Below are positions 1 through 37,475 of a stretch of 37,475 nucleotides of DNA, piece after piece (within the stretch, counting starts at the first letter, position 1; every line of letters begins with the position of its first letter). The notes below the pieces were generated by a model, which searched no databases, was not told where the DNA came from, and saw only the letters and a program-made list of their open reading frames with translations. The stretch is from Microcaldota archaeon (GTDB taxonomy: Archaea; Micrarchaeota; Micrarchaeia; Micrarchaeales; CABMGC01), in NCBI GenBank assembly GCA_021817505.1, contig JAKAUU010000031.1, forward strand, positions 1-37,475. Direction: 5' to 3'. The translations under genes were made by a program, and so were the position numbers.

Positions 1-780
1 GGCGATCCGGTATCGAGGCATGCTGCACAATTCCTTATCAGGGAGTATGGCATTGATGAACGGAACAATAGGCAGATGCTTGGGGATGTAGAGCTGCTGA
101 AGCTTGATGGCAGGCCCATAGACGCAAACTATATAGACGCAAGGGCTTATTCCGCCATACTTTTTATGAGCAGGCACAGCAGCGCGGCAGGAGTGACCTC
201 CTTCACAGCGCATTCGCTTGGAAACTGGGGCTCTGATGCACGCCTTGGAGGCATGCCAAAAGCCCTTTCAGTATCCTCTCCGCTGCTTATGCTCTCTTCC
301 ATAAAGAAGCTGCGTGCTAATGCACAGGCAGATGTCGGCGTTGTCTTTGAAGCGACGCACCATGGGCCCTTCCTTAATACGCCGTCTGCATTCATCGAGT
401 TCGGGGGTAGCGAAGCTGCCATTAATGAACTGAAGCCTGCCGAAGAGCTGGGAAGGGCTGCGATCGATTCAGTTGCTGCGGTATCTGAAGGAAGTGTCGA
501 ATGCTCAAAGGTAGCCATAGGCATAGGCGGCAACCATTATCCATCAAAGTTCACAAAACTAGCTATTGAAAAGGAGTATGCATTCGGGCACATAATGCCG
601 AGCCATTCTTTTATAAAAGATGGCACCTCATGGAATACAGAGATGATCGGAGAGGCCTTTTCCAGGAGCGACCTTGAGACGGAACTTGCAGTCATAGAGT
701 GGAAGAGCATGGGCTCCGAATTGCGCACATCAGTCATTAATAAGCTTGACGAGCTGGGGATCGATTATGAAAGAGTATAA
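1..780 (+). CDS. dtdA: D-aminoacyl-tRNA deacylase, DtdA/GEK1 family (5' partial; frame open to window start)
   Basis: Frame 1 is open from base 1 (GDPVSRHAAQFLIREYGIDE...). Family-like motifs: HSLGNWGSDARLGG, FEATHHGPFLNTPSAFIEFGGSE, GIGGNHYPSKFT, FGHIMPSHSF. Confidence 0.88.
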   Translation, partial: GDPVSRHAAQFLIREYGIDERNNRQMLGDVELLKLDGRPIDANYIDARAYSAILFMSRHSSAAGVTSFTAHSLGNWGSDARLGGMPKALSVSSPLLMLSSIKKLRANAQADVGVVFEATHHGPFLNTPSAFIEFGGSEAAINELKPAEELGRAAIDSVAAVSEGSVECSKVAIGIGGNHYPSKFTKLAIEKEYAFGHIMPSHSFIKDGTSWNTEMIGEAFSRSDLETELAVIEWKSMGSELRTSVINKLDELGIDYERV

Positions 781-2743
781 GGCGGCTGTGTTCATTATAG
801 GCGTGATGCTTCTTATCTGCAGTGTAAACGCACAGTATTGGTTCCAGTACGGGGCTACAGGGGATCAGGCGGTGTACCAGAATACAGGCGCAGCTGTCAG
901 CATCCAGACTATTTACCAGCCGTACGTTAACAGCGGCTCCTTGGGATTCTGGACCGGGGAGAATCTTGCTAACGGGGCTTTCTTGCAGATCGGATATGTC
1001 ATAGAGAACCAGTCAGGTGAATATCCCGATTACTGCAATCAGTACAATTGCACCTCTTCTGAATACATTAAAAGGGGCAATGCGGAATGGTTCTATGAAT
1101 ACTTCCTCCCTAATTCGAACTCCAGCGGATTTACAGGTGCCATAGGGCCTGATGGATCCGCAGGGACCAACGGCACTTTTAACAGATACTCTTTCTATTA
1201 TTCCGGAGGAGAGTGGCACTTCCTTTTTAATGGCAATGTGATCGGGAGCGTAAACCTTGGCACGGGATCTTCAGGCAACAATGCGCCTGTTGCTTTCGGA
1301 GAGGTAGCCAACACCACGAGTGCAAACATAAAGATACTGCCGGTTATATTCTCAAACCTGTCGTTTTACAATTCTGCAGGGGCGGTGCACCCCGTGCCGC
1401 ACGGTTATTCTTACATAGGTTATGGAGTAGGCAGCGAAAAGGCTTTGCAGAATCCGTACGGGGTGAAGGAGCTTTCCCCCAGGATAAATTACTTTGAGGT
1501 TGGTTCCGGGCTTCCGCAGAATAGCAACGGCTATCAGCTGTGGAGCTTTGGGTACCGTCTAAGCGTGGTATCCGGGTACGGGAACGCTAACTATAGCTCA
1601 GAATACCAGGCATACTCTGCACAGTCGATATCAGAGCCTAAATACGTATACATAAACGGCAGAACCAGGGAGGCTTTCCAAGGATGGGCAGGCACCGGGG
1701 CAGGAAGCTATTCCGGGCCTGATAATTCCACGTTTATATCGATTGCAGGCAATATAACCGAACGTGCGGAGTGGAAGACGCAATACCTGATAAATATAAA
1801 TTCCACCCACGGGGCGGTTTCAGGGACAGGATGGTACGATTCGGGTAGTGCGGTGCATTATTCCGCTGAAAATTATACGGAGTATTACAACAGGACCGTA
1901 AGATATGTTTTCGCAGGATGGTCTAACGGAAACAAAAATCTTTCCGGACTGCTCTTTGCAGACTCTCCCGGCAATATAACGGCAATTTTCAACGAGGAGT
2001 ATTATGTCAACGCAAGCTCTAAATACGGCAGGGTTGAAGGAGTCGGCTGGTATGTGAACGGAACCGACGCTGCGCTTACCATCAGCAATTATACAATAGA
2101 CAAATCAAAGTTTGCGCGGATCTCCTTCTATCAGTGGAGCAACGGATCTTCCAAGCCCAACCTGAGCTTCACTGTAGAGGGGCCGGTCAGCCTGAATGCG
2201 CTATTCATGAATCAGTATCTTGCGAAATTCGATGCGATGGATGCTTATGGGAATAGGGTATTTCCATCGGAGATATACATAGACGGACAGCCTTATGGAA
2301 GGAACGTGTTCCTCTTCCCCAACCAGAGCTATAATGTAACCAGTGTCTACTACGACGGCATGCAGATAGCGCTGGATCAGAGGGTAAGCCTGTCTGGCAA
2401 TGGTACGATATTCCTGAACCTGCCGCTTTATGACGTTAATGCCACATTCACGGATCTTTTCGGCAATCCGGTAAATCCATATGTATACGCCAGCTTTGCA
2501 AATGGCACATCGTCAAACCTGCAAAGCGAGTATGGAAGGATAAGTTTCGTGGACCTGCCTTACGGAAAGGTAAACATAAGCGCCACTTATTCCGGGATAA
2601 CCGAATATGCTTCCGCGTCGATGGGAAGTGGCGTAAGGATGCTCTTCTTCTCGCCGTATGACATTGCCGTTCTTGTGGCGATAGTGGCTGTTGCGTTTGT
2701 AATATACTTCATTTCAAGATCAAGGCTCCATAGGAAGAGGTAA
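767..2743 (+). CDS. Secreted/cell-surface protein with tandem InlB-B-like repeats and C-terminal TM anchor
   Basis: Signal peptide MKEYKAAVFIIGVMLLICSVNA from ATG 767 (overlaps dtdA stop), two related GxVxGxGWYxxG...FxxWSNG repeats, C-terminal TM IAVLVAIVAVAFVIYFISRSRLHRKR. Confidence 0.8.
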   Translation: MKEYKAAVFIIGVMLLICSVNAQYWFQYGATGDQAVYQNTGAAVSIQTIYQPYVNSGSLGFWTGENLANGAFLQIGYVIENQSGEYPDYCNQYNCTSSEYIKRGNAEWFYEYFLPNSNSSGFTGAIGPDGSAGTNGTFNRYSFYYSGGEWHFLFNGNVIGSVNLGTGSSGNNAPVAFGEVANTTSANIKILPVIFSNLSFYNSAGAVHPVPHGYSYIGYGVGSEKALQNPYGVKELSPRINYFEVGSGLPQNSNGYQLWSFGYRLSVVSGYGNANYSSEYQAYSAQSISEPKYVYINGRTREAFQGWAGTGAGSYSGPDNSTFISIAGNITERAEWKTQYLININSTHGAVSGTGWYDSGSAVHYSAENYTEYYNRTVRYVFAGWSNGNKNLSGLLFADSPGNITAIFNEEYYVNASSKYGRVEGVGWYVNGTDAALTISNYTIDKSKFARISFYQWSNGSSKPNLSFTVEGPVSLNALFMNQYLAKFDAMDAYGNRVFPSEIYIDGQPYGRNVFLFPNQSYNVTSVYYDGMQIALDQRVSLSGNGTIFLNLPLYDVNATFTDLFGNPVNPYVYASFANGTSSNLQSEYGRISFVDLPYGKVNISATYSGITEYASASMGSGVRMLFFSPYDIAVLVAIVAVAFVIYFISRSRLHRKR

Positions 2744-2781
2744 AAGATTATAATTACTCTGTAGGATTAGATAGTGGTAAT

Positions 2782-3303
2782 ATGCGCGTAGTGATGCTTA
2801 TTCCTCCGAAGGACTTCAGGGACGAATCCGTATCTAGCTTGAAGAACATGCTTGAGAAGTGGGGAATAGAGGTGGTTCTTGCAAGCTACTCGAAAAAGGA
2901 GTGCGTCGGTTCCCATGGGGCCGTCTACAGCAAGTTTCTTAATGCAGGGCACATAAAGAGCGCAGACTATGATGCCATAATACTTATAGACGGGGCAGGG
3001 ATCGAATCGTATAAGCTTTACGATTTCAGGCCGCTTCTCGAGACGGTTTCCTCATTCGCAAATACCGGCAAGATGATAGTGGGCATAAACAATGGAATAA
3101 AGATAATGGCGCGTGCGAATGTAGTTTCCGATATAAGGGTGGCTGCCCCGAATAACCAAGCCATAAAGGATATGATAAGGCTTTATCACGGCAAGCTCTC
3201 TGAGAATTATCTTGAGGATCAAAGGAACATAGTAACGCTTAGCGACCCTGAAAGGATAGACAGGCTATCAGATCTGCTTCTGCACAGGCTGGGGGCAAAA
3301 TAG
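2782..3303 (+). CDS. DJ-1/PfpI-like (class I glutamine amidotransferase-like fold) protein lacking the catalytic Cys
   Basis: MRVVMLIPPKDFRDES...ADYDAIILIDGAG...GKMIVGINNGIKIMARA pattern; the nucleophile elbow reads GINNG instead of (A/G)ICxG. Confidence 0.65.
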   Translation: MRVVMLIPPKDFRDESVSSLKNMLEKWGIEVVLASYSKKECVGSHGAVYSKFLNAGHIKSADYDAIILIDGAGIESYKLYDFRPLLETVSSFANTGKMIVGINNGIKIMARANVVSDIRVAAPNNQAIKDMIRLYHGKLSENYLEDQRNIVTLSDPERIDRLSDLLLHRLGAK

Positions 3304-3310
3304 GCATTCC

Positions 3311-3619
3311 TCATTTGTAGAATATGTGCCGCTCTGCGCCGCATGCACACGTATATGAGATATAACCCTTTTCCGATACCACTCTGACCTTTGCATTTAT
3401 GCCTGGGACAAGCGGATTGTGGCATGAACGGCATATGTAAAGACGCACATTATCTGGAATTTTTATCCTGTAGTGAGAGCTTATCTCTTCCGCTATGCGG
3501 ATATATCGGCTGCCCAGGCCGTTCATCGGCGATTTTGGATTAAGGGACTCCTTTGCAAGATCGAAGAGCCTCGTTATCCTGTACTGCGCAACCTCCTGCT
3601 GCACCTTGTTCCCCTTCAA
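3311..3619 (-). CDS. rnp4: RNase P protein component 4 (Rpp21/Rpr2 family)
   Basis: RLFDLAKES...SRYIRIAEEISSHYRIKIPDNVRLYICRSCHNPLVPGINAKVRV...TCACGAERHIFY with CxxC...CxC zinc ribbon. TTG 3619 is preceded by GGAGGAG; the ORF track starts at TTG 3667. Confidence 0.85.
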   Translation of the reverse strand: MKGNKVQQEVAQYRITRLFDLAKESLNPKSPMNGLGSRYIRIAEEISSHYRIKIPDNVRLYICRSCHNPLVPGINAKVRVVSEKGYISYTCACGAERHIFYK

Positions 3620-3623
3620 GATA

Positions 3624-4331
3624 TCAACCCGCTTTTCTCCTCCTGAGAATGGCGTATGCGGCGCCAAGCAGCCCTATGATTATGATGATCAGGAGAGCGT
3701 ACCCTATCGGGCTGCTTTGCTGTTCCGATGTGCCCGTAGTGTTGGAGATTGTCGTCGTATTTAGATAGGTGGTTGTATTGATGGCCGGAGGTATCGAAGT
3801 TGTGAAATTCTGGACTGAGGTGGTTTTCTGGGTGATGGGAGCAGTAGTTATCGAGGTGCTGTTTGGATTGCTGACATTATTCATGGCGCGCTCTATCCCT
3901 AGATAATCGCCGTATAACGTCCTGTTGAGTATTGTCAGGTTGACTATCTCTGTAAAATTGGTGGGATTGCCTCCTATCGCGCGAAGGTACAGCCTGTACA
4001 TGTTCGAGGGAGTATGTATGGTTGGGGATACGCGTATATAACCGACAAACGGAGGGTATCCGCTGTTGTTCACCATCTGTATGCTTAGGTTATATTTTGA
4101 GAAAGAGCTTTGGTTCAGCAGTTCTAGAGTGGTATAGCTGCTTATGTTTGATAGTGGAAAGACCACAAAGCTGATGTTCCCGCTCTGATAATTGGGCATT
4201 ACATCCGTGATGTTAATTATGATTGTCGAGTATCCGGTAGCATTTTGATTGGTTGAATTTGTATTGGCAGCATAAGATGTTGATATTAATGCAAAAACAA
4301 GCAACGTAAATGCATATGTATAAATGCGCAT
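3624..4331 (-). CDS. Secreted, sequon-rich, membrane-anchored surface protein
   Basis: N-terminal signal MRIYTYAFTLLVFALISTSYA, Thr/Asn-rich stalk with many N-x-S/T motifs, C-terminal TM SPIGYALLIIIIIGLLGAAYAILRRRKAG. Confidence 0.7.
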   Translation of the reverse strand: MRIYTYAFTLLVFALISTSYAANTNSTNQNATGYSTIIINITDVMPNYQSGNISFVVFPLSNISSYTTLELLNQSSFSKYNLSIQMVNNSGYPPFVGYIRVSPTIHTPSNMYRLYLRAIGGNPTNFTEIVNLTILNRTLYGDYLGIERAMNNVSNPNSTSITTAPITQKTTSVQNFTTSIPPAINTTTYLNTTTISNTTGTSEQQSSPIGYALLIIIIIGLLGAAYAILRRRKAG

Positions 4332-4379
4332 ATTACCAGATAGAGATTAGAATCCCTATTTTAAATAAGTATATGCTTG

Positions 4380-5504
4380 CTAGAAAAATCCGAACTTCTT
4401 CTTGGACGTGCCTTTGTGCTCTTCTCCAAGTTCCTTTAGCTTTTCAATAAGGTCCTTCTCGTCTTTGGATAGGTCCTTTGGTATCGATATGTTTATGCTT
4501 ATGATCTCATCTCCGATTGCACTGCCGTTAAATCTCTTTATTCCTTCATCCCTTAGGAATATGCGCTTCCCGGCCTGCGTGCCCCCTTCAATCTCTATCT
4601 CTTTTGTGCCATGAAGAAGCGTAGGGACCGTTATGCCGCCTCCCAGTATTGCAGTGTAGTAGGGGACTGAGACCTCTGCAAGTATATTGTCCCCATTCCT
4701 TTTGAATAGATGATGCTTCAGCTCGCGTATCTCTATGTACAGATCGCCATTGCCGTCCTTGCCGAAGTCGCCCATTCCTTCCAGCCTAAGGCGCATGCCA
4801 TCAGTAACCCCTGCAGGGATACTGACCTCAACATTCTCTGATGCGACTATTCCACCCTTTCCTGAACAGGTTCTGCACTGCTTGTCATAGTAGGTGCCTG
4901 CGCCGCCGCATGCTTCGCAGGTCGTGACCGTGTTTATGCTCCCGAACATTGAACGCTGCTGCTTTGAGACGTACCCTACTCCTTTGCATTTGGGGCACTT
5001 TGCAGGTTTTGATCCTGGTTCGCCGCCGGAGCCTGAGCATCGCGAGCACGCCTTAAGATGCTTTATGGTTATCTTCTTCTTTGTTCCTCTGGCTATCTCA
5101 TCCAATGAGAGATCCATCCTGTAAAGTATGCTCTGGCCGACATTCCTCTTCTGTGCCTGCCCGCCGAAGAAGCTGCCGAACAGGTCTTCCGAGCCGAAGC
5201 CTCCGAAGTTGACGTTGAATCCGATGTCCCTGAAGATATCCTCGAAGTTGACCCCTCTGAAGATATCCTCCTGGGAGTACTGCCTGTTGAACATGTCTGG
5301 CCCGTATGTATCGTACTGTTTGCGTTTTTCCTCGTTCCCAAGTACGGCATATGCCTCGTTTATCTCCTGCATCTTCGTCTTGGCTTCATCGCTCTTATTC
5401 ACATCGGGATGGTACTTCAGGACGAGCTTCCTGTAGGCTTCCTTGATCTGGGCTTGGCTAGTTCCCTTGGCTACTCCCAGAATACCATAGTAGTCTTTTG
5501 CCAT
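4380..5504 (-). CDS. dnaJ: Molecular chaperone DnaJ (type I, with zinc finger)
   Basis: J-domain AKDYYGILGVAKGTSQAQIKEAYRKLVLKYHPDVN; four CxxCxGxG-type motifs. Confidence 0.97.
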   Translation of the reverse strand: MAKDYYGILGVAKGTSQAQIKEAYRKLVLKYHPDVNKSDEAKTKMQEINEAYAVLGNEEKRKQYDTYGPDMFNRQYSQEDIFRGVNFEDIFRDIGFNVNFGGFGSEDLFGSFFGGQAQKRNVGQSILYRMDLSLDEIARGTKKKITIKHLKACSRCSGSGGEPGSKPAKCPKCKGVGYVSKQQRSMFGSINTVTTCEACGGAGTYYDKQCRTCSGKGGIVASENVEVSIPAGVTDGMRLRLEGMGDFGKDGNGDLYIEIRELKHHLFKRNGDNILAEVSVPYYTAILGGGITVPTLLHGTKEIEIEGGTQAGKRIFLRDEGIKRFNGSAIGDEIISINISIPKDLSKDEKDLIEKLKELGEEHKGTSKKKFGFF

Positions 5505-5513
5505 GGTGCTACC

Positions 5514-7373
5514 TTATTTCTGCACTTTGAAATCGGCATCTACGCTTCCGTCTGATCCGCTGCCCTGACCGTCTTCGGAACCAGGACCTGGGGGAGCTGG
5601 CCCAGGATCTCCCTGTTCGCCTTGGCCGTACATGCTGCCTCCGACCTTCTGCAGCTCCTCCCTGAGCTTGTCCAGGTTGTCCCTCATGCCTTGGTAATCC
5701 TCAGCCTTTATGGATTTGTCCAGGTCATCCCTTATGCCGGTTATGCTTCCTGCAACATCCGCAGGTATCTTGTCCTTGTAGTCCTTAAGGGTCCTGTCCG
5801 TAGTGTACAATACCGACTCGGCATCATTCTTGAGCTGGACCTTTTCCAGAAGCTCCTTGTCCTGCTCCGCGTTGGATTCGGCTTCCTTTATCTTCCTGTC
5901 TATCTCATCCCTGTTCATCTTGTTCGGAGCCATTACCTGCAGGCTCTGCTCCTTGCCGGTTGCTTTGTCCTTCGCATGCACATGCAGTATGCCGTTCGCA
6001 TCTATGTCGAAGGTAACCTCTATCTGAGGCACTCCCCTTCTTGCAGGAGGAAGCCCGGTTAGCTCAAACCTTCCGAGTTCGATGTTGTCCTTTGCGAGAC
6101 CTCTCTCGCCCTGCAGTATGTGTATATCGACCGTCGGCTGGTTATCATCAGCCGTCGTAAATATCTGGGATCTCTTTACAGGTACGGTCGTATTCCTGTC
6201 GATTATCCTTGTCATTATCCCTCCCATCGTCTCCAGGCCGAGAGAGAGTGGAGTGACATCAAGGAGAACTACGTCCTTTACCTCTCCGGTTAGGACGCCT
6301 GCCTGTACCGCTGCGCCGAATGCCACTGCTTCCATAGGGTCTACCCCCCTTTCGATCTTCTTGCCGAGAAGCTGCTCTATGTACCTCTGTACTATCGGCA
6401 TTCTTGTCGGGCCTCCTACAAGAATGACCTTGTCTATGTCCTTAGGCTCAAGCTTGGCATCCTTCAGTGCCTGCATGACAGGTTTTGTAGTCTTTTCCAC
6501 TATCGGTATGACTATCTCCTCCAGTTTTGCCCTGCTCATCTGGTATGAGAAGTTGACAGGGGAGTTATTGGCACCCATGGCTAGGAAAGGCAGGTTTATG
6601 TCTGTTGACAGGGTTGTCGAAAGCTCTATCTTGGCGCGTTCACCGGCCTCTCTTACTCTCTGCACAGCCTGCTTGTCCTTCGATACATCAACGCCTGCGC
6701 TCTTCTTTATCTCTGCAAGAAGGAAATCGACAAGAGAGTTGTCCATATCGGTACCTCCCAGATGGGTATCGCCGCTTGTAGACTTAACCTCGAATACACC
6801 TCCGCCGAATTCCATTATTGTTACGTCAAGGGTACCTCCTCCGAAGTCGTATACGAGAACCTTTGCCTCCTTTGTGCCTTTATCTATCCCGTATGCAAGC
6901 GATGCTGCAGTAGGTTCGTTGACCAGTCTTACGACCTCTAGTCCTGCTATCTCCCCCGCATCCTTCGTTGCCTGCCGCTGGTTGTCGTCGAAGTATGCAG
7001 GCACGGTTATTACTGCCTTTGTTACCTCCTCTCCGAGGAAGGCTTCGGCATCCTTTTTTATCTTCTGCAGGAGCGCTGCGGAGAGTTCCTGGGGAGAGTA
7101 TTTCTTTCCAAATATCTCATACTTGAAATCAGTTCCCATCTTCCTCTTGAAAGTGGCAACGGTGCCTTCCGGATTAGCTACTGCCTGCCTCCTTGCAGGT
7201 TCGCCCACAAGCCTCTGGCCGTCCTTTGTGAATGCAACGTAGCTGGGAAATGACTTTCCATAAAGCGAAGTTCCTTCTGCACTTGGTATCAGAACCGGCC
7301 TGCCTCCTTCCAATACTGCTGCTGCGCTGTTGCTTGTTCCAAGATCTATTCCAATAATTTTCATTTTATTCAC
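5514..7373 (-). CDS. dnaK: Molecular chaperone DnaK (Hsp70)
   Basis: [53 protein letters not shown], complete substrate-binding domain and Gly-rich C-terminus. Confidence 0.98.
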
Positions 7374-7920
7374 CTTTTTCTTCTTTGTTTTCCGTGCTTT
7401 CTTCTGGATTTATTTTTTCATCATGCTTTTTCTTTGCTATTATGACTGATGCGGGCCTTAGCATTATGTCTTTGAATTTGTAGCCGTTCCTTATCACTCC
7501 CAATACCGTCCCTTCTTCCTTGTCGCTTTCTTCGGCAAGTACTATCTCGTGTTTGTAAGGGTCATACCTTCCTGAAGAGTCTATCACCTGCAATCCTGCA
7601 GACTTCAGTATGCTGATCATGTTGGAATATATCAGACTTACGCCCTTTGCATGCTCCTGCTTAAGGTCCATCGTGCTTATCGCAAGCTCGAATTCATCTA
7701 TTACCGGCAGGAGCCTTGATATCATCTCCGCTTTGGCCTTGTCCGACGATGCGTTCAGGTCCTTTGCTATCCTCTTCTTGTAATTGTCAAATTCTGCGGT
7801 CAGCCTGAGGATGCGCTCCTTGAGCTCAGCTATCTCTTTCTCCGAAGCGACTTGTTCTTTTCCAGCTTCCGCTTCAGGTTCATTCTTTTCTTCTTTCTCT
7901 CCATTTTCTGTATCCTGCAT
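7366..7920 (-). CDS. grpE: Nucleotide exchange factor GrpE
   Basis: [15 protein letters not shown]...[12 protein letters not shown]...[47 protein letters not shown]. Start placed at MQDTENG; ORF track extends to 7959. Confidence 0.94.
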
Positions 7921-8326
7921 CTGAATTACCCTCGAATAAACTGTCCATTCGCTGTGCAAACTCCATCATACGCCCGAATTCCCTGTCAATCTCATTCTGC
8001 AGCTCCTCAAGAGTGCTCTCCATGTCCTCGGAACGCAGATAATACTTTCTTCCTCTGCGTATCACAAGACCTGAGTATATGAACCTGTTTAGATGATATA
8101 TGACAGTGCTCCTGGGAAGTTTGAGCTTTTGGTTTAGGACCTTGCTTGTGGTCCCGTCACCGTGCATGCTTGTCTGTATTATCTCCTTTAGCAGTACAGG
8201 CTCTATCTCGCTCTTCTCTCCTGAGAGGCCGAATACCCTGCAGAACCAATCTACCAGTTCGGCAGCGTCTCCTCTTTCTGATGGCTTGCCCACTGTCTTT
8301 ATTATTATCTTGTCTCCAGAGGACAT
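7880..8326 (-). CDS. Winged-helix/HTH transcriptional regulator heading the hsp70 operon
   Basis: HGDGTTSKVLNQKLKLPRSTVIYHLNRFIYSGLVIRRGRKYYLR is a wHTH signature with C-terminal helical tail. ATG 8326 (MSSGDK) sits about 25 nt from a TATA element. Confidence 0.75.
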   Translation of the reverse strand: MSSGDKIIIKTVGKPSERGDAAELVDWFCRVFGLSGEKSEIEPVLLKEIIQTSMHGDGTTSKVLNQKLKLPRSTVIYHLNRFIYSGLVIRRGRKYYLRSEDMESTLEELQNEIDREFGRMMEFAQRMDSLFEGNSDAGYRKWRERRKE

Positions 8327-8344
8327 GATGCTATTATGCACATG

Positions 8345-8356
8345 TAATATATAAAT
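8345..8356 (-). promoter_or_regulatory. TATA-like element of the HTH-grpE-dnaK-dnaJ operon
   Basis: Minus strand ATTTATATATTA about 25 nt upstream of ATG 8326; mirror copy at 8415-8426. Confidence 0.5.
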
Positions 8357-8414
8357 ATTTGCTTTTTTTGAATAATTAATTGAAATATTCCAACATTTAT
8401 TTGTAAATATTAGC

Positions 8415-8426
8415 ATTTATATATTA
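8415..8426 (+). promoter_or_regulatory. TATA-like element for acylphosphatase gene
   Basis: ATTTATATATTA about 30 nt upstream of ATG 8451. Confidence 0.5.
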
Positions 8427-8450
8427 TAAATACCATAAAGCACCGATTGG

Positions 8451-8741
8451 ATGAAGATCCTTTTGATAGTGCATGGAACGGTGCAGGGAGTAGGCTATAG
8501 ATGGCTTGTCAAAAGAGTCGCTTTCCGTAATAACGTGAACGGCAGCGTAAGGAACATGAAGGATGGCAGCGTTAGGATAATAGCAATAGCTGACAGCTCT
8601 TCATTGAAAATATTCGAGAAGGAGATATGTGTGGATATCAGAGGAGGACCATCAGTGATGCATGTGGAAAGATACGAAGAGCACTCTGAAATGTTTCCAG
8701 AGTGCCCGGAATATGAGAAATTCATCATAGAAAATGATTAG
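8451..8741 (+). CDS. acyP: Acylphosphatase
   Basis: VHGTVQGVGYRWLVKRVA and NGSVRNMKDGSVRIIA motifs. Confidence 0.92.
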   Translation: MKILLIVHGTVQGVGYRWLVKRVAFRNNVNGSVRNMKDGSVRIIAIADSSSLKIFEKEICVDIRGGPSVMHVERYEEHSEMFPECPEYEKFIIEND

Positions 8742-8778
8742 ATTACTAAGGGTTTTCTGCAGACCGCCGATTATGCTG

Positions 8779-8994
8779 TTATCCTATAAACAGCGGCTCT
8801 CCACCGTAGTTATCCGACTGGTCGTATATCGTGTTTTTTATCCTGCTTTTTGGATTGCTTTCGATGAATACTTGATTCTTATCACTCCTGAAGCTTTCCT
8901 TCAGGGAGTCTATCCCATATACCGGAGCGCCGATCCCAAGTGCCTCGGTCTTGTTGTTTGTCGCCTCTTTGGTTTTTGATCCCATATCAATCAC
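8779..8994 (-). CDS. Small hypothetical protein (start uncertain; ATG at 8985 possible)
   Basis: 71-aa ORF not shadowing a better gene; AT-rich TATA-like AAGTATAAATATC just upstream on the minus strand. Confidence 0.4.
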   Translation of the reverse strand: MIDMGSKTKEATNNKTEALGIGAPVYGIDSLKESFRSDKNQVFIESNPKSRIKNTIYDQSDNYGGEPLFIG

Positions 8995-9098
8995 ATTATA
9001 TTTGGGGTATTCTGATATTTATACTTTTTCTATAAACCACGCTGAGAAAAAGGAATATGTGGGCAGTTTTACCTGGACATAGCATTGGCGGATGTTTG

Positions 9099-10025
9099 CT
9101 AAGTAGACTGGCCGATATAGGTATTCTTCCACTGTGATGTGGCAGTTACGTTGTATATTTTACCGTTAAATCCATTCCCGCTGTAATCGTTTGCATTTCC
9201 GTTCAGCTGCCACCATGCTATTAAATTAGGGAGATCGACTGGAGCACCGTTGATCCCTTCGGCATATAGCGTCTGGACGTCTGCGGTCGTCAGAGTCGAA
9301 TTGTATATCTGCACGTCTGCCTCATAGCCGCTGTTGTAATATGCTTCGTACTGGCCATTGTTCACCCAGCATCTGCATCCGCTTGCATTGACCCCTATAT
9401 ATGCAGTATTGGCTCCTGTTAAAGCCGCGCCTGGACCTGATGCAACGAGCTTTCCGTTAAGATAAACTCTGGTAGTAGAGCCGTTTATGGTAGTTACGCC
9501 GTAGTTCCACCCTCCTGCAACCACATTCGACGGACTGCACTGCATCGCGCTCGGAGTGCCACCGCATAGTTCGTTAGAATATGGTTGGCCGATTTCATAT
9601 CCTACGGCAAGTTGCGGATATGTTCCATTGAATCCTACTAAAACTCCGCCGTATGATATGAGACTTCCGCCGTATTCAATGTTTGGCGGCTCCCAGAACC
9701 AAGCCGATATGGTCATCGGGCTTATGGTCTGATTAAGATATGATACAACATAATTAGGGTAACATATGGCAAGATTGGGCCATGCACAGGGCATGTTGGC
9801 CACAGATTGAGGTATGCCGGTGGTACAAGTCCCTGCAAGACTTATGAACTGTGTTGACAGCGGCCCATAGGGTCGTATTACTTGGCAGGCGCCCCCTTGA
9901 ACTGCAGGGTAGAATATTGAAGGGTTGAATACGCCGTATTCAAATAGGATTGCGATTACGACCATGAGTATCGCAAACATCCAACCGTATGTGAGCAGAT
10001 ACTCCATTGCGCTTTGAAGCTTCAT
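9099..10025 (-). CDS. Class III signal peptide (type IV pilin-like) protein with LamG/concanavalin-like domain
   Basis: N-terminus MKLQSAMEYLLTYGWMFAILMVVIAILFEYG; C-terminal half GWNYGVTTINGSTTRVYLNGKLVASG...LIAWWQLNGNANDYSGNGFNGKIYN typical of LamG/laminin-G-like folds. Confidence 0.75.
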   Translation of the reverse strand: MKLQSAMEYLLTYGWMFAILMVVIAILFEYGVFNPSIFYPAVQGGACQVIRPYGPLSTQFISLAGTCTTGIPQSVANMPCAWPNLAICYPNYVVSYLNQTISPMTISAWFWEPPNIEYGGSLISYGGVLVGFNGTYPQLAVGYEIGQPYSNELCGGTPSAMQCSPSNVVAGGWNYGVTTINGSTTRVYLNGKLVASGPGAALTGANTAYIGVNASGCRCWVNNGQYEAYYNSGYEADVQIYNSTLTTADVQTLYAEGINGAPVDLPNLIAWWQLNGNANDYSGNGFNGKIYNVTATSQWKNTYIGQST

Positions 10026-10114
10026 GATACTATCATATTAGGCAAATATTAAAAGATAGTATAGGGATTTAGCAAACTTTGATTAATCTTTTATTGGATT
10101 TATTCTGTGGGTTC

Positions 10115-10546
10115 ATGGGAGTAGATAGGCAATTTTATATAGGCGTAAAGGCACTCGTAACCGATCGGAAAGGCAGGATACTTGTCCTTAGAAAGGTTCC
10201 CCGCAAGGCATCTGACAGATGGAAGCCGTTCTGGGATCTGCCTGGCGGTAAGATGCAGGAACATTCTGTTGAAGATACACTGCTGCGCGAGATATATGAG
10301 GAAATAGGAGTAAGAAAGGTTAGAATAGGCCGGCTTATCGGTGCAACTGTATCTAATTTTAAGATTGATGGAGGAAGGAGCAGCCTTTTGTTCCTTATAT
10401 ATAAGTGCAGGGTTTCTGAAGGGTCGGAATTAAGGCTGAGCAAAGAGCATGATGAGTTACGGTGGGTTTCTGCCAGGGAAGCGAAGAGATACCTTGCTTA
10501 CATGCTGCCTGAAGAGTTTTTGAAGAAACTTGTGATTGCCAAATAG
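10115..10546 (+). CDS. NUDIX hydrolase
   Basis: WDLPGGKMQEHSVEDTLLREIYEEIG Nudix box (REIYEEIG core intact; the first box Glu position reads His). Start at MGVDRQF assumed; ORF track starts at 10079. Confidence 0.9.
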   Translation: MGVDRQFYIGVKALVTDRKGRILVLRKVPRKASDRWKPFWDLPGGKMQEHSVEDTLLREIYEEIGVRKVRIGRLIGATVSNFKIDGGRSSLLFLIYKCRVSEGSELRLSKEHDELRWVSAREAKRYLAYMLPEEFLKKLVIAK

Positions 10547-10646
10547 CCTCTGCTCGTATGGAAAAATCAGCATCACACACAGATTGCAACATAATTACAA
10601 CATTTAAAAGCTTATCCTGCGCATTGTATTAAGATGGTGTGATTTC

Positions 10647-10919
10647 GTGGCTAGAAGACAAAGAGTTAGAAACAGTGGAACTGGAACTTCTATGAACTAT
10701 GCACATAAGAATAATCATAGTCCTGCAGGATGGTTGTACATGCTTGCCGGGATAGTTTTGGTATTTGTGGCATATTTTGTAGACCCTGAATTGATAGCGG
10801 CACTCATTTTCGTCGTTATAGGATTGGGTCTATTGGCTGCAGGATTTGGCATGATGGGCATAAAGTTTCCAGCGATATGCAACTTGTGCTGTGATGGCAG
10901 TTGCAGGACTGAGCATTGA
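10647..10919 (+). CDS. Small two-TM membrane protein with Cys-rich C-terminus
   Basis: Two hydrophobic segments (GWLYMLAGIVLVFVAYFV, LIAALIFVVIGLGLLAAGFGMMG), CNLCCDGSC tail; GTG start. Confidence 0.55.
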   Translation: MARRQRVRNSGTGTSMNYAHKNNHSPAGWLYMLAGIVLVFVAYFVDPELIAALIFVVIGLGLLAAGFGMMGIKFPAICNLCCDGSCRTEH

Positions 10920-10938
10920 TTGAATTTTGCTCTTTTGC

Positions 10939-10964
10939 AGGTGCATGGTCTTTTCCATGCACCT
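10939..10964. other. Perfect 10-bp stem, 6-nt loop hairpin between convergent genes
   Basis: AGGTGCATGG-TCTTTT-CCATGCACCT. Confidence 0.6.
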
Positions 10965-11024
10965 TGGCAATCCTAATTCTGGCAGGCTATCCTTTTTCCT
11001 ATCTTGTTAATCCGTAAGTATGTT

Positions 11025-12095
11025 TCATACGGTCCTGTGGACTAAGAACTCTACAAGCTGATGCATCCTATTCTTTGCAGCAGATTCAGGAAGTATTTTA
11101 TCGACGTCATTCCATGCTTCGTTTATCATCTTTTCGGCAACATTTGAAGAGTATTCCTTTGATCCATACTTGTCTATTATGCTTATTGCTTCTTTTATCA
11201 GCGCCTTGTCCTTTGTATGCGTCTTGAGGATCTCTGCGAGCCTGTTTTTGTCTGCTTCGCTCCCGACCTTCATTACATGAAGCACCATTAAGGTTATCTT
11301 GCCTTCCGATATATCATCCCCTACGCCTCCTTTATTATCTGCAAGTTCGCTTTCAGTCAGGTTGAGTATATCGTCCTGTATCTGGAACGCTATGCCTATT
11401 GTAGCGCCAAATTTGCCAAGAGTGCTTATGGTTTTATCATCCGCCCCCGCCAGTGCACCGCCCAACTCGCACGCAAAACGAGAGAGTACTCCCGTCTTAT
11501 CATGTGCCATCTGCAGGTATTTTTCCTCAGTTATACTCTTTGGGTCTACAAGACCTGAGTGCCAGGCTATATCGATTGCCTGCCCAAGGGAGACTCTCGT
11601 CATGTTCTTTACGTATATTGATACGGCCCTGTTCTTCTTTTCATTATTAAGTTTTGGGCTATCTATCAGTGCAACCATCGGGAAGAAGTACATGAAGTCT
11701 CCGAGATTGGTCGCCACGTCTATCCCGAACTTAATGTGCAACGCATCCGCATTCCTTCGCTTTGGAGAGTTGTCCTCTATATCATCGTGTATCAGTGTTG
11801 CGTTGTGTATTACTTCAGGTATTATCGAGAATTCTATATATTCCTCCGGATCACTCCCCAAGGCTTCAAGGGTAAGCATGGTCAGAGCTGGCCTCCACCT
11901 CTTCCCTCCCAGGTCAAGCAGGTACCATGCAGGCTCAAGAATGCTCTTAGTCATGGCCTCAGGATCATATTCGTAGCTGCTCCTTCCAAGCAGGCTCTCT
12001 ATATACCTGCTTGACGACCTTTTCTTAAGATAGGTCTCAAGTTCCTGGTTTACCCTCTTTGAATTCTCTTTCAGATACTCTTCAAAATTATCCAT
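11025..12095 (-). CDS. Polyprenyl (geranylgeranyl) diphosphate synthase
   Basis: Asp-rich motifs LIHDDIEDNSPKRR and FQIQDDILNLT; GGKRWRPAL. ORF track starts at 12113; MDNFEEYL start assumed. Confidence 0.92.
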   Translation of the reverse strand: MDNFEEYLKENSKRVNQELETYLKKRSSSRYIESLLGRSSYEYDPEAMTKSILEPAWYLLDLGGKRWRPALTMLTLEALGSDPEEYIEFSIIPEVIHNATLIHDDIEDNSPKRRNADALHIKFGIDVATNLGDFMYFFPMVALIDSPKLNNEKKNRAVSIYVKNMTRVSLGQAIDIAWHSGLVDPKSITEEKYLQMAHDKTGVLSRFACELGGALAGADDKTISTLGKFGATIGIAFQIQDDILNLTESELADNKGGVGDDISEGKITLMVLHVMKVGSEADKNRLAEILKTHTKDKALIKEAISIIDKYGSKEYSSNVAEKMINEAWNDVDKILPESAAKNRMHQLVEFLVHRTV

Positions 12096-12235
12096 GAAAA
12101 ACACGTCTATCAATGGATTTTACTATGGACACTATGGTATTAAGAATTTAGCTGCATGTTCGTCAAAAAGCATTTGTTGCAGGGTTTCCCTTCGGCATGC
12201 TTTGCATAAAATACATTGCTTGTTAATTCACAGGA

Positions 12236-12877
12236 TTATGCCTTTCTTGTTCTTTTAACCGCAGTCCTGTAGATCATATAGAAGATTAGGGCCAGGAGAG
12301 CCACTGCAGACATGGCCACATACAGGTTATTTGAAGAGAGGAGATAATAGCCGAAAAGCATCAGGAGAATGTCCCATATCGCACTTCCTATCAGCGAATA
12401 AATGAAGAATTTCTTGAAAGGCATCCTGGCGAATCCCGCAGGGAAGCTTATCAGCCCCCGCAGCACTGGAATCATCCTTGAGACAAATACGGCAAACCCT
12501 CCGTTCCTGTTGAACCAGCTGTCAAACGCATCTATTTGCTCTTTCTTTATGTGGAATAGGCGCAGGTGTTTGTATACGACATCCTTTCCTATGAAGTATC
12601 CTATCGCATAGTCTATGACAACCCCTACCATGTTTCCCGCAAGTATTGCAAGCAGGGCTATGTAGAAGTTAAACACACCCTTCGCTGCAAGGTATCCTGC
12701 TATAGGGGCTATAACCTCGCTTGGAATGGGAAGAGATGCCCCTTCAAGCGCCATCAGCCCGAATAGGCCCATGTACCCATAAGCGGAGAGCAAATGGTTT
12801 ATGTAGGTGGTGCTGAATATGGTTTGCAGGATCATTATCGTTTGCAGCAAGAAGATCACAATATTATTAGTTGGCAT
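12236..12877 (-). CDS. DedA-family (SNARE-associated/VTT) membrane protein
   Basis: EGASLPIPSEVIAPIAGYLAA, FVSRMIPVLRGLISFPAGFARMPFKKFFIYSLIGSAIWD. Confidence 0.9.
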   Translation of the reverse strand: MPTNNIVIFLLQTIMILQTIFSTTYINHLLSAYGYMGLFGLMALEGASLPIPSEVIAPIAGYLAAKGVFNFYIALLAILAGNMVGVVIDYAIGYFIGKDVVYKHLRLFHIKKEQIDAFDSWFNRNGGFAVFVSRMIPVLRGLISFPAGFARMPFKKFFIYSLIGSAIWDILLMLFGYYLLSSNNLYVAMSAVALLALIFYMIYRTAVKRTRKA

Positions 12878-13614
12878 CAGCTCTTTCTGCGCATTGAGAG
12901 CAGATAGAGTATCACTATGGCTATTGCAAGTATGAATCCCACAACTATAAGAAGGCTTGGCTGCTGGGCCTGGCTGCTTTGATTGGCAGGTGTGCCTGTT
13001 CCGTTGCCCCCTGCAGTTCCAGATGAGCTTCCGTTCTGTGAAGGTATGGTATATAGCAAGGTAGTCGTAATGTTCTGCAGGACTGTAGTAGTTACGGATG
13101 AGGTAAGTATTGTGGTGGTTATATTTGCGGGAGCCTCAAAGCCTGGAATTGCAGTGCCGTAGTGGTTGGCGCTTCCGAAAAACTCTGCGCTTATGAGCCA
13201 TCCCCCATTTGAATAAACATAGGTGGCAGAATAGGGTATCTGCAATGTGTAGGATTGGTTCTGGGATACGAACCAGACGTCTCTGTTAATGTCATATTCC
13301 GTGCCGTTTATCGGGATTATGCTGGTATTGGTTACATAATACAGATACGGAGTACCATAAGAGGTGAGGTTGGCCAGCATTTGTGCGATTCCGGTTTGAC
13401 CGGAGTATATCCCGGTAAAATTAGTATTGCCCATGTTTATGAATATCGTTGGGGATTGGATGTAGCTGTTGGATACAGAGGATACGTTGTCGTTTGCTAT
13501 TTGCATTATGTGCGTGTTTGAAAGACTGATCAGCGTCTGGTTTACATTCGATTGCGCAAACACTGCAGTCGATAGGATAATCAATGCGATAATTGGCACA
13601 GATACTTTCATCAT
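12877..13614 (-). CDS. Secreted surface protein with Thr-rich stalk and C-terminal TM anchor
   Basis: Signal peptide VPIIALIILSTAVFA, many N-x-S/T, C-terminal TM LLIVVGFILAIAIVILYLLSMRRKS; stop overlaps dedA start (TGATG). Confidence 0.7.
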   Translation of the reverse strand: MMKVSVPIIALIILSTAVFAQSNVNQTLISLSNTHIMQIANDNVSSVSNSYIQSPTIFINMGNTNFTGIYSGQTGIAQMLANLTSYGTPYLYYVTNTSIIPINGTEYDINRDVWFVSQNQSYTLQIPYSATYVYSNGGWLISAEFFGSANHYGTAIPGFEAPANITTTILTSSVTTTVLQNITTTLLYTIPSQNGSSSGTAGGNGTGTPANQSSQAQQPSLLIVVGFILAIAIVILYLLSMRRKS

Positions 13615-13793
13615 ATCACTTTAGATGGCTACACATAAATATTTATAGTCAGTATCCCTCGCCTTGCCCCATGCCATATGGGAAAGATTTTGCAAGAAGG
13701 AGCTGCGACTGGTTTTGAATGTGCAGCATATGAATATGGCAGGCTTTTCTGCATTTTAGTAATGTTTATATTGATTTTTAGAGTTATTCTATC

Positions 13794-14201
13794 ATGTCGT
13801 TGCTTCAGGAATTCCAGTCGTTCATAACCAAGGGTAATGTGATAGACCTTGCAGTGGCTTTCGTAATTGGCGCTGCATTCAATGCAGTGGTCACTGCGCT
13901 TGTTACGGACATTGTCACTCCGTTAATAGGAATACCTGGGCATGTGAACCTTGCAGGCATCACATTCACGGTTAACGGTAGCACCTTCCTTATCGGCGCG
14001 TTCGTAAATTCAGTAATAGCGTTCCTGAGCATAGCCATAGCAGTATTCTTCTTCGTGATAAAACCGATGGCAAAAATGCAGAAAGCCACCAGCAAGCCGC
14101 AGCCCGCTGCTGCACCTGATACGAAGACATGCACGGAATGCCTGTCAAAGATACCCATAATGGCAAAACGCTGCGCATTCTGCACCTCGCCTCAGAAGTA
14201 G
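13794..14201 (+). CDS. mscL: Large-conductance mechanosensitive channel MscL with C-terminal zinc ribbon
   Basis: LLQEFQSFITKGNVIDLAVAFVIGAAFNAVVTALVTDIVTPLIG; tail KTCTECLSKIPIMAKRCAFCTSPQK (CxxC...CxxC). Confidence 0.94.
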   Translation: MSLLQEFQSFITKGNVIDLAVAFVIGAAFNAVVTALVTDIVTPLIGIPGHVNLAGITFTVNGSTFLIGAFVNSVIAFLSIAIAVFFFVIKPMAKMQKATSKPQPAAAPDTKTCTECLSKIPIMAKRCAFCTSPQK

Positions 14202-14316
14202 GGTAATTGTCAGGCACCGTATGCGGCAGTTATTTCAAGGGCTTATCCTGAAGATAGTCTATGAATAAAAAAGGCAGGTGATTGAGGTTCGCATCGGCTA
14301 CGACTGCAATGCAATT

Positions 14317-14436
14317 TGGCGGAGGGGAGATTTGAACACCCGATCTCTAGATTTCTAAGGTCATAGCCTAAAGGCTCATTACTCATCATGCTATGCATAT
14401 GAGTCTAGCGCTCTAACCAGGCTGAGCTACTCCGCC
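14317..14436 (-). tRNA. tRNA with CAU anticodon (elongator Met or Ile2), intron of about 45 nt (approximately 14353-14397)
   Basis: Minus strand GGCGGAG TA GCTC...GAGC G CTAGA CTCATA [intron] A TCTAG AGATC GGGTG TTCAAAT CTCCC CTCCGCC; 7-bp acceptor stem. CCA not encoded. Confidence 0.88.
14353..14397 (-). other. tRNA intron at canonical 37/38 position
   Basis: Removal restores CTAGA-CTCATAA-TCTAG; the intron contains a CATAGC/GCTATG stem. Exact boundaries ambiguous by a few nt. Confidence 0.7.
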
Positions 14437-14529
14437 GCTGGAGTTTATTTGCATGCCAAAGTTATTTAGCTTTGCACCTTTAAATCAAAAGCTTATATAT
14501 AATAAATGATGTTATATTCTTGCTCCATG

Positions 14530-14601
14530 GCCTTGGTAGTGTAATGGTTAGCATAGAGGACTGTGGATCCTCAGGACCGGGTTCGATTCCCGGCTTAGGC
14601 C
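14530..14601 (+). tRNA. tRNA-His (GTG anticodon)
   Basis: G-1 then GCCTTGG...GAGGA CTGTGGA TCCTC AGGA CCGGG TTCGATT CCCGG CTTAGGC C; G-1:C73 characteristic of tRNA-His. Upstream TATA-like CTTATATATA. Confidence 0.92.
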
Positions 14602-14729
14602 CTTCTTTCTTGAGTTTTTTTGTTTCGGCGCTTAATTTTGCCGAAGGATTTTCATTGTGCTTCAGAATAACTATTTAAAGCTGAGCATCAGCATCTGTTT
14701 TTAGTGATAAAAGCCCTTTCTGATTTCGC

Positions 14730-14738
14730 TTTAAATAT
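14730..14738 (+). promoter_or_regulatory. TATA-like box of nrdJ
   Basis: TTTAAATAT about 70-75 nt upstream of the nrdJ GTG. Confidence 0.4.
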
Positions 14739-14745
14739 CTTAGTG

Positions 14746-14761
14746 ACACAATAGGTAGTGG
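14746..14761 (+). promoter_or_regulatory. Candidate NrdR box 1
   Basis: ACACAATAGGTAGTGG, 13/16 to aCaCwAtATaTwGtGt (consensus from memory). Confidence 0.5.
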
Positions 14762-14776
14762 TCTTGTGTTTGCAAG

Positions 14777-14792
14777 ACACAACATATAGTAT
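14777..14792 (+). promoter_or_regulatory. Candidate NrdR box 2
   Basis: ACACAACATATAGTAT, 14/16 to the NrdR-box consensus; 31 bp from box 1. Confidence 0.55.
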
Positions 14793-14806
14793 TTTGGGGC
14801 GAGCGT

Positions 14807-17185
14807 GTGGAAAAAGATGAAAAGACTGATCTTGTTGAGAAAAAGAGTGTGGAGAGAGCCGTGACTGCGATTCCGAAGGAGACATATGAGTTCTTCAACG
14901 GGGATGAGATACGTTCAAGAGTATTCTATGAGAAGTATGCGCTGAAGGACCTTGATGGGACAATGCTGGAGAAGACACCGGATCAGATGTGGTCGAGAGT
15001 CTCGAAGGTCATAGCCGATGCGGAGCTGAGCCCTGAAAAGAGGGCCGAGTGGTATGAGAAATTCAAATGGCTGCTTGGCGATTTCAGATTCCTGCCTGGG
15101 GGAAGAATACTCTTTGCTGCAGGACAGCAGCGCAAGTCAACCCTGCTCAACTGTTATGTGATACCTGTAAAGAATGATTCCATAGAGGATATATTCGACT
15201 GGTGCAAGGAGGCTGCAAGAACCTATAGCTACGGTGGAGGAGTCGGCACTGATATAAGCGTATTGAGGCCTAAGAACGCCCCTGTAAACAACTCTGCAGT
15301 TTATTCAACAGGCTCTACCTCATTCATGAATATCTTCAGCGAGACCACGCACACGATAGGCCAGCATGGCAGGCGCGGAGCCCTTATGATAACCATAAGA
15401 GTAGACCATCCGGATGTTCTCTCCTTCATAACTATAAAGAGAAACCTGGGCAACGTCAGATACGCAAACATAAGCGTAAAGATTACTGACGAATTCATGC
15501 AGGCGGTTAAAGAGGATAAGAATTTCGCCCTCAGGTATGATAATGGCGTTGTGGGAAGAATCACGAGTACCGTGCGGGCAAGGGATCTGTGGAATGAGCT
15601 CGTAAACTCGGCAAGGGACTGGGCAGAACCAGGACTTATATTCTGGGACACTGTGAAGAAGTACTCGCCTAGCGAATACAACGGCATGGAGGTAATAGGC
15701 ACAAACCCGTGCTCCGAACAGCCTTTGCAGGCTTACGGGGCATGCGATCTCGGAAGCCTGAATCTTTCAGCTTTCGTAAGCGGCGCATTCACTGACAGCG
15801 CAAGGATAGAGTGGGAGCAGTTGGACAAGGCAGTAGGCTACGGGGTAAGATTCCTTGACGATGTGCTTGATTACAACGATGCAAGGCATCCGCTGAAGCA
15901 GCAGGCAGAGGCTGCAAGGAACAGCAGGAGGATAGGCCTTGGGATAACAGGTCTTGGAGATATGCTGGTTAAGCTCAAGATAAGGTACGACAGTGAGAGG
16001 GCTCTGGCTTTCATAGACGAGCTCTTTATGAGGATAAAGAACAGGGCGTATATGGAGAGCATAGAGATAGCAAAGGAGAAGGGTTCCTTCCCTATGTTCG
16101 ATAAGGAGAAGCATCTCTCGATGCCTTTCATACAGACGCTAAATGAGGATATAAAGAATGGTATAGAAAAGAATGGTTTGAGGAATGTCGCCGTACTTAC
16201 GGTTCCTCCTACTGGAAGCATCTCGGTGCTTGCCGGAACATCAAGCGGCATAGAACCCATATTTGCATTCAGTTATACAAGAAGGTCAGAATCCCTGAGC
16301 CAGGAGTTCTATAAGGTCTATCATCCTCTTGCAATGGAGTACATGCGCCTGTTCAACATAGCTGATGAGGATAACCTTCCTGATTTCTTCGTACCTGCCC
16401 ATAAGATAGATGCGGAGTTCAGGGTGAGGGTGCAGGCAACCATACAGAAGCACATAGACAGTGCAATATCCTCTACGGTAAACCTGCCGAACGACGCCTC
16501 TGTGGATGATGTGGGAAAGATATACATGAAGGCGTGGGAATCCGGATGCAAGGGAATAACTGTTTATAGAGAGGGTTCCAGAGAGGGCATATTGATAACC
16601 GAAGAACAGCAGAAGAAGAAGGAGCAGGAGCAGCAGAAGAAGGAAGAGAAGCAGGTTGAGGATCTCTCATGGAAGCGTGAGGTCGTGCTTAGCGGGCAGA
16701 CGATGAAGGTGACTCTCCCTAACGGAAGTCCGATGTACCTGACTGCGAATTTCGACAGCACCTCTATACGGGAAATCTTTATCAACCTTGGCAAGACTGG
16801 AAGCGAGGAGAAGAGCTATGCCGAGGCGATAGGCAGGCTTATCAGCAAGTATCTGCAGCAGGGAGGGGATGTCCGCGAGGTTGTTGAGAGCCTGAAGGGA
16901 ATACGTGCAAATTCCTCAGTAGGATGGGATCATGGCATGAAGATATACAGCGTCCCTGATGCGATAGCCAAGAGCATAGAGATACTTGCAGGGATAACCG
17001 CGCCTGCAGTAGCGAAGAAGCTGCTTGAGGAGGTGCCGGCTGACCTGATAAACGGGAGGCAGGATGTGATAAAGAATGTGCACGGGATAAAACCTGAGAA
17101 GTGCCCGTCATGCTCGGAGATGACCCTGATAAACGAGAACGGATGCGTCATCTGCAAGTCATGCAGCTTCACTAAGTGCGAGTAG
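14807..17185 (+). CDS. nrdJ: Ribonucleotide reductase, class II (adenosylcobalamin-dependent) type
   Basis: LLNCYVIPVKNDSIEDIFDWCKEAARTYSYGGGVGTDIS, NPCSEQPLQAYGACDLGSLNLS, TVPPTGSISVLAGTSSGIEPIFAFSYTRR; Cys-rich C-terminus CPSCSEMTLINENGCVICKSC. GTG start. Confidence 0.93.
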   Translation: MEKDEKTDLVEKKSVERAVTAIPKETYEFFNGDEIRSRVFYEKYALKDLDGTMLEKTPDQMWSRVSKVIADAELSPEKRAEWYEKFKWLLGDFRFLPGGRILFAAGQQRKSTLLNCYVIPVKNDSIEDIFDWCKEAARTYSYGGGVGTDISVLRPKNAPVNNSAVYSTGSTSFMNIFSETTHTIGQHGRRGALMITIRVDHPDVLSFITIKRNLGNVRYANISVKITDEFMQAVKEDKNFALRYDNGVVGRITSTVRARDLWNELVNSARDWAEPGLIFWDTVKKYSPSEYNGMEVIGTNPCSEQPLQAYGACDLGSLNLSAFVSGAFTDSARIEWEQLDKAVGYGVRFLDDVLDYNDARHPLKQQAEAARNSRRIGLGITGLGDMLVKLKIRYDSERALAFIDELFMRIKNRAYMESIEIAKEKGSFPMFDKEKHLSMPFIQTLNEDIKNGIEKNGLRNVAVLTVPPTGSISVLAGTSSGIEPIFAFSYTRRSESLSQEFYKVYHPLAMEYMRLFNIADEDNLPDFFVPAHKIDAEFRVRVQATIQKHIDSAISSTVNLPNDASVDDVGKIYMKAWESGCKGITVYREGSREGILITEEQQKKKEQEQQKKEEKQVEDLSWKREVVLSGQTMKVTLPNGSPMYLTANFDSTSIREIFINLGKTGSEEKSYAEAIGRLISKYLQQGGDVREVVESLKGIRANSSVGWDHGMKIYSVPDAIAKSIEILAGITAPAVAKKLLEEVPADLINGRQDVIKNVHGIKPEKCPSCSEMTLINENGCVICKSCSFTKCE

Positions 17186-17196
17186 ATTGCCCGCAC

Positions 17197-17691
17197 TCAT
17201 TTCTTTTCCTTACTTATTTTTTTATTTCTCTTTCCCTTTTCCCCTTTCTCGAAGAGCTTGACAACTTCCTTGAACTCCCTTGGGGAATCGAAATTCTTGT
17301 AAACGCTTGCAAAACGTATATATGCGACCGGGTCCAGCTTGAAGAGTTCCTTTACGACCATGTCCCCTATGGCGCTTGATTTTATCTCCTTGATATCGTT
17401 GCCGTTGATCTTGGCCTCTATCTTATCGACTACGCGATCCATGGCCTCTCTGCTTATCTTCCTCTTTTCACATGCACGCAGGATGCCGCTGAGGACCTTG
17501 TCCCTGTTGAACGACTCTCTGGTATTATCACGCTTTATTACAGTTACGCCTGCAAAATCGGGTTTCTCGTAAGTAGTAAACCTGTGTTTGCAGTCTGTGC
17601 ACTGCCTTCTTCTCCTTGTGCTGGACTCGTTTGGAACCTCACGCGAATCTATGACCTCGGTGCTGTCGTTTCCGCAGTAGGGGCATCTCAT
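17197..17691 (-). CDS. nrdR: Transcriptional repressor NrdR (zinc ribbon plus ATP-cone)
   Basis: MRCPYCGNDSTEVIDSREVPNESSTRRRRQCTDCKHRFTTYEKP followed by ATP-cone VTVIKRDNTRESFNRDKVLSGILRACEKR. Confidence 0.96.
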   Translation of the reverse strand: MRCPYCGNDSTEVIDSREVPNESSTRRRRQCTDCKHRFTTYEKPDFAGVTVIKRDNTRESFNRDKVLSGILRACEKRKISREAMDRVVDKIEAKINGNDIKEIKSSAIGDMVVKELFKLDPVAYIRFASVYKNFDSPREFKEVVKLFEKGEKGKRNKKISKEKK

Positions 17692-17695
17692 ATAA

Positions 17696-18598
17696 TCATT
17701 TTGTTATTATTTCACATCCGTCTTTCTGCACTATTAGGGTATGCTCTGCCTGTGCAACCATGCCTCTCCCCTTCTCTATGAGGCCCGGGAAAGGTTCAAG
17801 GGCTCCTGCATTGAGTATCTCGGCGAGTCCTCTCCTGATCTTAAAATCACCCATGTCTTTAAGCTCCCTGGAGAGCCATCTTGCAGTGAATGGATACGAT
17901 GCGAAGTGCTCGTCTATGAAAGCGCTGACAGTGCGTGCTTCCTGAGACCTCACCATGCACTCGGATGTCTTCTGGAATATGGCCGTGAATGAGCTTTCAT
18001 CGACATGGCCCTTTCCGTCTGTCATGAAAGGTTCGATTGCAACTATCTGGCCTTCTTCCAGCTCTGTGTTGTCTCCGTTGTCGAAGTTTGGTATGAAGAT
18101 ATCCGCATGCAGATCTGCTTCGCTTATGCCATGGCCTCCGAGATTATGTATGGGTTTTAATCCATGCTTTGCTGCTACGCCCTCTATCTCCTTGCCTATA
18201 TCCCTTAATTGCCTTCCTGCCTTTACTATGGAGATCGCATTGCTGAGCGCTTCCTCGGAAGCCTCTACAAGCTTTGAATTGTTTCCTGAGAGGTCTATAG
18301 TGATTGCGCTGTCGGTCAGCAGGCTCTCATGCCTTGCACCCAGATCCACCTTGATTAGGTCCTTGTCTGAGAATACTGATTTGTCATCGACTTCAGGGGT
18401 GAAATGCGCAGCTTGCTCGTTTATCGATAGATTTACGGGAAAGGAGAGCTTGAATCCTTTTGAAGTGATGAATCGTTCTATCTCCTCTGCTGCTTCGAGA
18501 ATTGACTTCCCTGGCTTTATTATGCTCTTTGCATGTGCAAGAGCCTCTGCAGACGCCTTTCCAGCTTGCTTTAGCTTTGTCAGATCCTTCTCTTCCAT
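17696..18598 (-). CDS. map: Methionine aminopeptidase, type II
   Basis: FPVNLSINEQAAHFTPEVDD, IKVDLGARHESLLTDSAITID, HNLGGHGISEADLHADIFIPNF, VAIEPFMTDGKG. Confidence 0.95.
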   Translation of the reverse strand: MEEKDLTKLKQAGKASAEALAHAKSIIKPGKSILEAAEEIERFITSKGFKLSFPVNLSINEQAAHFTPEVDDKSVFSDKDLIKVDLGARHESLLTDSAITIDLSGNNSKLVEASEEALSNAISIVKAGRQLRDIGKEIEGVAAKHGLKPIHNLGGHGISEADLHADIFIPNFDNGDNTELEEGQIVAIEPFMTDGKGHVDESSFTAIFQKTSECMVRSQEARTVSAFIDEHFASYPFTARWLSRELKDMGDFKIRRGLAEILNAGALEPFPGLIEKGRGMVAQAEHTLIVQKDGCEIITK

Positions 18599-18608
18599 AT
18601 TAAAAACC

Positions 18609-21029
18609 TTATAATCTTTTTTGTACTCCTCCGCCCTTTAGTTCCTCCTCGCTGAAGCCGAGCTCCTTCAGTATCTTGAGCGTTGCAGGCACTACCTGAT
18701 GGTTTATGTAATAATCAGGATCGTAGGAGTCTGCCAGCTCGTCTATCTCTGCTTTCTCCGATATAGTATTTCCGCTTCGTGTTATTATATAACCTATGGT
18801 CGAGCCTTCTACCTCTTCCTTCGTCTTCGCCCCTTTCTGAATGGCCTTCCTCGCAGCTGCAAGCTCAGGGGACTTCGCATCGTATTTGTCTATTCCCTTC
18901 CTAAGCTGCGTATATATTATCAGGTCCTTAAGCTCCACCTTCCCATCGCGCAGCCTTGCAAGCACGTCCTTTACTATCTGTATCGCCTTCTCCTTGCTGC
19001 CCTCCTTGAGTATCGCTTCCAATACCTCCTTCTGCGTGGTCCTGGCTATGTTTGACCAGTCCCTGCGTACAAGCTCGAAGCCCTTTATCTTCACTCTTCC
19101 GGCTTCCGATAGCAGTGCGTATTTCTTCTTTGCACCTGCCGAGCTGTTTCCTTTCTTGCCTACGAAGACCCCTCTTACATAGTAATCCTCAAGCTCGAGC
19201 TCCATCGTCTCAGGAAGCTTTGCGTTTATCTCCTCCAGGAATTTCATGGCCTCTTCCTTGCTCTTTCCCTGCGTCTGCAGGAAGATGCTATCGGTATCCC
19301 CGTAAAGAACCTTGAAGCCGGTCTTTTCCGCCTCCTCTATCGTCATTGTTATGTAGGACCTGCCGAAAGCGGTTACGCTTGCAGCGCACTCCCTTGAGTA
19401 CCATCTGGATCTTGCATAGCCCAGATAGCCATAGAATGAGTTTGCAAGTATCTTGAGTGCGCTGGATCTTGCGGCAAGGGTCTGATTATCAGGGTCATTC
19501 TTGTACGCTTTCTTTATATCCTTCCTGTCATCAAGGAGCTTCTTCAGGGCCTTGGGCACTATGCCCATAGGGCTTGCCATGAATTTCGTACCGTTTGGAG
19601 CCTCGCTTGCCTTGCCCTTATAGTCAGGATATGCTATGGTTGATGGGTCTATATTATGGGATATTATTATCGAGGGATATAAGCTTCTGAAGTCAAAGAC
19701 TACGATGCCGTCATAGATGCCTGCTTCCGGGGTCTTTACAAATGCCCCTTCTATGGGGTTGGACATCCGGTCGCTTATCTCGTATTGCGAGGGTTTGTTC
19801 GGCACTATCTCGTTATTGTCTGAGGCATAGCGCATGAGGAGCGCTTCCACAAGCTGGCCTGTCGTAGATACGGCATTCTCGGCGAGAGTCAGCCTCGATA
19901 CCTTCGATGTTTCTATCTGCAGATTTATGAAGAATTCGTAGAGTTTGTTAAGCGTTACGGAATCGCTTAGGGAGTAATCTGCAAGCTCTTCCAGGTCTGC
20001 ATCCGAGCCGTCCCATATCTGCCATATGTTGTTTTTATCGACGGTTATCTTAGTATCGCCGCTTATCGCCCTGTATACTTCCGAGAGAGTGAACCTGTTT
20101 ATCTTTATCAGCTTCTCTGATGCGCCCACTATTGAGACGAATCTTGCTACGTTGTAGACATCGAGGTTTATCCTTCCTGGAATGCGTATGGCTTCAAGCA
20201 ATCCGTGGTGCTCCTGCCTCACATCCTCATCGTATCGCCCTATGTGAAAGTCGATACCGTTCTTCTCCGCCCTTTTCATAAGATAAGGTATATCAAAATT
20301 CGAGGAGTTATAGCCAGATAGTATATCTATGTCCTTCTCCTTTATCAGCTTGACAAAGGCGCTTATCATCTCCTTCTCGTTTGCAAAGGTCCTGACGAAG
20401 TCGCGGTTTATCTTCTTGGTAGTCAGAACTGCAGCCTCTCCTCCAGTATAGTAGCTTATCATTATTGCAGGGTCTTTATCCGGCCTTGGCACCACTGACG
20501 GATTATAGGTCTCTATGTCAAAGCACATGTAGCTTAGGCCTTTTTCAAGAACGTACTCCTTGTCAAGCTCCTTTATGCTGTCAAGGATCAGCTCTCCGCC
20601 CTCTTCATGGACAACTGCCGAAACGCCGTGCAGTGGATTCAGTTTTTTGTCTATAAGATATCTCTTCCAGTATAATATGTCATATTCATAAGACTCTCCG
20701 AACTCTGACAAGAGCTTGCTTACTTCAGGTACGTTTCTGGAATTGTTTGTCTCTACCTTCAGCACCGTCTTCTCCTTCCCGGAGAGAGTCATGTTCGTCT
20801 TTGTTACTCCATGTATTGCAAGCTGATTGCCCTGCTGGTCCCTGAATAGCATCTTCTCTATTGAAGATTCGTCTATATTGATGTTGTAAGGGACGAGTTT
20901 AAAGTAAGGATAGAAGCTCTTGTCAAGGATCGAGTATACACTGGAGTTGTTCTTTACAGTAAGGCGTATTATGCTTCTTCCTGCAGACGAGATATGGTCT
21001 ATATCGATAAGAACTCCCTGTAGCTCCAT
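18609..21029 (-). CDS. polB: DNA polymerase, family B (replicative type, exo plus pol)
   Basis: Exo I YMCFDIETYNP; pol motifs VVFDFRSLYPSIIISHNI, LKILANSFYGYLGY, VLYGDTDSIFLQ. Confidence 0.96.
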   Translation of the reverse strand: MELQGVLIDIDHISSAGRSIIRLTVKNNSSVYSILDKSFYPYFKLVPYNINIDESSIEKMLFRDQQGNQLAIHGVTKTNMTLSGKEKTVLKVETNNSRNVPEVSKLLSEFGESYEYDILYWKRYLIDKKLNPLHGVSAVVHEEGGELILDSIKELDKEYVLEKGLSYMCFDIETYNPSVVPRPDKDPAIMISYYTGGEAAVLTTKKINRDFVRTFANEKEMISAFVKLIKEKDIDILSGYNSSNFDIPYLMKRAEKNGIDFHIGRYDEDVRQEHHGLLEAIRIPGRINLDVYNVARFVSIVGASEKLIKINRFTLSEVYRAISGDTKITVDKNNIWQIWDGSDADLEELADYSLSDSVTLNKLYEFFINLQIETSKVSRLTLAENAVSTTGQLVEALLMRYASDNNEIVPNKPSQYEISDRMSNPIEGAFVKTPEAGIYDGIVVFDFRSLYPSIIISHNIDPSTIAYPDYKGKASEAPNGTKFMASPMGIVPKALKKLLDDRKDIKKAYKNDPDNQTLAARSSALKILANSFYGYLGYARSRWYSRECAASVTAFGRSYITMTIEEAEKTGFKVLYGDTDSIFLQTQGKSKEEAMKFLEEINAKLPETMELELEDYYVRGVFVGKKGNSSAGAKKKYALLSEAGRVKIKGFELVRRDWSNIARTTQKEVLEAILKEGSKEKAIQIVKDVLARLRDGKVELKDLIIYTQLRKGIDKYDAKSPELAAARKAIQKGAKTKEEVEGSTIGYIITRSGNTISEKAEIDELADSYDPDYYINHQVVPATLKILKELGFSEEELKGGGVQKRL

Positions 21030-21081
21030 AGCCTCACCTGCAGCTGAACTTCCTTAAGCCTTAAGCAGTTAATACAGTGAG

Positions 21082-21480
21082 TTATTTCTCCTGAAGGCGT
21101 GCTCTTGAGAGTGGCAGCGGAGCGACGAAACCCATTGAATATGCGACAAGAGTTCCTCTTGAACCGCATTCAAAATTGAGCATGTTTATGACATCCTCTG
21201 CAAAATTTATCGGGAGCGTCTTCTTTTCCTTCCACATGCTGACTATCTCATCCGTTTCCTTCTTGCTCTCCTTTGAGATTATGTTTCCCTTGATCTCAAG
21301 CCTGCCTACATTCTTTGATGCTTCCTGGCCTTCGTAGTCAGTAGTGAATGTGAAATCAACATGCACATTTTCCTTCTCAACTCTTACGTCATCGAAGTTT
21401 ATGTTGAACTTCATATTCGCTATCATGTCTCTGTGCTCTCTCCTTGCCTCTACCTTATTTATATTTACTTCCGTTATCAT
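21082..21480 (-). CDS. Conserved archaeal hypothetical protein (possibly SecB-like fold)
   Basis: 132-aa ORF with beta-rich N-terminus and Leu/Pro-rich tail GTLVAYSMGFVAPLPLSRARL; family assignment tentative. Confidence 0.6.
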   Translation of the reverse strand: MITEVNINKVEARREHRDMIANMKFNINFDDVRVEKENVHVDFTFTTDYEGQEASKNVGRLEIKGNIISKESKKETDEIVSMWKEKKTLPINFAEDVINMLNFECGSRGTLVAYSMGFVAPLPLSRARLQEK

Positions 21481-21579
21481 AAAAACACGTAGTCATATAA
21501 TACATTAAACATTATTAATCTTTTGCTGGACCACCAGGTTTCTTTATATTTAGCAGAGAGACATATGCGATGCTTCTTT

Positions 21580-21654
21580 GGGCACGTAGCGCAACTTGGA
21601 TAGCGCATCTGGCTTCGGACCAGATGGTTGCGGGTTCAAATCCCGTCGTGCCCG
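21580..21654 (+). tRNA. tRNA-Arg (TCG anticodon)
   Basis: GGGCACG TA GCGC...GCGC A TCTGG CTTCGGA CCAGA TGGTT GCGGG TTCAAAT CCCGT CGTGCCC G. Confidence 0.92.
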
Positions 21655-21662
21655 TAATGCGT

Positions 21663-22103
21663 TTATTCCCTTTTTAGCACATTCTTGAGGTGTATTGTGG
21701 CAGTGGCTTGGGCCGGGTTGCTTTCCTTTAGCAGTAGTATAGGAGACCTGTAATTCCCGAAGTCAGCATGTATCATTGTTCGCAATCCCCTGGATTCCCA
21801 GCTGTTGCCAATACTGGCAACTATATGGCCGTATGCAGGAGTACGTAAATATGACCATGTTATCTTTTCTTCTGCAGATAACTCTCTTGAAAGAGCCGCC
21901 TTTGCTTTGGGATCGGCAAGCAGGTTTTCAGCTTCCTCTATAGTAAGCATGCGTTCGTCCCTTTCCTCAGATATTTTGACTGCATTATGGAGATCCGGAC
22001 CCTTTCCTGAGTCAAATGTTAACAGAGTGTATCTTTCCTTATTGATATAGAATGAGTGTTCGGATATCCCTTCCTTGATCTTGTTTGCTTTTTGCTGCAA
22101 CAA
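21663..22103 (-). CDS. Hypothetical protein
   Basis: 146-aa ORF with no overlapping stronger gene. Confidence 0.5.
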   Translation of the reverse strand: MLQQKANKIKEGISEHSFYINKERYTLLTFDSGKGPDLHNAVKISEERDERMLTIEEAENLLADPKAKAALSRELSAEEKITWSYLRTPAYGHIVASIGNSWESRGLRTMIHADFGNYRSPILLLKESNPAQATATIHLKNVLKRE

Positions 22104-22160
22104 ATCACTTCTGATTAATCTGCAGGAAAAGCATAAATACCAGACATTAGGTTATTTTTT

Positions 22161-22445
22161 GTGGATTTAATGATTGTTAGCGATAAGCAGCAGTCCTCTA
22201 AGATAGACTCTGAAAAGATAAGCGAGGCTATTAATAGGCCCGGATGCATGAAGTCGAAGGATTTTCTTTCACACCTTAGAGACGCAGGAGTAGAGGTTCT
22301 TGGCAGTATAGGCCATGGCAGAGTGCAGGTACGTAATCCCGATAATGGGAAGAAGGGATATGTGAACCTTATGGACAAGGACCTGAATAAGGCGTATAGG
22401 AAATCAGTAACGCATACGCTTGGGATACTGCTGAGGACAGAATAG
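22161..22445 (+). CDS. HicA/YcfA-like small protein (putative dsRBD-fold RNA binder)
   Basis: SKDFLSHLRDAGVEVLGSIGHGRVQVRNPDNGKKGYVNLMDKDLNKAYRKSVTHTLGI aligns by eye with the HicA pattern (SKxLIKLLKxxGFxxVRQKGSHHxxxxxxGRxxxVPxHxKDLxxGTLRxILKQAGI). Confidence 0.45.
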   Translation: MDLMIVSDKQQSSKIDSEKISEAINRPGCMKSKDFLSHLRDAGVEVLGSIGHGRVQVRNPDNGKKGYVNLMDKDLNKAYRKSVTHTLGILLRTE

Positions 22446-22515
22446 GATAGTGCATTTTTAAATAACGGGCATAGAAGCGGACGCTCCGGAGATACAAATG
22501 ATGGCCTTCTTATGG

Positions 22516-22671
22516 TTATTTCTTGCGCCCATTGCGGCTTTCTGACGCTTCTATAGAATTCTTCGTTATCTCGAAGTTGCAGCTGTTGTGGGTAGAACAC
22601 CATGCATAACACTTGTCTGCTTCTACTTTTAGGGTGTAATGCAGCTTACAGACCTTGCATTGATATTCCAT
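22516..22671 (-). CDS. Small zinc-finger-like protein
   Basis: MEYQCKVCKLHYTLKVEADKCYAWCSTHNSCNF, CxxC...CxxxC spacing; start reassigned from track (22782). Confidence 0.45.
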   Translation of the reverse strand: MEYQCKVCKLHYTLKVEADKCYAWCSTHNSCNFEITKNSIEASESRNGRKK

Positions 22672-22768
22672 GATAGCATTTTGGTTTTTGTTTATAAAAA
22701 GGCATAGTATTATTTGCCGATTGGAAGATTCGGAGTTGAAGCTAATCTGCTGGATTATCGCATACGGC

Positions 22769-23158
22769 TCAGTAATGCCCAAGGAGTGTGAAGTTCAATG
22801 AACGTATGCATTTGCTCCCCTTCATTGCAGTGAAGAGCTTCCTTATCCTCTGCGCATCTGCAGCCATGTTGAGCATGTCAAGGCACATTGTTCCGTTGTG
22901 CTGATGGACTGTAACCTTTATCTCATTCTCAAAATCGTGCAGCATGTTCGAGACGTGGTTCTTCTCGTTGTCCTTATAGGTTATCACAAATACAACATTG
23001 TGATTTCCTTTAAGCGATTCTATTACCTTATACTCGCTCAGAAGAAGATCTATCGTGGACCTCAGCATCTTTGACCTGCTCTTGAATCCCAGGCTGTCCT
23101 GTATCTCGTTCAGCTCTGCCAGGGTCTCTTTGTCCAATGATATGCTAAGTATTTCCAT
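22769..23158 (-). CDS. NikR-like ribbon-helix-helix transcriptional regulator
   Basis: N-terminal RHH MEILSISLDKETLAELNEIQDSLGFKSRSKMLRSTIDLLL; ACT-like C-terminus with VTVHQHNGTMCLDML resembling the NikR His-x-His...Cys metal site. Confidence 0.75.
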   Translation of the reverse strand: MEILSISLDKETLAELNEIQDSLGFKSRSKMLRSTIDLLLSEYKVIESLKGNHNVVFVITYKDNEKNHVSNMLHDFENEIKVTVHQHNGTMCLDMLNMAADAQRIRKLFTAMKGSKCIRSLNFTLLGHY

Positions 23159-23204
23159 GTTCCCATCTTTTATTAAGAGCCTTGCGTTTTTCCCCTTTTA
23201 TTAA

Positions 23205-23228
23205 TAATAAATATCATAATATTTATTA
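23205..23228. promoter_or_regulatory. Inverted repeat, candidate operator in regulator/transporter intergenic region
   Basis: TAATAAATAT-CATA-ATATTTATTA, perfect 10-bp arms. Confidence 0.4.
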
Positions 23229-23259
23229 ACTTATATTGCATTATTGGTAGTGCGACCTG

Positions 23260-24282
23260 TTGAGTGATAATGTGAAAGGAAAGGATTGGGCAGTTTTGGG
23301 AGCAGGCATACTGCTGCTCGTCGTACTGCTCTTTACGATAACGCCGTTTGGCAGCGATGCATACAATACGATAATGTATGTTCTGAACCCGTCAAGTGAT
23401 CTTGCGCTTGGGACCATACTGGTCATAGCGTTTATCCTTGGCATACTGCATGGAGCGACCCCTGACGAGCATACGTGGCCCATAACATTCAGCTATGCGA
23501 TTGGAAGCTACAGTACACGGAAGGGAATGAAGGCGGGATTCGCCTTCTCGGCAGGATTCACTGTGCAGCGCGCGATACTCACGACTCTCGGCTTCCTTGG
23601 GCTGGCTGCGATTTACAAAACATATAATCTTGACGGGCCGGTCTATTTCATAGTCGGAATAGTTATGGCAGTAGCTGGAATCTACGTCCTGAACAAGAAA
23701 TTATACCCCCATCTTGACATAGGGAAAAAACTGCTGGGGAGCGAACACCACACCGAATATGCGGAGAGGGTGCCTATGCATGAGGATGAGCCCAGCCCGA
23801 GGGGAGTCTCCATGAGGATGGCCACCGTACATGGACTCATAGCGGGATGGGGATTTGGGGCTTACTCTACGATAATAACATTCATACTTGCACCGCAGGT
23901 TCCCGGTCTCATATATGCCCCACTGGTCGGACTGATGTTCGGGCTTGGAACGATGTTCATGCAGATAATGTTCGGTGCCTTGTTTGCTAACATCGCAAGG
24001 ATAAAGAGACTCACCGAGAACCAGATAAAGCATGTCGGGCGGATGACTGCAGGAAGAACCCTCTATTATGGAGGCATAGCTTTTGCAATTATAGGCCTGT
24101 TGATAATCTTCTTCCCGTTCATAGATAATTTTGCGATAAGCACAGGGAATCCGATACCTAACCTCAGCTCTGTGACGATAGCGACATTCCTTGTCCTTAT
24201 AGTAGTAGGCATCATAGGATTTGGCAACCTTGCTATAGAGTTAAGGAGGATACTCAAGTACAAATCTGTTAAAGGAACTTGA
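23260..24282 (+). CDS. Ni/Co-transporter-like (NicO/UreH-type) integral membrane protein
   Basis: Multiple TMs; HGATPDEHTWPITFSYAIGSYS resembles the HxxxxDxH metal motif; divergent from NikR-like regulator. Confidence 0.6.
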   Translation: MSDNVKGKDWAVLGAGILLLVVLLFTITPFGSDAYNTIMYVLNPSSDLALGTILVIAFILGILHGATPDEHTWPITFSYAIGSYSTRKGMKAGFAFSAGFTVQRAILTTLGFLGLAAIYKTYNLDGPVYFIVGIVMAVAGIYVLNKKLYPHLDIGKKLLGSEHHTEYAERVPMHEDEPSPRGVSMRMATVHGLIAGWGFGAYSTIITFILAPQVPGLIYAPLVGLMFGLGTMFMQIMFGALFANIARIKRLTENQIKHVGRMTAGRTLYYGGIAFAIIGLLIIFFPFIDNFAISTGNPIPNLSSVTIATFLVLIVVGIIGFGNLAIELRRILKYKSVKGT

Positions 24283-24283
24283 A

Positions 24284-24595
24284 CTAGATTGCATGCTCTT
24301 TCCTAAGCAGCTCCAGTTTCTTCTTGGCTCCGCCTTTTGCAGAGTAATTTCCTATACTTCCATCGGAGCGCACTACCCTGTGGCACGGGATCATTGGAGC
24401 AAGCGGATTTATCTTCATTACAGAGCCGACAGCTCTTGCAGCTCCCGGATATCCTGCCATTTCGGCAAGCTGTTTGTAGCTCCTGGTCTGGCCTTTAGGT
24501 ATTGAAAATGCGGCAAGAAGGACCTCTCTCTGAAAAGCAGTCAGCTGATATGCGCCCAGCTTCTTCTCGATCTCTTTTTGGTTTATTGGATTACC
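24284..24595 (-). CDS. ogt: O6-alkylguanine-DNA alkyltransferase C-terminal domain; no canonical start codon, in frame with upstream secY stop
   Basis: Translation by hand: GNPINQKEIEKKLGAYQLTAFQREVLLAAFSIPKGQTRSYKQLAEMAGYPGAARAVGSVMKINPLAPMIPCHRVVRSDGSIGNYSAKGGAKKKLELLRKEHAI*; PCHRVV active site. Not in supplied ORF track. Confidence 0.85.
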   Translation of the reverse strand, partial: GNPINQKEIEKKLGAYQLTAFQREVLLAAFSIPKGQTRSYKQLAEMAGYPGAARAVGSVMKINPLAPMIPCHRVVRSDGSIGNYSAKGGAKKKLELLRKEHAI

Positions 24596-26065
24596 TTATG
24601 AAAGCATCTTGCTTATTCCAGGCATGCTCTCCAGGGACTTCTCCTGTTCAAGCTGTTTGTAAAGCATATACATTATCCCTACGGTAAGGAGGACGCCCAT
24701 CCCGGTTCCTACAGCGCCTGTCAGCGTTGCCAATGCGGCCAATAATCCTACGAATATGCTGCCCAGTATGGTTATAGTGGGTATATACTTGTTGAGGACA
24801 TTCTCGGTTATCCTCGGATCCCTTCTGAATCCAGGTATCTGCCATCCTACTCCCTGCAGCTGCTCGGCAACGTTCTTGGGGCTCTGTCCAGTCATCTCTA
24901 TCCAGAATCTCCCGAATATTATGCAGAGCACTATCAGCACAAGCGTGTATGTGATTATGTGCACCCATTCAGGCACCTGTATCAGTCCCCCAGTAGGAAG
25001 ATACAGCGGACTTGTCGATGTAGCAAGGAAGGTTACATAAGGGCCATAGCCACCTATCCCGCCGTATGTTGATGAATAAGGAAGCGGGAAGTTAGGCGAT
25101 ATCAGGTATATTATGCCTCCGGTAAGCTGGTTGGTCAGTCCTCCTGAAGTGGATGGAACCTTCTGGTAGAATGCAATGAAGTGTGCAAGCGGTGCCAGCC
25201 CTCCGGAAACTCCTGCGAGGAAGCCGAACCATACCGTAAGGCTGAGAACAAGCGAGGTTGCAAGTATTACAGGCAGCACGCTTACGTAAAGGAATGGTAT
25301 TGGAAGCCTTCCGCCTACGCCCCTAAGCTGGCTGAATGCGAGGGGCACCTCTACCGTTATGTCGTACGCGTATATGCTTACCAGCATTACGAGTATTGAG
25401 AAGAATAAAGGTCCGAATGCGAGTATTGCATTTGGCAGTGCTGCTGCACCTCCTGCAGCTATGGCCTGGACAGCTTCATTGCCCAGGATATTTATCGTTC
25501 CTGCTATTATCGAATATGCGACTCCTCCTGCTATGAAGAGGTTGATTCCTGATGTTAGGCCGTACTTGACCATCATCTCATCGAGGAAGATGACTATTAT
25601 GGCGCTTATTGCAAGCTGAAGCACTACCAGTCCGAAGAATGCCGGCGCTGCGACAGGGACATATCCCGTGAATGTGAATATGAATGATTCAGCTACTGCA
25701 ATCACTATCGCTGCAAGCTTCTGGATTGCCTGGAACCTGCCCTTCTGCTCAGGATCGTTCATGTCTATGTTGAATACACCTGATCCCTGAAGCAGCTGGA
25801 GTATTATGCTTGAAAGCACTATCGGGCCTATACCCACTGTTATCAGGGTGCCGGTCCTTGCTGCGAATATTACGTTGATCAGCTGGAGCACCGGCTGCTG
25901 CAGGGTAGCTATATTGACTCCGTATGCAGGAGTGCTGAACAGTATGAAGTATGCGCACATTATCGCGCCTGTCCACTTGAGCTTGTCCCTGAATGAGAGT
26001 GGCGAAGCTGGCTTCTTTATGCCAGGTATCAGCTTAAGCAGAGGGTCTAAGGATTTAATATTCAT
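24596..26065 (-). CDS. secY: Preprotein translocase subunit SecY (Sec61 alpha)
   Basis: SFRDKLKWTGAIMCAYFILFSTPAYG, GTLITVGIGPIVLSSIILQLLQGSG, GINLFIAGGVAYSI, RFWIEMTGQSPKNVAEQLQGVGWQIPGFR. Confidence 0.96.
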   Translation of the reverse strand: MNIKSLDPLLKLIPGIKKPASPLSFRDKLKWTGAIMCAYFILFSTPAYGVNIATLQQPVLQLINVIFAARTGTLITVGIGPIVLSSIILQLLQGSGVFNIDMNDPEQKGRFQAIQKLAAIVIAVAESFIFTFTGYVPVAAPAFFGLVVLQLAISAIIVIFLDEMMVKYGLTSGINLFIAGGVAYSIIAGTINILGNEAVQAIAAGGAAALPNAILAFGPLFFSILVMLVSIYAYDITVEVPLAFSQLRGVGGRLPIPFLYVSVLPVILATSLVLSLTVWFGFLAGVSGGLAPLAHFIAFYQKVPSTSGGLTNQLTGGIIYLISPNFPLPYSSTYGGIGGYGPYVTFLATSTSPLYLPTGGLIQVPEWVHIITYTLVLIVLCIIFGRFWIEMTGQSPKNVAEQLQGVGWQIPGFRRDPRITENVLNKYIPTITILGSIFVGLLAALATLTGAVGTGMGVLLTVGIMYMLYKQLEQEKSLESMPGISKMLS

Positions 26066-27060
26066 TTATGCACCGCAGTGGTTAACTCAATAACGTAGTT
26101 CATATTTTTATCAATGTTTATATATACATTGGGCTCCTTTGAGGTTCTGCCTTTTATGAACCCACGGAGCATCGCTACGGACAGCTCTGCCATGTCTGCA
26201 TTTGAGTTATAGTATGAGCATGAGAGTTTTGCTGAGGCGCTCTTCTGCTTTATCTCGATTGACTCTCCGGACATTCCGAAATATCTGGCCAGATTCTCCA
26301 GTATCTCACTGGGATCCTCAGACATGTGCCTCTGGGAGATCTCGATCCCTATCAGATAGAGCAGCTTGGTCACTTCACTCCTGAGAGGCTGCTTTGCCAT
26401 CGGCAGCATTGGCAGCATATGGTACTCCGCCTCCGACCTGCTGCTGAACTTTATCCCATGCATGTGCGTTGCTATCGCATCTATAACATCCTCGATAGAA
26501 GGAGGGGTGTGCTCCTTCAGGACCCTTCCCGGATATGAGACGAACCTGCACTCCTTGTTCCCGTAGTATATGCACTCCTTCTCTATAGTGTTTATCGGCT
26601 CTCCTGAATGTGCCGAGAGGTACCCTGCTATTATTCCGGATTCGAAGAAGTGTATTCTTGCCCCTATGTTTATTGCAGGGTATTTCTTTGAGCCGGCGTT
26701 TATTGCCAGTGCATCTATGAAAGGATAGTATTTGATATGCCTGAAACCGAGCCTGCGGAGAGCAGGGATGAGCAGGTTATCCTCTTTTTTAGAGCTTGAT
26801 CGTATCTCCATCCCTATAGAATAGCCGAAATTATATGCAGCCCTCGACATGCTTGGCGTCAGTGCATAGATAAGGTCCTCTATTACCGCTGCGTCGGATA
26901 GGTCTTTTGTTGAATAGGCCAGGCTCTTTGCAAGGAGGCTTTCAAGATCGGCAGCTTGTGGCAACTGGCGTGGTTTTGGTTTTGCTTTCCTTGCAGGCGC
27001 TTTTCTTGCAACGGGCTTGCGCCCGGAAGCAGCCTTTTTCTTGTTTTTAGCTTGTTTCAT
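26062..27060 (-). CDS. V4R-domain protein with Lys/Ala-rich basic N-terminal tail
   Basis: FFESGIIAGYLSAHSGEPINTIEKECIYYGNKECRFVSYP (V4R signature); N-terminus MKQAKNKKKAASGRKPVARKAPARKAKPKPRQ. Stop overlaps secY start (ATGA). Confidence 0.7.
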   Translation of the reverse strand: MKQAKNKKKAASGRKPVARKAPARKAKPKPRQLPQAADLESLLAKSLAYSTKDLSDAAVIEDLIYALTPSMSRAAYNFGYSIGMEIRSSSKKEDNLLIPALRRLGFRHIKYYPFIDALAINAGSKKYPAINIGARIHFFESGIIAGYLSAHSGEPINTIEKECIYYGNKECRFVSYPGRVLKEHTPPSIEDVIDAIATHMHGIKFSSRSEAEYHMLPMLPMAKQPLRSEVTKLLYLIGIEISQRHMSEDPSEILENLARYFGMSGESIEIKQKSASAKLSCSYYNSNADMAELSVAMLRGFIKGRTSKEPNVYINIDKNMNYVIELTTAVHK

Positions 27061-27122
27061 GCGCTCTCAACAATCCTCTTTGCATAGGAATATTTATATC
27101 TGCTTTTTAACAGCTATTAATA

Positions 27123-28721
27123 ATGGACCTGCTCGCACTGATACTCCAATTGGTTATTGATACTTCCGTTTCATGGTTAAGAATGTTTATCGCACTCTTC
27201 CTCTCGATAATAATCGGCCTTGCCATAGGGATTTATGCCGCAACTTCAGAAAGCGCTTCCAAAATAATAATACCTGTTGTTGACGTTCTGCAGACACTGC
27301 CAATACTTGCCTTCTTCCCTTTTGTGATATTCGTGGTTGTGAGCGCCCTTCCTGGTTCCTTGGGAGTCAACGCCGCTGTGATCTTCCTCATAATAACGAG
27401 CATGCTCTGGAATATAATATTCGGCGTTTACGAAGCGGTAAAGACGCTTCCTAATGAAATGCTGGAGATTGCGTCCCTGTACAGGTTCAGCACGCTTGAC
27501 AGGATAAGGAAGATATTCATACCTGCAAGCATACCTCGTGTCATTGAGCAGAGCAGGCTCTCCTGGGCGATAGGGCTTTTTTACCTTGTTACAAGCGAGA
27601 TATTCTCTGTGGGGAACACGCAGTATCAGGTAGGTTACGGCATAGGAGTTGCGCTCGTAACACTCGGATCTACCAACATATACTACTACCTTGTAGGAGT
27701 GCTTGTCTTCCTTGCGTTCCTCATAGTCACAATATTGTTCTTCTTCAACCCTCTTGAAAAGAGATTCAAGATAGGCGAGCCGAAGGACGTAGACATCATA
27801 GGTTATAAGAGGGCGGCATCTGTCGTCAGCATGGTCAGAAAGGTCTCCTATGTTGACAGGGCCACCAGCCTGCTGGTAAACAGCGGAGCCACGATAACTA
27901 AGAGCAGCATTAAGATTGCAAAAAGAGTAAGGCTTCCTTATGCGACTGCAAAGAAGAAGAGGAAGAGCGGCGGCATTTACAGATACGCGCCTTATTTAGT
28001 TGCCGCTTTTGCCTGCATATTGCTTGTTTATTCCGTAATAGAGTTTAACCTTGCACAGTATGAAGGCGAGGTGATTATGGCACTATTCGCAACGCTTGCC
28101 AGGGTATGGGCAGCGTATGCCGTGATACTGCTTATTGCGATACCCCTCTGCATATACCTCATATTCGTCTCAAGAAGCAAGGTCAGGTATACGACGACTT
28201 TCATGATACTCGCATCGATACCTGCAACGATATTGATGCCTGTGATAGTGATCGCCTTCAAGGGCCTGCCCTATGGGCCGAATCTTGTTGCATTCCTGAT
28301 ATTCTTCTTAAGCGGCATCTGGTACGTCATATTCGGAATACTCTCCAATGCGAGCGCCATAAGCAACATACTTGAGGTAAGGGACGTTTATGGGGTCAGG
28401 GGAAGGAAGGCATGGAGGGAGTTTTATATAGGGGCGATACTGCCTGGCCTGATAACCGGAAGCATAACCGCAGTAGCTGCAGAGTGGAACGCCAGCATAG
28501 TTGCAGAATACTTCACAAGCAGCGGGATATCCGGAACGGGGAGCAGCACCGTACTCACATCTGTTGGCGTAGGCATGGGTAAACTCCTTGATTTATCGCT
28601 AAATGCGAACAACGTAGGCCTTCTGATGCTCGCGATAGTAAATATGGTGGCCATGATATACCTTATAAATTTCTTTGTCTGGAAGAGGCTATATAGAAAG
28701 GTTGCTGCGGTTTACAAGTGA
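27123..28721 (+). CDS. ABC transporter permease, NitT/TauT-like, two fused permease domains
   Basis: Two copies of the permease-type pattern (YEAVKTLPNEMLEIASLYRFSTLDRIRKIFIPASIP; EVRDVYGVRGRKAWREFYIGAILPGLITGSITAVAAEWNASIVAEYF) separated by a basic linker. Confidence 0.88.
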   Translation: MDLLALILQLVIDTSVSWLRMFIALFLSIIIGLAIGIYAATSESASKIIIPVVDVLQTLPILAFFPFVIFVVVSALPGSLGVNAAVIFLIITSMLWNIIFGVYEAVKTLPNEMLEIASLYRFSTLDRIRKIFIPASIPRVIEQSRLSWAIGLFYLVTSEIFSVGNTQYQVGYGIGVALVTLGSTNIYYYLVGVLVFLAFLIVTILFFFNPLEKRFKIGEPKDVDIIGYKRAASVVSMVRKVSYVDRATSLLVNSGATITKSSIKIAKRVRLPYATAKKKRKSGGIYRYAPYLVAAFACILLVYSVIEFNLAQYEGEVIMALFATLARVWAAYAVILLIAIPLCIYLIFVSRSKVRYTTTFMILASIPATILMPVIVIAFKGLPYGPNLVAFLIFFLSGIWYVIFGILSNASAISNILEVRDVYGVRGRKAWREFYIGAILPGLITGSITAVAAEWNASIVAEYFTSSGISGTGSSTVLTSVGVGMGKLLDLSLNANNVGLLMLAIVNMVAMIYLINFFVWKRLYRKVAAVYK

Positions 28722-28725
28722 TATC

Positions 28726-29472
28726 ATGAAGATGGTTTCGATAGAGCATGTTTCATTCAGCTTTGAAGACAGCGGGATAGAGGTTATGGATGATGTCTCC
28801 TTCTATGTCAATGAAGGGGAGTTCGTATCGATAATAGGCCCTTCAGGCTGCGGGAAAAGCACGTTGCTTAGGATAATAGCGGGGCTGATACCTCCGAAAA
28901 AAGGAAGCGTCCATTACTCGGGGAAGAAGGTTGATGGGCCGAGCCATGGGATGGGCTTTGTCTTCCAGGATTTCGCACTCATGCCATGGCTGACCAATCT
29001 TGAGAACATAAAGGTAGGTCTCTCCTTGACAGATATGGGCGAGGATAAGAAAAATGAGATAGCCGTTGGTCTTTTGAACAAGTTTGGATTGGGCGGACTG
29101 GGCAAGCAGTATCCTAACTCGCTCAGTGGAGGCATGAAGCAGAGAGTGGGGATAGCCAGGGCTATTGCGGCTGCTCCCGATGTGCTGCTCATGGATGAGC
29201 CCTTCAGCGCGCTTGATGAGCTGACTGCCGAGACTCTCAGATCCGATATAGTGTTTATGCTTGAGAGCAAGGACATATCCGTAAAATCAGTCATAATGGT
29301 AACCCATAACGTCGAGGAAGCGGTTGAGCTTTCCGACAGGGTGATAGTGCTTTCAAAAAAGCCTTCGTGTGTGAAGAGGATAGAGGTAATAAAGCACAAG
29401 CGTCCGCGTGACAGAAAAGCCGGATGGTTCGGCAAGGTTGAAGACGACATATACGCTGATCTTACAGACTGA
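28726..29472 (+). CDS. ABC transporter ATP-binding protein (NitT/TauT-like)
   Basis: Walker A GPSGCGKST, signature LSGGMKQRVGIARA, Walker B VLLMDEPFSALD, H-loop VTHN. Start reassigned to ATG 28726 (track 28675). Confidence 0.95.
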   Translation: MKMVSIEHVSFSFEDSGIEVMDDVSFYVNEGEFVSIIGPSGCGKSTLLRIIAGLIPPKKGSVHYSGKKVDGPSHGMGFVFQDFALMPWLTNLENIKVGLSLTDMGEDKKNEIAVGLLNKFGLGGLGKQYPNSLSGGMKQRVGIARAIAAAPDVLLMDEPFSALDELTAETLRSDIVFMLESKDISVKSVIMVTHNVEEAVELSDRVIVLSKKPSCVKRIEVIKHKRPRDRKAGWFGKVEDDIYADLTD

Positions 29473-29949
29473 TCATTTTGAATTCGACCATGTGTCATTC
29501 TCAGGGTCGTAGCGCAGGAGCTTTGTCCTTACGCCCCAGTCAACAAGAAGGCCTTTTAATATTTCATGGTTCCTTTGCTTTTCTCCGTGAAAGACAAAGC
29601 CCATTGTCCCTAAGGAATCGAATAGTTCTTCAGAGCTCATCTCTTTCTTCGAGAGGATCTCCGCGGTGCTCTTGAAAGGTTCGATCGCCTCGAGCTTGGC
29701 CTTTATTATCTTTGACCTGTTCCTGACGGTTATGCTCTCGCCTTCCTTGGTAAGGGTTATCCTTGAATCCTTTGTCTTTGTGAACCCAAGCATGTCGCAT
29801 GCTTCTATGAGCGGAAGCAATGAATCTATGTCAATTTCGGACTCCTCTGCCAGTTTTGCAAGATCCATCCTGTTGCCATTCTCCTTTATTATCTTGATGA
29901 TGCCGAGCATCCTGCTCATGCCTATGTCTAAAGGAAAGAGCTTATTCAT
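29473..29949 (-). CDS. Stand-alone AAA-associated C-terminal domain protein (ABC ATPase accessory/winged-helix-like)
   Basis: LAKLAEESEIDIDSLLPLIEACDMLGFTKTKDSRITLTKEGESI...EPFKSTAEILSKKEMSSEELFDSLG resembles the C-terminal AAA-associated domain of archaeal nitrate/sulfonate-type ATPases. Confidence 0.65.
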   Translation of the reverse strand: MNKLFPLDIGMSRMLGIIKIIKENGNRMDLAKLAEESEIDIDSLLPLIEACDMLGFTKTKDSRITLTKEGESITVRNRSKIIKAKLEAIEPFKSTAEILSKKEMSSEELFDSLGTMGFVFHGEKQRNHEILKGLLVDWGVRTKLLRYDPENDTWSNSK

Positions 29950-30000
29950 ATCTGGCTATAGGCAAGATTAAGCTTATATTCCTTTTCTTGTGCTCGCAGA

Positions 30001-30927
30001 TCAGGCTATTTCGTAGTGCTCAAGGAGCTCCTTTATGCCCTGGTCCACGTCCACCTTGGCCTCGAATCCCAGCTTCTCCCTTGCATTCCTGGTATCCGCA
30101 AGCGTATGCTGGACGTAATTGCTTATCTTGTTGGGCACGTATTGGGTTTTCAGCTCTTTTCCTGAAAATTCGCTTATCTTAGCAACAGTGTCGTTCAGTG
30201 TGTAGCTCTTGCCTGTGCCAACGTTGAAGATACCATAGCCCTTGTAAGAGGAAGCGAGTATCGCAGCATTTACCACGTCTGAAACATTTGTAAAGTCCCT
30301 GGTCTGCTTGCCGTCCCCATATATAACTGCAGGCTGGTTGTCCCGCAACGCCCATATGAACTGCGTGACAAGATTGGCATACTGCTTCTTGTTCTCCTCT
30401 CTCTTTCCATAAACGGAGAAGAGCCTTATGCCTGTTGCGTCAAGGCCGTATAATTTGGAATATAGCTCTGCAAGCCTCTCCACGTAATACCTTGCTTCCG
30501 TATAGAAATCGGTTACATTCGGCATCAGATTCTCTGAATACGGCATCTGCAGCCCGTTGTATAGCGAGGATGATGATATGAAGACGTTCTTTGCATTCTT
30601 CTCTATAGAGTATTTGAATACCTTTACTGCCCCTTCGACAACCTCATGGACACGGTTATTATCCTCCTTGTACATTGGGGTTGAAGAGTACATTCCAAGG
30701 TGGAATATGTAGTCAGGATTGACATCTGCCTTGCTTATCTCCTTTGCGTCAAGCTTGAGCAGTTTAACGTTGTTGTTCTTGATGTCATCCGCAAGATTTG
30801 CCTCTGTTCCCGTATGCATGTTGTCTATTACCGTAACACTGTTTTCCTTTGCAAGAGCTGAAACAAGATTGCTCCCTATGAAGCCCGCTCCTCCGGTCAC
30901 TATTATCTCTTTGTCTTTGATAGCCAT
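30001..30927 (-). CDS. NAD-dependent epimerase/dehydratase (extended SDR, GalE-like)
   Basis: VTGGAGFIGSNLVSAL Rossmann motif, VFISSSSLYNG, RLFSVYGKRE; catalytic motif position reads YTEAR rather than YxxxK. Confidence 0.9.
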   Translation of the reverse strand: MAIKDKEIIVTGGAGFIGSNLVSALAKENSVTVIDNMHTGTEANLADDIKNNNVKLLKLDAKEISKADVNPDYIFHLGMYSSTPMYKEDNNRVHEVVEGAVKVFKYSIEKNAKNVFISSSSLYNGLQMPYSENLMPNVTDFYTEARYYVERLAELYSKLYGLDATGIRLFSVYGKREENKKQYANLVTQFIWALRDNQPAVIYGDGKQTRDFTNVSDVVNAAILASSYKGYGIFNVGTGKSYTLNDTVAKISEFSGKELKTQYVPNKISNYVQHTLADTRNAREKLGFEAKVDVDQGIKELLEHYEIA

Positions 30928-31006
30928 AGTATTCGCCTAAACCTGTCAATTACTGGTTTGTTTTCCACATATAAAAAGCTTGCTTTTTTGTTTATTGGAT
31001 AAGAAT

Positions 31007-31525
31007 TCAGACCTTTCCCAGGTAGTGATAGATAATGCCCAGATTAAGGAGTATGAGGATCGCCATAAGGTATATCTGGTATGTGCTGATGTAGAAGTTC
31101 AGAAGAGTCACGTCTGCGACCGTCCCTCCGACCACATAAAGAAGCGATATGAATATCGGCACGGTGCATGCGCAGCTTGCTATCGTCCCTCCTGCAAGCA
31201 TTATGATTGATCCTGATACGCTCCCGGAAATGGCACGTGCATATTTTATGTGGCCGTGTATGGAAGATACTGCAACTGTTAGGAGTAGGGCCGAGGTAAT
31301 AACAAGCAGATAGAGCATGTATGTGGGAATGGTTATCAGGAAGATGCCGTAGTTGCTGCTTATTATCAAGTAATAGAATACCATATAGTAGATTATCGCT
31401 GTGACTGCAAAAACTGTTAGGTAAATAGGTTTTCTCAGTACTGAGGTTAGCCTGCTGATCCTGCTCATCGGGGTTCTCTTAGGCCTCTTTGGATTTCTCT
31501 TACGCTTTTCAGGTTCCCGCGGCAT
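31007..31525 (-). CDS. Integral membrane protein with conserved-looking SCAC motif, partner of DUF929 gene
   Basis: Basic N-terminus, about 4 TMs, GGTIASCACTVPIFISLLYVVGG; 18 nt downstream of the DUF929 gene on the same strand. Confidence 0.65.
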   Translation of the reverse strand: MPREPEKRKRNPKRPKRTPMSRISRLTSVLRKPIYLTVFAVTAIIYYMVFYYLIISSNYGIFLITIPTYMLYLLVITSALLLTVAVSSIHGHIKYARAISGSVSGSIIMLAGGTIASCACTVPIFISLLYVVGGTVADVTLLNFYISTYQIYLMAILILLNLGIIYHYLGKV

Positions 31526-31543
31526 TTTTATTACCGGTTAAGT

Positions 31544-32605
31544 TCAGAATGAATTCTTCTCTATCTGCAGCTCTATCTTGCTTATCGCAGGAAGGCTGCA
31601 TGCGCTTATTGATGTTGAGTTGTTCATGGTTAGGCACATCTCCGCTATGTAGACATCAGCAGCGGCATACTCTGACCAGGAGAACTGGTCGTTCGGCTTT
31701 GCCAGTGAATTGAGAATCTGCGCGTGAGTCATGTATGTGATTTCAGGATAACTGCCTATGATCGCTGTCGAGTTGCCGAAGTCTATGCCATCGGCCCCGT
31801 TAAGCTGGTAGTTGCCCCAGATAGTGTAGGGTGTGCCGGTGAAATTATTGAGCTTGTTTATCAGATTGAATGCGGCTATGGCGCTCTGGTTTTTGGAATT
31901 GTTTACCTCCTGGCCTATTGCAGACATCGGCTGCAGTGCAAATCCCCCTGTTATCGGATATTCGTCTTCGAGAGTTATGAAGTTTATGTAGGGGCTATTG
32001 TAATGGTTTGTAATGTCCAATCCTGGAGTCGTATACTCATTGGCATTCCAGTATAGAGTAGGGACGTCGCTGTCCTGAAGGGCGCTGTAGCCTTTGTACA
32101 GTGCGTTGAAGCTTCCGAATCTTGATAGGGCAAGAGCCATTGCCCACCTGTTCTCTCCGCAGAATACGCAGGTTATCGAACCCAGATATATTACAGAGGG
32201 CTTGCCGTTTATCACCACTCCGTTAGTGGGATAAACCTTGAAGCTGCCTATCAGATATGCTACAGGATTCTTTATCGAACCGTTCAGGTACATCTCTCCG
32301 GCGGTTTCAAAGTATGAATTAGGGGCATTGTTTATTATGCCAAGCTGCGTCGTGTTAAGCGGCTGGTCTATATTGGCAAGCCTGTTTCCGAAAGTATTGT
32401 TAGTAATGGTATTGGAGGTTGAATTTGAGGCCAGAGTATGGTTTGCCGCAGCTGGCTGCGTCTCTATTTTTACAAGGGCAAAAGCAGCTATGGTTATGGC
32501 TATGATTGCTACTACTAAAGATACTGAAGAGACTATTCTAAGCGTCTGTATAGCTTTTTTGTAAGATGTGACGCTCTTTTGAGAATCCGATTTTTTTGCT
32601 GCCAT
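31544..32605 (-). CDS. DUF929-family secreted/membrane-anchored thioredoxin-like protein
   Basis: N-terminal TM VSLVVAIIAITIAAFALV; GKPSVIYLGSITCVFCGENRWAMALALSRFGSF (CxxC); PTLYWNANEYTTPG; FINLITLEDEYP-like segment. Confidence 0.75.
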   Translation of the reverse strand: MAAKKSDSQKSVTSYKKAIQTLRIVSSVSLVVAIIAITIAAFALVKIETQPAAANHTLASNSTSNTITNNTFGNRLANIDQPLNTTQLGIINNAPNSYFETAGEMYLNGSIKNPVAYLIGSFKVYPTNGVVINGKPSVIYLGSITCVFCGENRWAMALALSRFGSFNALYKGYSALQDSDVPTLYWNANEYTTPGLDITNHYNSPYINFITLEDEYPITGGFALQPMSAIGQEVNNSKNQSAIAAFNLINKLNNFTGTPYTIWGNYQLNGADGIDFGNSTAIIGSYPEITYMTHAQILNSLAKPNDQFSWSEYAAADVYIAEMCLTMNNSTSISACSLPAISKIELQIEKNSF

Positions 32606-32841
32606 AATTAACATCCTCGCTACTTCGTAGCTATTTTACAGTAATGGATGGAAATTGGTATTTATCATACTTTCCTTTTTGTTAGTTTACTTCGGATTTA
32701 TATCATGGCTTAATTTGCCATCCGCATGTACGACATGGTCATTTTTATGCTTCTAAATTCGGTTTTATATGAGATGCTATAATAAGTTAATGATATAAAA
32801 TAAAATCTAGGTTTTAAAATATAGATAATATAAGGATAAGC

Positions 32842-33603
32842 ATGAGCCAGCTTTCAAGCACGATGATAAAAGAGACAGCTATGGAACTTCCGGAGATGTC
32901 TGATGCCCACTGCCACCTTGAACTATTCAAACATCCTTTGGAAATTATAGAAAGAGTACGATCGGAGGGCATCCGGATGATCATAACTTCAGGAGGCACT
33001 GTGGAAGGGAATATGGGAGCCGTAGAGATGACGGGCTATGATGGTGTTTTCGCTACGGTAGGGATAGATCCTTCTGCAATAGGGGATGCGGATCGCATAG
33101 AAGATCTTGAGATGCAGGTACGATCGAATCCGAAGATAATAGGGATAGGGGAGATAGGCCTTGATTCCAAATACATTGACAGGTATGGTCTTGATCTTCA
33201 GAGAGACATTTTCAGAAAGCAGATAAACATAGCTGAGGAGCTGGACATACCTGTAGTGGTGCATGCAAGAGGCATGATGAAACATGTGGTGGAGATTGTG
33301 CATGAGTTCCCAAGGGTCCGTTTCATGATGCACTTTTTCGACGGCACACTGGAAGAGGCGCAGAAGCTTGCAGGAATGGGGCACCTGATATCCATACCGC
33401 CAAGGCTTTCCTCGAATAGGAAAAAGGTTATAAAGCATCTCGATATAAGCAATATAGTAGTTGAGACGGATTCCCCGGTTGCTGGAAACAGCCCTTCGGA
33501 TGTTAAGGAGACCTTGGAGTTTATATCAAAAATGAAAGGTATCAGCTTTTACGATGTGGCTTCCATGATAACCGGAAATCTAAAGAGATTTTTTTATATA
33601 TGA
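32842..33603 (+). CDS. TatD-family metal-dependent hydrolase
   Basis: SDAHCHLELF, IGIGEIGLDSKY, DIPVVVHARGMMKHVVEIV, NIVVETDSPV. Confidence 0.92.
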   Translation: MSQLSSTMIKETAMELPEMSDAHCHLELFKHPLEIIERVRSEGIRMIITSGGTVEGNMGAVEMTGYDGVFATVGIDPSAIGDADRIEDLEMQVRSNPKIIGIGEIGLDSKYIDRYGLDLQRDIFRKQINIAEELDIPVVVHARGMMKHVVEIVHEFPRVRFMMHFFDGTLEEAQKLAGMGHLISIPPRLSSNRKKVIKHLDISNIVVETDSPVAGNSPSDVKETLEFISKMKGISFYDVASMITGNLKRFFYI

Positions 33604-33610
33604 TATTAAT

Positions 33611-33699
33611 GGGCCCGTAGCTCAGCTTGGACAGAGCGACAGACTTCTAATCTGAGGGTCGCGGGTTCAAAAGACCTTCTGAAAATCCCGCCGGGCCCG
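33611..33699 (+). tRNA. tRNA-Arg (TCT anticodon) with 14-nt intron in the T-loop
   Basis: GGGCCCG TA GCTC AGCTTGGACA GAGC G ACAGA CTTCTAA TCTGA GGGTC GCGGG TTCAAA[AGACCTTCTGAAAA]T CCCGC CGGGCCC G. Confidence 0.9.
33672..33685 (+). other. Non-canonical tRNA intron (about position 59/60) in a bulge-helix-bulge
   Basis: TTCA/TGAA 4-bp central helix flanked by 3-nt bulges AAA and AAT; splicing after the second nt of each bulge yields T-loop TTCAAAT. Confidence 0.8.
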
Positions 33700-33714
33700 A
33701 TATGAAGTGATGTT

Positions 33715-33984
33715 ATGGGAAACAATAAGGAATTTGACGAGATAATCGCGCAGATAAAGCAGCAGATAGACTCCTTGCTTAATGATAACAGCGTTCCTAG
33801 GAACGTGAAGAATTCGCTGAGCGAGGCAAAGGTTGCACTTGCTGATGAAAAGAATCCTTATTCGGTCAGGGCAGGCACAGCGACATATAAAGTAGATGAG
33901 ATAAGCAACGACATAAACCTGCCTCCCTATGCCAGGACAGTTGTCTGGAACATACTCAGCATGCTTGAAGGAATAAAGGAGTGA
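33715..33984 (+). CDS. UPF0147 family protein
   Basis: LLNDNSVPRNVKNSLSEAK...NPYSVRAGTATYKVDEISNDINLPPYARTVVWNILSMLEGI. Confidence 0.88.
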   Translation: MGNNKEFDEIIAQIKQQIDSLLNDNSVPRNVKNSLSEAKVALADEKNPYSVRAGTATYKVDEISNDINLPPYARTVVWNILSMLEGIKE

Positions 33985-33995
33985 GCATCTGTTGA

Positions 33996-35354
33996 ATGTT
34001 TATTAATTCTTTTGCACCAATCCTTAACGAGAGCATGGGGTTCAAGGCTGATGATAGGATAAGACGGGCCATTGCCAGAGACAGAAAGTATATGCTCACC
34101 ACTACAAAAGAAGACTTCCCCTTGGTGGTCCAGAAGGCCTCTGGAGACTATATACATGACATTTCCGGAAACAGGTTTATCGATTTCTCAACGTTTATAT
34201 CAGTGTATAATTTCGGAGGCAACTCCAGAAAAGAGGTGAGGGAAGCAATAGTGAAGCAGATTGATCTGCTTATGCATAACGCTTTTACCGACTATTATTC
34301 AGAGGGCCCGGTAAATTTCGCAGAAAGCCTCCTGAAAATGCTTCCTAATGGTTTTGGCAAGGTGTTCTTCTCAAATTCAGGCACGGAAGCGAATGAGGCC
34401 GCACTTAAGTTTGCAAGGATATTCACTAAGCGCGAGTATGTGCTTGCCTTTTACGGCGCGTTCCATGGGAGAACTTACGGATCGTTATCCATGACTGCTT
34501 CTAAAACAGTGCAGCGGGCAGGAGTCGGACCGTTAGGGCCAGTTGTCCATGCGCCATATGCATACTGCTACAGGTGCCCTTTCAAGCTTGAGTACCCTTC
34601 ATGCGGAATGGCCTGCGTCGATTACATAAAGAAATATCCTTTGAGCAAGGAGATACCTGCAAATGAGACCGCTGCGATATTCATGGAGCCCATACAGGGA
34701 GAGGGCGGTTACGTTGTGCCTCCTAAAGAGTTTGTAAAAGGAATGCGCGAGATAGCTGATGATAATGGCATGCTTCTTGTTGATGATGAGGTTCAGGCAG
34801 GATATATGCGCACAGGCAAGTTCCTCGCGCTTGACAATTTCGGGGTTAAGGCAGATATCTACACCTTTGCAAAAAGCATCGGGGCAGGGCTGCCTCTCGG
34901 AGTAACGGTTACGAGAAGCTCACTTGGCGACCTGAAGCCCGGTTCGCATGCGAATACTTTTGGAGGTAATGCCGCTGTCGTGGCAGGCGCAGATGCGCTT
35001 CTTGGCTACGTGAGAAGAAATATGGTTAGGATAGAATCAGGAGTGAAGGAGAGGTCAAGGATCGCAATGAAGCGGTTGAATGAAATGAAGGAGAACTACG
35101 AGATTGTAGGGGACGTTCGTGGCATAGGGCTGATGATAGGTATTGAGATCGTGAAGGACAAGAAGAGCAAGATTCCAGGCGTAAAGGAAAGGGACGCAAT
35201 AATAAAGAGGGCTTTTGAAAGCGGGCTTGTTCTTCTTCCTGCAGGAGAGTGTTCAATTAGGATAATACCGCAGCTTGAGATTGACAAGAAGGTTCTGGAA
35301 AAAGGTTTGGACATACTTGAAGAGACAATCAGGAAGGTTTCACTAACCGCTTGA
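33996..35354 (+). CDS. PLP-dependent class III aminotransferase (aminotransferase/amino-acid racemase type)
   Basis: FFSNSGTEANEAALKFAR, AFHGRTYGSLSMTASK, LLVDDEVQAGYMRTGKF, TFAKSIGAGLPLG (PLP Lys), plus CYRCPFKLEYPSCGMACVDYI. Confidence 0.9.
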   Translation: MFINSFAPILNESMGFKADDRIRRAIARDRKYMLTTTKEDFPLVVQKASGDYIHDISGNRFIDFSTFISVYNFGGNSRKEVREAIVKQIDLLMHNAFTDYYSEGPVNFAESLLKMLPNGFGKVFFSNSGTEANEAALKFARIFTKREYVLAFYGAFHGRTYGSLSMTASKTVQRAGVGPLGPVVHAPYAYCYRCPFKLEYPSCGMACVDYIKKYPLSKEIPANETAAIFMEPIQGEGGYVVPPKEFVKGMREIADDNGMLLVDDEVQAGYMRTGKFLALDNFGVKADIYTFAKSIGAGLPLGVTVTRSSLGDLKPGSHANTFGGNAAVVAGADALLGYVRRNMVRIESGVKERSRIAMKRLNEMKENYEIVGDVRGIGLMIGIEIVKDKKSKIPGVKERDAIIKRAFESGLVLLPAGECSIRIIPQLEIDKKVLEKGLDILEETIRKVSLTA

Positions 35355-35488
35355 GTTTATTGCAGGCAAATGCGAACGCCGCATTGACTGACTACGAAGT
35401 TGCATTAAAATTTGCGCAAGGGATTGATGATTTTGATGCGCAAAAAAGAATACACGGCATGATTGATAGGATTGGTCAGAAGTCTTAG
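35351..35488 (+). CDS. Candidate small protein (46 codons including stop) overlapping upstream stop (TTGA)
   Basis: TTG start; MSLLQANANAALTDYEVALKFAQGIDDFDAQKRIHGMIDRIGQKS*. Below ORF-track length cutoff. Confidence 0.35.
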   Translation: MSLLQANANAALTDYEVALKFAQGIDDFDAQKRIHGMIDRIGQKS

Positions 35489-35569
35489 CCATTGCTCATG
35501 ATATGACTTAGTGTGTATTTATATATCAAAATATACATCACATATATTACGTTAGCGATCAGTGGGTTG

Positions 35570-36853
35570 ATGATGAAACACAGATCTAAAAAACAGAGTG
35601 GGCCTGGGCCTGAACAAGAAAAGCAAATAGGCTCTGCAGAGGATTTTAAGAAGCATGTGGGAAGGATCTCGGACAAGGTAAAGACGCATAGTCTTATTGA
35701 AAGTGCAGGAGCGAAAGATTTTGCCGGGAAGGTCGGAAGGGTTTCAGATAGATTGCACGACCCGGAAGTTGAAGAACGCAGGCGCATGCAAAAACATGAA
35801 AGAGTGATTGCAGGCATAGGCGCTGCTGTTGCCGTATGGAGCGTGTTAGTGTATGATCCGGCGGCAATCAGGCAGGATGTGAAAACGGTAAAATCTACTA
35901 CAAATGCAGAAGTTATCAATTTATTGCACAGCGAACAAACGAGCAAACATCAGGCTATGGGAGAATCGGTATCTAGCGGTTTGCCAACTACACAAGCTGT
36001 AGCGAAGATTAATATAGATAAGATAAGGGGAAATTCTTATCTTCATAAAAACGGCCATTTGTATGAATTGCAGAATTCGTGGTCAGCCCAGTTCAATATT
36101 AATTTGGGCATTATCACTAAAAATGCAGGAGGAAAAACAAAGAATCCGGAAGTGCTATGGCTGCAGAATGCGTTTAGTTCGTATAAAGGCAAGGCAACAA
36201 TTACATCTGAGATTTACCATGGAACCGTCCACATTGCACGTGAGATGGTTCATCGTGACAAAGAGGTAAATTGGGACTTGATTAGCGTTGGGCTATTGGG
36301 CAATGCTGCCAAGGAGGAAGCATTGCCGGTAGATATTCTCAGGGGAATAAGCGGCAGAGGCAAGGTATCTGATGATAGTAAGATAGAGGGAAACGATACG
36401 TACGAATACACCAGGTCAATTGCTGCTTCTACTGACAAAGTCCATATTGCCCTCGATATCAGAACTGCAGTTAAAGGACCGCATGAAGTGGAGATAAGCT
36501 TTGGCTATGCTCCAATAGGGAAGAAGGGGGATGTTAATTGGAAGAAAGAGACGACATTTGATAACGTTACATATCATGTTAAAGGAACGGTAGTAAGCGC
36601 AAATATGGGTTTTAGCAAAGTTTATGACGCGGGGCTTACTATTGATGGTTATGCCGATGGTGAGTTTTTCTATGCACAGAAGCTGAGTGGCACTCTCGGC
36701 ATATATGAAGAAGAAAAGGGAAAGTTGAAGGCATTGCCAGTAAGCGGATTTAAGGATTATAGCACTGCAGAATACACATATAACGTAAAATCAGTAATTA
36801 TACATAAGGGGACAGTCAAGATAGGCACAGTTAAAGGAAATGAAAATAAATAA
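35570..36853 (+). CDS. Thermopsin-like protein with N-terminal cytosolic extension and TM
   Basis: LYELQNSWSAQFNINLGIITKN...EVLWLQNAFSSYKG and NWKKETTFDNVTYHV resemble thermopsin (peptidase A5) motifs; TM ERVIAGIGAAVAVWSVLVY. ORF track starts at 35513. Confidence 0.5.
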   Translation: MMKHRSKKQSGPGPEQEKQIGSAEDFKKHVGRISDKVKTHSLIESAGAKDFAGKVGRVSDRLHDPEVEERRRMQKHERVIAGIGAAVAVWSVLVYDPAAIRQDVKTVKSTTNAEVINLLHSEQTSKHQAMGESVSSGLPTTQAVAKINIDKIRGNSYLHKNGHLYELQNSWSAQFNINLGIITKNAGGKTKNPEVLWLQNAFSSYKGKATITSEIYHGTVHIAREMVHRDKEVNWDLISVGLLGNAAKEEALPVDILRGISGRGKVSDDSKIEGNDTYEYTRSIAASTDKVHIALDIRTAVKGPHEVEISFGYAPIGKKGDVNWKKETTFDNVTYHVKGTVVSANMGFSKVYDAGLTIDGYADGEFFYAQKLSGTLGIYEEEKGKLKALPVSGFKDYSTAEYTYNVKSVIIHKGTVKIGTVKGNENK

Positions 36854-36970
36854 ACAACTATTGTTTTACACTGTTGTCAATAATTATAAAAATCGGGCGT
36901 TTATACATAGCTAAGGAGGTTGAACTGGCCTTCGTTGCCCGTGTAGGAGTTGTTTTTGCACTTAAGCATT

Positions 36971-36984
36971 AGGCAATATTGCCT
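36971..36984. other. 14-bp perfect palindrome at the 3' end of the last gene
   Basis: AGGCAATATTGCCT. Confidence 0.5.
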
Positions 36985-37475
36985 TATAGTAGCAAGAGAA
37001 ACGTTAGCAGAATTAATAAGCCGAATATTATAGATATCAGGCCGGTGATTATGATAAATTTTACAGTGGTGTCATGTGGAGATTTTTGAATTATTTCAGT
37101 ATTAGGTAGTGCTTTTTTGATAATGCTCAGATATTGCATAATTGTAATATCATTTTGTGTTTTTGCGTTCAATAAATAATAGTTATAATCTCTTTCGTAG
37201 GTTACAAGACGAATTGTATAAAGGCCGAATCTGTTTTCAGAGTATATGATTATTTTTTGGATTGCGGCATATTGAATTGAGAAGTTTTTGTCATTTGAAT
37301 TGCATAATGTCTTTGGACTGGTTTTGTTTTTCAGTACGTTTTCAGTAGCGGCTTTGTTTAGGAATATGCGAAATGAAATTAAAGCAGTTTGAATATTTCC
37401 TTTCTCAGTATAGCCGATATTTGCAAATATTACTCTTTTATTAGTAAAGAATAGTGACACAGGAGTTCTGAATGT
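36984..37475 (-). CDS. Hypothetical membrane protein with PH-like N-terminal segment (5' partial, frame open to window end)
   Basis: TFRTPVSLFFTNKRVIFANIG...; C-terminal TM hairpin VKFIIITGLISIIFGLLILLTFLLLL. Confidence 0.5.
   Translation of the reverse strand, partial: TFRTPVSLFFTNKRVIFANIGYTEKGNIQTALISFRIFLNKAATENVLKNKTSPKTLCNSNDKNFSIQYAAIQKIIIYSENRFGLYTIRLVTYERDYNYYLLNAKTQNDITIMQYLSIIKKALPNTEIIQKSPHDTTVKFIIITGLISIIFGLLILLTFLLLL

Follow-up and report, generated by a model that had tools for sequence, protein, structure and literature searches.

The nrdJ promoter of a micrarchaeal genome carries a pair of predicted binding sites for NrdR, a repressor best known from bacteria. Among relatives, genomes with nrdR have the pair and genomes without nrdR lack it, which makes it almost certain that the switch exists. 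The protein and the operator are as known in bacteria; the promoter machinery is different. What the DNA shows directly is that the predicted boxes are present, that they are conserved and that they go with nrdR and with ribonucleotide reductase (RNR) genes. It is very probable that the pair is an NrdR operator through which nrdJ would be repressed in a dATP/ATP-dependent manner, an account in which we infer the binding, the ligands, the repression and the blocked step. With its defined repressor, ligand and operator, this locus lends itself to the question of how a TBP/TFB promoter can be shut by a regulator that bacteria also have.

The window, meaning the whole 37,475-nucleotide stretch of DNA analysed, is contig 7 of an 839-kb archaeal MAG (839,263 bases, 34 contigs, 84% complete). 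The closest named relatives of its NrdJ, at 90-91% identity, come from Candidatus Micrarchaeota MAGs. The nrdJ gene (14807-17185, + strand) encodes a 792-residue class II (adenosylcobalamin) RNR that scores 567 bits against TIGR02504 and carries Pfam domains PF02867, PF00317 and PF12637. It begins with GTG at 14807, and congeneric genomes show ATG or GTG at the equivalent position. The nrdR gene (17197-17691, - strand), encoding a 164-residue Zn-ribbon and ATP-cone repressor, is convergent with nrdJ and lies 11 bp past the nrdJ stop. Upstream of nrdJ, on the + strand, are a TATA box, TTTAAATA (14730-14737), and two predicted NrdR boxes assigned by consensus match and conservation: box 1, ACACAATAGGTAGTGG (14746-14761), and box 2, ACACAACATATAGTAT (14777-14792). 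A 15-bp spacer (14762-14776) separates the boxes. The TATA assignment draws on the sequence, on TATA-like octamers in relatives and on the TBP gene of the source genome.

The preliminary description had placed two NrdR-box-like sites at 14746 and 14777, offset by 31 bp, downstream of the TATA-like element and ahead of the nrdJ GTG, with a zinc-ribbon and ATP-cone nrdR directly convergent. Re-reading of the sequence returned the same coordinates, recomputed matches to the bacterial consensus ACACWATATATWGTGT were again 13/16 for box 1 and 14/16 for box 2, and the neighbouring gene was identified as nrdR by TIGR00244, PF22811 and PF03477. Both boxes are 16-bp palindromes of the acaCwAtATaTwGtgt type that, in pairs, defines an NrdR operator, and their spacer falls within the 14-17 bp range of NrdR boxes, with three turns between boxes. 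Taken singly, such boxes are not rare: with up to three mismatches, the consensus occurs five times in the window vs 2.5 expected. The evidential weight rests on the pair, its spacing and its conservation, since a single-box match is weak.

Judged as a pair, the sites stand out. Their score was reached in none of 200 dinucleotide shuffles of the 200 bp upstream of nrdJ. With the window's genus left out of its training set, a weight matrix scored the pair at 31.1 on the + strand and 35.9 on the opposite one; among non-overlapping + strand pairs at any offset of 28-35, the runner-up scored 14.5. A profile search of the whole source genome returned three matches at E<=10, all within 14740-14794. 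These E-values (0.39 and up) understate the pair because the 48-position profile breaks a 31-bp pair into half matches in this genome, which makes a fixed-offset pattern the better test. When the 12 most conserved bases were searched for as a pattern with offset 31 and up to one mismatch, the 839,263 bases yielded a single match (reversed control, 4). Equally scoring pairs elsewhere in the genome had been named as an outcome that would speak against an operator; none was found, as all profile matches at E<=10 lie at the nrdJ promoter and the core pattern is unique. The frequency of single-box matches is what speaks for chance similarity, and given the pair statistics, the genome-wide uniqueness and the conservation, the probability of such an origin is negligible. 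On the strength of shuffles, genome-wide scans and conservation, we reject a chance origin of the pair.

The candidate repressor is the only NrdR in the source genome. It scores 176.6 bits against TIGR00244 (curated cut-off 124.65) and matches PF22811 and PF03477. Its translation, aligned to PDB NrdR chains, holds D15, R17, RRRR at 26-29 and R37. In the Streptomyces coelicolor complex, D15 and R17 read the boxes and the arginines at 26-29 and 37 hold the backbone (PMC9110341). Residue R12 of S. coelicolor is E12 in the micrarchaeal protein. NrdR has been described as rare in archaea (PMC9110341, PMC12176259); it exceeds the curated cut-off in 133 of 295 species sampled from the phylum. The label 'bacterial-type' given earlier to this repressor holds for its family, although NrdR had already been noted in some archaea (PMC3019208, PMC9110341).

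Comparison across the window's family links boxes and repressor. Among 59 genomes, NrdJ was found in 55 and NrdR in 45. The comparison used 46 promoters of nrdJ or of an nrdR-nrdJ operon for which NrdR status was known, plus that of genome G043. A pair at offset 31 or 32 lies upstream of nrdJ or nrdR-nrdJ in 35/35 NrdR-positive and 0/11 NrdR-negative genomes (Fisher p 7e-11, uncorrected for ancestry). Predicted operators thus occur in every NrdR-positive promoter examined in the family, though NrdR is called rare in archaea; a lack of conservation, which had been put forward as grounds for rejection, was not what we observed. G043 has the pair and no nrdR was found in it, on a contig that stops 355 bp past nrdJ, where nrdR would sit. 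By a crude consensus score, the weakest positive (29; 2/200 shuffles) and the best negative (28; 15/200 shuffles) are nearly equal, so that assignment at this edge relies on position and the profile search. On a maximum-likelihood NrdJ tree, the absence of NrdR and boxes takes five changes, at least four of them forced by well-supported branches. A sign test on independent pairs agreed in 4/4 (p 0.125), too few for significance alone.

The pattern of conservation within the pair is that of two separate sites. Across 36 promoters, neither box ever departs from C4, A6, T11 and G13; A3 is invariant in box 1 and present in 35/36 in box 2, and T14 is invariant in box 2 and present in 35/36 in box 1. 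The spacer is 15-16 bp long in family relatives, without any invariant base.

The profile also finds sites elsewhere in the relatives. In 14 NrdR-positive genomes the best matches (E 5e-4 to 7e-7) lie upstream of nrdJ, nrdR-nrdJ, class I nrdA, class III nrdD or nrdR, and strong sites other than the nrdJ promoter are mostly upstream of nrdD, class I nrdA or nrdR. Seven of these 14 genomes had contributed a promoter to the profile; the seven that had not (G003, G013, G022, G027, G030, G041 and G048) are the fair test and behave alike. The best match anywhere in nine NrdR-negative genomes had an E-value of 0.13. The site therefore accompanies NrdR and the kind of gene that NrdR is known to control, and not one particular gene. 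These results bear on whether the pair might be the operator of another regulator, with NrdR a bystander. The assignment of the pair to NrdR is sequence-based, which leaves room for such a regulator; we nevertheless consider it very improbable, as the pair matches the bacterial NrdR consensus and spacing, tracks nrdR presence genome by genome, and recurs upstream of nrdR itself and of all three RNR classes in relatives. Footprinting over 46 genomes, joint loss with nrdR, genome-wide uniqueness and profile matches mostly on RNR genes or nrdR all support the original reading of the boxes as NrdR operators.

Two further matches fall outside the known RNR genes. Genome G021 has a strong pair, 32 bp apart, upstream of a gene for a uridine-kinase-like/CYTH protein (L185:805-2007, - strand; E 3e-5). 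In two genera, a box pair stands at the start of a gene with a B12-binding domain and otherwise without Pfam match (L190:1-1952, - strand; L191:1902-4001, + strand). The matches at this gene in G024 and G033 are weaker (E about 0.04), and it is a possible further member of the regulon.

How the pair would act depends on its position in the promoter. Upstream of box 1, a TATA-like octamer was found in 33 of 35 loci vs 2.9 expected by shuffling; the best octamer starts 5 to 50 bp upstream of the box, most commonly 15-19. Together with the TBP gene, this element supports the earlier proposal that the repressor acts on a TBP/TFB promoter. Archaeal transcripts start about 26 bp downstream of the TATA box, by which rule the nrdJ transcript is expected to start near 14760. 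This would place box 1 at about -14 to +2 relative to the start, with box 2 at about +17 to +33. The proposal that NrdR covers the start region fits this geometry and is retained here as a prediction.

In the most probable account, the pair is the NrdR operator and repression would proceed as follows. At high dATP, an NrdR tetramer carrying ATP and dATP would bind the two boxes, which lie three helical turns apart; this ligand requirement (ATP plus dATP for binding) is borrowed from S. coelicolor. Bound NrdR would occupy a stretch that begins shortly after the TATA box and reaches about 30 bp past the transcription start. RNA polymerase would then not be recruited or would be unable to start, and nrdJ would be repressed. 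When dATP falls, ATP-loaded NrdR would leave and nrdJ would be expressed.

The position of box 2 within the predicted 5′ leader raises the question of whether the conserved sequence could instead work in RNA, as a riboswitch or attenuator. This is highly unlikely: most of box 1 precedes the predicted start, positions 14600-14950 have no Rfam match up to E 1, and what is conserved is two separate palindromes at a fixed helical phase around an unconserved spacer.

For an NrdR operator acting on DNA, a second question is which step of initiation is blocked. Given that NrdR binds, the step is probably the access of RNA polymerase, and not that of TBP/TFB. The TATA box mostly starts 15-19 bp upstream of box 1, which would leave the TBP site free. 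By analogy, Pyrococcus furiosus LrpA, whose site borders the TATA box on its downstream side, blocks RNA polymerase without blocking TBP/TFB (PMC2995911). LrpA shares with the micrarchaeal pair, itself predicted to exclude RNA polymerase, a site just downstream of the TATA box, whereas its protein family and ligand are unrelated to those of NrdR. It is less likely, though worth serious consideration, that bound NrdR stops TBP/TFB binding or kinks the DNA so that no preinitiation complex forms. Each box bound by S. coelicolor NrdR is kinked by almost 90 degrees (PMC9110341), and TATA box and box 1 adjoin each other in genera g11 and g26, where the former starts 5-7 bp upstream of the latter; against this, the TATA box in the window ends 8 bp before box 1 and most relatives have no overlap between TATA and box, so the TBP site is free. 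As the distance from TATA to box varies from 5 to 50 bp, the blocked step may differ among species.

Repression by NrdR may carry particular weight in this organism. A Pfam search found no ATP-cone (PF03477) in NrdJ, and no NrdD (class III enzyme) or other RNR was found in the source MAG at its 84% completeness. With an NrdJ that lacks the cone and no second RNR found, dNTP supply may be held back mainly by NrdR, which may also be the chief dATP sensor, a tentative reading because another RNR could be missing from an incomplete MAG. It points to a way in which ultra-small archaea could restrain the synthesis of DNA precursors where the sole reductase found is without its own dATP switch. In five related genomes (G004, G005, G029, G047 and G054), long in-frame insertions, probably inteins, interrupt nrdJ in the vicinity of residue 115 or 304.

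The micrarchaeal system shares much with the NrdR regulons of Escherichia coli, S. coelicolor and Listeria: the repressor family, palindromic boxes with invariant C4 and G13, a 15-16 bp spacer, boxes around the transcription start (a predicted one in the archaeon), and RNR promoters, often with nrdR too, as targets. The spacers of these three bacteria are 15-16 bp, and NrdR proteins bind spacings of 14-17 bp in vitro (PMC12051234). The central bases of micrarchaeal box 1 are looser than the bacterial consensus. A further difference is that the bacterial machinery is sigma-dependent, whereas the micrarchaeal promoter appears to be of the TATA/TBP type, so the repressor would have to block archaeal machinery. 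Among 67 bacterial nrdJ loci (mostly Bacteroidales), only three have a box pair (L211, L266 and L268). Outside the archaeal group, the nearest relatives of this NrdJ are in the bacterial MAGs L209 and L211 (Thermodesulfobacteriota, Myxococcota), at 52-53% identity. The box pair of L211 suggests exchange of nrdJ between the domains.

Within archaea, NrdR was noted in haloarchaeal RNR operons by Lundin et al. 2010, which in the part available describes gene order (PMC3019208). The two systems share an NrdR that adjoins RNR genes; the haloarchaeal operons, however, have a class I RNR, nrdR as the first gene, poorer boxes and a shorter offset. In six haloarchaeal plasmids (L296-L301), a weaker pair of palindromes 29-30 bp apart lies directly upstream of nrdR. 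NrdR boxes in archaea may therefore be more widespread still. Our literature search found no earlier account of NrdR boxes in archaea and returned only a Streptococcus/Listeria paper.

Some relatives appear to have taken this partnership further. In six genomes from at least three other families of the phylum, a full NrdR (Zn ribbon plus ATP-cone) precedes the class III enzyme NrdD in a single reading frame, as an N-terminal fusion; complete proteins are about 830-880 residues long with two ATP-cones. The fusions lie at L139:2846-5476 (+ strand), L140:831-3455 (- strand), L141:978-3473 (- strand) and L142:2441-4975 (+ strand; one internal stop), and those in L143 and L144 are cut by contig ends. 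In G120, G137 and G214, the fusion (with one internal stop in G214) is both the sole RNR and the sole NrdR found. Box pairs upstream of the fusion are clear in L140, L141 and L142; L139 and L144 have one poor box, and L143 has no box pair upstream. The literature searched contained no paper on an NrdR-NrdD fusion. Judging from these sequences, NrdR could be built into DNA precursor control throughout the phylum and, in some lineages, fused to its own target, so that NrdR-NrdD could act as a dATP sensor that turns off its own catalysis and also occupies the promoter of its own gene. We offer this as a tentative suggestion that is somewhat more likely wrong than right. The fusion joins a repressor to its own target enzyme in one protein.

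Two other features of the window lie upstream of the nrdJ promoter. Positions 14320-14438 (- strand) read as an intron-containing tRNA gene with a CAT anticodon, uncalled by ARAGORN. Positions 13794-14201 (+ strand) encode an MscL channel whose C-terminal CxxC...CxxC tail resembles a zinc ribbon.

Follow-up and report, generated by a model that had tools for sequence, protein, structure and literature searches.

The question raised by this locus is whether a tRNA-Arg(UCU) gene whose T-stem halves are separated by 21 nt (TTCAAAAGACCTTCTGAAAAT) rather than 7 carries a very short intron, is decaying, or encodes a tRNA with an enlarged T-loop. The gene lies in a window of 37,475 nt (the whole stretch of DNA analysed; contig JAKAUU010000031.1) from a member of the Micrarchaeota. 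The original prediction was that 14 nt inside the T-loop are an intron, excised from a perfect bulge-helix-bulge (BHB) motif, and it placed every element correctly, the 21-nt spacing included. Based on the evidence described below, it is almost certain that this tRNA-Arg(UCU) gene is functional and single-copy and that a 14-nt EndA intron, which EndA and RtcB would splice, lies between positions 59 and 60.

The gene and its detection

The features of the locus are as follows, with the basis of each assignment in parentheses.

33611-33699 (+), tRNA-Arg(UCU) gene, 89 nt unspliced and 75 nt spliced, CCA not encoded (sequence reading, covariance model, orthologues)
33611-33617 and 33692-33698 (+), acceptor stem halves (sequence reading)
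33646-33648 (+), anticodon TCT (sequence reading)
33661-33665 (+), T-stem 5' half GCGGG, which is the outer helix of the BHB (sequence reading)
33666-33671 (+), T-loop 5' exon part TTCAAA, positions 54-59 (sequence reading, orthologues)
33666-33669 (+), TTCA, exon strand of the central helix (orthologues, register test)
33670-33672 (+), 5' bulge AA/A, predicted cut at 33671/33672 (sequence reading, orthologues)
33672-33685 (+), putative intron, 14 nt, AGACCTTCTGAAAA, between positions 59 and 60 (sequence, intron-less orthologues, covariation)
33673-33679 (+), apical hairpin of the BHB drawing, GA-CCT-TC, 2 bp only (folding, shuffle comparison)
33680-33683 (+), TGAA, intron strand of the central helix, partner of TTCA at 33666-33669 (orthologues, register test)
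33684-33686 (+), 3' bulge AA/T, predicted cut at 33685/33686 (sequence reading, orthologues)
33686 (+), T60, the sole 3' exon base of the T-loop (sequence reading)
33687-33691 (+), T-stem 3' half CCCGC (sequence reading)
33715-33984 (+), conserved downstream gene, 89 aa, marker of the syntenic locus in 22 related genomes

The downstream gene may resemble UPF0147. Elsewhere in the window (4380-7959, - strand), dnaJ-, dnaK-, and grpE-like genes, named from their translations, occur in a row in this DPANN archaeon.

Once 33672-33685 are taken out, TTCAAAT is left and a canonical tRNA is restored. ARAGORN made no gene call at 33611-33699, and the general tRNA model of Rfam, which scores 33.1 bits at this gene, mispairs the acceptor stem with the T-stem and misfolds the 3' half. 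Thus, genuine genes may be missing from the tRNA inventories that have been reported for the reduced genomes of this group. When a covariance model that allows for T-loop inserts is used, the entire gene is matched at 79.8 bits and the 14 extra bases are placed between positions 59 and 60, but this score is a description and not an independent test, because the window gene is among the 30 training sequences (ordinary tRNAs of the window's genome and T-loop-intron tRNAs of its relatives). Another tRNA in the window that was missed by ARAGORN, in this case found by Rfam, has the anticodon CAU (Met), an intron (about 45 nt) in its anticodon loop, and one T-stem mismatch (GGGTG/CTCCC; 14317-14436, - strand).

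Comparative evidence for an intron

Among 44 related genomes with 45 Arg(UCU) genes in total, 37 genes from 37 genomes have an insert at the same site, and the same is true of 15 of 19 Arg(CCU) genes. These inserts range from 12 to 43 nt and their interiors are mostly unrelated, and all 52 insert-bearing Arg genes keep TTCAAA and the final T, leaving TTCAAAT, which is also the T-loop of the intron-less Arg genes (12 of 12). At the syntenic locus, defined by the same downstream gene, 21 of 22 genomes have the intron and one (G023) precisely lacks it; the difference is one of intron presence and absence at an orthologous locus. Taken together with the conserved helix described next, this is strong comparative evidence that the same-site insert represents a real intron, as originally proposed.

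The runs of A make the cut site ambiguous when only the window sequence is considered. The proposal of a cut after the second base of each bulge could be settled using relatives, several of which have AGT, ACT, or ATT as the 3' bulge, because in these only that cut yields TTCAAAT.

In 45 of the 52 insert-bearing genes, the TTCA of the exon pairs at all four positions with a 4-nt intron segment that is separated from the T-stem by three bases. An average of 3.85 pairs forms in register across the 48 distinct segments, none of which retains all four pairs when the partner is slid one to six bases upstream or one to three downstream. By chance, an in-register 4-bp helix between exon and intron forms in about 1% of shuffled 14-mers, whereas this arrangement recurs in dozens of relatives, across two families. 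Because the T-loop exon is nearly invariant, covariation was sought using the rare exon TCCA, by a pattern search of 302 genomes of the phylum that returned ten real tRNAs (nine Lys(CUU) and one Ser-type); one further match (L228) was dropped, as it is not a tRNA. The intron partner is TGGA in nine of the ten and TGAA in the other, with the TCCA/TGGA pairs found in Lys(CUU) of one family and in a Ser-type tRNA of another. At the corresponding intron position, 42 of the 47 TTCA exons face an A and 5 face a G. The covariation gives a Fisher p of 2e-6, a value that ignores shared ancestry.

Two readings would deny that a functional tRNA is made by excision of the insert. If the gene were a degenerating one with a random insertion in its T-loop, it might well be missed or misread by standard finders, as it is, and have a stem defect such as the A.A mismatch at 27-43 in the anticodon stem. 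However, the remaining stems are all intact, Arg(UCU) orthologues also have non-pairing bases at 27-43, five genomes of the same genus keep the gene at 92-100% identity, and same-site inserts with the conserved helix recur in two families. A second, intact Arg(UCU) gene had been named as the observation that would point to decay, and none was found in the window's genome, although the assembly (839 kb, 34 contigs) is only about 84% complete, so that another Arg(UCU) gene could sit in a gap. We consider decay highly improbable on these grounds. The same very low probability attaches to an insert that is retained, giving a mature tRNA with a 21-nt T-loop. The acceptor stem and T-stem do still form in the unspliced fold, but whereas TTCAAA...T and the pairing between exon and intron stay constant, the length of the inserts (10-43 nt) and their interior sequence vary freely, a combination expected of excision and not of a functional loop, and intron-less orthologues have an ordinary loop. 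A group I intron was also set aside, as 14 nt is far too short. An intron that is excised is thus the reading that we follow below.

The predicted splicing substrate and enzymes

We infer that cutting and joining occur in the cell, and that they involve the two enzymes named above. After transcription, the UUCA with which the T-loop begins would form a helix with UGAA, located toward the intron's 3' end, so that three unpaired nucleotides bulge out at either splice site. A homodimer of epsilon2 EndA would then cut each bulge after its second base (AA/A and AA/U), and RtcB would join the exon ends to give the canonical T-loop UUCAAAU, after which the T-arm could fold normally.

The window's genome encodes one splicing endonuclease (384 aa) and RtcB, the archaeal tRNA ligase. 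EndA residues 6-384 align with residues 8-387 of the ARMAN-2 epsilon2 enzyme (PDB 4FZ2; E = 6.6e-149), and in this alignment the single chain comprises three fused units, alphaN-alpha-betaC. Reading from the alignment, with residue roles taken from literature numbering, the catalytic residues are Y233, H248, and K279 (ARMAN-2 Y236/H251/K282), and Y157 and K158 correspond to Y160/K161 of the ARMAN-specific loop (ASL). The original prediction had suggested an endonuclease of broad specificity and had recommended looking at the EndA type, noting the epsilon2 form of ARMAN-type archaea; the full-length match to 4FZ2 supports the assignment of this EndA to the broad-specificity epsilon2 type. The intron load is not explained by enzyme type alone, because 286 of 302 genomes of the phylum have an EndA homologue, among them members of families in which T-loop introns are few, and the idea that epsilon2 EndA by itself accounts for T-loop introns was dropped for this reason.

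The description of the BHB as "perfect" fared less well. The central helix is conserved and covaries, so that part stands, but the word is too generous because the apical helix is 2 bp and folding prefers another structure. Specifically, the ViennaRNA optimum (-9.2 kcal/mol) is an AGA/UCU hairpin within an open loop, with the central helix not formed, whereas the full BHB fold, with a 2-bp GA/TC stem over a triloop, is at -6.9 kcal/mol. The substrate might instead be a relaxed bulge-helix-loop (BHL), with one true bulge and the 5' cut in the apical loop, in which case the intron and the enzyme would be the same. Dropping the 2-bp apical stem brings a gain in stability of 1.2 kcal/mol (to -8.1 kcal/mol), apical stems of at least 3 bp are found in only 2 of 31 distinct introns of 10-16 nt, and epsilon2 EndA does cut BHL substrates (PMC12397907; PMC4033280), the ARMAN-2 enzyme having been reported to act in vitro on BHB as well as BHL substrates (PMC12397907). 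Against this, among distinct introns of 12-16 nt, 10 of 17 carry an apical stem of two or more pairs at the exact BHB register, after a 3-nt 5' bulge (1.7 expected from shuffles), and among introns of 17-25 nt, 26 of 33 carry a stem of three or more. The comparison thus favors the BHB drawing, although the apical stem is not universal. We would give the BHL form a little less than an even chance, and retain the BHB as the working drawing.

Distribution, turnover, and known systems

The expectation that the genome would contain further short non-canonical introns was confirmed at the sequence level: there are at least seven T-loop introns, that is, at least six besides that of Arg(UCU). They are listed here by tRNA and length, with isotypes and lengths read by eye for the five that are not in Arg tRNAs.

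Arg(UCU), 14 nt
Arg(CCU), 32 nt
Leu(CAA), 13 nt
Ala(GGC), 30 nt
Pro-type tRNA, 31 nt
Ser(CGA), 14 nt
second Ser-type tRNA, probably GGA, 31 nt

Some of these tRNAs have other unusual properties. The tRNA-Ser(CGA) (L237-L239; G000:C16:25736-25846) contains, besides the 14-nt intron in its T-loop, a second short one of about 13 nt in the anticodon arm, and was missed by both the Rfam and custom model scans. The Pro-type tRNA (G000:C9:2136-2240; L206, L250), also found in same-genus genomes (L251-L254) and thus in five species of the genus, has the anticodon loop TTAGGGA, giving the anticodon AGG with A34, which would be unusual for an archaeon. No Pro(GGG) was seen by eye among the tRNAs of the window's genome.

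Across the phylum, a strict pattern for the 59/60 motif matched 172 of 302 genomes, and a reversed control pattern matched 2. By hand count, the matches include 141 of 165 genomes of the same order (85%) versus 31 of the 137 others (23%). One genus of the same family (g2; G006, G032, G173-G178) has the pattern in none of its eight genomes and the endonuclease in seven, and represents a natural intron-poor control. A stricter pattern, applied to a collection of 85,462 species, returned 112 matches. Ten are ordinary tRNAs of bacteria that have A60, and were discarded; the remaining 102 tRNAs each contain an insert at 59/60, and TTCAAAT or TTCGAAT is restored when it is removed. It should be noted that these counts are lower bounds, because the pattern is biased to one D-arm type. 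The original prediction stated that T-loop introns occur mainly in some Crenarchaeota, and this does not hold for the 102 perfect-helix cases, which are mostly from Micrarchaeota, with others from Woesearchaeota, Pacearchaeota, Nanoarchaeota, Aenigmatarchaeota, Thermoplasmata, and Asgard, and a single Thermoproteota record. The shortest case seen is in tRNA-Phe(GAA) of a Micrarchaeota MAG (L178; JAADIF010000044.1), which has 10 extra T-loop bases (TTCAAA, then AATTTGAAAA, then T).

Far from being a crenarchaeal oddity, T-loop introns thus occur regularly across a whole DPANN order. With a similar endonuclease phylum-wide and an unequal intron load (that of the same order versus other families), the phylum offers a natural comparison for deciding whether intron gain is driven by the type of enzyme or by the history of the lineage.

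In two genomes, ARM-1 (13 nt) and FK_Sedi_B_Bin.309 (21 nt), Arg(UCU) and Arg(CCU) have identical introns, which fits copying, and for which gene conversion between sister genes would suffice. In the window's genome, the intron of Arg(UCU) matches that of Ser(CGA) at 12 of 14 bases; we do not take this as proof of copying, as most of the identity is imposed by the shared splice motif. We raise as a tentative idea, and one that we would sooner doubt than assume, that introns are gained and lost at an active 59/60 site in Micrarchaeota and are also copied from one tRNA gene to another, as has been suggested for Thermoproteales. Were this so, it would explain why, at this single position, some introns are unrelated, some are identical, and some genes have none.

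The kind of intron described here is already known, as both the 59/60 position and the cleavage of non-canonical introns by epsilon2 enzymes have been described. A 2014 review includes 59/60 among archaeal intron positions and names Crenarchaeota and Nanoarchaeota as rich sources of introns (PMC4090602), a 2025 paper notes that archaeal introns occur in the T-arm (PMC12397907), and ARMAN-1 and ARMAN-2 have tRNAs with multiple introns and an epsilon2 enzyme that cuts non-canonical ones (PMC4033280). We found no survey of 59/60 introns in Micrarchaeota or other DPANN in the open-access literature, and their frequency in these groups appears to be less documented.

Compared with known archaeal non-canonical 59/60 introns, those reported here are alike in tRNA region and in their EndA-type splice sites. 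They differ from the 59/60 introns of the 2014 review (PMC4090602) in that the carrier is a member of the Micrarchaeota, with the strict motif in most genomes of its order. For Thermoproteales, transposition of tRNA introns was proposed by Fujishima et al. 2010, as cited in PMC4090602 and PMC4033280. Here as there, a genome has several tRNAs with introns, turnover is fast, and the same intron can be present in different tRNAs of a genome; the difference is that the identical pairs here are sister Arg isoacceptors, and the Arg/Ser similarity in the window's genus is weak. The endonuclease, based on the full-length alignment, is the same three-unit enzyme as the epsilon2 EndA of ARMAN-2, with the catalytic and ASL residues conserved, in a different species.
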